64,000 nt of DNA from Cenococcum geophilum 1.58. Lineage: Eukaryota; Ascomycota; Dothideomycetes; Gloniales; Gloniaceae. This document shows, piece after piece, positions 1-64,000 of this stretch (position 1 is the first letter of the stretch; every line of letters starts with the position of its first letter). The notes under the pieces were generated by a model, which did no database searches, had not been told where the DNA came from, and worked only from the letters and a program-made list of their open reading frames with translations. The translations under genes and the position numbers were made by a program. The DNA is taken from the NCBI GenBank assembly GCA_001692895.1, contig KV748186.1, positions 1,541,785-1,605,784 of the forward strand, given 5' to 3'.

Positions 1-1080
1 CAAATAAAGGCACTTTAACTATCCGTTTAAATTTCTAACGTATTATAATAGCTAGGATCGGACTCCCTTCTTAGAACCGCTTTTAGCCCGCAAGAATTCG
101 TTATAAGTCTTTATTTATAGTTATTAGGTCACCGCTATATACAGCCTTAACCTTAGCCTTATATTTAAAACTTGTAAAAGGTTTTAAGCGACGACTATAT
201 TTCGTAATAACTTTTAGCCGTTATTACTATATTACCAAACCATTGACTTCTTAATTCCCAAATATTTTAGGCTATTTTAGAAACCTCCTACCTACGGGCG
301 AAGTTATAGATACCGCTTATTAAACCAAGCCGCTAGTAGCTGCTGTTTAGTTTATAATATCGCTAGTTAGGCATTTTCTAAGCTTTTAATTTACGTCGGC
401 CGTAATAAAAACCAACTAATAACGATTAGTTACTCTCGCGCAGCTATTTTTACCCCTAAGTCTATCTCTAGCTTATATCTACTTAAAGCGTCTTATTAGA
501 ACCGTTTAACGAGAAAAAGATATATAATATCGCTTTTTTAAACCATTCCTACTAGGGCTAAACGGCGCTTTAATATCTATTAAATATTTCAGGATAAAAT
601 AGGCTACTATCTTCCTCTAAACGGCCTTAAAGATAAATAAAGATAAATAAATATTAGATGGAGACGTGTCGGATTAAGATAGGATATTAGGCTAATAAAT
701 ACGGCGGGTTTTATTACTAGTATATTATAGTAAGCAAACTAAAGCTAAATACGGTGAATTTTTAGAAGAGAGATGCACTATTATATACAAATATTGTCGG
801 CGTCGCTTTAAATGATATATAAGTATATAAAAAGGCTATAGGGTTAACTTGCTATAGAAGATATACCGAAGTACATTTAAATGAAAGACATTTATGGAAA
901 ATGTTAAAGGTTAGTTAAGATATTTAGTGTTCGTTACGTGGATTTTACTATACCTTATAGTGTCGTCTACCTTTAAGCGGTGTCGTCTACTAGTAAATAG
1001 CTTTTTTTACTATAAACTGCTATTATTTATAAGCGTTATCTACTTCCATATTATTTATATTATTTATCTTAAGCGCATCT
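1..1080. other. AT-rich RIP-degraded sequence, no gene recognised
   Basis: The stretch is dominated by TAG, TTA and ATA triplets on both strands. I could not follow any frame here that matches a family I know. It lies directly upstream of the JmjC-like relic and may contain its promoter or the 5-prime part of its reading frame. Confidence 0.5.
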
Positions 1081-2748
1081 ACCTTCTTTACCTACCTCCA
1101 CCTCTACCTTAAAGCTCGAAATTCGCCGCCCTTTAAGCTTATATCTAACACCTACCATATAATAATATCCTAACGCTATAAACGTTATAGTGCCTACAAT
1201 ACTCCCTATTGGGTAGCCTACTGTAAAGTAATACTTATAATGAGTAACCGTAGAAAGCATGAAAAGAGAACTTATATTATCTATTTATTATGCAATTCTA
1301 GTTACGTTTATAACGATAAGTCGCCCCATATCTATATTAATCTAGAATTAATAAGCGGAGTAGCTATAAAAATAGACTTAGGGAATCTACTTAACTAGAT
1401 ATATTACCGGAACGAGCCTAAGTTGTAGCGCTTATTAAGCGAAATGCGTGCTTATAAGAAAGAAATTAATAAGTAACTAGTAGTGGGTAAGGGTAAAGAA
1501 ACGCTTTAGAAGCACTGCCTAGACTTAGGAATTACAATCCTTAAAAATCTTAACTAGGCCTTAATTAGCGTAAAATAAGGTTCTTTGCTTAGTTGGGGCT
1601 TATTAATATAGGATGACGTAGATATATAGTATGTGATCTAGGAAGATTTAGATACTATACTTAATACGGGGGGAAGCTTATTAAAGGTAATTGTTATTGC
1701 TAATATAAGCCTAAATATAGAAGAGATAAAGGAGAAATTCTTCTAGCGGCTAGTAGACCGGTATGGCGATATTAAGTGCATTAATGTCTAGCTATATGCG
1801 CGGGAAGTAAATAAAAGTTCCTTAGCTAGGAAAAAAACCGCTCTGCGTATTAAAAAAAAGCTATTATTATTATAGGGATATAGCTCTACTCTAACTAATA
1901 AAAATCTACTATAGAATTTACTAAATCTAGCAAATCTTTTAAAGAAACTAATACCTAAGATACTAGGGTGATAACAATTCTAAGTAGTACCGATATTTAA
2001 CTCGTAAATTATAGCGGAGTCTTCTAAAGGCGGAAAAAGGAAAACTACCCCTTTTAGATTTGTTGACATTATATCTTGTTATATGTTTACGCTATATATA
2101 TAAAGAGGGTCAGTCTCTAGGCTATATATAGACGCGCTAAATAGTACTTTTGTTTGCTATCTAATAGGTAGTAAGTTATGGCTATTTGCCTAAGATCTAT
2201 TAAAATAAGATTTAGAGAGCTTTAAGGAATATAGAGATAGATAGATCCCTTAACGTGGAATTCTTAAAGTAGCCTACCTAGAACTAGGCCATACTATTAT
2301 AATGCCTATAGGAAAATTCGTTATCTATACGCCAATAACTATAGAAGACTGTATTATGGACGGAGGGTAGCTTTAAGACGAGTATAAGATAGATAATATT
2401 TTATAAAATATTTATTATATTATAAAATCGCCTAATATTACTAATAAGGCATTTACCGTCTAGTTGCTAATAATACTAGATTAGCTTTTAAGTTTTATAA
2501 AGGTGGATCCTAGGCGGTTTATAAGGACCTAAGATGCTAATAAATATTTGTTATTAATTAAGGGGCTTATTGCCGATATTAAGTAGGATATTGTATACAA
2601 ATGCAAGCGTTATTATTTGGAGTTATGCCCGTATAAGTAAGCACGGGGAAAGGCTAAGGTATATTATTTAGCCTATTATAATAGCAGGAGACAACTTTAT
2701 AATAACTAGGGACTTCTTATCTCGCGAAAATATTTAATTTCCTTTTAA
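1081..2748 (+). pseudogene. RIP-degraded JmjC-domain-like protein
   Basis: One frame can be followed from about 1081 to a final TAA at 2746-2748 with no frameshift, broken only by TAG/TAA codons that look like former Gln or Trp. The C-terminal half reads like a JmjC-type cupin: RLYIDALN at about 2119-2142, then ELGHTIIMPIGKFVIYTP at about 2278-2334, then EDCIMDGG. In intact JmjC proteins the metal is held by an HxD/E pair and a later His. Here the first His position is Tyr (TAT, 2125-2127) with Asp two residues on (GAC, 2131-2133), and the later His is also Tyr (TAT, 2326-2328), as expected from CAT/CAC to TAT. The last 60 residues are Cys/Lys/Arg-rich. JmjC proteins are Fe(II)/2-oxoglutarate oxygenases, often histone demethylases. 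This copy cannot be functional. The start codon is unknown. The family call rests on motif recognition only. Confidence 0.6.
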
Positions 2749-3419
2749 TTCTAAGGTCTACCTATCCTCTTTTGCCTTATACTATTTACTACCTTTATCT
2801 AGTACTAAAACCCAGCAAAAACCTAACTATACTTAGCTATGAAGTGGATAAACTGATCGTTAAGTAAGTCTAATTATTTTAAGTTATTTTCCTGCTAGAA
2901 GTACTAGTTTGTGGCTCTAAATAGACTAAATATAAGGAGTTAGAGCTGGGTAGAGTTGATTATAAATTTTAATTTACTTGCTTTAGTTTATTAGTAAATA
3001 TTAGTTTATACCTTATTATATATACCTTTACCTTAAATAGTATTGTATAAGTTAGAGATATATTTATATACTAAACTACAGGTTATTATGCCTGGCGTAT
3101 CTATCTGCCACTAATAAATAGCAGGTAGGTTTTTCCGCTAGGTAGTTAGAGGCCACCGCAAGCACTATATAAGAAGGAGGGCGTAAGCAATTTCCCAAGT
3201 TTACTACCTTCCTATTAGCTTTCTCTTTACTATAAGAATTGATTTCTTTACCTAATCCTAAGCTCTCTTGCGGAGGCTCTCTAATACAATAATTATTAAA
3301 AGTCTCTTAACGCCTGCCTTTTGTTCTTATATCCACTCTATAATACTTTACAGAAATAAAAGAATTAGTTTTAATTTATATGCTCTTATAAAAAACTATA
3401 AAAATGTAGGCCTTTAGAA
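2749..3419. other. Intergenic RIP-degraded sequence
   Basis: No recognised gene lies between the end of the JmjC-like relic and the C-terminal side of the minus-strand CSC1-like relic. On the minus strand a TATATAAATATATC-like AT run near 3050-3070 is seen, but it cannot be separated from the general AT richness. Confidence 0.4.
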
Positions 3420-5885
3420 TCCCCCTTTCCCTAAAAAAAGGTGGCTAACTAGCTATCGGCCGAGCTTATTAATATTTACTTAAGTTATATATTCTATTCT
3501 ACTATTTAGATTAATTATAGCTTCCTTATTACTAATGTTTAAAGTTTTATATACTAACCTAGTCTAATTAATCTCGTCTTTACTTATTTCTAACTTGTCC
3601 TTTAATAGTTTAACAACTAGTACGTTACTACTTAGAGCCTTATACTTAAAAGGCCCAAAGTCGTAATTTTTTCTCGTGGAAACCTCTAGAGATATTAGTA
3701 AAAAGGATAATAGCGGGTCGAACGCTTTATGTAGAAGGTAGTAATATATAACTGTAAGTATTCCTATAACTCCTATAACGACGGCTTAACCAATATATAT
3801 GGCTTTGTTTTGCGAATCTCGGACGAGTATAAAGAGGCTAAATAGGCCAGCTTTTATAAAATATAGCCCAGCTAAAAGCTGCTTAATGGCCTTCGGATAG
3901 AAGAGGCCACTACTATTAATATTTATATGGACGATATATAGCATATTATACTGATAGACTAACTAGAAAATAGTAAAAGTAATAACTTATAGGAGCGAAA
4001 TTAACGGAGAGATAATTGAGTATATAAGGCCTAGTAGGTTAGCTGCCGATTTTTAGAGAGAAGAAATTATACCTTACTAATGCAAGATAGGTTTATGTAG
4101 ATAGGGACAAAAACGCCCTACTAAATTGGCATAACATCCGTTTTCCTTGCCAGCTTTTAAGTAACCGTATAATTTAGTAGTAGTGATAATATTAGCTAGT
4201 CGACCAGTGTACTAATCTAAAGAAGTGCGCTAGTATTAACTAATAATAACTATAATAGTACGTAAGATAAGAAGTAATTGCTAGCTTTAGGAAAGCCTTT
4301 TATAAGCATAGCTAGCAATAACGCTATATCCCCCCTAACTTTGTTAAAAATTATAGTTAAACCTACGGAGAGAGAAACTATAAGAGTGATTTAAAGGAAG
4401 AGGAAGGAAAAATAATAATCTTGTATTAAAAGTTCTGCCGTAACCTTAGAGTAGATCCCTTATTTTCGTATAAGGTATTATAAACTAAAGGAGAATAAAG
4501 CTATAAATGCAGATAGCATTGTAGGTGGTAAAACACCCTATATAAGCCTAAGTAACTAGTCTAGTAGTTTATTAACCTAACTAAGCTATAAGATAGCGTA
4601 AGTTAGATAAATAATTTAAGAGAGAAGGCTAGTAAAAGTAATAAGAACCACGCAGAGGACTGTTAGCGCCACGATGGCAGTATTTAAAATCACTATACGG
4701 AAGAAGTTTTCCCACTAATAAATAGAAATATTATTTTATAGGATATCTTTAGGTAATATCTGGAGGTTATAAGGCCTTATATAGTCGGTGGTTTTATATA
4801 ACACTGTTTAGTATACTATTTGCGCCGCTATTTGCGTATTAAATTTAATAAAAGCTAAGTTTAGGGTAGGGAATCTTTTAGGTGTCTTTTTAGCGGATTT
4901 AATCTTAGAACTTAGGCGTTTATACTCTTCCCTATAGTAATTAATAGCGTTAACCTTAGGTTATAGGAAAGGTATTAATATCTAAGTAAAGAGTCCTTTA
5001 GGGAGTGTGACAAGTTCGCGTTTACTCTTATTAAGGTAAGCCTCCTACGTTGCCTTATAAGTCTTATTATAGTGCCCTTTTTACTTTTCTTTACTATACG
5101 CTTAAAGAACTTTCCGAATAAGTCTAATTTTAGCTTCCTTAAGTGCTGCTATAATGTTATTACGCCTCTTTACGCTTTTGGAAAGCGTAGTAAAATTTCT
5201 ATTTAGATTAATATTATAAACACCTTTAGGAAACAAGCTAAACTATTATTTAAGCTTTTCTAGGTGAAGCTATTCGTTAGGAATAGAGTTAATAAGAATA
5301 GTAGTTAAAAGGATATACTGGTTATTTTACTAAACCTTAATATATTTTTAAAGCTTAGTCTATATTATAAAGTAAATATATACTATAATACTTATACCTA
5401 AAATTAAGTGCACCTAATAACAGTTTATATAAGACAATCCGATATTAGCCTAACTTAGTTTATTAAGACCGTTTATACTATTACCAGCGCCTCTTCCCTA
5501 GAAGAAGTCTAAAGGGATAAGAATTAGTAGAATAACTAGGGCAATAGGTCTAAATATCTTTAGTAACGTACGGAGATATTAAAGAAAAAAGTATATATTA
5601 AGGTTTAATGTATAGTTTAGGTTAGAAGAATAAATTAGTAACTAGAACTAAGATAGCGTATAAGGAGTAAATTCTATATTATAAACCCGGCGCTTATTTA
5701 GCGCATTAGGGAACAAATTTTAATATAGTGTAAAAATTGGTAGCTAGAGTACGTACTAAATAGTAGGAAGTTTTCTTTAGAGAATAAAGAATAGAATCGT
5801 CTTAAGCCTAAAAATAACTATTCCAGTAGTTAAAGAAGCGAGGAAAGAACTTAGGGAAATACTATATAACTACTTAGCCTTTCCT
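3420..5885 (-). pseudogene. RIP-degraded CSC1/TMEM63 (DUF221, RSN1_7TM) membrane protein
   Basis: The minus strand reads through stops as a DUF221-family protein, a class of osmosensitive calcium-permeable channels with 10-11 membrane helices. N-terminal helix: SLSSFLASLTTGIVIFRLK near 5830. Then YFFL*YLRTLLKIF near 5580 and the cytosolic domain with AFIKFNT*IAAQIVY near 4840. The core 7-TM region follows, with IQDYYFSFLFL at about 4399-4430, KGFPKASNYFLSYVLLQ near 4290, and a C-terminal region ending around 3600-3420. Order, spacing and length (about 820 codons) match an almost complete gene. All breaks I checked are TAG/TAA at Gln or Trp positions. No neighbour suggests an operon. The exact start and stop were not resolved. 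Confidence 0.75.
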
Positions 5886-6489
5886 ATTAATATAGTAAGG
5901 GTAGTAGCAATGGTAGGTGCCGAACTTAAGGTTAACTTAATTATCTTAATGGTCCTCTTAATAAAGCTAGGTTATACTAGTTTTAGAAATAGTATTAAGT
6001 TACCTATAATATTTTATACCCTTATATTTTTAAGGACCCTAAAAAATAGCTATATTATAAAAATAGTGCCTATAAAAAATTGCGAGATATAAGTCCTATA
6101 GATAAGCGTGAGTAATAAACTATAAGAAATATTTTATTGTGTTTACGCTAACCTAAAATAGGCGCTAGTTACACTTATTACAAGTAAACGGCGCTATTAT
6201 TTAATTACTTTTCCTCTTTATGTCTAATATAGCTATAACGCGATAATATACTGGAAATAATATTAATATAGCCCTATATCTTATATAAGACTATTTATAA
6301 ATTTAGGTAAATAGGGACTAAGTATATAATACTAATACCCTAAAAAGGCTATAAAGCGTACTTAAACTATAGGTAAATATAATTAAAGAGCGGCTAAATC
6401 CCTTAGTAAGACTTAAGATAACTAGAAAAGCAATATCTATATAGAAGGAAAGAGCTAAAAAAATAGCATTAAAGAGAGAAGCCGTAGAA
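5886..6489. other. RIP-degraded sequence, weak open stretch 5910-6092 (+)
   Basis: A 60-codon open stretch on the plus strand (5910-6092) is rich in Ile/Leu and matches nothing I know. It may be chance in AT-rich DNA. A Lys/Arg/Glu-rich plus-strand frame leads into the following microsatellite, so part of this could be the 5-prime end of the next relic. Confidence 0.3.
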
Positions 6490-6792
6490 TAAAGAGAGAA
6501 GAGGAAGAGGAAAGGAAGAGGAAAAGGAAGAGGAAGAGGAAAGAAGAGGAAGAGAAGAGGAAGAGGAAGAGGAAGAGGAAGAGGAAGAGAAGAGGAGAGG
6601 AAAAGGAAGAGGAAAGGAAGAGGAAGAGGAAGAGGAAGAGAAGAGGAAGAGAAGAGGAAGAGGAAGAGGAAGAGGAAGAGGAAGAGGAAGAGGAAGAGGA
6701 AGAGGAAGAGGAAGAGGAAGAGGAAGAGGAAGAGGAAGAGGAAGAGGGAGAGAGAGAAGAGGGAGGAAAAGGAGGAGGAGAAGGGGAGGAAG
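6490..6792. repeat. GAGGAA-type purine microsatellite (about 300 bp)
   Basis: A near-pure purine strand of GAAGAG and GAGGAA units with small interruptions, directly followed by a mixed GGAGGAGAAG tail. Read on the plus strand it gives Glu-, Arg/Gly- or Lys-rich protein depending on frame. The adjoining plus-strand frames suggest it sits inside or beside a coding region. Contains no C, so RIP can act only on the other strand; this may explain its preservation. Confidence 0.9.
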
Positions 6793-8420
6793 AGTTTAGT
6801 AGAAATAAATCTAAGTTTAACTAGATACCGCTGTTTGTTAATATAACCTACTAAATAATAGAGGCCCTCTTATTAGCTAATATTATAAATATAACTAAGC
6901 TAGATTTATAAGACGTATTATTTAATATACTATTACTTACTAATAGCTTAGATAGTATAGATTTAGAATAAGGAAATAGTTTAAGTCCTTTTTTTAAACT
7001 AAAGGAAATAGGTATAATGGCACTAAAAGGACTAAATAAAAGTTATCTAAAATATAATATAAATAGTTCTTTTAATAACCCGGAGAGATTCTTTACTAAA
7101 CTTTTTTTATATATTAAACCTAATACTATAAGAAAAAAAATAACGGAGATAAATATAATACTATGATAATAAATAATGATGAAAATGGATATAATACTAT
7201 AGTAATAAATAATAATAGTAATACTATAATAACAAATAACGATAATAACGATAATAATAATAATAATAAAGATAATAAAGATAATAAAGAATATATAACA
7301 CTGCTTGTTAGACCTAGGATAGAGATCCTAAAAAATCCTTATAATAAGTTTAACCGCTATATTAATATAGCTTATCGCGTAGGCTTGGGTTTTTATCTTC
7401 TATAGAAAAGAGTAGGAATATACTAGACTTTAAAAGACATTAAATATTTACTAAATCCTATACTACTATTATCTAGTATAGATTTATAGCTTATAGGAAG
7501 GCTTATCTATAAGATTCTTTATAAGTTACTTCCTAAATCTATTTAAGTCTTTAAAATTAAGAAAGATCTTATAGAAAATAGTTGTTAAGATATAATAATA
7601 TGATTTAATATACTAAAGCCTAACTTTCTAGCAGTCCCCTATTATATTAACTAGGATATATTAAGGGCAAAGAATCTAGATTATTTTATAATAATTATTG
7701 CTAATATTAATAAAAAGTATATAACGACTTGTAATAGATACCACCTAATTAGTAATATTTAGGCGGATAATCTTAGATATATAATTGATAAGGGGCTATA
7801 AGGATTGCATAAAAAATAGTCCTATAGCGGAATCTTTATAAGTAGCTATACTCTCTAGCTCTATAGATCCGCTAATTAAATTAAGCTCTATCTAGATGGT
7901 ATTAAAGTAAACGGGACTAACTGTAGCGTATATACTATTCTCTACGCCGAGAATCTTATTATTAGGACGCCACTATAAAATATAAAGCCTTAAGAGTTAT
8001 AATTACGTTATCTAAAAGCGTTAGTTAAGCGATATAAGGTTATACTATAAACGGACGCTGTAGTATAATAGATAGGTATTTATCTCTCTAGCCCTAAGAA
8101 AAGGATAAAGAATAATAGTACGGATAATTGCTAGCGTAAGGTAGCCCGCCTATTTAGATATATAAATAGTGCCTGGAGAAACATATACAGTAAGACTACT
8201 ATTAGCTTATTATAGCAGCTAAAATCCTTAAATACCGCTAAAGAGTTGTTATATATATAGGTAGTCTTATTTACTGCTTTTGCCGCTAGTTTAGATAGTA
8301 AAGCTATTTCTAAAGTGTTTATATACAGACCGCACGACCTCTCCCCCAAAATTTGTTTGTGCGCTCTATAGTGTATTTATAAGGTAGGTTTTTTAAATAT
8401 ATTAAAATGTCTTAAATATT
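6793..8420 (+). pseudogene. Unrecognised RIP-degraded protein, Asn/Asp-rich segment
   Basis: A plus-strand frame runs from about 6793 to about 8100 and resumes one frame over from about 8101 to 8340, so there is one frameshift or an intron. It includes a completely open Asn/Asp-rich stretch from 7163 to 7405, then a conserved-looking segment with RVGLGFYLL, YITTCNRYHLISNI and NCSVYTILYAENLIIRTP. The stops that interrupt it are nearly all TAG/TAA of the kind RIP makes. I do not recognise the family. The evidence that it was coding is the long frame continuity, not homology. Confidence 0.4.
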
Positions 8421-8499
8421 TTCTTTAGGGCAGTTAGCCTAGTTTAACTCCGTTAAAACAAGTTAATATTTAGAAAATTTCCTCTATATACAATTTCTT

Positions 8500-9900
8500 G
8501 GAAGGGTAGAAGACCTTAAGCTACCTCTTAACTGCTAAGAGCTAATATATAAAATTCTATTATTACCAAAGCTTTAAATGCAAAGTATGCTCGCTAGCTA
8601 AAATAAAAGCGTAGAGTTAAGCTAAGAAATAAAAGCAACTAACTTATAGAGAAACAGCAACGTATAAAAGAGGTCTAAGTTTACTCCCTCTAATTCTAAC
8701 TATTAATCTTATTAAAGCTAAGTATAGGTGTTTTCTTAACTCTAATAAAATGGCTAGGAAGGCATTAAATATTATTAAGGCTGTAATAGTTAAGCGGTAT
8801 ATAGGAAAGGATAAGAATGGGGAAATGCATAAAAAAGTTAATAAGTATATTAAGTAGGGCTGTAGAATTACTTAAGTCCTTTAAGGAACAAGCTTTCTAA
8901 ACCCTGGTTTACTTCTTTTATTCCTAAGTAATAAGGACACTAAGCCCCGGTTATAGCTATTTAAAATATCCCTAGACTATAAAGCGCTTCAAAAGCCTAT
9001 TAGCCCGAAAGAGTAAGTAGTTACTTTACCTATTTTTTAAAAAATATTTAATAAGATTAGCGTAGACGATGTTTCTAAATTAGTAGCTATATAGTTTGGC
9101 TATGCCTTCCAAATTATCCGACTAGAACTTATATAGAGCATCCTATATATTATGCTTAATGTACTTTCTAGCTCGGGCGAGTCCCTGCCTATTAGGCTAG
9201 TTAATAAAAATATATTAGATTATTTGCAAAACCCTCTTAATTTTTTTTAAGGCAAAGCCTAAGCGTTTAATAGTAAAGAGTTTATTATAATTTTCTATAT
9301 TAATATAAACTACCTAGCAGAAGGGGGTATAAAAGTTTATAGTTTATAGGATATAAGCCTACCTAATTGCTATAAAGCTTATATTTAAAATAGAAGGATT
9401 ATACCTAATTACTCTATATAGCTCTCGCCCCGTCACCTTAATAGACTTTAGAGGCACCTTAGCTATAAGATCGCGGCATAGAAGGGAAAAGAAACTATAA
9501 AACTATATAGTTTTTACCTTTAACGCTTGATCCAAGTCTTTATTCGCGATAATAGTAAATCTAAAGGCATATATATATATTCCTAGTATATAGTTCTAAG
9601 TACTAATGCTAAGACTATTATTATAGAAGAGGATGTTTACTTATATTCTTATCTATATATAAAAATAGGGCATATTATATAATATAAGTCTATTGCAAGT
9701 TCGGATTTTTATATTTTAGTAGTGCCGCTAAGTATCTTAGGACCAATTCTAAAGCGGCCGACTATATCCTTTACTGCGAAGTAATAGATAGAATATAGTA
9801 TTAAAATTTAGGAGTAATATGCTCTGCCTGGACACAAATATATATAAATTAGTGCCTTTAACATCTAGATGCTATATTCTTGCGTACTTATCCAGTAACG
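8500..9900 (+). pseudogene. Unrecognised RIP-degraded protein
   Basis: Plus-strand frames with long runs between RIP-type stops: QSFKCKVCSLAKIKA near 8565-8610, and a C-terminal half with VDDVSKLVAI, FGYAFQIIRLELI and SDFYILVVPLSILGPILK between about 9060 and 9760. The composition (charged and aromatic residues in normal proportion once TAG/TAA are read as Gln/Trp) suggests an old gene. I do not recognise it. It may belong to the same gene as the preceding relic or to a separate one. Confidence 0.35.
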
Positions 9901-10810
<910 letters not shown>

Positions 10811-11186
10811 TTACTCTATTAAAAAAGAAAATGGAGATCTGACTGCCGGTTTTGGAGGGTTCTGTCGCCGTTTTTAGAGGTCGTGTTGCTAAAACTCCCC
10901 GCCACCCTAAGCCTCTTACTTGCCGGTCTAATGTCAAGCCTCTTACTTACTGCCCTATGCCCCTCGCTTTTTAATAGGCAGACTATAATCCTTCCACACG
11001 CCTAACGCTGAAGCTATATATACTCTATGGCTCCTACCTCTAAACTATTTAATCTAGGCCCCGTTTCTCTTATTCTTTACCCTCCTATCTCCTTAACCCC
11101 ATATTGCTCTTTATATCCTTCCTACCGTTATTACCCTCTAGGTCCTTTCTACTGTTACTCCCTAAGTTCTCTTCTAGCTCCCTAGA

Positions 11187-13669
11187 ATGCGGCGCGCTTA
11201 ATTATTAGATCGCAGCTTATTGTTTAGCGTTACTAACAATAAGTATATAGATATAGATAGTAACGGTGACAGCTACAGGACAGAACTAACCATTTTTAAT
11301 AGTAATGCTAACAGTGGCATTAGCTATAACGCTAATAGCATCGCTAGATCTAATAATGCTTGCAAAGCGCCCGCTTAAGCATAGCTTTATAAGGATTAAG
11401 ACTATCCACTAGAATACTACCTTAAATAGTTAAAAGAGTTTAAGGAATCCGATTTTATAATATAGGACTATACTAATAGTAGTATAAATCTCCTTAACCG
11501 CATTAAAGATTAATGGTATTAGTAAGTAATAACCTATTCTACGGCTTTCTCTTAGGCTTGACCTAGAGCTGATAATTTCCAGATACTATACCTATATTAG
11601 AAAAGACCCTAAGAAAACGTACTAAGTCCTCTTACTTTAGCTACTTTATAGCTTTTTTAACTAGCTCCTAAATCAGAAATAAGGAAAAGGGGGTAGGAAA
11701 TAGTATAGGACAAAGCTTTCTAGCTTGCTTGGCGTATACTAGAAGTACTATCGCCTTATATATAAGAGAGTAACTAGTAGGAAAATTGCTAGCAAATTAA
11801 CCCGCTAGATATATAAGGTAATTACATTTCTAGTTAATCCTTTAACCTAGTAAGGTAAGGCAGAGCTAAGATATCTTTCTTAGGTACTTTAGAAACTAGT
11901 AAAGAAATATAATCTAAGCAATAAAAAGTAAGAAAAGACTATTATGGACGCAGAGGATTTTGCCCTAGTCCTTAAGACTAACTTAGTTACAACAAGGAAG
12001 CGATATACAGTTGGACAATATTAGATATAAGTGCATTTCTTAATACAACTAGGCCTTTATACTGCGAGCCAACCTAAAGCTTTTTTAAACCTATGCTACT
12101 AACATATAAGGGTTACACTCATTCACGACCTAGAAGGTGGGCCTTATAAGATTATACTTAAGTTTACATTCAAATTCACTAAGGAATATCTTAGCATAAA
12201 AAAAGTATATATTCTCTTTCTACCCTATTCCTCCTACCTTACGCTTATAGAGAACTAGTAATACTTTCCCAATTCTTAAGATTATCTTCAACCCTTTATT
12301 TATTCTTAGCCCTTATGTCTTTCTCCTAGGCCTTCTCTTTGCTAATTAAGCTTTTGCACCCCCTAATCTAACGTCCGCAGAGCAGCTTAGCAAGCTATAT
12401 ATTAAGCCTAGGCGTAACAAGTTGCTATTGCCACTCCGTTTAAACCTAGATAATATCCCTGTATTTTAGCAATTAATTAAAAACCCCTATGGCTATAAGG
12501 TCTTACTTAACCAGCCTTTACTATACTTAACTCTTTTACCCTGGATTAAGGACCTTGGCGCAATTACGGGATTTTAGCAGATTACGCGCCTATATAGTCT
12601 CTGTTACGGCGTAGGCAAGGTATTTAACAAAAATGGTAAGTTCTATTATATAGAGCTAGTTCTACTAAAACCTTTCTAACGCCTATACTACCTAGGTAAT
12701 ATAAGTGACGCCCTTTAGAACCTAATAATGTAGTACGCCGACACTTAAACATTCCTAAAGCACTACCTTCCGCGGCGTGTTGGCGTAGATATATAGGCAA
12801 TCGTTTAAGGCTTAGAGCCTTAAGAAAAGTTAATAAAAGCAGTATACTAAATAAGCCAATTAATTAACCTGCGGCGGCCACAGCACCTAACAACAGAATA
12901 ATCCTTATTGGTAAATAAGAACCCGCGCATTTATACTTTAATTAAAATTCAAAATAAGCTAAAGTATAGCCTTAAGGGCAAAGCCATAGGGAATATAGAA
13001 TACTAAAAGCTTAGCCAGGAAATTATAAATAAAAGGCAATATTAAAGAAATATACTATTAGAAAATATTAAGAAGAATTAGGACAATAAACAAGCCGTAA
13101 TTAATATTAAGCGGCAGCTTTCTGGGGATAAATTTAGTGAGGATATTAAAGCAACCTTAGAATCCAGTAATAATAGATTGGTTAAACACAAACACCTTAT
13201 TAAAGTAATTATAACGCTTCCTGGCGTGTCACTAGAAGATAAGATACTTAGGCACAATAATGCCATTAATACGGTTATAGATTACTGCAATATTAAGAAA
13301 GGCAGATTATATTAGCAGAATTATCACCAGAGATAGTCTAGGACAAATATCACCCTTGGCAAAGTCAAGATTAAAGAAGATGCTAAGATTTCAGAAGCTG
13401 CTAAGGCGCTAGAGAGGGCAAAGTCATCCCTATATAAGGAGAAAAGACTAAAAATATACTTTATCTACCTTAGGAATGAAAAGCTTGCAATTAGTAAGCG
13501 TATATATAAGTTCTACACTCTAGCTATTCCTATAAAGTATTTCTAACAAGCGCATCTCTCTAAACTCCCATAGTAGGGTAAGATTAATTATAACGTTTGC
13601 AAAGTAACCCTTAAGCACAAAATGCATCTTTAGAACTATGCGCTTAGTATATATGGGACCTTTTCCTAG
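11187..13669 (+). pseudogene. DUF3435 (Captain/Crypton-like) tyrosine recombinase with C2H2-like tail, inactive copy
   Basis: Starts at ATG 11187-11189 and ends at TAG 13667-13669 (about 827 codons). It reads as a fungal DUF3435 protein: an N-terminal SAM-like region, a catalytic core with LNLCY, GGPYKIILKFTFKFTKEYL, SPYVFLLGLLFAN and AFNK-type segments, and a C-terminal zinc-finger-like tail ending HKMHL*NYALSIYGTFS. The catalytic pattern of the family is R...(H/Y)xxR...Y. Here the first Arg codon is CAA (Gln, 12070-12072) instead of CGA, and the second is TGT (Cys) in YSLCYG; the nucleophile Tyr survives in LKHYLPRRV. So two of the catalytic residues are lost by C:G to T:A changes. Many TAG stops besides. 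Sister gene at 38755-41218. The part from the first catalytic Arg to the stop has identical length in both copies (1597 bp). Confidence 0.75.
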
Positions 13670-13794
13670 TTATTATGCGCTTATCTTATTATTCTTTACC
13701 ACTTTTTATTTTATTTTAGTCTGTTATTATCCAATCCTGTTCTAATATTTAGTAGAGTAGATGCAATGACTAGGATTCTATAATTTGTCTAAGG

Positions 13795-13915
13795 GGGCGA
13801 GGGGTGATGGTAAGGTAAAGGATAAGGTAAAGGATAAGGTGAAGGATAAGGTAAAGGATAAGATAAAGGGTAGGGTAAGGGGTGAGGGGCGAAGTAAGGG
13901 GCGAGGGTGAGGGTT
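13795..13915. repeat. Purine-rich GGTAAG/GGATAAGGTAAA satellite at 3-prime end of DUF3435 unit
   Basis: Units of about 12 bp (AAGGATAAGGTA) repeat with single-base variation, grading into GGGTAAGGGGTGAGGGGCG. The same kind of tract ends the second DUF3435 unit (41340-41440), with a different unit order. It is not the fungal telomere repeat TTAGGG. Confidence 0.85.
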
Positions 13916-14480
13916 GGTTATATACTTTACCTTTGGTAAACTAGTTTTGGTAAGGAGCTGTTAGAGTTTAAATTCTATATAGATGATATAGATCCAACCC
14001 ATAAGTAAATAAGGGGAAAATTATACCTATTCCGATTAGCATATAACCACATATAACAGCAAGCTAAGGTAAAACTAGAAAGCTTAATTAGAGATTATTC
14101 TAAAGCGGACTGATTTAAAACGGACTACTTAAGCCTATAAGCGAGAGGCATTGCAGGCTAAGAAACGACTTAGGAATATAATACTAATTAAACTTTACCT
14201 AATGTGGCTTAATAGAGTATAGAGCCTTAATCTAAGTTATAGGAACGCATCACCCTATTATATAACCACTAGCAATAGGGCATAACGCCAAGTAGACTAT
14301 CCCACTATAGGTTTAGGGGGGACACCCTAAAAGGATATTTCCACTCCGGATAGCACTAGAGTGAAATTAGTCTTAGGGTAATACTCCTAGGCTATAGGTT
14401 AGTCCTAGGCGCCATAACTGCATACTTTCTATAGCCGGTATATTTTTTAAGCTGTATGTTTTTTACAGGCCGCCATTACT
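13916..14480. other. RIP-degraded sequence, possible short coding relic
   Basis: A plus-strand frame near 13970-14130 (EFKFYIDDIDPTHK, then KLYLFRLAYNHI) looks like a fragment of a retrotransposon gag or similar protein, but is too short to assign. Confidence 0.3.
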
Positions 14481-14745
14481 AGCATTTAGCTCCTAAGAGT
14501 TTAAGGCTCCTAAAATACTATTCCTAGAACCTAAAACTTCCTAAAAGTTTAAGGATCCTAGAAGACTAATCCTAGGACCTAGAAGCTTCTAGGAGACTAT
14601 TTCTAGGACTTAAAGGCTCCTAGGAGACTATTCCCGGAAGCCTAAGGCTACTAGTAGACTATCCCTAGGACCTAGAGGCTCCTTAGAGCTTAATCTTAAG
14701 AGGCTATCTCTAGGACCTAGAGAACTCCTAGGAGGTTAATAGGTA
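14480..14745. repeat. Imperfect CCTAGGA-type tandem repeat
   Basis: Variants of CTAGGACCTAGAGGCTCCTAGGAG recur about seven times with irregular spacing of roughly 30-40 bp. The unit contains the palindrome CCTAGG. No coding frame runs through it. Confidence 0.7.
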
Positions 14746-14918
14746 TAGGAAGTACAAGGAGAATACCAGGCGTATTATCCTAGAGTGCCTAAATCTAGCC
14801 CTTACTAAATTTAGTCTTCTATTTTTAGGAGGCGAATTTTATAGGGCGTCTAAAACGGGCACCTAAAGCCTTAACATTTGTTAGCGAAACTGGCTTCGCC
14901 TATTCCCTTAGGGGAATA

Positions 14919-15090
14919 ATCCCCCAGGGCTTTGTTCCCCCAGGGCTTCTTTCCCCTAGGGCTTCGTTCCCCTAGGGTTTCGTTCCCCCAGGGCTTCTTT
15001 CCCCCAGGGCTTCGTTCCCCCAGGGTTTCGTTCCCCCAGGGCTTCTTTCCCCCAGGGCTTCTTTCCCCCAGGGCTTCTTTCCCTACGCTT
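14919..15090. repeat. 16-bp minisatellite (TTCCCCCAGGGCTTCG)
   Basis: About ten head-to-tail copies of a 16-bp unit with C/T and G/T variants at fixed positions. Because 16 is not a multiple of 3, the unit cycles through frames. The open frames on both strands here (Phe/Pro/Gly-rich) are products of the repeat and not genes. Confidence 0.9.
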
Positions 15091-15378
15091 CCTCTCCCCT
15101 TGGCCTCTAAGCTCGCTAAGATCTGCCCTTATACGCGGGGTAAACCAAAAGCATAAATTATACTTTTGGCTTACTAACGACGCTAAGAATGCCAATATGA
15201 TATCTCGGCGTATATCTGAGCACGCATCAAACCCTAGCCATAAACTGGTTGTTAAGAAATCTACCTCTGAAAATGGATGCTTTACGCCTTGTTTTAAGGG
15301 TTAGGAAGTCTAAGGATAGAGAAAGCTTGTATTACTATTTTACAGCTAAATACTTTCTGCCACCAATGCCACAAAAAC

Positions 15379-15433
15379 AAGATCGGTGCCGGTGCGGGTC
15401 GGCCATCCTCCCTGCTAGCGTTAATGAGGCGTT
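15379..15433 (+). repeat. Dispersed motif CCGGTGCGGGTCGGCC, copies at 15379 and 15555
   Basis: CCGGTGCGGGTCGGCCATCC followed by TCCCTGCTAGC occurs at about 15384-15414 and again at about 15559-15589 (GTCC instead of ATCC). Both are followed after a short variable piece by GGCGTTCGTC or GGAGTTCGTC. Two more copies lie on the minus strand at 30206-30245 and 48090-48120. Four copies in one window in unrelated settings mark it as a mobile-element fragment or terminus. Confidence 0.7.
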
Positions 15434-15545
15434 CGTCCTCTAACAAGGCTGAAGCAAATAGATTCTAGGCAACAGTAAACGTCTCTTCTACGCTAAAGAT
15501 TGCAGTACTTGGGTACCTTTTGCACACCTTATGTCCTGCCACCTC

Positions 15546-15610
15546 ACAAGCTCCTGGCCGGTGCGGGTCGGCCGTCCTCCCTGCTAGCATCATCGGAGGA
15601 GTTCGTCAGT
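15546..15610 (+). repeat. Dispersed motif CCGGTGCGGGTCGGCC, second copy
   Basis: Second plus-strand copy, 175 bp after the first, with the same 3-prime TCCTCCCTGCTAGC ending. The pair may be a degenerate tandem of about 175 bp. Confidence 0.65.
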
Positions 15611-16885
15611 TTGACGAGGTCTAAGGTGGCGAATCTCCAATGCCTCCCTATTCTAGCAGCAGCATCTCACCGCCACTTTATCTAGAGCAGCTCGAAGCTT
15701 CGCTGCAGCAAACTAGCGGGCTACGTCTTTACCTCGACCCCCAGTCTTTTATAACATAAGAAAATAAATACGTAAAGGAAAGTAAGGTAAACTGTGTTTG
15801 CGATTTGTAGGTTTTGTTCAGCCTTGCTTCGCTACATTCTGCTGTACCGCCAACCGATGTGACTAAGGACAGCCTGTCGCTACCACCTAAGTTAGGAGAT
15901 GTCTAAGACAGGATAGCGTGGGTGTGTTTCACATAGTGGGTATGGCATACCGAGATTAGCATGATCCAGAACACTAAGACCGAAGGCTGCGCTTTGGCAA
16001 ATAGATTAAGTGTTACTTTTGGATAGCCTGAGCAGTGTGATTGGGCATGGAACTATTAATGGAGAAGCAGGTGGATCAAAAGGATATATTTTTAAAGCAA
16101 GCGCAGTGATTTGATCAAGTTGATCAGTTGTTCCTTGTTGTTGTATCCTCCTCAGTTACGAGTCACTATTTAAGCTGGCTCTGATCACGTGAACAATTAC
16201 GTAATCCACCGTGGTTGGCTAACAGTTTTAGTAAATGCTTCTGGTAATGCGACATGTGAGCCTTTTCACATGAAACTTAAAAGTCGCTATCACGATATCT
16301 TGGCTTTTGAACATTCTTTCGGTTTTGGCCATGAATTCGAAGCTGCGCAGACATGGGAGGGCGGACACGCAATAAAAACTCTGTTACGAACGTAGAACAC
16401 CGGGAGGATCCGAGTGTTGGCTTTGTCCGAAAATAAATAGTAGCTCTTAGGCAAAAATAACACCCGAGGTGCTGTGTAATAGACCTAAGGAGTTTGATGT
16501 GGATATAGGTTTACGAACAAGGCTCAGGCTTTAATGTCCGTAACGTAGCAACCTGGAGGCCTAAGATTTAGCAAGGCTGAGATGGACCCCATCTTGCCCC
16601 GCCGTGGGTGTGCGCCACGTTGTCAATGTGAGGAGCTGTATAGCTGCATTGACTCGCGAAGTAACTGAAGGTACGAATGAGAGGAGCAACATGCAGCCTC
16701 GTGCGCTCGTATTATGCATGGCTTCGCCCTCGCTACTGCAGCACATCATGTCATCGTTATCGTCCGCCCGCACACGCAGCCTTGTGCCAGACCTCTCACT
16801 GCCACAATTCATTCCTCTGTCGTTGTATTATATTCCCGGAGCAGCCACTTGCACATTTGGTTAGGATTCTTGTATTTATTTAAAG

Positions 16886-17724
16886 ATGCTAAACATTAGC
16901 GTCACCCTTTTCTGGGCCATATTATGGCTTTCTTTCCTCGTCATGAAACCGTATGCGGTCCCGAACATAGTGCATCCGATAATAACACCCTCTCCCGATG
17001 TGGTGAGACGGGAAGAAGGGGGAGGTCTAATAGGTTACGAATCTTTGGGACCAAATTTATGTAAATCAATGTCACCAGGCTCTCGCTTACTCAAGATCTA
17101 ATATATGACTCTTAAGGGGGCACTTCGGTGTGTTGTAAATCTTGGAAAAAAGTCTGGACTTGGAGCAATTCTATGTTCGGATGCTTCGAAAACTTAAGTA
17201 CGGAGACGAGGTTAGAGTCAAGCGCAGGCCCTTGCAAATGGTAAAATGTCCTTTGCTTCTTCAAAACGATACGTGCTGACTAGAAAGTTCTGATACAACT
17301 TCATGCTGGCGTATTACGTTGTTCACAGACATTAATGACGAAAAGCCACGGACAGGAACTGGATGTAGCACTCCAGCCTACAATGGAAATCTCTACGTGA
17401 ACCCAATACCTCGCCAAGGTCCGTAAATGCTTTTTATGCTTTTAAGTGTTGTGAATGAAATATTCGACTTCTAACGTTAGTTTTGTAGAAGAGGGGCCAA
17501 CATCTATGCCTTCTCAAGAGATGTCCACATCTGTGACGTCTACTGCTAGCTCTACAGCGCCTTCTGCAACAATATCCCAGCAACCTGGAGAAACTAGCAC
17601 AAAGAGTGACAATAAAATAACTCCGGGAGAACTGGCGGGGATAGTTATTAGTACTATTACTGCGATTATAGGAATTATAGTTGCTGTTCCAGTGGTCCGT
17701 TCGTGGATGAAGAATGCTTCCTAA
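16886..17724 (+). CDS. Secreted/single-pass membrane protein, Cys-rich ectodomain, four exons
   Basis: Model: exons 16886-17060, 17117-17240, 17288-17422 and 17481-17724; introns 56, 47 and 58 nt, each starting GT and ending AG. Donors are GTAAAT, GTAAAA and GTAAAT; intron 2 has branch site CTGAC and intron 3 CTAAC. Phases fit exactly and give 225 residues with no stop. N-terminus MLNISVTLFWAILWLSFLVM is a typical signal peptide. Residues 60-145 hold seven Cys (64, 65, 81, 98, 100, 106, 126) and many Trp/Gly. Residues 150-190 are Ser/Thr-rich, then a membrane helix at about 197-217 and a short basic tail. This layout suits a cell-surface or secreted fungal protein. I do not recognise the family. 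Unlike its surroundings it carries no RIP stops, so it is plausibly functional. The splice sites are inferred from the sequence. Confidence 0.65.
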
Positions 17725-18190
17725 ATGGATCGCGTGATTGGGGAGGTTCTGGGTTACACGGATGTTTTACTCGAAAGAAAACTTCTAATAATTGTGGCTC
17801 TTCGACTCTTGATATTACATTGCTACCTCTTCGCCATCGCCTCGCTGTCGCCTCCTGGAAATTTCACACGTTCATCAGACTATTAGATGCATTTACTTAT
17901 TACCACAGATGTCTAAACGACCTGTTCTGGGCCACTTACTTGGAATCCATCTTGGTATCTTTAGTTTTAAACGTCTTGGCCATGTTGTATGGTTCTGGGA
18001 GATCTAATCCTGCATCGGGGATCTTGGTTGTGGTTCAACGAATATTGTCTAGGTCACGTACGCCGCAACGACAAGACGATGTAATGGACCCGGCCATTAG
18101 CCTATAATCTTGAAGGGCAGCATAACCTGTATGGTTCCATGCTATGCAGGAAGCTCATTCGGATTGCGCGGAGCAGGAGTTGACACTCCC
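17725..18190. other. Low-RIP sequence downstream of the four-exon gene
   Basis: Probably the 3-prime UTR of the preceding gene and intergenic DNA. An open frame at 17703-18107 overlaps that gene in another frame and has no recognisable domain. I do not treat it as a gene. Confidence 0.4.
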
Positions 18191-18872
18191 ATCTCCACTG
18201 CTTGGCGTAATAATTTCCCATCTACCACTGTTTTCAATACCATACCACACATGTGGCTTCGGCTAAAAAAGGACCGAAATACCACTGTTTCTTCCCTATT
18301 TCTTCCCCAAATACCACCGTGTTATTAGTGGCTGGTGAGAGGCTGATGAGATTTGTCGCTATAATTTCGATGTGTTAACTTCAAGCTCGCATAGCTCCTC
18401 ACTAATATGCGCTAAATTTTTTTGGTAAATACTAGAAGAGGCTTCAGAGCCTGGAGAATCTTGCCTGCTATTTTAAAGCATTAAAATTGGCCCGCGTTGT
18501 GGTTAAATTGCGCGTGGAAATTGGTGACTTGTTTGGAGTAGTTGCATACTTCAACTCCAAATAGCTTATTATCCTCACTCTTAGAATTTCTTATTTTGAT
18601 ATTTGTTGTAATTTAGAGCATATGTAATTTGTGGCCAGCTTCAAAACTGAGAATTACACTTGATATTGCGGTGGAATTGCATTGTGAAGCGTGGAGTTGC
18701 GATTTTCGTGGGGATTTATCTCACCAGCCTCTCACCAGCCACTAATAAAACGGTGGTATTTGGGGAAGAAACAGTGGTATTTTAGTCCATTTCCGACGCA
18801 CGGCCACAAGAGTGGTACGGTATTGGAAACAGTGGTGGATAGGGAATTATTACACCAAGCAGTGGTATGGCG
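18190..18872. repeat. Large inverted repeat (about 160-bp arms), foldback element
   Basis: Left arm about 18193-18357, right arm about 18717-18870. Both contain CACTGCTTGG(C/T)GTAATAA at the outer end, then CCACTGTTTTCAATACC-like, CCACTGTTTCTTCCC-like and CCAAATACCACCGT-like blocks, and TAGTGGCTGGTGAGAGGCTG at the inner end. The roughly 360-bp loop between them is unrelated. Arms differ mostly by short indels and transitions. Each arm has several GTGGTA motifs that may be protein-binding sites. No transposase and no clear target duplication were seen, so this may be a non-autonomous foldback or MITE-like element. Confidence 0.75.
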
Positions 18873-19043
18873 GTCTTTTGCCGCATTTAGAATTACGTTA
18901 ACACATTTACCCATTACTACTGCTAGAATTAGAGTTTGAAAGTGGTGGATCGCTGAGGCGAGCATTTTTTCGGACAGCTGAGCGTTTTAAATGCTGAGCT
19001 GACTGCCGAGAATTTTCGCGCTAAGGATGGGGGTTTAGCGAGG

Positions 19044-20028
19044 TTACGCGAGGCTCAGGTCAGCTGCAACCTCGAACGTTACCTTTCTCGTTCCAACACG
19101 ACCACTAATTTTATTCCTTGAGAACGCTAAGTATGTCGGCCGATATTCTGAGGGTAGCCATATTAGGCGCTTGGAATAACGTGTTATCCATACACCATCC
19201 CCGCTCACACCGAGGCCTTGATACTGAGGTCCAGCCATATTTTTATGATCGTACCAGGCCATTAGAAAATTCTTCCTCTCCTGTTGCTCCAGGAGCGTCA
19301 GCTGCATCTTGTAAACCGGCAGCGAATCATTTCCCTGTGGAGGTCTAGGGGCGGCAGGCGGGGTGTTGGGTGTTTTGCGACTAGTGCGCGTCTGCAGGCA
19401 CGCGCCGCTGCGTGCATCCCAGATCTTGACCGTCCCGTCAACCGACCTCGACGTGACAAGCGCCGAGTCGTGCGAGAATTTTGCCGAGCTGACCGAGCCG
19501 CTGTGGCCGTTGAGCGTCCGCAGGCACGCGTCGCTGCGTGCATCCCAGATCTTGACCGTCCTGTCGCACGACGCCGACGCGACAAGCGCCGAGTCGTGTG
19601 AGAAGGCTACCGAGCTGACCGAGCCGCTGTGGCCGTCGAGCGTCTGCAGGCACGCGCCGCTGCGTGNATCCNAGATCTTGACCGTCCTGTCGTCCGACGC
19701 CGACGCGACAAGCGCCGAGTCATGCGAGAAGGCTACCGAGTAGACCGAGCCGCTATGGCCCTCGAGCGTCCGCAGGCACGTGCCGCTGCTTGCATCCCAG
19801 ATCTTGACCGTCTTGTCGTTCGACGCCGACACGGCCCGGGCCGAGTCGTGCGAGAAGGCTACCGAGTTGACCCACCTGCTATGGCCCTCGAGCGTCTGCA
19901 AGCAGAGGCTCCATTTATCATCCATAGCCGGCTTTATTGTAATCCAGTCCGGCTCTTCCCTCTTAAAAAGACCTCTTATCAGGCTGCGAGTTGGGCTGAA
20001 TAGGAGTGCGGAAGCATATACTTGAAGA
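19044..20028 (-). pseudogene. 3-prime part of NACHT-WD40 (NLR/STAND) gene: WD40 repeats and C-terminus
   Basis: Open on the minus strand from the insertion site at 20028 to the stop at 19044. After LQVYASALLFSPTRS and DWITIKPAMDDKW come four WD40 repeats of 42 residues (126 bp) with the signature LEGHSGSVxSVAFSHDSA and TVKIWD, nearly identical to each other as in the high-identity WD40 family of fungal NLRs. A C-terminal tail with GVWITRYSKRLIWLPSEYRP follows, as usual for these proteins. WD40 repeats act as ligand sensors in these incompatibility and immunity-type switches. This half has no RIP stops. Two ambiguous bases (19667, 19672) lie in repeat 2. The 5-prime part of the gene is at 28686-30190, beyond an inserted transposon, so the product cannot be made as one protein. 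Confidence 0.9.
20021..20028. repeat. 8-bp target-site duplication, left copy (CTTGAAGA)
   Basis: Matches CTTAAAGA at 28686-28693 in 7 of 8 bases. The one difference is a G to A transition. On the minus strand it lies in the NLR codons for Pro-Leu-Gln, and the frame is continuous if the element and one copy are removed. Confidence 0.9.
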
Positions 20029-20046
20029 TTATCTCATAAATCAGAC
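20029..20046 (+). repeat. Left terminal inverted repeat, 18 bp
   Basis: TTATCTCATAAATCAGAC, an exact reverse complement of 28668-28685. Unchanged by RIP at both ends. Confidence 0.9.
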
Positions 20047-20243
20047 GCTCCGCAGAAGATTTATTCCGTGACACGGGATAACGCATAGACCCTCTAAAAC
20101 GCCTGCAAACTCCTGAGCCAATTAGAATAGCGCCCTAACTCCTGCCAACTCCTGCTAACTCCTGGACCAATTAGAACAGCGCACTAATTTCAGCCCCCTG
20201 CGCACCCCTGTCACCTAATAAAATCCTCTGCGGAGCGTCTGAG
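20040..20243. repeat. Subterminal hairpin of the left transposon end
   Basis: CAGACGCTCCGCAGAAGATT at 20042 onward pairs with AATCCTCTGCGGAGCGTCTG ending at about 20242, with further pairing of GTGACACGGG against CCCCTGTCAC. Arms of about 37 bp flank a 125-bp centre that holds two CTCCTG...CCAATTAGA blocks. The structure could be a transposase-binding end or a nested MITE. Confidence 0.75.
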
Positions 20244-20760
20244 AGCTTATGGGCGTCGCTTTGGTGAGATTTGAATGTTTTGGATCACGTATTTTGACTT
20301 TAACTGGCTCTATAAAAGGCCCCACTAATAGTTATTAATGCTTTGTTCGATGTATTTCAATCTTAAGGTAATAGTCTTTAATTCTATATATATAAAAGCT
20401 AATTATAACGTAGTTAAAGGTATGAGATATATCGTGCAAAACCTTGACTATATTTTGGATTTGAATGTTTATAACACTTATAAACCGTTCCTCCCACTAC
20501 CATCTACACCACAACTATATCACGTCTACTTTTGTTATTAGCCAAGTCCTATAACCTCCTTCGAACTCCTACGAACTTCTGTGAACTCCTAGGCCAATTA
20601 GATCGCTTATATATAGGACCCTAGGGCGTATCTGGCGTTACTCCTCTGTACATACTACCTGTTACTAATTAAAGCACAGCCAATTTGTATTCTTTTTAAC
20701 TCCTATAAACTCCCGCGAACTCCTACAAACTCCTGTAAACTCTTAGGCCAATTAGATGCC
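20100..20760 (+). repeat. Subterminal repeat arrays AACTCCTGCG(n)-GGCCAATTAG, left side
   Basis: Four arrays (about 20105-20132, 20142-20180, 20545-20607, 20697-20757) consist of one to five AACTCCTRYR units followed by a GCCAATTAGA block. The last array ends only 125 bp before the helicase start. The block contains CCAAT, the binding site of the fungal HAP complex. The same unit occurs in inverse orientation at the right side and between the genes, so it may serve as transposase-binding site, promoter element or both. Confidence 0.8.
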
Positions 20761-20881
20761 TAAACAAAATCGCGATCGTAGGAAGAAATGGTATAAGGGT
20801 TAGCGGAAGACAAGGGCGGGCGGGGCAGAGATTTGTCTGCGTCTAACACTATAACTAGGTCGTATTATAGCAATCAGCTTA

Positions 20882-23600
20882 ATGGACCTAGAAGAATTGC
20901 TATCTATTATTAAGGAAGCTCGGCGTAAGGAAAATGTTCTATTATAGATGGCCGTTCTAAAAGCATGTCTTAAGTAAATACTCCGGTATATAAACCCAGG
21001 AGGCCGCCCTTAAACCCCTCATTTCGAATAGATACGCACCTTAAGACGTCTAATATTTGGTTTTAGCGATATACTTCTTATTGCACGCACGGGTTTTAAA
21101 AAGAGTTTTATTTTTTATGCTTTTTTAATCTTAATAGGCAAGATTACTATCCAGATAGTCCTATTAAGTAAGCTCGGCAACGAACAGTTAGATAATATCC
21201 AAAAGCTTAATAGTTCTAATCCGTGTCTTATTACTGCCAAGAGTAGGAGCCTAAACAAGGCCCTAATTAGAAAAGTAAAGGATAGTGTGTATACATATGT
21301 ACTTCTTGGTCCTAAGCAGGCCTTATTAAAGTCTTTCTAGGATGTGTTAAAGAGCCCAGAACTATAGGCTAGGATTAAACTTATTGCAATTAATAAGTAT
21401 TATCTAGTAAAGCAATAGGAATCGTTCTGACCGACGTTTATAATATTAGGCGAGCTACAGACAATACTTCGTTAGGATATGGTTTGGTTTAGTTATTCTA
21501 CTACACTTAATAAGGAGGCAGAACAACTAGTTCTTAGCAACGCCGGTTTTTGCTTTATAGGTGACCGCATATACCAGACTAAGGTTATTAGGACTTCTAT
21601 GGATCGCCCCGATGTCTTAATCTGCGTACTGCCGCTTAGTAAAGGTAAGGTGGATTTATAGAACGCACTATACTTCCTATTAGACGCGTGTATAGATTTA
21701 GATACTGTAGTCCCGGAGCAAATACTAAAGACGATTATCTTTATAGACGGTTATTAGTCCGTTTAGGAAGCAGCGGTATACTTCTAAAGAGCACTCCTTA
21801 TAAAGACTTTAACCTTTACACCTAATAAACAGTATACTACTAATGCTGATGGTAAAGCTCGTTGCGTTACCAATATAGTCTAGGTGTATACTGTACATAT
21901 TTAAAAGTATAATCGTACTACTCGATATAAAGAGTTTAAGAAATCCTTATCGTTTATAAGGATTATAGTAGCAACAACCTCTCTTGGCATGNGTATTAAT
22001 GTCCTAGATATTAAATAGGTAGCGCTTTAGAAGTTTCTAATTATAAAGAGTCTTGCAGATTATTAGCAGCGTCTTAGTTGTGGTAGACGGGGCTATAGTT
22101 AGACTAGTAAAGGTTACATATTTTTGCTGTATTGGGCCTTTAACACAAAAGGTGTTAATAAACCAGAAATTAAACAGCTATAATCATAACTAGACGTACC
22201 TCAGAAAACCACTTGCAGGCTATATCGGAATCGACTACTAGCTAATTAAGCAATAGCACGTAGTTAACTAGCCAACGGCTATACGCCCGGCGACGTAAGT
22301 AACATGGAAAGTGTTTCCTCTTAGATATTAGCTTTAAGCCAGGCTCCTACTCCTATTAATAACGCTATAACGACTAGATTTTAGAGCAAGGCAGAGATAT
22401 CTTATCGCGCTAGGCTATTAGCTATATAGATGGAAATAATTAACAGTATATGCCATTAAAAGGCCTTTCTAACTTATCTTGGCAAGGATTAGTTACTACC
22501 ACAAGTTTAGGTTACCCGCGTACCACCAGATTAATATTATAGTTATTGCAATCTAGCACTGCTTCTAACTCTTACTTAGGCTCCGGATATTCTATAACTA
22601 ATTACTTAGCTAAGAAATAGTACGCGAGCTTATCTTGCCCTAACTCTTATTAATAAATGGGCAACTACGCGGGTAGAAGCATTATATAGCAGTATATATA
22701 GGCGCATCCCTATGCCGCTATCTGCGTATATAGATATAATATGCCGCTAGTAGCTTGCATATACGTATAAACTAGGACTAGACTTTTAGGATACGCTAAC
22801 CTTTAATCGTCTCTATGCTAAAGCTTCTCTACTTTAGACGTGGCCTTATAGAGAGGAATCTGGGCAACTATTAGTAGAGCAACTTTAGTACTTTATTAGG
22901 GAGGTTAACGATTTATATACTAAGATAAAGGATATAAGATATGCAAGAAAGCAATAATAGCAGCTATAGGAGCTATAGGGCCAGCATAGTTAGGAATCTT
23001 GTACCAGTGTATCTAATTACGCCGTAACTATTTGTAAAAGGGATAACACTCTTGCCACATAGGTTGCAAGACGAGAGGTGTTAAGGGCTGCATAGTTACG
23101 CGTAATTAAGACGGCCAGAGCAAATAAGCGTACGTCGTTAGATATAGCAAGAGTTAGTATACTGCCGTTAACCTTATAACTAGAAGAATGGGTTAACGGA
23201 GTTATTAGTACGCTAGTATCGCTATTACTAACCGTACCTGTCCCACCTGATGGTGTACCGGAAGGTATTTAGCGTACTATAAGATAGCTTAAATAAGCTC
23301 GCACTTTAGGAGCAAACGCCGCTAGGCATAGCCCTAATAGTAGCTAGTTAAATATCTAGTAGCCAGTTGTTAATGTATTAGATACGCAGAAAAGCGCTAC
23401 TCCTAGTTAAAAAAGATAAAGGCAGAGGCGTAAAAATATAGAGCTAACGACCCTATTAATACGTCGGTTGCCGTTAGTAGAGAGAGATTTAAATGCTAAT
23501 AAAATACTAACCTTTACACCTATTTTAAAGAGAGGGCGTGTAAGGCAAGCAACTCTAAAGGGTTTAGAGAACTTTTGTATTAATATATAGAATATATTTA
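20882..23600 (+). pseudogene. RecQ-like SF2 DNA helicase, RIP-degraded
   Basis: From ATG 20882 one frame holds, without frameshift, at least through 22550 and apparently to about 23600 (roughly 900 codons). Walker A reads ARTGFKKS (21083-21106; Lys replaces the third Gly of GxGKS). The DExH box reads NKYY (21392-21403), as expected from DECH after G to A and C to T changes. Motif V reads TTSLGMxIN (ambiguous base at 21992) and motif VI *QRLSCGRRGYS near 22064-22100. A later YYSYC (22535-22549) stands where RecQ-like proteins of fungi often have CCxxC. Stops are TAG/TAA at Gln/Trp positions. RecQ enzymes unwind DNA 3-prime to 5-prime; in a transposon it may act in strand transfer or replication. 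The 5-prime CCAAT arrays probably formed its promoter. Confidence 0.8.
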
Positions 23601-23722
23601 ATTAGTCTAGGAGTTTATAGGAGTTCGTAGAAGATAGTACGTTGTTTTTATTAGCCTAGGAGTTTATAGGAGTTCGCAGGAGATAGTACGTTGTTTAATT
23701 GGCCTAGGAGTTTATAGTAGTT
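23599..23722 (-). repeat. Repeat array CCTAGGAGTTTATAGGAGTTCGC between helicase and Cys-rich gene
   Basis: Three copies in inverse orientation to the left-end arrays: ATTAGTCTAGGAGTTTATAG, ATTAGCCTAGGAGTTTATAG and ATTGGCCTAGGAGTTTATAG, the first two followed by AGATAGTACGTTGTTT. They mark the 3-prime end of the helicase gene. Confidence 0.8.
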
Positions 23723-23846
23723 TAAAGTGAATATAAATTAAAATTCTAATTTCGTTTAATAATATCTTTAACCACTTTAAAATTATTCTTTGCACTTACA
23801 CTTATTAACCGTCTCCCATTAAAGCTTTTAATAAAAAGCTTTTAAA

Positions 23847-24891
23847 ATGTCTCCTCCTGCTCTCTAGGTGCGTGCGCACCCCCCTAACGTCCTCCTTAAT
23901 GAGGAGAGAATACTACGGGCTGTGGCCCTCCTTTATTATCGCTAGCTTCGGTCTAGTAGAATCTAGGTTAAGATATAGTTAGTATTAGAACTCTAACTAT
24001 TAACTATAAGATATAACTAACTGGTTTTAATAGGCGCCCTCGCCCTTGCCGCTGCCCTCCCCTCCTAACAGCAGCAGTAATAGCAGCAGTAGTAGCAACA
24101 GTAATAGTAACAGCAGCACCGCCGCCGCCGCCCGCCGCTGCCGCCGCTAACGACGACAACAACGACGACGACGACGATAAGGATAAATGGTTTGGCGGTA
24201 GGGAGTTAGGAGAGGAGCCGTAAGTATTAATAACTGTATAGTATGTACTTAGCTCAAATATGTTTATAGACCACTACTACTATTACTATTACCGGCCCTA
24301 GCTCTGGCTCCTGCTTCTGCTCCCGCCCCAGCCCTTGCTCTTGCCCCGGCCCTTGCTCCCGCCCTAGCTCTCCCCTCGTTGCCGGCCCTCTCGCTGCCGG
24401 CCCTTACTACCGCTGGGTTTGCCCTCGCCTAGCGCGCCGACCCCGTCCGCCTGCCGTAGGCTTGGGCCCCCCGCGGTAAGGCGACTGCCGCGTATACCCC
24501 TACCGCCTAAGGCAAATGGTGGTCGCAGTTGGCGGCGGGGTTGGCGGCTATGGGGCCGAATAAGTGGAGAGACTAGGGCTATATCGGCCGGATAATGGAG
24601 ACGGAGTTAGGGGTAGAGTTGGTGGATGGTAAGCGATGCACTGCCTACTAAGCCTCGGGTAAGGAGTATTAGGTGTACTCTGAAAAGGGTGCACAGCAGG
24701 TAAGTAGGCTTGGGGACACCTGCGCTCGCTGCTAAGCGGCGGCCCGTTCTGGTAGGTGTAGCCTCTTAAAGCGGAAGCGTAAGGACCCTAAAAATCCCTT
24801 GCCCCTACCTCCTAGGCTAAGGTCTTTGGCGGCGTATAAGCCGTTTAGTGGTCTACCACTAGGTCCTGGTGGTAGTGGTATTACAGTATAA
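23847..24891 (+). pseudogene. Cys-rich (zinc-binding-like) protein with Gln-rich low-complexity region
   Basis: ATG at 23847 opens MSPPAL*VRAHPPNVLLNEE, then a CAG/TAG tract (about 24065-24120, originally Gln-rich or Ser-rich) and a CCG/ACG low-complexity run. The frame changes in or near that run. The C-terminal part, in the other frame, reads GVELVDGKRCTAY*ASGKEY, then DTCARC*AAARSGRCS, followed by a basic KRKRK patch and a stop at 24889-24891. With Tyr restored to Cys the pattern is CxxCx6C...CxxCx7C, a plausible zinc-binding DNA- or protein-contact module. This segment is GC-rich compared with its surroundings. I know no name for the family. Its place between helicase and DUF6589 gene suggests an accessory DNA-binding role. 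Confidence 0.55.
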
Positions 24892-25328
24892 GGGGGAGGG
24901 GGGGGGGTTGGCGTTGCTTTCTGGCACTCCGGTAAGCTAAAGTGGCAGCTTTTATAGCATATTCTTCGTGGGTAAGCTTTAATCCAGCTGCGTTAATCTA
25001 AGGGGTAAAACCTAGATAACAATACTGTCTGGTACGGGCTAAACTATAAGGCATCCTTTGCAGGCAAGCTTTAATCCAGCTGTATTAATCCGAGGGGTAA
25101 TCCTAGATAACGGTACTATCTAGTATAGGCCTAACTGCAAGGCGTTATGGAAGCCCTGGAGTTGTCTAGTGGGTAGTATAGGTAGATAGTAGTTAAATAT
25201 AGTTGCTGGGTTCTGTCGTTGCCTTATATATAAAAGTTTATATAAAAATTTATGTAAAAGGTTGTGTAAAAGGTTGTGCAAAAGGTTGTATAAAAGGTCG
25301 TGTATAGGTTCGTGCATAAGTTTATATG
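24892..25328. repeat. G-run, 92-bp direct repeat and 12-bp satellite inside the transposon
   Basis: A run of ten G at about 24899-24908 is followed by a 92-bp direct repeat (units starting 24971 and 25063, both beginning GGYAAGCTTTAATCCAGCTG) and a 12-bp satellite (AAAAGGTTGTGT and variants, about eight units, 25225-25328). An open frame on the minus strand over the satellite (25120-25317) is Leu/His-rich and follows from the repeat. No gene assigned. Confidence 0.75.
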
Positions 25329-25365
25329 GATTAGTTAGCCTAGTTAAACAGAAACGTAGGCATCT

Positions 25366-25525
25366 AATTAGCCTAGGAGTTCGCAGGAGTTCGTAGGAGT
25401 TTAAGGACTAGGTAAATTTAACCTAAGGAAGTTATTGCGGGTATGCTAGTTTAGAGCATTAATAAATATAGGCATTTAATTAGTTTAGGAGTTTGTAGGA
25501 GTTTATAGGAGTTTATAGAAGTCTG
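25366..25525 (-). repeat. CCAAT-type repeat arrays near the 3-prime end of the DUF6589-like gene
   Basis: TAATTAGCCTAGGAGTTCGC plus two further AGGAGTTCGT units at 25366-25405, and TAATTAGTTTAGGAGTTTGT plus three units at 25480-25520. Same orientation as the right-end arrays. Confidence 0.75.
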
Positions 25526-25529
25526 GGGA

Positions 25530-28380
25530 TTAGTTAGCTACTCTAATTCCTATAAGATTGATTATGTCAATTGTTATAAGGTTAATTGTTGGATTAATAA
25601 CCCTATTTAACCCCTCCCCAACCTGGTTAGTATAATCTTCTATATTAGCAAATCCATTAAGATTATCTAGGGTATTAAAAGGGTACGACCCCCTAAGCGT
25701 ACCTAATTGTTAGACGTGCTGCTAGTTAAACTAATTAACTTTATCCGCTAGTACCTTAATGCCTTCTTATAAGATGTTATAAGAATTAAAAAACTTCCTA
25801 CTAGCTAATTGTTTAGTACTCTGCGGTTTAGCCAGATCTAAAGTAAAGAGGGTACAAGCGAGTAAAAATATATCCGGTAGTGTAGTAGTAGTAGTATAAG
25901 TCCCGGGCATGTGCTCGCTAAATATAGCCTTTACTCTTTTACGTAACGCTCTAACCTAAGTATTAGATAGATATACTTAGTTAAATATAATATCTATATT
26001 ATGGGTTAAGTTCTTATAACACTTCATTTTAATCTTATAACTACCGTTAAGATGCTTAAGCCCGAGGTTAATTGCTTTATGTATAGTGACCCTACTAGGC
26101 CAGTTAATAAGCCTAGAGGATAGTATTGTATGCTGTAATTCAGGAGTGTTTACTAAGGAGAGATTCTATTAATAGAATAACATCTCGCGGCCATAGTTGA
26201 GCTGGGACGCGCTAAAAAAGTAGACAATAAGAGGGTCAACAAAGTGCCTTAGTATGCCTATATTAGCATGTTTAACAGCATACTAAATAGTTAGAAATAG
26301 CTTAACCTCCTGAAGCATACAACATATTGTCTAGAATTTAATATCGTTATGCGGTTGCTTATTAGAGCTGTTGCTATTCTATATATCTAATATAAAGGCG
26401 GCTAGACGAACGTCTTTAATAAGTTCTAAAAATTAATCTGGTGTAAGAGAACTAATAGCGTCAGTAACGTGGTCCATTCGCTTAAAGAAGTCTCTGCTAG
26501 AGGCAATAAGGTAGCCCTTACGTCGCATTGCTGTATAAAATAATGCAACTACACGTGCCGTAAAGCCCTGCGCAATAATTAGTTCTATTAGGTAATATTT
26601 AGCGTTCTCCCGACTATACTAACTACGACCCCACATAGTAGTATTAGCTCGTAAGCAATAATAAGCCTCCTTTTTAAAAATAATAGGTGCCTAATATATA
26701 CGGATAATAGTATTTAGTAAGTTCATCTGGATATGGAACCACGTAGGTATACTAAGAAGCCAATCCCGTTGGTCGTATGGTCGGCAAGCCTAGGTTTACT
26801 TGTTTTTAATAGCCCTAATACGGATTACCGTAAGTTGGTCTCTATGGATAAGCCAGAGTTAATCACGGAAGTCATTACGGACAGCTTTAGCTTTGGTAGG
26901 ATCTTCCGGTATATATAGACTAAGCTAGTCTAGAAATATACTTTTGTGGACGCCATATATACCTTTAATAGTACCCTTATCCTTAAATATAGCGCTAAAT
27001 TGCTAGAACGTAGTCTTATTTACAGAAAGGCAATGCACACTCGACATTTTAGGATAGTGATCACTATCTCTAAATACAGTATTAACGCCATCTATATAAA
27101 TTCTCTTAAGTGCATCTAATATAAGGCTTTATGTAATATTCACCCTAATCTCGTTATCTTCACCAGATATACTAGGTGCATTTAGTATATCTTTAAGCCT
27201 AAGTAGTATTATTAGATCGTGCATGCCTTAACGTAAACCTAAAGGTGGTAGCTTAGGGCAAAGAATAATAGCCGCCGTCGTTATTGCCCGCATTGTAGCC
27301 ATATGGCCCATAACCTTGTTACATTTCTTGTCCTTAAAATTAACGTTATTATAGACAATTACTACCTACTTACTAAACGCTTAACGCTGGAGCTGTCTCT
27401 AAGGAAGTTAGCTAATTAGCCTAGGAGTTTACAGGAGTTTACAGGAGTTGGGTACTGTACCTCTGCCTCCTTAACAACTTTAACCATTAACTAATTAGCC
27501 TAATAATAACTATAATATATTCCAAGCCCTAATAGAGTCTTAATTACTCGCCGCTTTATACTAGAGCCTATTAAATAGACATCTAGTATTAAAGAGAGGA
27601 AGCTAGATCGCTTTTTAGCCCGAGAATAATATACTATACTAGTAATAGCAAACAATCGCCTAGATAACGCATTAGACTGAGATATAGCGTTATAACTAGC
27701 TCGGTGGGCGCGCTAATTGCTTATAAGTTTTAAAAGAATAGTATGCTATATTGGAGTAACCTCTTAGATAATTCTGAAGGCTAGCTTAAAGTCTAGTGTC
27801 TCTAGGTCTGTAGTATAATTAAATTAACTAAAGTAGGGCTAATGAATAAGATTATTAAGCTCTATAGCAAAAGAATCTACTAGAGAAGGACGCTGGCAGA
27901 TAACCCTTATGCGTGGATCGTCTATAGTACGTATTAGTACACGCTGTCGCTATTATGGTTGGGTATATTGGAGGTGCTAAATTATAACCGCTTTGCCCTT
28001 TTCTACCCCAGCTTAAGCAAGTATAAAGGTTTAAAAACTCTATTAAACGCGGCGGAGTGTATTAGCCACCTGTTATAGCTTAAATTACGTAGACTGCCGT
28101 TCCTTAGAGCTTATATTATATTAACCGCGAGTAGGAGAAGGTTCATTAGAGGAAGGCTAAAGAGCCTTAATAGCGTCGCTATTAAGCTTATTATTAAGGT
28201 AGTCTATATCGCTGTTAGAATATTTATCTGGGTGTCCGTTAGGGTGTCCGTTAGGAGGCAGAAGAGAGCTAAAAGGGGCGCTAGATAAAGGACTTTACGA
28301 ATTATTAGATAGGGGCACATGTATTAGGCCGGCGACGTCTATTATTTCTTAATTGGATAGAGTAAATAAATAGCTTTTAA
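25530..28380 (-). pseudogene. DUF6589-like protein, RIP-degraded
   Basis: The minus strand reads from about 28380 down to a TAA at 25530-25532, about 950 codons, the usual size of the family. The signature core is RDQLTVIRIRAIKNK, PYDQRDWLLSIPTWFHIQMN near 26740-26850, matching the DUF6589 pattern (G)DQLTxxRIR...W...P.WFHLQMN. Around it lie an N-terminal Ser/Pro-rich region and a long helical C-terminal half (DHVTDAISSLTPD, EVKLFLTI*YAVKHA, YGREMLFYQ*NLSLVNTPEL). Stops are RIP-type. DUF6589 proteins are common in fungi and of unknown function. Their repetitive distribution and this location inside a bounded transposon make a transposase role plausible, but no catalytic triad was identified. 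CCAAT-type arrays at 27412 and 28535-28615 lie inside or upstream. Confidence 0.65.
27405..27452 (-). repeat. CCAAT-type repeat array within the DUF6589-like gene region
   Basis: CTAATTAGCCTAGGAGTTTA followed by two AGGAGTTTAC-type units. It lies in the middle of the region I assign to the DUF6589-like gene, which may mean the gene begins here and the upstream frame (27500-28380) is a separate exon or gene. Confidence 0.6.
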
Positions 28381-28534
28381 TTAATTCTGATTATAAATAT
28401 TTTAGAGTTAATTTAGGGTATAAGATACAGCGTTGTAATAGAAGAGTTGTCGCCTAATAAGAAATATTAAGTTCTTATATAAAGGGCGCCTATAAGCTCT
28501 TAGACCCTTAGGGAGAAATTCTTTTTGGTGTAAT

Positions 28535-28652
28535 CTAATTGGTCTAGGAGTTCGCAGGAGTCCACAGGACTAGGGTAAGGTAATCTTATTGGCTTAGGAG
28601 TTTGCAGGACTCCACAAGCGTAGCACTAGCCCTTAGCGCCACGCCGTGGCGC
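28535..28652 (-). repeat. Right-end CCAAT-type arrays and 17-bp palindrome
   Basis: TCTAATTGGTCTAGGAGTTC and TCTTATTGGCTTAGGAGTTT arrays, the mirror image of the left end, are followed by the perfect palindrome GCGCCACGCCGTGGCGC (28636-28652, 7-bp arms), 15 bp inside the right terminal inverted repeat. Confidence 0.8.
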
Positions 28653-28667
28653 AATTTCTTCCCGGGG

Positions 28668-28685
28668 GTCTGATTTATGAGATAA
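28668..28685 (-). repeat. Right terminal inverted repeat, 18 bp
   Basis: GTCTGATTTATGAGATAA, the exact reverse complement of 20029-20046. Confidence 0.9.
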
Positions 28686-28693
28686 CTTAAAGA
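28686..28693. repeat. 8-bp target-site duplication, right copy (CTTAAAGA)
   Basis: RIP-type G to A change relative to the left copy turns the NLR Gln codon CAA into TAA on the minus strand, right at the insertion junction. Confidence 0.9.
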
Positions 28694-30190
28694 GGGTAGT
28701 TCTTAATTGCCCACTTGTGGGACATAAGAAATCGGCGCGCATCTCTAACTAGTTCATGTAATGCAGATACATTTGTTCTCCTCTAGGTGAAGTTAATATT
28801 TCATCAAAAATGCGGACGAACTCGTAGGTTACCTTTACAAGAGCCTCCAGTTTCGCCATTGATAGTACTCCTTTTGATATTCCCTTGCAAAGGCTAAGAG
28901 CCTCCAGCCAGTAGAGGTATTGCTGCCTTAGAAATTTGTTGACAGCGCCTCCATCCTGTACATCGACTTCATCCGCTGCAGAAGAGCTAGAATTCTAGTT
29001 ACAGAGGTGGTCAACCTAATAAACGCACGAGTATCGCATTGTCGTTAGTACATCGTCGACTGGTACTTGAACCTTATTAATTGGGAAACCTGGAGTGATT
29101 AAGTTGTACATGTCACGCTTGAGTACGCTATATATAAGCTTAAGCGACCTAGAGAACATGTTATAGTGAATCTCGCTTTGAGATGGGAGTACTGCGTCCC
29201 GTATCTTGTTGCCTAAGTAGTCCGTAGCTGATTGGTGGATAAGGTGGACTTGATTATCCCTAACGGTAAGAAATGAACTATATATAGCCGTGATCGCCCT
29301 TACGTCCCTCGTAAGTGTGGAAACTTGGCCTGATAGTCTGTATAAGCTGCCTATTTTAGCTAGGTAAAGCGGATGGTATGCGACGTAAGTAGTAGAAAGC
29401 AGGAGGTGGTAAATCTCCGAGTTTCTCTGCTTTAGTTGCTGGATTTGATCTATTATGCGATTGTATAGCGGGTATAAGCCTAGTAGTACTTCTTCTACTA
29501 TATATAAAGCGTCCCAGCTCTCCGGCTCCTTAAGCTCCTAAAGTATGAGTGTAACCTAGAGGAATATACCGTTCGCCTTCTTGCGTAGAATATCTTGTAC
29601 TTGATCTCTTAGCTTGTTATCTTTAAGTGAGTTAAGGTGGGATAGCTTGTTATTAATATATACGTTAATGGCGTGGGACACCTGCTCTATATTTTGTTTT
29701 AGCTTTAGACTTAACCTTGCCTCTACGTCTACGCGTCTTAGCTTATATTTGATTTTTATCTTGTTTCGACTTAACAAGAGCCACTTAACGTGGGCTAATA
29801 ATACTAAGGAGGTATAAATAACTAAGTCTAAGAGCTTTGGCAAGTCTTCTACGTATTTATTAAGCGCGTTAACAACTAACTAGGCTATTTTTAGGTCTAG
29901 ATCTTATACTATATTTAGAAAGATATTAAAGAGAGTAACCTAGGCATTAGTGTCTTCGAAAGTATTTTGGCCTACCTAATTATGCTTCTTCTGCAGATAT
30001 AATGCTCGCGAAACTCTCGCAACATGGCAGTCAGAGGCTATAGCACTTAGTAAGTAGAACTATATCTAGTAAGAGACGTTTTCTTAAGTAGCAGCAGGCT
30101 AGGCGTAGCACTAAATAGTATAGCTAAAGTACCTTAGTTCGCTTAGAAATCACGTAATGTGTAACGTTAGTCTATATAAGATAGTACTTC
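28686..30190 (-). pseudogene. 5-prime part of NACHT-WD40 (NLR/STAND) gene, RIP-degraded
   Basis: Minus strand. The NACHT core reads A*LVVNALNKYVEDLPKLLD near 29880-29825, where the Walker B/acidic motif VDALDEC has become VNALNKY by G to A changes. Then VKWLLLSRN, a winged-helix region (ANGIFLWVTLIL, YNRIIDQIQQLKQRN) and the pre-WD40 region (HQSATDYLGNK, DMYNLITPGFPI, RQQYLYWLEALSLC) follow, ending MSHKWAIKNYPL at the transposon border. The next codons are found at 20028 downward. No Walker A motif could be found upstream of about 30000, so the 5-prime end is missing or unrecognisable. Unlike the WD40 half, this half contains many TAG/TAA stops. NLRs of this type trigger cell death or heterokaryon incompatibility. 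Confidence 0.85.
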
Positions 30191-30205
30191 GAGTTGCCAC
30201 CGTTA

Positions 30206-30245
30206 GCAGGGAGGATGGCCGACCCGTACCGGCATAGATCTTGTT
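30206..30245 (-). repeat. Dispersed motif CCGGTRCGGGTCGGCC, third copy
   Basis: Reverse complement begins CAAGATCTATGCCGGTACGG and ends TCCTCCCTGCTAAC, closely matching 15368-15414. It lies at the 5-prime end of the recognisable NLR relic, so an element fragment may mark the breakpoint that removed the gene's N-terminus. Confidence 0.65.
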
Positions 30246-30389
30246 AAGGGTCTACTTCCTGGGGAACTACCATAGTATGGTTGGTGTTGTTTTAAGTGTG
30301 GCGTTATGGCGGTGATGCACTGCCTCCGCTGCTCGGCGTTTAGCTTGGCGCGGTTGCTAAGTCAACTAAACCATGCCGAAACCCTAACG

Positions 30390-31290
30390 GGGTCGCAGCT
30401 CGGCAAGGTCACGGAAAAGCTCGGCGAGGTCACAAAGTTCAACAAGGTCAGAACCTTAAATTTGACTTTGTGACCCTACTCAACTTCTAACCCTGCTCAA
30501 CTTCTCACCCCATGACTCCGCTGTGTATATGCAGCGCATATACCAAAAAATTATTTATTTTAGAATTTAAAATAAATAATAAATAATATATAATATATAA
30601 TACTTAAGTTATATATGCAGAGTATATGCCTAGCGTATGCTTAGCATATACAACGCGCTCGTTACACGGCTTATTAGTGTGGTATATGCTTAGTATATGC
30701 TTAGCATGTGCTAAGCATATGCTATAATATAGCCCACCTTAGGTATAGCCTATCTTATAGAATAGTAAGTATATATATTATATATACTAAATATATATTT
30801 AATTTATATACCTTATTATTTTTATAAAAGATAGGCTGTACTATAGTACCTATATATCTTTATTATTCTATAATAAGGTATGCTATATATAGTATATGCC
30901 GAGCATATACTCCACTAATAAGCTATGTAACCGCGCGCGTTACATATGCTAAGCATATGCTTAACCTATACACCACTAGTTCTATAAGGTAGGCTATACT
31001 ATAGCATATACTAGGCATATACAACTCTAATGCGTCGGTTAACACTGCGATATATTCTCATTTGCTGTAGTTATATACGTGTATATGCTTAGTATATGCA
31101 CCGCATATTCGGTGCATGTGGTCGCTTAAGTTAAATGTGGCTACCGATGCGCGTTCTGTATGGGTAAAAGTGTGACCCCGCCGACCTTTTGCCGGTGGCT
31201 CCATCGGTGACCCCGTTCAACTTTTGCCGACCCCCATCGGTGACCTTGGTCAACTTTTCCGTGACCTTAGTCAGCTGCACCCCGAACCCC
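30390..31290. repeat. Inverted-repeat element with ATATGC palindromes in the centre
   Basis: Outer arms: GCAGCTCGGCAAGGTCACGG (30394 onward) and, inverted, GTGACCTTAGTCAGCTGCAC region (31258-31282), about 40 bp at roughly 80 per cent identity. Inside each arm are further GGTCAC/GTCAACTTTT units (about 30 bp) in tandem. The centre (30535-31110) is very AT-rich and full of GCATATGC-like palindromes (TATGCTTAGCATATGC and variants, CTAAGCATATGC). No reading frame of note; the open minus-strand frame 31131-31352 comes from the right arm. Could be a non-autonomous element or a replication or chromatin feature. Confidence 0.6.
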
Positions 31291-31379
31291 AACCAGTCCT
31301 TAAGATGACCACTGTTTAACTTCGGGATATAGCCCATCTCATGCCATAACATACGGCCATGTTTACATCGCAGCCTCCT

Positions 31380-32285
31380 CTAAAAGAATCTTAGCATATC
31401 ACACTGCCTTTAAGCTTCGTAGGCGCGCCTTTGACGCCTCCGCCAACTGACGAGAACGCCTTTACCCAAGCTCCCTAAGTTATCGCGCTTCTCAGAGACA
31501 CAGCAATCAAAATCCGTAGACACCCTTTTAGCTTATATAAGGGGAATACGGTAAGATAGAGCGTCGGCTTAGGCAAGACGAGTCGCTATTTGGGTTTATT
31601 AAGGATAAGATACGGTACATAGCCTCTAGCGGGGAAGAGGCACTAGCTAATAATACCAGTCGGATAGATATAACTATAACGGTAGAAGGAATTAACTTGT
31701 TGTTTATATACCTACTTAGCTATACTAAAGTAGAGCGCTTTTAAGCTTCTATATAAATAAAGGCTTTATAGTAATAGGTAAAAGAGGCTAGATAAAGGGC
31801 GGTATCTAAAGCGTATATATTTATTATCTCGCTGCCAAATTGGCAGTTTGTGCTATGTGAGCTCGCTTAGAGGTATATTCTAGGCACTATCCTCTTAGTG
31901 GAGGCATCTATAGGAAAATATGCTCTTAGGATGCCCCCACTAAGCCTATAGTAAAATGGCCTGCTTAGCGTCCCTGCTTTATTTTATTTATAGAATACTA
32001 TTACTTTCGCTATGTTTTAGATATTAACTTATAGGTAGTATTACTAGATATTAATATCTAAGATATAAAAGGATCTATATTTACTAGTTAGTAACACCTA
32101 TAAGGCTACTACTTAATATCTTAGAGCCTTACTGTAGGCACCTTAAAATGGAATAGTTTAAATATCTAAGTACATTTTCTTACTGCATGCAGCTGTTTTT
32201 ATGCATCTTTGCTGCTAATATATCTGCATTAATATATATAAATCCAGCCTTATTTAAGTAGAGATAAGTATTAATAGTTTATATA
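31380..32285 (+). pseudogene. Unrecognised RIP-degraded coding fragment interrupted by a gypsy element
   Basis: A plus-strand frame from about 31580 to 32285 reads GEEALANNTSRIDITITVEG, LPNWQFVLCELA*RYILGT, VEASIGKYALRMPP and similar, with RIP-type stops only. It runs into the 5-base target site of the gypsy element at 32286. I recognise no family. The sequence upstream (31380-31580) shows nothing certain. Confidence 0.35.
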
Positions 32286-32290
32286 CCTAC
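32286..32290. repeat. 5-bp target-site duplication CCTAC (partner 38320-38324)
   Basis: Identical 5-mers flank the element, as Ty3/gypsy integrases produce. Confidence 0.95.
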
Positions 32291-32517
32291 TGTTACGGCA
32301 CTAGCAGAACTTAGCAGAACTACGCACCGGCAAGTTGCTATAGATTGCCGTATATTGCGGTCACGTGACGCGAAGATCGTATATAGCTTTGAGCGGCGCT
32401 CCCCTTCTTCTCCTTCCCTTTCTTTAGCTTTAGATTCTCGTTTATAGACAATCCAATCGTATAGGCTTACGCGACCATTTTGCCGTACTTATGTCTTGAT
32501 TAACTAAGTCGCTAACA
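32291..32517 (+). repeat. 5-prime LTR of gypsy copy 1
   Basis: 227 bp, TGTTACGGCACT...GCTAACA. Contains CACGTGACG (an E-box/CRE-like site) followed by a TATATAG stretch that could be the promoter. Confidence 0.95.
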
Positions 32518-32689
32518 TTATCTAAAGCTCACTCTACTCTTTCTTCCTAAGAAGGAACTTAAATATATTTACGAGAATACAGAATAAGACCCTAAGGATA
32601 TTACTAGGACTATAAGGACAGGACCCAAAAGAAAAGAACAGAACCCTAAGGAAAGGACCTATAAGATACGCATAGACCAGAACCCCTAA

Positions 32690-35600
32690 AGAAATTACCC
32701 GGAATTACCTAATACCCCTACCACTATACCACGAACCATAGTAGCAGGTAAAGCAGCTGTAGGACCCTTAAATACTTTAGATGAAGAAATAATTAACGTT
32801 TTAACCCCCTAGGCGGAGCTTGCGGCTGCTAATGCCGAAATTAAATAATTGCGAGAGCTGCTCGAAGCTAGAGATACCCCTATATCTAATAATAAGTTAT
32901 TATTAGATAACTAAAGACTTACTATAGTCCTTTAGGCCCTATCCTAGCGCCTTAGTAGATCTACTAAGGCCTATATAGCACTAAAGCGGTTAGCAAAGGT
33001 CGCGGACCCCCTACTACTTATAGACGGAACCAATCCTATATTTAATAATTAGAAGCTCTAATTACGGGATAAGCTTAAAGTTAATGTAGACTACTTCCCT
33101 AACGCCTAAGCTAGAATGGCCTATGTCTTCGGCCGTACTAGCGGAGACGCCTAGACGTATTTACGCCCGCGATACACTAAAGACTTAGTAGACCCCTTTA
33201 TCTCTAAAGAAGAAATAATTAAATACTTATCTTTTATTTATAAGGACCCTTTTAAAGTATAGAACGCCCGCCTTAGCTATAAAAGCCTAAACATAAAAAC
33301 AACGGAGACCTTTTCGGCCTTCTAAACCCGCTTTTTATACCTGGCCGGATAGGCCTAGATCCCCTAAAAAGACCTACTGCTAGACCTCTTTAACAAGCTT
33401 ACCCTGGACCTATAGCGGGCCGTATTACTAGCTTATACTATAGTATAGACGTTAAAGGAACTTACGGACTATTGCCTAGCTATTAACTAAGGCCTTTATT
33501 AAATTAAGGCACGCGCTAACTGGCTAAAAACTAGAAACCTTGCAAACTAGGCCATAAGTACTATAAGTACGGCCTATAGTGCCCTGGTATAATCGGCAAC
33601 TCCTATAGCTAACCCGGTAGTTAGCCGCGCAGCTACCCCTACTACGGGCCCGGTATACACCCAGCCTATATATAGCGACCCCTATATATAGGCCCTTAGC
33701 GATTAAGAAGTTTGCTTTTTATGTAGTTAGATAGGCCACCCTATAAGGAACTGCCTAATAAAGGTAAGGATAAATAAGGTCCTGTTAATTTAGGAGGATA
33801 GTACGGAGCTAGAAAAAGAGGAACCCTAGAGGAAGACTCCTCTCTAGGGTTAAAAGGGATTAATATATTATATATTGATCTAGGTTAGCTAGTTAGTAGA
33901 AGAAGCTACACTATCCCTTATACTTTATTTCGCAATAGATATTAAGTTTTAACCTCTGCTTTAGCTAACTTAGGAGTAAATACCTTTACCTTAATTAATA
34001 TAAAGTGCGCTGTAAAACTGGCTGACTTTTTAAATATACCCCTTAAAAAACTGCCTAAACTAATCCCTATTTGCGGTTATAACAGACGAATAGGGCTATC
34101 TATTATAACTATCTTACGGATTTACCTCCGCGTTAACGGACAAAGGTAGTATAATATCCCCTTTTTTATTACGGACTTAGGAAGCCATAATATAATCTTA
34201 GGAAGAAAATAGCTAGCCTATTTAGGCTTGCAGCTTAAAGTACGGAGTAGACGGCTTATTTGGCCCGAAACTCTACCCCTAACCCCTTCCTTTATAAAAG
34301 AAATTAGCATTATAATAGAAAACCTTATACGGCCCTAGATTAATACTATTTACTAGGCCGATGCTATGCGCAGAGACTAGGCCTTTAAAAAGGACGTATA
34401 GCTTAACCCGTAACGGATCTGTATACTACGCCACCCCCAAACTACCTATATTACGCCACCCGCACTAAAAACCTAGGAAGTTAATAGTAACTTAGCTAAG
34501 TTCTCTATAGAGAACCCTATAAAGCTATAAAGGAAAGCTAGGGATATTGGACGCTATACTAAACTAATAGATAGGAAGAATAACTTATGGAAAATGGAAT
34601 ATAAGCTAAGGAAGACTATAAACCCTATACCATAAACTACGGCCTAATAGACGCCAAAGAAACCTATAAACCTCCTACTAGTTAATATCTGCTGTATTGG
34701 CGCTATAGGATTCTACTAAAACCTAATTTAGCCTAATACCGTTACCTTTATAACTAGCCTATATAAAATTAACTAAATAATTAAGGAAAAGGAAAGCGAG
34801 CTTAGTGGATAGGAAAGCGGGCTTATAGATGAAGAACTAGTGGAGTAAAAACTGCCCAATTAACACCGGAAATTTAAGGATATATTTTCTAAGGCAGTAT
34901 CTAATATGCTTCCACCCTACCAACTATATAACTATAAGATTAAGATTAAGCAAGATAAGGGAAGCACCCTTAGCTTTAGCCCTCTCTACCTATAGTCTAT
35001 TGCTAAATTATAGGCCATAAAGCAGTACCTTATTAATAACCTAAATAAGGGCTTTATTAAGCCTAGCTAAGCCCCTTTTAACTTACCTATTCTCTTTATT
35101 AAAAAGCTAAATAGAGGACTGCGCTTCTGCATTTAACTACTATAAGCTAAATAATATAACCCGCAAGGACTGCTACCCGCTTACCCTTACTTAATAAGAC
35201 TCTTACCTAAATAAGATAGAGCTAAGGTTTTTATAAAGCTTAATATCCCGCTAGGCCTTTACTAAATTAGGATAAACCCCGGGTTTAAGAATTTTACTAC
35301 ATTTCTAAACCCGTTACGGGCGTATTAAATATAAAGGGGTATTTTCCTTTTGGAATAACTAATTAGACTAGCTACGTGTACGCAGCGGACGTACCACAGT
35401 AAATAATATATTACTCTTTAACTACCTTTAATAACTTCATATATAGCCTATTTAGATAATATTATAATCTAATTTAAGACAGAACAATAGGAATATAGAA
35501 GCGATACTATCTATAAAGTCCTATATGCTCCGCGAGCTAGGCTTTAAGCCAATATTAAGAGTTGGAATTTAGTCGTGTTAAGCTGTATAAAGTACTTAGG

Positions 35601-38075
35601 TTTTTATTAATTAGCATAAACGGAATTAAGGGCCGACCTAAAAAAAACGACCGCAATTAACTAGTGGACGCCCCTATAAGACCGTAAAGAAGGGGTATAA
35701 TTTTTTTAGGTTTTCTATAACTTTCTACTAACGCTTTATTAAGAACATACAGTAGGGATCGCCTTAGCCTCTTAACCGCTCTTACTAGGAAAGACTAGCC
35801 CTTTTAATTTAACGCCTATGTATTATGGCAGGCCTTTAATAAGCTTAAAAAACGGCTATAGCTGTCGGCCCCCCCATACTTATACCACTTGACCTAAAAA
35901 CGCCCTTAATGCTAAAAACTAATGCCTTAGATAGCAGCGATAGCCAGTATTTTCCTAAAAGCAACCGGCGGAAAATGGCACCTATTATATTACTATTTAA
36001 AGACTATAATAGATACTAAACTAAACTACTACATCTATAATAAAGAAATGCTGGCTATTATTCTCTAGCTTTTAGTACTAGCGTATATAGCTAGAGGGGA
36101 CCCCTAAACCTATTAAAGTAGTATTAGATTATAAGGCCCTAACGAATACTTTATAATAACTAAGGCCTTATAGCCCGGCAGGCACGCTAGGCGGATATTC
36201 TATCTTAGTTTAACTTCTTAATTATATATAGACTAGGCGCTATAAACCGTGCGGATGCTCTTACTAGGCGCGAATAAGACCTAGGTAACTATATAGCTGC
36301 GAAGATCTTATTACGGACTTAGACGCTACTACAACTAGAGCACCTTAACCCTTAGATATAGGCAGAACTAAGTACAGACCCCTTGGGCGCTGAGATATAT
36401 CCTATTAACCCTTTAGGACTTAACTTAATTAATAAATTGCTGTAGATAAACTATACGGCCCCTTCTCTATAGGAGTACCGTAAAAAGGCAAAGAATGTTA
36501 CTAGCCTATAGTCCCTTAAAAATAGATTACTTAAGCATTAGGAACGGCTGGTAGTAGTAAAGGAATAAAACTTACGGACTTAGCTTATTACTAAAGCATA
36601 TACCTAGGTCTCTATGGCCTACCCTAAAAAGAATAAGACCCGTAGGATTATTAGCGACCGCTACTACTAGCCCGAAATAATTATAAATATTAACCGCTAT
36701 ATACGGAACTGTAACGACTGCCGTAGGTCTATAATCCTACGAGATAAGACCCTAGGACTATTAAAACCCCTTCTAATACCCGACCGCCCCTAGTAATATG
36801 TCTCTATAGACTTTTATAAGCTACCTCTAGACCGTAACAGATATAATATGGTTATAATCCTAGTTAACTGCTTTAGCAAGCGCCTATTCTTAATTCCCTA
36901 TTATAAGAATATTAATGCTAAAGAGGCAGCCCAACTGTATATCTATTACGTTTACCGAATTTACGGACTATTAGACACTATTATATCTAACTACGGGCCG
37001 TAGTTTATATTAGCCTTTTAGAATAAGTTTACCTGGATTCTAGGCATTAAGCTAAAGCTTTTTATAGCATATTACCCCTAGATAGACGGTTAAACAAAGA
37101 TTATAAACTAATACTTGGACTAGAGACTCTAGCCTTTTATTAACTACTTCTAAAATAACTAGGCTAAACTATTACCCTTAATAGACTACGCCCAAGCGAC
37201 CCTACCCCATAACTCTACCGGATTTGCCCCTATTTAACTAGAAATGGGTTACCTATCCTATATAAGCTTTAACTAGGAAAGACCAGAAGGGCCCTAGACC
37301 GTACGCGAAAAACTATCTTATAAGGAAGCCCAGTAGTACGCTAAGCACTTAGAAGAAGCCTGGAAAGTAGCTTATATAAACCTAAAAAAGGCCTAAAAAT
37401 TAATAGAATAGTAGGCAAATAAGTATAGGCGCGAGCCTAACTTTACTATAGGTAATATAGTCTAGGTTATAATAAAGAACTAAAAGACAGAACGGCCTAG
37501 CTGTAAGCTAGACTATAAAATAGTAGGACCGTATAAGATTTTTAATAAAGTAGGTAACTCGTATAAGGTTAAGCTCCCAGACTTAATTAAAGTCCACCCT
37601 ATTTTCTTACTGGATAAGCTACGGAAAGCTATAAATAACCTACTACCTGAATAAAAGAATGAACCTCCCCTACTAATTTAAGTTAATGACGATAATAAAT
37701 AGGAAATTAAAGAAATACTGGCCTGTAAACTTATAAAGGGAATGTTAAAGTATTAGGTTAGTTGGAAAGGATATAACCTAGACCCTACTTAGTACCCTAT
37801 ATAAAACTTTATAGGTAGCCCCTATAAGCTTTAGGAGTTTTATAGCTATTACCCTAATAAACCCGGACCGCTAAAGTACTTAAATAAGTAGATAGAGTGC
37901 TAGTATAATAAAGACGATAAGCTACTAGAAGAATATAAAAACAAAAACGCCTTAGAAATTTCTTAGTTATATAAGGTATTAAAATATCTAGGAACTTTAA
38001 CCGGCGGTTAAAGTTATCTAATTGGTTAGATTCTCTTGCTAAGACTTTTAGCGGCAAAGCCTAAGGGCAGGCTTT
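32690..38075 (+). pseudogene. Gag-pol polyprotein relic of gypsy copy 1
   Basis: Gag ends in a CCHC knuckle CFLCS*IGHPIRNC (33713-33754; CX2CX4HX4C intact apart from one stop). The protease active site reads LANLGVN near 33961 (Asp to Asn). RT: RFCI at 35122-35133, then NNITRKD and a YxDD-type region near 35450. Integrase: CNDC of the zinc domain at 36710-36721, then SNYGP*F and YYP*IDG*T near 36990-37090. The C-terminal chromodomain (KEILACKL, VSWKGYNLDPT*YP) lies at about 37705-37850 and would guide integration to methylated-histone chromatin. Frame is lost repeatedly between 35130 and 36270, where many single-base indels occur; elsewhere only RIP-type changes are seen. Not functional. Confidence 0.9.
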
Positions 38076-38078
38076 TTT

Positions 38079-38089
38079 AGAGGGGGGGG
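38079..38089 (+). other. Polypurine tract, plus-strand primer of gypsy copy 1
   Basis: AGAGGGGGGGG ending 3 bases before the 3-prime LTR. Confidence 0.85.
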
Positions 38090-38092
38090 TAA

Positions 38093-38319
38093 TGTTATAG
38101 CACTGGTAGAACTTAGTAGAACTACGCACTGGCAAGTTGCTATAGATTACCGTATATTGCGGTTATGTGACGTGAAGATCGTATATAGCTTCGAGCGGCG
38201 CTCCCCTTCTTCTCCTTCCCTTTCTTTAGCTTTAGATTCTCGTTTATAGACAATCTAATTATATAGGCTTACGCGACCATTTTGCCGTACTTATATCTTA
38301 ATTAACTAAGTCGCTAACA
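38093..38319 (+). repeat. 3-prime LTR of gypsy copy 1
   Basis: 227 bp, same length as the 5-prime LTR, with 16 transitions and no indels between them. Followed by CCTAC. Confidence 0.95.
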
Positions 38320-38754
38320 CCTACTAAAGTCCACTTTCCTTAGCTCTGTTCTATATTAACAGCTTTAAGAAATATTACTTTATTAAAAAAGAAAATAGAG
38401 ATCTGACTGCCGGTTTTAGAGGGTTCTGTTGCCGTTTTTAGAGATTACGTCGCCAAAACTCCCTGCCGCCCTAAGCCTCTTACTTACTGGTCTAATATTA
38501 AGCCTCTTGCTTACCGCCCTATACCCCTTGCTTTTTAATAGGTAAACTAGTTTATCTAAAAATATAACCTTCTACGCGCCTAGCCCTAAAGCTATATATA
38601 CTTTATAGCTCCTACCTCTAATCCGTTTAATCTAGGCCCCGTTTCTCTTATTCTTTACCCTCCCATCTCCTTACTCTCTAGATCCTTCCCGCCGTCATTG
38701 CCCTCTAGGTCCTTCTCGCCGTTATTGCCCTAAATTCTCTTCTAGCCCCCTAGA

Positions 38755-41218
38755 ATGCGGCGCGCTCGATTATTAGATCGCAACTCGTTGTCTAGCGTCA
38801 CCGACAATAAGTATATAGATATGAATAGCGACGGTAATAGCTACAGGACAGAACCGACCGTTTTTAACAGTGATGCCGACAGCACTGCTGAATCTAAAAA
38901 TGCTTGCGAAGCGTCCGCTTAAGCATGGCTTTATAAGGATCAAGACCATCTACTAGAGTATTACCTTAAACAGCTAGAAGAGTTTGAGGAATCCAATTTC
39001 ACAACATAGGACTACGCCGATAGTAGTACGAATCTCATTAACCGTATTGAAGAACACTGGCATTAGTAAGTAATAACCTATTTAACGGCTTCCTCTTAGG
39101 CCTAACTTGGCAGAGAGCTAACAATTTCTAGATACTGCACCTATATAGGGAAAGACCCTAAGAAAACGTACTGAGTCCTCTTACTTCGGCTCCTTTATAG
39201 CTTCTTTAACTGGTTCCTAAATTAGAAATAAGGGAAGGGGGGTAGGAAATAGTGCGGGACAAAGGTTTCTAGCTCGCTTAGCCTATACTAGAAGTACTAT
39301 CGCCTTATATACAAGAGAGCAACTAAAGGGAAAATTGCTGGTAAACTAAACCGCTAGATATATAAGGTAATTATATTTCTAATTAATCCTTTAACCTAGT
39401 AAGGTAAGGCGGAGCTAAGATATCTTTCTTAGGTACTTCGAAAACTGGCGAAGAAATATGGTCTAAGCAATAAAAAGCGAGAAAAGACTGTTATAGACGC
39501 GGAGGATCTCGCCTTAGTCCTTAAGACTAACTTAGTTATAACAAGGAAGCAATATATAGTTAGACGGCATTGGATATAAGTGCACTTCTTAATATAACTG
39601 GGCCTTTATACTGCGAGCCGACCTAAAGCTCTTCTAAACCTATGCTACCAATATATAATAGTTACACTTATTCGGGACCTAAAGGGCGGTCCCCATAACA
39701 TCGTACTTAAGTTCACATTTAAATTCACTAAGGAATATCTTAGTATAAAGAAAGCGTGTGTTATCTTTCTACCCTATTCCTCTTACCTTATACTTATAGA
39801 GAACTAGTAATACTTTCCCAATTCCTAAGATTATCTTTAACCCTTTACTTATTCTTAGCCCTTACGTCTTTCTCCTAGGCCTCCTCTTTGCTAATAAAGC
39901 TTTTAAAGCCCCTAACCTAACGTCCGCAGAGCAGCTTAGTAAGCTATATATCAAGCCTAGGCGTAACAAGTTGCCACTGCCACTCCGTTTAGACCTAGAT
40001 AATATCCCCATATTTCGGCAATTAATTAAAGCCTTTTATGGCTATGAGGTCTTACCTAACCAACCTTTATAGTACTTAACTCTTTTACCATAAATTAAGG
40101 ACCTTGGCACAATCACGGGATTTCGGCAGATTGCGCGCCCATATAGTCTCCGTTACAGCGCAGGCAAGGCATTTAATAAGAATAGTAAGTTCTATTATAT
40201 AGAGCCGGTCCTACTAAGACATTTCTAACATCTTTACTACCTAGGTAACGTAACTGATGCCCTCTAGAACCTGATAATGTAGCACGCCAACACCCAAACG
40301 TTCCTAAAGCACTACCTTTCGCGGCGTGTTAACATAGATACATAAGCAATCATTCGAGGCTTAAAGCCTTAGGAAAAGTTAATAAAAGCGGCGTGCTAAA
40401 TAAGTTAATTAATTAACCCGCGGCGGCCACAGAACCTAATAAAAGAACAATCCTTATCGGTTAACAAGAACCCACACATTTGTTCCTTAATTAAGGTTCG
40501 AAATAAGCTAAAGCACAGCCTTAAGCGCAAAGCCGCAGGAAGTATAGAATACTAAAAGCTTAACCAGAAAATCACAAATAAAAGACAACGTCAAAGAAAC
40601 GCGCTATTGGAAAATATTAAGAAGAATTAGGACAACAAATAAGCTATAATTAATATTAAGCGGTAACTTTCTAGGGTTAAATTCAGCGAGGATATTAAAG
40701 CAACTTTAGAATCCTGTAATAATAGATTAGTTAAATACAAACGCCTTATTAATATAATTATAACGCTTCCTAGCACGTCACTAGAAGATAAGATATATAG
40801 ACGCAATAATGCCATTAATACGGTTGTAGATTACTGCAATGTTAAGGAAGGTAGAGCGTATCGGCTAAGTTATCGCCAGAGATAGTCTAGGATAGGTATC
40901 GCCCTTGGCCAAGTTAAGATTGAAGAAGATACTAAGATTTCAGAAGCGGCTAAAGCGCTAGAGAGGGCAAAGGCATCCTTATATAAGGAGAAAAGACCAA
41001 AGATATACTTTATCTGCCTTAGGAACCAAAAGCTACTAATCGGCAAGCGCACATATAAGTTCTACACTCCAGCTACTCTCACAAAACATTTCCGAAAAGG
41101 GCATCTCTCCAAACTCCTACAGTAGGGTAAGATTAGATGTAACGTTTACAAAGTGACCCTTAAGCACAAAATGCATCTTCAGAACTATGCGCTTAGTATA
41201 TATAGGACCTTTTCCTAG
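38755..41218 (+). pseudogene. DUF3435 (Captain/Crypton-like) tyrosine recombinase, better-preserved copy
   Basis: ATG 38755-38757 to TAG 41216-41218. The catalytic residues of the family remain: Arg (CGA 39619-39621) in TASRPKALLNL, YSLRY as the (H/Y)xxR box near 40155, and Tyr in FLKHYLSRRVN near 40320. Other landmarks are LIRDLKGGPHNIVLKFTFKF, SPYVFLLGLLFANKAF and a C-terminal region YFICLRNQKLLIGKRTYKFY, then HKMHLQNYALSIYRTFS, where C2H2-type zinc ligands are partly lost (Cys to Tyr). Numerous TAG stops and a 5-bp insertion near 39110 make it a pseudogene. Proteins of this family cut and rejoin DNA through a Tyr nucleophile, and as Captains mobilise Starship giant elements. Confidence 0.8.
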
Positions 41219-41339
41219 TCATTACGCGCTTATTTTATTATTTACCATTTTTTATTTCATTTTAGTCTGTTATCATCCAATCCTATTCTAGTATTTAGTA
41301 GAATAGATGCAATAACTAGAATTTTATAATTCGTCTAGG

Positions 41340-41440
41340 GGGTGAGGGGTGATGGGTAAGGTAAGGGTAAGGTAAGGGTAAGGTAAAGGATAAGATAAAG
41401 GGTAGAATAAGGGGTAAGGGGTAAGGGGTAAGAAGTAAGG
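41340..41440. repeat. GGTAAGG satellite at 3-prime end of DUF3435 copy 2
   Basis: GGGTAAGGTAAGGGTAAGG-type units grading into AAGGGGTAAGGGGTAAG. Counterpart of 13795-13915. Confidence 0.85.
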
Positions 41441-41869
41441 TAATAGGTGGCTAATGGGGGATAGATAATATAGTTGCTACATAATATCTAACGGACTGAC
41501 TATAAACGAGATATATATTTGAATTTCTTAGATCAACCCAAATAGAGAAAGGAAGAGAAGTATTATATAATGACTTCCTACCTAAGCTAATCTCCTAAGC
41601 TATGCATCTTTACTTATGCATAACGCTGGCACTTTTTGCAACGAAGTATATAAGGGTAATTAGGGTTAGATAGATAACTGCTGTCCTTAATATAATATGT
41701 AAACTCGGTACTATAACTGATATTATAATAGGTCCTGGTAGAGCAGAGGGTATTAATACAGTCATTAATGTTTTCGCTTTTGCGCTTAGCCGCGGCGTAC
41801 CTCGCCTTAGCAGATTAAAGTAGTAATTCTATTTGTTATAGCTAAGACTGGACAGCTTAAAGTTTCTAT
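41441..41869. other. RIP-degraded sequence, nothing assigned
   Basis: No recognised frame. The right end may hold the C-terminus of the following minus-strand BTB relic. Confidence 0.4.
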
Positions 41870-42549
41870 ATAAAATTTTCCTCTATATCCTTGGATGCGG
41901 TAATCGCTGTCCGTATAATACCGATGGCGAAATCGCTTATAACGTCCAGCTCTGCGAAGTCCTCAAGTTTAATAAGCTCTTCAATATGCTCGGCCGCTAT
42001 TAAGGTGATTATATTATATAATGCTAAGTCGCCTATCAGGCTAAAGACATTTTTAATAACATTAGGGAACCTATCCGCAGACCAGCTAGTTCCCAGAATG
42101 TATTAGATTTTTATATTCGTAAGCTCTTTCAGCTATAGTATATTGTAGTAATCGGCAATTGCATTAACATAAACGTGGTAAAGTGTAATATCGGCCGTTG
42201 TCGGCCATATCGTTATGTCTTTATTATCGCCACCGCTATTATTATAGTCCCTCTTGTATATAAATTGGATCATTCTCTTAACGGTACCAGAATCGAACTC
42301 GTTGATATTTATAATATTAGTCACCGCCTCCTACCCGTCAGTTAGTTAGTTAGGGTCAATTCTATAAGATATTTGGTTAGCTTTTACCTAAAAGCCTCCA
42401 TTACAGGCAGCTATAAGTATAGGAGATTGGGTGTATATAATCGCTTTATAGACTTTAAACTCTAGCCCCTAGCATACAAGTTTTAAGTCGCTATATTTCT
42501 CGCTATCTATAAGCTGCGCTAAGCCGAACGGAACACCTTTAAATAGTAT
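41870..42549 (-). pseudogene. BTB/POZ-domain protein, RIP-degraded
   Basis: Minus strand. The former start is ATA (42547-42549; ATG in the second copy). The BTB fold reads SEKYSDLKLVC*GLEFKVYK, then AIIYTQSPILIAACNGGF, ININEFDSGTVKRMIQFIYK (H/N variants) and YHVYVNAIADYYNIL. A C-terminal helical part with SADRFPNVIKNVF and LIAAEHIEELIKLEDFAELD follows. This is the standard layout of the expanded fungal BTB proteins of 230-260 residues. They dimerise through the BTB fold and often serve as Cul3 adaptors. Four or more stops, all at former Gln/Trp codons. The N-terminal part and upstream region are duplicated at 48735-49336. Confidence 0.8.
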
Positions 42550-42876
42550 GTTTTGTTGGTTTTCTTTCCTGGTTCTAGTTTTAACTGCGTCTTAAGCAAT
42601 GTTTAAGGGAGTGATTTGGTATTAAACAGGACAATTAAGAACGAGAACTCTGCTTTATTAAACGTAGCTTTAGAGCCTCTATATATACATTAAAAAGTCA
42701 TCATTAGCTTTGTCTAATCTGCGACGGATTTAGCTAATTAGTTAGAGCCTTAAACGTCAGTCGCTTAACCAAGAACTTGTATAACTTCTAAAGTTCTAGG
42801 AAGGGTAAGTGGCGGGGTATACGGCCGCAGCGCCTAGAAGCAGTTAGGTTATATAATAGAGGCTTAATTAAAGGAC
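42269..42876 (-). repeat. 608-bp repeat shared with 48735-49336 (BTB 5-prime half plus upstream region)
   Basis: Covers the first 280 bp of the BTB coding region and about 330 bp upstream. The two copies differ by transitions and a few short indels. It explains why RIP has hit this gene. Confidence 0.85.
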
Positions 42877-45795
42877 GTATTCCCATAGCTTAGGTTAAGG
42901 CTCTACACTCCTTCAAGCCATATTAAGTAAAGTTAAATAGTATTATATTCCTGTGTACCAGCCCACTAATTACACTATTCTACCTAATGTAAGCAGCAAC
43001 GCTAGACGCAAGCAGCTATAATAACTATTAATTAAAGGACTAAAAGATAAAAAGAAGAATCAACTATCTCATTGCAAGAGGCTCTAGAGCCTCACTATAT
43101 ACATTAGGTAGGTAGTAAGGACTGTTAGTAATACTAATAGCGATTTGTAACTGTTACTCAATTGCCACCAGGTCGATATTACCACTTAGTTAGTAATAGG
43201 TAATAGAAAGGTAATAGAAACTAGGTAATAGGTAATGGAAATAGTGTAAACAAATACGATTTTAATTAACAATAACCCACACCACCCACGCACCCGTAGT
43301 AGTCCCCCTCTTACCTTTAATACTAGAACATTTTAAGGCACTATACCTATTAGCCTACCCCGGAAATAAATATCTAGAAAAGAATTCTTACTTAGCGCTT
43401 TAACTAGTTCACTGGCGTACTATACTAAGGACAGTCTTTCCTAGGGATTACCCAAACTTCTTCGCCTTCCTTAAGACAAGCTGGGCATCGTCTTCCAGGA
43501 ACCTAAATAAAAAGTTAAGAACACCTAAGTTTTACGCTTAACACGTTTCATTACCGGCATAGCTACAGTAGGAACTCGCTAGTCGGCTAATCGGTATAGG
43601 GGTCTCTATAAAGACTTAATTAATAATGTTAAAAGGTATAGCGGTATGTTTTGGGCAGATATAAATGCTTTAAGCTAGAGGCAAGGAATTAAATGACTAG
43701 GATTGACGGAGTTGAAAAAAGGACTTATAGGAGGATAAATAAAGGTAGAAGATGCATTAGATATTTATACTTGCCTATAACTTTCCTTAATCTAACTTAG
43801 ATAAAATTGCGTTACCCAGCCTAGTCTTACTAAGCTATATTAGCCTGATCCAATACCAAGGCTTATATTAATGCAATACAGCTTCCTTGCTCTTTACCAA
43901 GTCGTGGCTTTATGCGATCCATCCTATAGACAACTGTATTTTCCTTTATCCTCTTATTCTCCATCCGTAATGGACTGCTAAAATTGCCTTCTAAGGTATT
44001 GGGCAGCCGGATTTCAACTAGCGCATACCATTTCCTTTCTAACGAAACATATAGGGCGCACTTCGCATTCTACTAATCCTTGTTACGCATAGTGTTTTCT
44101 AGGCATGGCTTTTTAGCGGGGCTATAAAGCTGCGGTCGATAGTCACGTAGCAGGATATAGGCGATAGTGATTCTAGACCATTAGGTGTTGAAGACAAGGT
44201 AAGAGGTAGAGGTGCTTATAACCTGCTAATCTTGTTATTAGCTGCCGTATCCATTATGCTAATAAAGGGCGAGTGAAGCTTGGGAAAGTTTGACGGGATA
44301 TAAAATGTCTTATAATAAGACAGGGTAGTTACGACAAAGATAGCGATGCGGAGATACTTATAGAATAAGCCTATTAGAACGTTTGGGTCAGGACATTTAG
44401 AGAGGCGCTGCGACGTATATGGCTTTATTAGCTGTATTAGCGTCAGCCAGTTTTATATCACTAGCGGTTAATTAGGTTAACACAGTTAATAGGGTTAACG
44501 GGGTTAATAGGGTTAATAGTCAACAGCCCCGCCTTAGCAAACGGCACTCCGCCTAGCGACACTAACCTCTTATTTTAACGCCACCACGTATAATAAGTCT
44601 TACCGCTAGGTCCAAAGCTAGTAATATACAGGCCATTGCCGGACATACTAAGACTTAATAGAAGCGGTTCCTAGTAAGTAGGGATTTATGCATAGCTTTA
44701 ACTCTTAGTAATAGAGATTAGTAGATACTTACATAGAATAAAGCTGAACGACTTTACTTATCACATTTAATATATCCTACTTAGTTTAAGGTTCCTATAG
44801 ACGAATAGGAGGCGCTTTTAAAGCGCCTAAACAAGTTACTAGCGGCTGAGAATATACCCCAAGTAGCCACTAAAGTCCTCAATTGGCGCATGGCACAAGC
44901 CGTTAAAAAGGCCCATTGTCAGTTTTGTTACATTATAGTTAGAACACTTATACTTATTTAAGTTTTAGCTTCACCAAGTATAGCGTCCGTAGAGGAAACA
45001 AGCGAATTAACTAATCGACCCCAGGCATTAACTAAGCGGCCATTTAACCCTATACAAGATACATAATAAGTAGCCCATATATTAGGCACCCTACAAGGCG
45101 TAAAAGTGGGATTAAGGGAGGGAATATAGCTGGGAAAACCTGTTTCAGTGTCTAAGTAGTTTAAAATATCGCTTATCTCTCGACGCTAGCAGTGCCTCCG
45201 CTTCCCTGTCCCACCTCCCTAGTAAGGCCTATAGTTTGCCTCCTGTATACTATAGCGCCCATAGAGCTAAAATTAATAACTATTATTATACTTAACCAAA
45301 GTAATGCAGATATTATGCTGAGTTAAAGCCTAGGTGTCTGTAAACGCCACCATAGGGATATATAGTAGGTATTATTGGTATTTTAAATAACTGCAGGAGA
45401 CCCTACTAGGCGAAGTCTCGCATTCTAATTAAGTAATTAAATAAATCGGCCTTAGAAAAGGCCTTCTGGGCAGCATCCAGCCTCTCTACAATCATTATAA
45501 TACTTTTATTTTAAAATTAATAACCTCCTCCACCGCACATCTAAACTTTAAGCTTGGCCTTCTATATATATTTAAAATCCCAATTAATATACCCTATTGG
45601 TTCTCAATTATAGAATACATATCCTCCAAGCCCTAAACGCCACTAAAACCCCAGACGGGTCGGGCTGCGAAAAAAGATAAGCTTTTATTATATTACGGAT
45701 CTAGTTCCACAAGCGAAGCCATTGAAACTTAGGTAGCGAAACTGAATAATGCTTTAGAATATTAATATATGCTCTATCTAATTCTTTTATCCAAA
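42877..45795. other. RIP-degraded sequence without recognised gene
   Basis: Short plus-strand coding-like pieces are seen, for example LLKRLNKLLAAENIPQVATK around 44815-44890, followed by VLNWRMAQAVKKAHCQFCY. I cannot assign them. A GGGTTAATA-type tract lies at 44472-44525. Confidence 0.4.
44472..44525. repeat. Short GGGTTAATA/GGGTTAACG tract
   Basis: Four imperfect 9-bp units. Each contains GGGTTA, a permutation of TTAGGG, but with three extra bases, so it is not a telomeric array. Confidence 0.6.
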
Positions 45796-46850
45796 ATGGC
45801 AGAGGACCAATCCGCCGCTATGCAACATTCTACCCAGATATTCACACTCGCTTTAGTCCGGAAGGAGTGCTCCATAGACGTGTATTTCCCCTTATACTCT
45901 AATCTAGATAAAGCAACCACACGCTAGACAGAAGAACGTAAACGGCTAAAAGGTTTAGCTTTACTTAACAGCTAGAAAGATATTAAGAAAGCCTAGCAGG
46001 AAATTAAGGTGGAAGTTAGTAGCGAGGATAATACTATAGTAGAGGAAATTAACAAGAAGATTAAGGAATTGGATAGTAAAAGGGGAGCTGGCAAGCATTA
46101 AAAGTTATATACCGTTTACTGGTTAGCTAAGAGTATACTCTAGTATACGCAAAAAGGATAGTCTAGGAGGCAGTATCTAGAGAAATATTAGTAGCTTTTA
46201 AATATAATAAAGCAGAATACAAATGCTCCGCTAACCGATCTCGTTATACGCATATTTAACAATCTTTCTACTAAAGCCGAAATAACATTTACTATAATAG
46301 ACTGTCTAATAGGTACAATTTATATTATAATCGCTCCTTCGACCATAACGGGCATTAGAAAAAGGAAGCTAAAATCGGAAGTTAGCCATATTGGCGGATA
46401 TATCGGAGACTATAAAGCTAGTAAAGAACTCCGCAGGCGGCAATAGGACCTCTTTAGCGTAATGTGCATCGAAGTCAGGGATTTAAGCACATAGTCGTAA
46501 AAAGTAAATAACGCGAACTCTAAAAGCAAGGATTTCGTTAATTCTATTGTTATCCCCCTTAATATTCCAGAGAGAGTAATATTAGAGGATTTCCTTGACA
46601 AGGCGCTTATGGGTTTAGTAGACGCCAGCCTTAACCAAAAAAAGATAAAGATATTCGGCCAAGTTAATAAAGATGCTATAAAGATTCCCAAAATCTATCT
46701 AGTTCCCAAAGCCGATATAACAGTTACTAAGAATAGTAGAGGGAGCTTAAAGAAAGAGTTATAGCCTAGATATTTACACTATTCCTTTATTTCATAGGAA
46801 ATTTTATTAGTTATACAGGTTAAAACTAGGGGCAATGTTTCCGCTTAATA
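45796..46850 (+). pseudogene. Unrecognised RIP-degraded protein
   Basis: ATG at 45796-45798 opens MAEDQSAAMQHSTQIFTLAL, and one frame continues to about 46850 (about 350 codons) with only RIP-type stops. Features: a charged, probably coiled-coil part (EEINKKIKELDSKRG), then ITFTIIDCLIGTIYIIIAPS and KKIKIFGQVNKDAIKIPKIY. I recognise no family. The same frame is used by the kinase relic downstream, so the two may be one gene. Open frame on the opposite strand (46410-46691) is an antisense shadow. Confidence 0.5.
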
Positions 46851-46899
46851 GCGATAGTAAAGATATCCTAAGCTTTTAATAAAAAATTAAAGCATATTC

Positions 46900-47700
46900 T
46901 TATAATTCTTAATCCAGTTAGTAACTAGGGCTGCTATATATCTCAAGCCAGTAAAATTAAGAAGAAACCTTACTAAGAAGAATACGGGACACTTTACTTT
47001 TAAGAAGGCCTGCTATAAAGCTCTCTACTCTGCTAATACCTTTAAGTCCTTCTATACTTCCTAAAGAATCTCCTTTATCTCAGAATAAAGCCCCCTATCT
47101 TCCTTTTCCCACCTCCCGTTCATTAGAAAAACTACCTTTCATAGCTTATTAACCCAGGGGATTAACGGCTGATAGTAAGGCGTAAATGTCGTAGTTATCC
47201 GGTTCAGAAAATGCCCTTCTCTGCTCACTAGCCCCGATTTTAGGCCGTTCTTATTAATCGGAAGTCCGTGCGCAGATATTAGGAAAGAAGAACTTATATA
47301 AAGATTGAAATCTATAAAGAGAATAAGGCTATATATACATAGTAGATAAGTTACAGATACCCCTAATCTATACTCTTATAGGAAGGTAACATAACGCTAT
47401 CAGCAGTTCTTAATCGACTTTGACATTGCCATTAAAGAGCTATAGAAAGGGCATTCGGGAGCGCGGGGCAAGACCGGTATAAGAGCGTTTATAGCAATTA
47501 GAGTACTTCTTGACAAGAAACACTTCTTTAGGTATAATTTAGAGTCGTTCTTCTAAGTTATCTTCTAGATTTATATGCACTATAACGGACTAGATAAAGA
47601 TATTGGTGTAACTAAGTTTAAGTGCTAGAACTATAAGAATACTATAAAGCTAGCCCGCTAAACCAAATTTAGTTAAGTCTTAAGTGCCCCATCACAAGCA
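46900..47700 (+). pseudogene. FunK1/Sgk2-like fungal protein kinase, C-lobe relic
   Basis: The plus strand reads FLIDFDIAIKEL near 47420 (DFx region), GKTGIRAFIAIRVLLDKKHF near 47467-47525 (activation-loop/APE region, cf. TGTxxFMAxEVL in the family), and RYNLESFF*VIF*IYMHYNG near 47530-47590. This is the typical fungal FunK1 signature YRHDLESFFYVLLWI. The N-lobe is not clearly visible. FunK1 kinases are expanded, fast-evolving Ser/Thr kinases of unknown substrate. Stops are RIP-type. Confidence 0.65.
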
Positions 47701-48499
47701 CCCAAACTGGCCTTACTATTAGTAACGTGTCCTTTTTAAGAGACTTTTAAATACGTTTAAGAAGAGGTACCTTAATTAATCCATAACTTTTTATCTTTGG
47801 CTGTATAGAGCTGAACCTTACTACCTCGTAGCACAATGTAATTCGCTCCGCTTCCAGAATATGGCCTTACCGCGGGTAATTATAGTTATATTTATATAAC
47901 ATAATCAGTAGGTGCGATTATAATTAGGTTAGTTATATTCCTAATAATATAACATAATTATAACTAACTAATTATTGCCATTACTGCCCCGCAGTAGGTC
48001 ATTTAGAAGGAAATTACTAGAAATAAATTTACTAAGTTAGTATTTATAACAGGTAATTAAAGCGGAAAATACTTTAAGCTCGCCCCTACTAGCAGGGAGG
48101 GTGGCCGAGCCGCACCGACCAGACCCTTATTTTCGTGGCGTTTCCCAGATATTAGCGCGGTTAAAGCTACGATCTACTTTGCGAAAAAGATGTATAAGCC
48201 AATCTTAATAAACAAATACACTTCCTAACCGATTACACTACGAGCCTCTACCTTACGTGCCTTTGCTAGTGCGTCGCGCTAAGCAATGGACACGCAGCTC
48301 TTATAGTTAGCCTCCGAACTAGAGCTAGTACTCTAGCGGCAGGATATATTTAGCTAGCTCTTAGTAACGGCCCCTAGGGGTGTATAGCTATAATAGAATA
48401 TACATATATATATACATACATTTTCGTAGCGTGCACTTAGACATGTTTAAAAAGGCAACAGCTTTAGTTACGTGTATATTAGTGTAAATCATTTGCCAA
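47701..48499. other. RIP-degraded sequence with a copy of the CCGGTGCGGGTCGGCC motif
   Basis: At about 48090-48120, on the minus strand, GGTCGGTGCGGCTCGGCCAC followed by CCTCCCTGCTAG is the fourth and most diverged copy of the dispersed motif. Nothing else assigned. Confidence 0.5.
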
Positions 48500-48576
48500 T
48501 GCCTAAATCTGGTAGCCTGTATAAATCTAGTGGCCCGTATAAATCTAATGGCCCGTATAAATCTAATAGCCCGCAT
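48500..48576. repeat. 18-bp tandem repeat (GTGGCCCGTATAAATCTA)
   Basis: About four units. It translates on the minus strand as a six-residue RAIRFI repeat, the cause of the open frame at 48388-48576. Confidence 0.85.
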
Positions 48577-48734
48577 TATCCACCACTAGCCTATAACTAG
48601 ATTAGCGCAAGCGGCAACGCAAATACTCTAACGTTTGCCGCTTATGCTAAATACTAGATTGTAATATAGTGTGTTTTTTCTAAGTGTTATTAGATCGTGA
48701 TTACCCCGTTCTCAACCTTACCTTAGATATAATT

Positions 48735-49336
48735 ATCATTTTCTTAATAGTACCGGAATCGAACTCGTTAATATTTATAATATTAGTCGCCGCCTCCTAC
48801 CCGTTAGTTAGTTCCTAGTTAGGGTCAATTTTATTAGATATTTAGTTGGCTTTTACCTAAAAGCCCCTATTATAGGCAACTGTAAGCACGGGAGATTAGG
48901 TGCATATAATCGCTTTATAGACTTTAAACTCCAGCCCCTAGCATACAAGTTTTAAGTCGCTATATTTCTCGCTGTCTATAAGCTACGCTAAGCCGAGTAG
49001 AACATTTTTAGATAACATGTTTCGTTGGTTTTCTTTCCTGTTTCTAGTTTCGAGCAATGTTTAAGGGCGTGATTTGGTGTTAAACAGAACGATCAAGAAT
49101 AAGAACTCTGCTTTATTAAACGTGGCTCTAGAGCCTCTATATATACATTAAGAAGTCGTTATCAGCTTCGTCTAATCTGCGACGGATTTGGCTAATTAGT
49201 TAGAGCTTTAAACGTCAGTCGCTTGACCAAGAACTTGTATAACTTCTAAAGTTCCAGGAAGGGTAAGTGGCGGGGCGTGCGGCCATAGCGCCTAGAAGTA
49301 GTTAGTGGTTATATAATAGAGGCTTAGTTAGAGGAC
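48735..49336 (-). repeat. Second copy of the BTB-region repeat
   Basis: Matches 42269-42876 end to end, with unrelated flanks on both sides. The left end cuts the BTB coding sequence. Confidence 0.85.
48738..49018 (-). pseudogene. BTB/POZ-domain protein, truncated copy
   Basis: Begins with a true ATG (49016-49018), reads MLSKNVLLGLA*LIDSEKYS and continues to the middle of the BTB fold (EFDSGTIKKM), where similarity to the other copy stops. It has more stops than the 42-kb copy. The intact start here supports the inferred ATA start there. Confidence 0.75.
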
Positions 49337-49439
49337 AAGGCGGGAAGGGCTTTAGGCTTAGTTATAGAATGATAGCAAATCGCTAGACCATTATGTAAGC
49401 CGCATAAGCAATTTAAGCAGCGTGGTTCCTCTATATAAA

Positions 49440-50000
49440 CTCAAATCATTTCCTATAGGGAAGTATTACAGCTGCCGCAAGCATTGGCAGAGCCCAGGAC
49501 GCTAATCTAACCGTAAAGGGGGGCCTAGCAGCCTAGTTGGCTTTATTAAGTTCCTAAACCTCTTTATCTAATTACTCTAAAGCTTCCTTTCTACCTTCCA
49601 TAAACCGTATATCGCCAGAAAGGCAATTAGACGTTATCGCTTCTCCATTGTAATCAAGTGCCGTTATAGCTAATATGCCACCACGGTAGCCCGGTACGGT
49701 TAAAGATATTTTAATAATTGTATTATATATAGAAACCGTAGCCTAGCAAACATTAGGTAGAATATATAGAATGCCAATAATCTTATAAATCTTTAAGATT
49801 TTAGGGACCTGCTCGCTTATAATATAGGCAATTACTTACCTTTACTTTATATAATTTGCCTTCTTCCCATCCAATAAAGGTAATATCTCGTTTTTTATCC
49901 TCCTTAAAAATCTTTTCTCCTAACCTTAAAACCCAATAGGCCGACCCTTAGCCTATATTAGATGTATCCATCACGACGATAGGTACCTAAAAGCAGCGAT
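49440..50000 (-). pseudogene. Unrecognised RIP-degraded protein
   Basis: A minus-strand frame reads through a few stops: NEILPLLDGKKANYIK, KILKIYKIIGILYILPNV, VPGYRGGILAITALDYNG, SGDIRFMEGRKEALE and ASWALPMLAAAVILPYRK. The coding nature is convincing from its continuity, but I do not know the family. Confidence 0.4.
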
Positions 50001-50929
50001 TAGATTACTAAAGATATAAAAGAGGCGGGTTACGTGCTACCTGCTTTAGCAGGTAAGTTATCGCCAGTCTTTAGAGGTCTTTGAAGATCTTAAAGGTCTA
50101 TTTATATAAAACCCTAGCAGAGGCAGTGCATGCGTGTTAGCAAAGTTAAACTCTATAAAAGTTTTTATTGGAATAATGAGGAAACGTATAGATTTAAGTT
50201 GGGCTGTAAACGGTATAAAATGCGCAAAGGTAGGCCTAAATCCGACTTACTAAACGGCATAAATACAAGAAGACGCTAGTTCCAGCCTTACCATGGGTAG
50301 TAAACAATCGGTAAAGGGTAAGACCGAGTGTGCTTGCGGAATATAGGAGGCTAACCTATTGCAAGTAGAAAAGCCTAGCTCGGCCAGCCATAAGTGTGAT
50401 TGCGTAGCATAGGGGGAGGTGCGAATTAGTACGCCATAATTATACATAGAAATGCGAAAACGTCATATAATAGCCTTCGCTATACTATTTATAGAAGGAA
50501 CAGTTACTAGCGGAGAGATATATTCTTCTTTAAATCAATCCCTAAAGCCTCAATCCCGGCGACTATGTCCTCCCTATATACGTCCTCATACGCATCCCTA
50601 TCTTTATCCCGGTCCTCTTCTATACCATACCTTATATTACAATTTCTATCATTCTGTATCTTACGCTCTATCTATTACAGGATTTCTTTTCTACTATTTA
50701 TCTTCTTAACTGCACCCAAAAATGTAAGAACTTTGTAATAATTTCCTTAGTAAATAAATTCCCTAAAGAAGGTTTTCTAACCGTGGTATTAGTAACGGGC
50801 TAAAGTATAGTAGACAGCTAGTAGCACTAACAAGGCGGGAGCATAGTAGACTTCAATTCTAAAAATATAGGGAGTAAGAAGAAAGTAAAATAGAAGAAAT
50901 CAATGCTATTTAAAACGAGAATTAATAAT
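50001..50929. other. RIP-degraded sequence, open frames of unknown value
   Basis: Open stretches at 50250-50447 (-) and 50452-50709 (+) are short and match nothing I know. Confidence 0.35.
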
Positions 50930-51560
50930 CTAGTAGCTAAATAGCAGGTTTTCCCAGACGTGTGACATCCACTACGGATATTCTACACTGTAAAAATCCA
51001 TCTCAAAGCCTAGAGCACGTAAACCCTCCTCTACGTTGCTCTTTTCCAAGTTGCTAGAAGACCCCTCTAGCAACTTTAACTGTTTAACCTTTAATTTTGC
51101 CGCGTTTATATCTTCTACAATTTTCTCCCCGCCTTATATTAGTCCTACTGCTTCTAACAGAGCATATAACTGCTTTTCAATACTACCAATACGAAAATTT
51201 ATCAGGACTTAAGTGTACTCGGGTTTAGTAGGTAGATTATAGCGGAAACCAATCTATTTTAAAACCTGTAAAGCTTAAGATCTATTAAAAATTACCTATA
51301 TTTATAACCTACTTTAATAAATTCAAACTCTTCTTTTCCCTAAGCGTTAGGAAAGACTCCGGCCATTTTATTATAGCTAGTTTCGGACATTTTATAGAGC
51401 ATATAATACTCTTCTCTAGGCATATTTAATAAGGATAGGTATTTTCTCGGTGGCAGTATAATGTAAAGGTCTAGGTTAGTTAGTAAATGTTTTAGCAGGT
51501 AGTGGATTAAGGTACACTTTATCCTTACTCCTAAGGGCTTAAACAGTCTAACTTAGAAAG
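50930..51560 (-). pseudogene. Unrecognised RIP-degraded protein
   Basis: A minus-strand frame of about 200 codons: LTNLDLYIILPPRKYLSLLN, MPREEYYMLYKMSETSYNKM, GKEEFEFIKVGYKYR, IGSIEKQLYALLEAVGLI and LEKSNVEEGLRALGFEMDFY. Three or four stops, all RIP-type. Highly charged; no motif I recognise. Confidence 0.45.
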
Positions 51561-51639
51561 AAAAAAGCGTTAAATATAGTACTTATTAGTTCTAAAAGCA
51601 TAGCCATATAATTATAGATAGGAGTAGGGGCAGCGATTA

Positions 51640-52500
51640 ATAAAGATTAGTAAGAGGTTATAGTACGTGCCGTATACTATTAGTAGGCCTTATTATAGCT
51701 AGGTGCTCAGTCTAGGCCGCTAAATATATTAAAGGGCAGAAAGGGCACTATAAATGCATCCACGCGGGATAAGATGCCGAGCGTTTAATGCATATAGCGG
51801 CCCGCACAGCGGCCATTATACATATTAATCTTATTTTAGCGGTATATTTAAGGCATTAAAAACATTACCACTAAATCCTCGCCAATAAAAATAGTAAAGC
51901 CTAAGCGTTAATAGTGACGCTCACTTAAGCATTAGGGTATTAAATATTTGAGGCTCGTTTAAAATGCCAAGCATTTTAATATCCGTGCGCGTTAGCGAAT
52001 TAGCATACCTAGCGCGCGAAATGCAAATAGGCCGACAAAGCCTACCCCTCTAAACTACCCCACTACTCAGACAATATTACTCGCAGCGAGCTCGCAAAAT
52101 TGGATACAGTAACGCAAAAAATAAGTAAGCACAAAACTCTAACAAAAGATTACTGGAATAGGATACATATAGTATCCATAATCGACAAGTCGCACGCAGA
52201 CCTCGTATGATCTAGCCTAGAGGAGACGATATAGAAGATCTAGAAGACTACGCCAACCAAAACTATACCTACTATCGCCTTAACGGACACTATAAAAAGT
52301 AATAAAGCGCGTAAGCTTGCGAAAATAGTATATTTAACGTAGTTTACTTTAGTATAGTAACTCTAGCGGCTAACGCAAACAAGGAATTCAAGTTAAAGAT
52401 ACTAGAAATACTACTAAAGTTAGAAGTCAGAGCAGTTAATATAAACTCTTTACGTATAGGCCTAACAGTCTATTTCACGGGACGACGCATTTTAATGTAC
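51640..52500 (+). pseudogene. Unrecognised RIP-degraded coding fragment
   Basis: Plus-strand frame with KYIKGQKGHYKCIHAG, RLMHIAARTAAIIHINLILA, SELAKLDTVTQKISKHKTLT and DYWNRIHIVSIIDKSHADLV between about 51700 and 52260. Could be an ORF1/gag-like or zinc-finger protein. No firm assignment. Confidence 0.3.
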
Positions 52501-52856
52501 TATTTAAACGATTTAGTGGTATGCACATTAGCTTTTAGCCCTTATAGGGACTCCTAGGTCCCGCTTAGTTATACTATCCCGCATTTAGAGAGTAGGTAGG
52601 GCTATTACTAGGCTAGTTTATAATAGGTAGAATAGAACGGGAGTGGAGGTAGTATTAGTACAATAATTACGGTGCCGATTATTAGCTAAGCTTAAACTAC
52701 TAGTTCTACTTAATAAGGGATATTATTAAACCATTATTATACCGTGTTAAAAACCTAAAACCGGGGTGTATAACAATATAAGAGTTTTAGAAGAAATTCA
52801 CTAACACCTATAAGCAGAACTTATAGCAACCGCACTGTTAAGGGACTTATTATATA

Positions 52857-53118
52857 CCCATTACGCGGCGCCATAGCTCGTCTATTCGCTGTCGCTAATC
52901 GCCAGTAGCGTATTACCATCGATTTGGTCTCTATACACCCATTACGCCTCGTTATAGCTTATTTATTCGCTGTTGCCAATTTCTAGTAGCGTATTACCGT
53001 CGATTTGGTCTCCATACATCCATTACGCCTTATTATAGCTCATCTATTCGCTGTTTCTAATTGCTAGTAGCATATTACCGTCGATTTAGTCTCCGTATAC
53101 CCATTGCGCCTTATAGCT
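52857..53118. repeat. 81-bp tandem repeat, 3.2 units
   Basis: Units begin CCCATTACGC at 52857, 52938, 53019 and 53100, spaced exactly 81 bp. The unit includes ATAGCTCATCTATTCGCTG and AGCGTATTACCGTCGATTTG. 81 is a multiple of 3, so it could once have coded for a 27-residue repeat. Units differ by transitions only where I compared them. Confidence 0.85.
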
Positions 53119-53391
53119 TATCTGTTTGCTATTACCACTAACGTCTATAAAACTAGAGCCGCTAGGGTTTCCATTTAAACACGCTATACTATTTATATTT
53201 AGGTATCTTTGCGTAAGGTTGCCGCGGGTATTAAAAGGGGTGGGGAAATCTTATAATAAGCGTTCTTGACTAAGGCATAGTGTAAGGGATTCGCCCGCCG
53301 GCTTAGAGGCTTAAGGGTATTATTTAATAAATCGCAAAGAAGATGTTCCATGGCTTGTAATAAATTAGAGATTCTACTATTCAGAAGCATA

Positions 53392-53396
53392 ACTTT
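53392..53396. repeat. 5-bp target-site duplication ACTTT (partner 59376-59380)
   Basis: Identical 5-mers flank gypsy copy 2. Confidence 0.95.
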
Positions 53397-53623
53397 TATT
53401 ACAGCACTGGCAGAACTTGGCAGAACTACGCACCGGCAAGTTGCTACAGATTGCTATATATTGCGGTCACGTGACGTAAAGATCGTATATAGCTTCAAGC
53501 GGCGCTCCCCTTCTTCTCCTTCCCTTTCTTTAGCTTTAGATTCTCGTTTATAGACAATCCAATCGTATAGGCTTGCGCGACCATTTTGCTGTACTTATGT
53601 CTCGATTAACTAAGTCGCTAATA
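53397..53623 (+). repeat. 5-prime LTR of gypsy copy 2
   Basis: 227 bp, TATTACAGCACT...GCTAATA; the first G of the usual TGTTA has become A. Confidence 0.95.
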
Positions 53624-53799
53624 TTATCTAAAGCTTACTCTACTCTTTCTTCCTAAGAAGGAACTTAAATATATCTATAAGAATATAAAACAGGACCCTA
53701 AGGACATTACTAGGACTATAAGGACAGGACCTAAAAGAAAAGAACAGAACCCTAAGGAAAGGACCTATAAGACACGCATAGACTAGAACCCCTAAAGAA

Positions 53800-56700
53800 A
53801 TTACCTAAAATTACCCAATACCCCTACCACTATACCACGAACTACAGTAGCAGGTAAAGCAGCTATAGGACCCTTAAATACTTTAGACAAAGAAATAATT
53901 AACGTTTTAACCCCCTAGGCGGAGCTTGCGGCTACTAATGCCAAAATTAAACGATTACGAGAGCTGCTTAAAGCTAGAGATACCCCTATATCTAATAATA
54001 AGTCATTATTAGACAACTAAAGACTTACTATAGTCCTTTAGGCCCTATTTTAGCGCCTTAGTGGATTTACTAAGGCCTATATAGCACCGAAGCGGTTAGT
54101 AAAGGTCGCGGACCCCCTATTACTTACAGACGAAACCGACCCTATATTTAATAATTGGAAGCTCTAATTACGGAATAAGCTTAAAGTTAATATAGACTAC
54201 TTCCCTAACGCCCGAGCTAGAATAGCCTATGTCTTTAGCCGTACTGGCGGAGACGCCTAGACGTATTTACGCCCGCGATACACTAAAGACTTAGTAGACC
54301 CCTTTATCTCTAAAGAAGAAATAATTAAACACTTGTCTTTTATTTATAAGGACCCTTTTAAGTATAAAACGCCCGCCTTAGCTATAAAAGCCTAAATATA
54401 AAAACAACGGAGACCTTTTCGGCCTTCTAAACCCGCTTTCTATACCTAGCCGGACAGGCCTAGATCCCCTAGAAAGACCTACTACTAAACCTCTTTAATA
54501 AGCTTACCCTAGACCTACAGCGGGCCGTATTACTAGCTTATACTACAGTATAGACGTTAAAGGAACTTACGGACTATTGCCTAGCTATTAACTAAGGCCT
54601 TTATTAAATTAAGGCACGTGCCAACTGGCTAAAAACTAGAAACCTTATAAACTAGGCCATAAGTACTATAAATACAGCCTATAGTGCCCTAGTATAATCG
54701 GCAACTCCTATAGCCAACCTAGTAGCTAGCCGCGTAGCTACCCCTACTATAGGCCTAGTATACACCCAGCCTATATATAGCGACCCCCGTATATAGGCCC
54801 TTAGCGATTAAAAAGCTTACTTCTTATGCGGTTAAATAGGCTACCCTATAAGAAACTGCCTAATAAAGGTAAGGATAAATAAGGTCCTGTTAATTTAAGA
54901 GGATAGTACGAAGCCGGAAAAAAAGGAACCCTAGAGGAAGACTCCTCTTTAGGGTTAAAAGGGATTAATATGTTATATATTAATCTGGGTCGGCTAGTTA
55001 GTAGAAGAAGCTGCACTATCTCTTATACTTTATTTCGCAATAAATATTAAGTTTTAACCTCTGCTTTAGCTGACTTAGGAGTAAATACCTTTACCTTAAT
55101 TAACACAAAGTGCGCTGCAAAACTGGCTGACTTTTTAAATATACCCCTTAAAGAACTACCTAAACTAATCCCTATTTGCGGTTATAACGGACGGATAGGG
55201 CTACCTATTATAACTATCTTGCGGATTTACCTCCGCGTTAACAGACGAAGGTAGTATAACGTCCCCTTTCTTATTACGGACTTAGGAAGCCATAATATAA
55301 TCTTAGGAAGAAAATAGCTAGCCTATTTAGGCTTATAGCTTAAAGTATAGAGTAGACGGCTTATTTAGCCTAAAACTCTACCCCTAACCCCTTCCTTTAT
55401 AAAAGAAATCAGCATTATAATAGAAAACCTCGTACGGCCCTAGATTAATACTATTTATTAGGCCAATGCTATACGCAGAGACTAGGCCTTTAAGAAGGAT
55501 ATACAGCTTAACCTATAACAGATCCGTATACTACGCCGCCCCTAGACTACCTATATTACGCCACCCGCACTAAAGACCTAGGAAGTTAGTAGTAACCTAG
55601 CTAAGTTTTTTATAGAGAACCCTACGAAGCTATAAAGGAAAGCTAGGGATATTAGACGCTATACTAAACTAATAGATAGGAAGGATAACTTACGGAAAAT
55701 AGAACGTGAGCTAAGGAAGACTATAAACCCTATACCGCAAACTACGGCCTAATAGACGCTAAAGAAACCTACGGACCTCCTACCAGTTAATATTTACTAT
55801 ATTGGCGCTATAGGATTCTACTAGAACCTAGTTCAGCCTAATACTATTACCTTTATAACTAGCCTATACAAAATTAACCGAATAATTAAGGAAAAGGAAA
55901 GTGAGCTTAGTAGATAGGAAAGCGGGCTTATAAATAAAGAACTAGTGGAGTAAAAACTGCCCAATTAATACCGGAAATTTAAGGACGTATTCTCTAAGGC
56001 AGTGTCTAATATACTTTCACCCTACTAACCGTATAACTATAAGATTAAGATTAAGCAAGATAAGGGAAGCACCCTTAGCTTTAGCCCTTTCTACCTATAG
56101 TCTATTGCTAAATTATAGGCCATAAAGTAGTACCTTATCGACAACCTAAATAAGGGCTTCATCGAGCCTAGCTAAGCCCCTTTTAACTTACCTATTCTCT
56201 TTATTAAAAAGCTAAATAGAGGACTGCGCTTCTGTATTAACTACTATAAGCTAAATAATATAACCCGTAAGGACCGCTACCCGCTACCCTTACTTAATAA
56301 GACTCTTACCTAAATAAGTAGAGCTAAGGTTTTTATAAAGCTTAATATCCGCTAGGCCTTTTACTAAATTAGGATAAACCCTAAGTCTAAGGATCTTACT
56401 ATATTCTGGACTTATTACGGGACGTATAAATATAAGGTACTTTCTTTTAGACTAACTAATAGACTAGCTATATACTAGCGGTATATAAACGATATACTCT
56501 TTAACTATCTTAATAACTTCTATACGGCCTATCTAGATAATATTATAATCTATTTAGAGAACGAACTAGAATACGAGGAACACGTCTATAAAGTCTTATA
56601 ACGGCTCCGCGAAGCTAGCCTCTAGGCCGATATTAAGAAGTCGGAATTTAGTATTAAGCGTATAAAGTACCTAGGTTTTATTATTAGCACGGATAGAATT

Positions 56701-59130
56701 AAGGCCGACCTAGAAAAAATAACCGCAATTAACTAGTAGACGCCCCCTTGGACTATAAAGGGGGTATAATTATTTTTAGGTTTCTATAACTTCTACTAAT
56801 ACTTTATTAAGAACTACAGCAGAATTGCCCAGCCTCTTAACCGCCTTACTAGGAAAGACTAGCCCTTTTACTTTAACGCTATATGTATACAGGCCTTTAA
56901 TAAGCTTAAAAAACGGCTAGTATTAGCCCCCCTACTTACCTACTTTAACCTAAAATGGCCCTCAATGCTAGAAACTAATGCCTTAGATAGCGCGATAGCC
57001 GGTATTTTTTCCTAAAAGCAACCGGACGGAGAATAGCACCCTATTGTATACTATTTAAAGACTATAATAGATACTAAACTAAACTACCACATCCATAATA
57101 AAGAAATGCTGGCTATTATCTCTAGCTTTTAGCACTGGCGTATATAGCTAGAGGGGACCCCTAAACCTATTAAAGTAGTATTAGATTATAAGGCCCTAGA
57201 ATACTTTATAATAACTAAGGCCCTTATAGCCTAGCAGATACGCTAGGCGGACGTCCTATCTTAGTTTAACTTCTTAATTATATATAGACCAGGCGCTGCA
57301 AACTATACAGATGCTCTTACTAGGCGTAAATAAGACTTAGGTAACTATACGGCTATAAAGATCTCATTATAGACCCAGACGCTACTACGATTAGAGTACC
57401 TTAACCCCCGGATATAGGTAGAACTAAGTATAGACCCCTTAGGCGCCAAGATATATCCTATTAACCCTTTAGGACTTAACTTAATTAATAAATTACTATA
57501 GATAAACTATACGGCCCCTTCTCTACAGGAGTACCGTAAAAAGGCAAAGAACGTTACTAGCCTATAGTCCCTTAAAAATGGATTACTTAAGTATTAGGAA
57601 CGGCTAGTAATGGTAGAGGAACAGAACTTATGGACTTGGCTTATTGCTAAAGCATATACCTAGGTCTCTACGGCCTACCCTAAAAAGAATAAGACCTATA
57701 GGATTATTAGCGACCGCTACTATTGGCCTAGAATGGTTATAGATATCGACCGCTATATACGGAACTATAACGACTACTATAGGTCTATAATCCTACGAGA
57801 TAAGACCCTAGGACTATTAAAACCCCTTTTAATATTTAACCGCCCCTAGTAATATGTCTCTATAGACTTTTATAAGCTACCTCTAGACCGTAACGGATAT
57901 GATATAGTTATAATCCTGGTTAACTGCTTCGGCAAGCGCCCGTTTTTAATTCCCTATTATAAGAATATTAATGCTAAAGAGGCAGCCCGACTATATATCT
58001 ACTATATTTACTAAATTTATAGACTACTAGCTACTATTATATCTAACCGCAGGCCGTAGTTTATATTAGCCTTTTAGAATAAGTTTACCCGGATCCTAGG
58101 CATTAAGCTAAAGCTTTCTATAGTATATTACCCCTAAATAGACGGTTAAATGGAGATTGTAAACTAATACTTGGACTAGAAACTCCGGCTTTTTATTAAC
58201 TACTTCTAAAATAACTAGGCCGAACTATTACCCTTAATGGACTACGCCTAAGCAACCCTACCCTATAACTTTACCGGATTTGCCCCTATTTAACTAGAAA
58301 TGGGTTACCTACCCTATATAAGCTTTAACTGGGAAAGACTAAAAGGGCCCTAGACTATACGCGAAAAACTATCTTATAAGGAAGCCTAGCAGTACGCTAA
58401 GCGCTTAGAAAAAGCCTAGAAAGTAGCCTATATAAATCTAAAAAAGGCCTAGAAATTAATAAAATAGTAGGCAAATAAGCATAGGCGTAAGCCTAACTTT
58501 ACTATAGGTAATATAGTCTAGGTTATAATAAAGAACTAAAAAATAAAACGGCCTAGCCGTAAGCTAGACTATAAGATAGCAGGACCGTATAAGATTCTTA
58601 ATAAAGTAGGTAACTTATATAAGGTTAAGCTCCTAGACTTAATTAAAGTCCACCCTATCTTCTTACTAGATAAGCTATAGAAAGCTATAAATAACCTACT
58701 ACTCGGACAAAAGAATAAACCTCCCCTATTAATTTAAGTTAACAACAATAATAAATAGGAAATTAAAGAAATACTAGCCTATAAACTTATAAAGGGAATA
58801 TTAAAGTATCGGGTTAGTTAAAAAGGATATAACCTAGACCCCACTTAGTACCCTATATAGAACTTTATAGGTAGCCCCTATAAGCTTTAGAAGTTCTATA
58901 ACTATTACCCTAATAAACCCGGACCGCTAAAGTACCTAAATAAGTAGATAGAGTGCTGGTATAATAAAGATAATAAGCTACTAGAAAAATATAAGGATAA
59001 AAACGCCCTAGAAATTTCTTAGTTATATAAGGTGTTAAAATATCCAGAAACTTTAACCGGCGGTTAAAGTTATCTAATTAGTTAGATTCTCTTGCTAAAA
59101 CTTTTAGCGGTAAAGCCTAAGGGCAGGCTT
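53800..59130 (+). pseudogene. Gag-pol polyprotein relic of gypsy copy 2
   Basis: The CCHC knuckle is damaged (YFLCG*IGYPIRNC, 54818-54859: first Cys and the His are Tyr). Protease keeps LADLGVN near 55066. RT reads RFCINYYKLNNITRKDRYPL at about 56224-56283 and LDNIIIYLENELEYEEHV near 56530-56590. The integrase zinc CxxC is lost (NYNDYYR near 57765) but NRRP*F-like and YYP*IDG*M motifs remain near 58045-58150. The chromodomain (KEILAYKL, VS*KGYNLDPT*YP) lies at about 58765-58900. All changes are of RIP type. The sequence is colinear with copy 1 outside 35.1-36.3 kb. Confidence 0.9.
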
Positions 59131-59148
59131 TTTTAAAGGGGGGGGTAA

Positions 59149-59375
59149 TGTTACGGCACTAGCAGAACTTGGCAGAACTACGCACCGGCAAGTTGCCACA
59201 GATTGCCGTATATTGCGGTTACGTGACGCGAAGATCGTATATAGCTTTAAGCGGCGCTCCCCTTCTTTTCCTTCCCTTTCTTTAGCTTTAGATTCTTGTT
59301 TATAGACAATCCAATTATATAGGCTTACGCGACCATTTTGCTGTACTTATATCTCGATTAACTAAGTTGCTAATA
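59149..59375 (+). repeat. 3-prime LTR of gypsy copy 2
   Basis: 227 bp, TGTTACGGCACT...GCTAATA, followed by ACTTT. Confidence 0.95.
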
Positions 59376-59380
59376 ACTTT

Positions 59381-59728
59381 ACTCTTACATATCTACATGC
59401 TATTCGTTAAGGCCGTTATTAGTAGCTAAGAAGAGTGCGATGTTATTAGATCTACGCGTTAGTGATTATACGCTAATATAAAATCCCTGGGTTTAGCAAC
59501 TTCTATATAGGGGCGTTTATAAGGGGAGGAAATTCGCTTTTTTAGGCTTAGCTAGGGCGGGTTGGTGGTGCTGAGATATATTAGTTTAAGAGAAAGCATC
59601 TAACCAAAATAAAGCTCTTAACACTATCCTATCCAAGCTAAGCATCTTTGCGCAATTTTAAATATTATAAAATAAGACGGGTGCCGTAAAGCCATAAGAA
59701 AGTTGTTAATGTTAGGTAAATTTAATCT
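59381..59728. other. RIP-degraded sequence, nothing assigned
   Basis: Right flank of the gypsy insertion; no frame recognised. Confidence 0.4.
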
Positions 59729-60530
59729 CTAGTAGGCGTTATGGGTAAAGGCTAAGAGAACCAATAGCCCTGCCCCTCTAAGTCTTTGCATAATATAAAG
59801 CTTAATTCCATATCCAATAGCTAAAGCCGCTTTAGTAACATCGCGACATCCTATACTTCTTACAAATAATATAATATAGCTAACTCCCTTTATAAAAGCG
59901 GCTCGACTTTTAACTAAACTTTTAATCCTCGACGTACCCATAGACTCTAATTACCATTTCTTAAAAGAACCTGCAAGCGTCTATTGGCTAAGAAGCTTTT
60001 AAAAAATAGCGTTATCTAATAAATCGCCGTTAGTAGCAATAAGATCCTTAATAAGGGGATATTCGTTTAACCACTTTAGTTTACCAACAATAACCTTTAG
60101 ATCTTTCCCTACGGATATATTGACGAATATATTAATCTTAGGGAGGTTTGTTAATAATACGTTAAGTAGGTTCATACATTCAGATAAAAGAGAAGGTAGA
60201 GAAATAACTTTATTCCCTAAAGAAGGCTAGACACTCCCTAGAGAAGGCTAGATATCCTCACTCTCTAAAGAAGGCTAGACGACATCCTCATTCCTAAAAG
60301 AAGGTTGGACACTCCCTAGAAAAGGCTAGATATCCTCACTCTCTAGAGAAGGTTAGACACTCCCTAAAGAAGGCTAAACAACATTATCCTTATTCCCTAG
60401 AAAAGGCTAAACAACATCCTCATTCCCTAGAGAAGGCTAGGCATCCTTACTCTCTAAAGAAAACTAGGCATCCTTACTCCCTAGAGGAGTATAGGGCAAA
60501 TTATAGTGGCCGCGTTCATTCTCTAAGAGA
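59729..60530 (-). pseudogene. Unrecognised protein with N-terminal QPSLG/SxDx repeats
   Basis: The minus strand runs from about 60530 to a stop at 59729 in a single frame. The N-terminal part is a tandem repeat in which *PSLGS and ESEDI or NEDVV alternate (stop read as Gln). Then SLPSLLSECMNLLNVLLTN, PKINIFVNISVGKDLKVIVG and KWLNEYPLIKDLIATNGDLL follow, and an entirely open C-terminal 71 residues (MGTSRIKSLVKSRAAFIKG...). About 265 codons. No family recognised. RIP-type stops fall mainly in the repeat part. Confidence 0.5.
60210..60492. repeat. About 27-bp tandem repeat (CTCCCTAGAGAAGGCTAGAC)
   Basis: Ten or more units of 15, 27 or 33 bp, all multiples of 3, built from CCCTAGAGAAGGCTAGA plus CATCCTCA or CTC. 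The preserved 3-bp phase supports a coding origin on the minus strand. Confidence 0.8.
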
Positions 60531-61399
60531 GGCGGATAATGTTAATAGGTATTAATAGGAAGCTTCTAGAGCCTTTAAATAGTATATATAATATTAAGGA
60601 GGTAAGGTTAAAGCTACTTATTAAAGGCATTACGGATAAGATTTAAGGCTGCTACAATACTAAAGTTCATCGTGGTGGGTTGTAAGTTATATAATTTGTG
60701 TTAAGATAAAAGAGTGGTTAAGTATATAGTTCCCCTCCACTCTCAATTCCCTAGCAGATCGCTAGCGCGCCTCTAGCCCCCGAAACTTAGAAGAGCCTTA
60801 CGCCAATTATATCGCTTAAATTAAGTACGCAACATTGGATTTTAGCGATATAATTAGCGCAAGGCCCTATAGAGCTGCGCTAATATAGTGGCGATTATTA
60901 ACCTCCAAACCGCATCGCTTTTGCTTATAATGCGCAGTTAAAAACTAGATCTCTCTTCTAGCTAACACAAAAGGCGATATAAGTCGCAAACTTAATCGGG
61001 CGTGCGACGCGAAATATTTAGTAATACAGCTCGTTTCGTCGCAGAATGCCCTAAGCCTCGTTGCCATTAGAGGATTCCTTTACCACAATTTATAACAATT
61101 TCTTCCTTAAGGAGCCAAAGAGTAAGACACCTCAATATATCTAAGGATGCTATTTAAAGGAAAGGGCACGGAAAGACCTAATATATAGAGCTGATTTCCG
61201 CCCCGTTACACTAGGGATGCACAATTGCCTTTATTATCACTCTACCGGTTGCCTTAACGCATCTTCTGCATCTTTCATTCGTTACTACCCTGCTTTACTA
61301 TTTTTACCACTCCTTTTAAACCATTCCCTAGTTTGCCCCATTTCCGCTAACCATTTACAGCCGCTCTTTACGCTTTAATATGGATGCTTATTTAACTAT
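60531..61399. other. RIP-degraded to mixed sequence, nothing assigned
   Basis: Composition becomes less AT-rich from about 60700. No frame matches a known family. A GCGCAAGGCCCTA/TAATTATATCGCTTAA inverted pair around 60795-60870 (ATATAATTAGCGCAAGG and CGCCAATTATATCGC) suggests a small hairpin. Confidence 0.4.
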
Positions 61400-62935
61400 T
61401 AGCTTGCTCGTTAAAGCCGCAACTCGCTAGATTATACCAACTATCAGTTTCTTAATGCGTTGTACTTAGCTGCCTCTCATATCGATCATTGGCACTTAGA
61501 CAGCCGCTTACGGTTATAATCGAGATTCCAGATACGGTGCATTAATTACCAAGCTTTATTAACGGCCGAGTACCCCGCGATCTGTCGAGCTGGATCTGGA
61601 AAAGGCGTCTCCCACTATTGGGATTAGTTGGTCTACGGAGAGCTTGCAAAGCCGGGAAACGGCACCTTCAAAATCAGACAATTCCGAGCGTCCTGGCACC
61701 GGTCTATCGTCTTATCAAATCACTATGGGCCTAAATGACCAGCAAAGGGGTCCGGTAGATCCTGTATGTATATACCGACAAGTCCCCCAAACACTTAATA
61801 GTATAATGTTAAGTGAAATTTTCAGCACTTACCTAGATAAGACGACTGCGAAGTTACTCTCTTATAGCATAATTTAATCGTTCCCCAAATCTCTACGGGA
61901 TTTCCTTAGTCTTCTTTATAGAAGAACTAGAGGGTAAAAAGTATAGGATATTATCTATACATCTGCTTTCTCTAAGGTAATACATAATCGCTCTAACGTA
62001 TTACTAGTCTAAGTATATTTAATATCTCCTATATAGTATTTATTCTAATTAAATTGCAGACTATAATTTAGGCGAATCTCCAAGACTTACAGAACTATAT
62101 TAAAAAGAAAGGCGTGCAAAATGCTCTTTTATAGAAGCTATATTAACCTATTAATATTACGGGCCTTTAATAGTAGTTATTTGTATCTAGCTTAGATTTA
62201 AGATTTCGGCATATAATTAAAATTAATCCTCCAGTCTTTAAATAAATCTGCTTGCACTATAATGTGAATTTACGTGCATGCGTCTAAAATTCTTAAAATT
62301 GCAGCACTTATGCATTAAGGGGGAGTCGTGCTAGTGGCGTTATTGCATTTATCAGCCGCTTAATGCTCTATTAAATAGATATATTCCGCCAAATGCCCCC
62401 CTAATTGCTGCTAACGCTCCTGCCATACCTCTTACAGTTTTGATACAAGATGCAGTTCGATCAATCGCCCCGGCAATGCAATTCATTACCATCATTTTTA
62501 ACGTTAATAGAATCTATTAGTCCGGAGTTGAGGGGAGCGACCAGTCCAGCGTTTAGCGAGGGTCTTACCAACAATAGTTAATCTAGAGCTACTAGCATCG
62601 ATTACCTATTCTACATCAATTGGCCACTTAATATCAATTAACCCAGTCCTCCAAAAACCATACAGACTATTAGTTTACATCATTAGCCTTTCCCTAGTAA
62701 GACTCTACTAACGCTACGCAAAGTATAACTCGACCGGCCCTTATACAAACAACGACCCCCCAGCATCCAAATATAAGATTTGGTCAATTGATAAAAAATT
62801 TCAGTTAATAAACACGACTTTTGAGGATAGTGATGGTTGGGACAGCATTTTGTCTAAACTTAACAGACCGGAATCGGGTTATAAGCAGAAATATCGCAGC
62901 CTTTTTCTTAATGCCGGAGTAAGTAGTAAATAGAT
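61400..62935 (+). pseudogene. Lightly RIPed coding fragments, unrecognised
   Basis: Plus-strand frame at about 61440-61735: ALYLAASHIDHWHLDSRLRL, then NYQALLTAEYPAICRAGSGK and LVYGELAKPGNGTFKIRQFR, with two in-frame stops. A second open piece at about 62712-62935: ASKYKIWSIDKKFQLINTTF and SDGWDSILSKLNRPESGYKQ. The low stop density and normal residue use suggest exons of one or two genes. I recognise no family and could not model introns. An overlapping frame (61644-61877) lacks an ATG. Confidence 0.35.
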
Positions 62936-63589
62936 AAAGGAAGAGAAAGCTATTATATACTCTTTAAGGCAGGAGGGGGTTTAGTTCATAAATATTGCCA
63001 GATAGGTGCCGCATTCGCCAGCTCAAATTTCGGAGATATACTTAACTATATACGTCTTATACCTTATCCTACTAAGGCAATATATTACTTATATTTGCTA
63101 GGTTAAATAATAAGTTAAATTTCTTATAATTGCTAGTTAGTTTCTTTTCTTAGATATAACTTCTAATAGCTTTACTAATATTTTTAAAGATTGTTATTAC
63201 AAACGATGCCTTGCGGGAGCCCCAGTTTCAAACTTTATAGATAGCCCCTAAAGATTAATTCCTTACAGAGCTAGGTTACTAAGTGTCGCTTAGAGTTTTA
63301 TTATAGGATAATATTATAAAAGCCCTAGGGAGAACACCGGGTGTATATCAGCGCCATTATAGCTATATCCTTTACGCTAAAGAGCCAGCATAGACAGTTA
63401 AGGAAGTAAATCTCCTTATGGAATTGCGTAATAAGAAATTTCTATTATAGAAAGTTATTAGGGGATATTTTCTAAACAGGAACCATTAATTAATTAAGGA
63501 ATTCTATAAAAGGAGCGAGCTAGGTAGTTAGGCGTAGCGTCCTTTAAATGTGCAGCTAGGATCTTAACGGATTTAGCGGCTATAGCTTC
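62936..63589. other. RIP-degraded sequence, nothing assigned
   Basis: Many TAG/TTA triplets, no frame followed. Confidence 0.4.
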
Positions 63590-64000
63590 GGTCCTATAAG
63601 CTAGGAGGTCGTGAGAGCTAGGTGCTTATAGGAGCTAGGGATCCTATAAGCTAGGTAATTATATAAGTAGAGTAGTTTAACCTAGCGCCCTCTAATTAAT
63701 GCCTAGCGTATAAATAGGGTATTAATAGGTTTAATAACTTCGGCTTTAATCGTGCGAGCTAGATGCTTATAGGAGCTGGCTAATCCTATAAGCTAAGTAA
63801 TTGTGCGAGCTAAGTGACCGTACGAGCATAGTACTTGTAGGAGCTAGGCAATCCTGCGAGCTAGGTAATCGTGCGAGCTAGGCAATTGTGCGAGCTGGGT
63901 GATTATGCGAGCTAGGCGATCGTACAAGCTAGGTAATCGTGCGAGCTAGGCGATTGTGCAAACTAGGCGATTGTGTAAGCTAGATGCTCGTGGGAGCTAG
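63590..64000. repeat. 17-bp minisatellite (GCGAGCTAGGCGATCGT), continues past the window
   Basis: Regular 17-bp units from about 63760 to the end of the window; looser copies (GGAGCTAGGTGCTTATA) from 63590, with an unrelated gap near 63665-63745. The unit contains AGCTAG and GCGATCGT-like inverted motifs. No coding frame. Confidence 0.85.

Follow-up and report, generated by a model that had tools for sequence, protein, structure and literature searches.

The question raised by this locus of the ascomycete Cenococcum geophilum 1.58 is whether its neighbouring RecQ-like helicase, Cys-rich and DUF6589-like genes belong to a single mobile element and, if so, which of their products moves it. An earlier note on the window (the whole stretch of 64,000 nucleotides that was analysed) had described there a bounded DNA transposon at positions 20021-28693. 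Its ends were rightly placed, but this span includes the target site duplications (TSDs), and the element proper covers 20029-28685, i.e., 8,657 bp. It is indeed bounded, by terminal inverted repeats (TIRs) that match perfectly over 18 bp and by 8-bp TSDs whose copies, CTTGAAGA and CTTAAAGA, differ at one G/A position (Table 1). These TIRs and TSDs led us to reject a Helitron, as Helitrons are described in passages of one source as devoid of inverted ends and of target duplication (PMC4522978). The window element is an inactivated, mutation-silenced copy of a DNA transposon, one of many in the genome. It very probably belongs to an autonomous TIR transposon family (hereafter family A) moved by its DUF6589 protein with an 8-bp stagger, the helicase and the Cys-rich protein being accessory.

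Table 1. Features of the family A copy, in window coordinates.
Feature	Positions	Strand	Basis
Left TSD, CTTGAAGA	20021-20028	.	flank comparison
Left TIR, 18 bp, TTATCTCATAAATCAGAC	20029-20046	+	perfect inverted match to right end
Left fold-back, 16-bp perfect inverted repeat	20041-20056 / 20227-20242	.	shuffle test
Left array, 9 AACTCCT units, several with 10-bp spacing	20108-20734	+	motif count
RecQ-like SF2 helicase remnant (core)	21020-22171	+	tblastn with intact relative P0002: 21020-22012, E 7e-18
Array of 5 AGGAGTT units, helicase/Cys-rich gap	23609-23712	-	motif count
Cys-rich gene remnant, C-x2-C type motif	24490-24912	+	frame reading; matching frame in C23 copy
Array of 6 AGGAGTT units, Cys-rich/DUF6589 gap	25375-25513	-	motif count
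DUF6589 gene remnant	25857-27832	-	Pfam PF20231, E 6.2e-40 (X at stops); tblastn with intact relative P0001, E 7e-39
3 AGGAGTT units, 10-bp spacing, gap between two DUF6589 blocks	27423-27449	-	motif count
Right subterminal AGGAGTT units, n = 2, inverted relative to left array	28546-28602	-	motif count
Right subterminal hairpin, 8-bp arms, GCGCCACG / CGTGGCGC	28636-28652	.	present too in C2 and C3 copies
Right TIR, 18 bp	28668-28685	-	perfect over 18 bp
Right TSD, CTTAAAGA	28686-28693	.	one transition from left TSD

The genome (177 Mb, 162 contigs) was searched for further copies of this element, which lies some 1.56 Mb into contig C11 (3.24 Mb). The genome search with the terminal 18-mer, called for by the earlier note, gave 540 occurrences with up to two mismatches, compared to 48 for the reversed control pattern, and its abundance is thus beyond chance. 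When the terminal 212 and 206 bases were used as queries, at least 40 and at least 42 matches were obtained, at least 22 and at least 38 of which, respectively, reach the very end; scoring covered the best 40 of 136 and the best 40 of 155 end candidates. Pairing of the ends by eye, on one contig, in the correct orientation and up to about 19 kb apart, yielded at least 17 pairs, two wider pairings being excluded (about 22 kb on C77 and about 37 kb on C92). At least 10 pairs span 8,572-8,662 bp, so that the other full-length copies sought do exist. The 8-bp TSD is perfect in 10 of the 13 pairs checked out of these 17; the window copy has a single mismatch, C53 has two and C7 three. No perfect 9- or 10-bp TSD was found in any of the 13. 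In C2 and C23, two copies that were read over their whole length, the helicase and DUF6589 genes occupy the same places as in the window copy. Four of the 17 end pairs overlap a DUF6589 match, among the matches listed; the C2 copy holds a DUF6589 gene and yet is not one of these four, showing that misses occur.

The possibility that the ends are borrowed from smaller nested elements was rejected, given the near-constant 8.6-kb span of at least 10 end pairs and the end-to-end reading of the C2 and C23 copies. Short elements of 449-1,137 bp with the family A TIR are also present, and a perfect 8-bp TSD was found in 9 of 12 pairings (30 loci), the imperfect ones being L034, L036 and an alternative pairing in L038. 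These smaller elements are separate insertions, flanked by TSDs of their own. Passages of the literature mention, for one family of short elements, a TSD of 8-9 bp (PMC4522978). At C8:1985251-1985325, an inverted pair of A-type TIRs spans only 75 bp and possibly represents a minimal end pair. Finally, a 92-bp part of the left end (window 20149-20240) recurs at 93-98% identity at at least 17 further places, without the first 118-120 bases; it is perhaps common to short elements.

Comparison between copies also bears out the RIP-type damage proposed earlier. Over 8,653 columns aligned with the C23 copy, the window copy shows 689 differences, and a C of C23 is replaced by T in the window at 173/380 CpA, 60/356 CpG, 15/600 CpT and 8/446 CpC sites. 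As all 689 differences are transitions, mostly at CpA, the damage is attributed to RIP. Transitions likewise account for 1,009 of the 1,097 differences with the C2 copy, and the stops within the window DUF6589 match are 10 TAG, 6 TAA and no TGA.

When the two flanks are joined with a single TSD, one frame runs open through the junction over 72 residues, as far as the joined piece extends. It continues into a WD40-repeat frame on the left, and stops break the right flank further upstream. We presume that this open frame is similar to the linker found in NACHT-WD40 genes of fungi; judging from these frames, the element seems to have split a WD40-repeat gene. Just to the left, at 19388-19904, WD40-type tandem units of 126 bp with 88% matches lie in a seemingly interrupted frame. 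Two other arrays were observed in the window, one of AAGAGG hexamers at 6492-6794, where the 6-7 kb block has a GC skew of 0.47 and an AT skew of 0.31, and one of 17-bp units at 63748-64000, reaching the window end.

The element carries, in this order, the helicase, Cys-rich and DUF6589 genes, the last one being convergent with the other two. The helicase gene announced by the earlier note is present, as judged by its match to an intact relative, though the window copy retains a weak Helicase_C domain, under the Pfam cut-off; its C-terminal part may extend to about 23580. The DUF6589-like gene, recognised by Pfam, comprises a putative catalytic domain (27362-25857) and an N-terminal region (about 27832-27443). 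The Cys-rich gene could be retained in part: a C-x2-C frame is found in the window and in C23, but no Pfam family scores above cut-off and no similarity to the Cys-rich protein of a sister family (family B, see below) is detected at E ≤ 1. Read from the sequence at motif level only, it is the weakest gene call.

The structure prediction proposed for the DUF6589 protein gave a fold with a pLDDT of 84. Its best structural matches in Foldseek are DDE recombinases, namely the P element, Hermes, Tn5 and RAG, no match being significant; Hermes (hAT) falls within ranks 1-10. The predicted fold may also have a helical insertion between the second D and the E, as in the Hermes layout. Furthermore, D, D and E are conserved at the expected places in a 50-row DUF6589 alignment. 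Two other acids, E164 and D407 in the alignment, were considered as triad members and set aside, as they lie outside the expected positions and are not kept in the C23 copy, although this is not decisive. Pfam, which holds hAT and P-element models, reported for the intact relative P0001 at E ≤ 1 only DUF6589 and no other transposase domain. Because of its DDE-type predicted fold and its conserved D, D and E, we consider DUF6589 as a probable DDE transposase.

Three homologue searches, each scoring about 8,000 candidates, gave at least 15, at least 43 and at least 46 rows, with DUF6589 homologues in Fusarium, Metarhizium, Stachybotrys, Ilyonectria, Dactylonectria, Eremomyces, Sclerophora, Diatrype and many unnamed sources. 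One homologue row (P0076) has other domains and looks spurious. Another protein, P0042 of Metarhizium anisopliae, combines DUF6589 with an annotated Piwi domain (PF02171), by fusion or gene-model error. A tree was built from 60 rows, of which 11 come from this genome and 49 are homologues with 440 residues or more; in it, family A forms a long separate branch close to one protein of Diatrype and an environmental protein, and its joining with Diatrype is unsure. Viral contigs scanned with the DUF6589 alignment gave 31 pattern matches and no relative.

The subterminal regions have structures of their own, starting with the hairpins reported at both ends. Both are present in the window copy, and the left 16-bp inverted repeat compares with a longest one of 10 bp in 100 single-base shuffles. 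The right hairpin is kept in the C2 and C3 copies, but the left one was not found there (none of 8 bp or more in C3, a different 10-bp one in C2). The mirror-image arrays are well marked: the 9 AACTCCT units all lie left of the helicase and the 16 AGGAGTT units all right of it, for about 0.6 and 0.8 expected, and the remaining 55 kb of the window contain 5 of each. Many of these units follow one another with a 10-bp spacing. The units located between the two DUF6589 blocks are possibly intronic. The C2 copy has 8 AACTCCT and 16 AGGAGTT. As stretches of 9-17 kb of families B and C contain 0-2 of each unit, and as neither unit is found in nine short elements with a perfect 8-bp TSD, the arrays are not needed by every element with such ends. 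The arrays may serve family A alone as binding sites, or may simply be a repeat that has spread.

Two sister families help to define what is common to such elements. For family B, with TIR TTACCTYAGCAAGCTCAGAC, 826 ends were counted at two mismatches or fewer, compared to 0 in the control, and two complete copies of 10,887 bp each lie on C4 and C75. Their genes, DUF6589, two Cys-rich and helicase, are convergent and ordered as in the window family, and in the C75 copy no stop interrupts DUF6589 or either Cys-rich gene within the parts that were matched. The family B TSD is of 9 bp, perfect in 8/11 pairs (C1, C8, C14, C16, C17, C11, C4 and C75, the last two being read by eye), with one mismatch in C18 and three in C26, whereas C3 has no recognisable TSD. 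One complete family B element, at C75:754919-765805 (L052, L001, L053, L100), lies inside a family C element, with the 9-bp TSD CAAGAAACA. The TIR of family C, which occurs on C9, C41 and C43 among others, is TTGWCTCAGCATGCTCAGAC. Its helicase frame, open over 883 codons in C9, converges with a DUF6589 frame that stays open over 957 codons in C41 and C43. With about 300 bp between genes and about 400 bp or less from gene to end, family C has no room for a B-like Cys-rich gene. Its copies, cut by contig ends, show 99.9% identity where compared, over 4.2-5.7 kb. Such copies lie at the ends of seven contigs (L002-L008), four of which open with identical 2,748 bases; this placement probably reflects assembly breaks in a recently active element.

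The TIRs of the three families are alike (TTA/G-CT ... TCAGAC), and DUF6589 identity is 48-52% between B and C and 24-30% between A and C. The family B and C helicases have DEAD and Helicase_C domains above the Pfam cut-off, and the solved proteins nearest in sequence to that of family C are RecQ, WRN and BLM. As both score under the NCBIfam RecQ cut-off, we term these helicases RecQ-like and not RecQ. A B-type Cys-rich gene lies within 6 kb of 48 of the 102 scored DUF6589 matches, always convergent, when about one pair is expected by chance; conversely, of the 150 Cys matches scored, 89 have a DUF6589 match, among the matches listed, no more than 6 kb away. As the best 102 of 274 DUF6589 and the best 150 of 201 Cys candidates were scored, these counts are lower bounds. 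The association of three genes put forward from the window thus holds in other copies for two of them, helicase and DUF6589, which recur in C2, C23 and families B and C and which no other gene joins in the content common to the three families. As for the Cys-rich gene, it was seen in A and B, with a similar motif and no detected sequence similarity, and the layout of family C leaves no space for it.

The mechanism that we propose is as follows. The DUF6589 protein would bind the element ends, excise the element, presumably by cut-and-paste, and insert it at the target with a stagger of 8 bp, which would generate the 8-bp duplication. The RecQ-like helicase would be accessory, probably helping to open strands or to repair gaps, and the Cys-rich protein, of zinc-binding type, would be another accessory, probably for DNA binding. 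In an improbable alternative, DUF6589 would be a passenger or a regulator and catalysis would be provided in trans by another gene product. The alteration of two of the three D, D, E acids in the window copy speaks for it, but it fits poorly with a recombinase-like predicted fold, with acids conserved across the alignment and with a gene content reduced, for what the three families share, to helicase and DUF6589. A telomere-linked helicase locus with subtelomeric repeats, and no transposon at all, is very unlikely. Subtelomeric RecQ genes are known from several fungi, according to passages of PMC4522978; like them, the window element has a RecQ-like helicase and is multi-copy, and intact family C copies do lie at contig ends. 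However, 99.9% identity is in itself enough to break assemblies, no doubled TTAGGG was found in loci L001-L050, and the copies carry TIRs and TSDs at scattered interior sites. We rejected this locus type on the interior location and the TSDs of the window element, which also differs by its TIRs and its DUF6589 partner.

The DUF6589-based mechanism is compatible with two classifications. AcademH is reportedly, after Kojima in 2020, the helicase-encoding Academ lineage of animals and fungi. By description it resembles the window element, as a DNA transposon with a helicase in fungi, and an SF2 helicase is recognised in the latter by tblastn. The earlier note's view that no named family comes close is not supported in that form, as AcademH is near. 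Its TSDs are of 9 or 10 bp, in passages of PMC10045372; family B makes 9-bp TSDs, but family A does not, and for this reason we call the window element AcademH-like and not a member, an analogy that bears on its working parts. That it is nonetheless an AcademH transposon, DUF6589 being the Academ transposase under another name and the 8-bp TSD alone being unusual, appears rather probable. The helicase and 9-bp TSDs of family B argue for it, as does the low-copy presence of the lineage in Basidiomycota, Ascomycota and Mucoromycota (passages of PMC10799480). The 8-bp TSDs of family A argue against it, as does the absence of the word DUF6589 from the literature searched. DUF6589 elements could alternatively form a separate DDE superfamily with a P/hAT-related fold, which acquired its helicase independently of AcademH. 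This is possible though doubtful, since family B matches the reported AcademH in helicase and TSD length; it would agree with the P element and Hermes as best fold matches, with a protein in which Pfam shows no other transposase domain, and with 8-bp TSDs, which are usual for hAT and found in Zisupton, according to passages of PMC12730594. The window element nevertheless differs from hAT and P elements in having a helicase and neither a hAT nor a P-type domain (Pfam on P0001, E ≤ 1). Kyakuja-Dileera-Zisupton (KDZ) elements are also fungal, and the same passages give 8-bp TSDs for Zisupton and a Dileera family and 7 bp for Kyakuja (PMC12730594). The RecQ-like helicase sets the window element apart from them, and Pfam on P0001 (E ≤ 1) gave DUF6589 only, the presence of a KDZ model in the Pfam copy being unconfirmed.

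In passages of PMC10045372, the TSD length of Academ elements is suggested to follow the accessory enzyme, helicase or nuclease. As families A and B both have a helicase but are 1 bp apart in their TSDs, our results suggest that the transposase, too, sets this length. One genome thus offers a natural comparison, with the same helicase and DUF6589 pair and very similar ends, of 8- versus 9-bp TSDs. It may tentatively be imagined that DUF6589 defines a distinct eukaryotic DDE superfamily, P/hAT-like in fold and using its own RecQ-like helicase to transpose, in which very similar ends are cut with an 8- or a 9-bp stagger according to the clade. If true, a widespread fungal family of unknown function would become a transposase family. 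The analysis gives a testable role to this Pfam family of unknown function, which is present in many ascomycetes.
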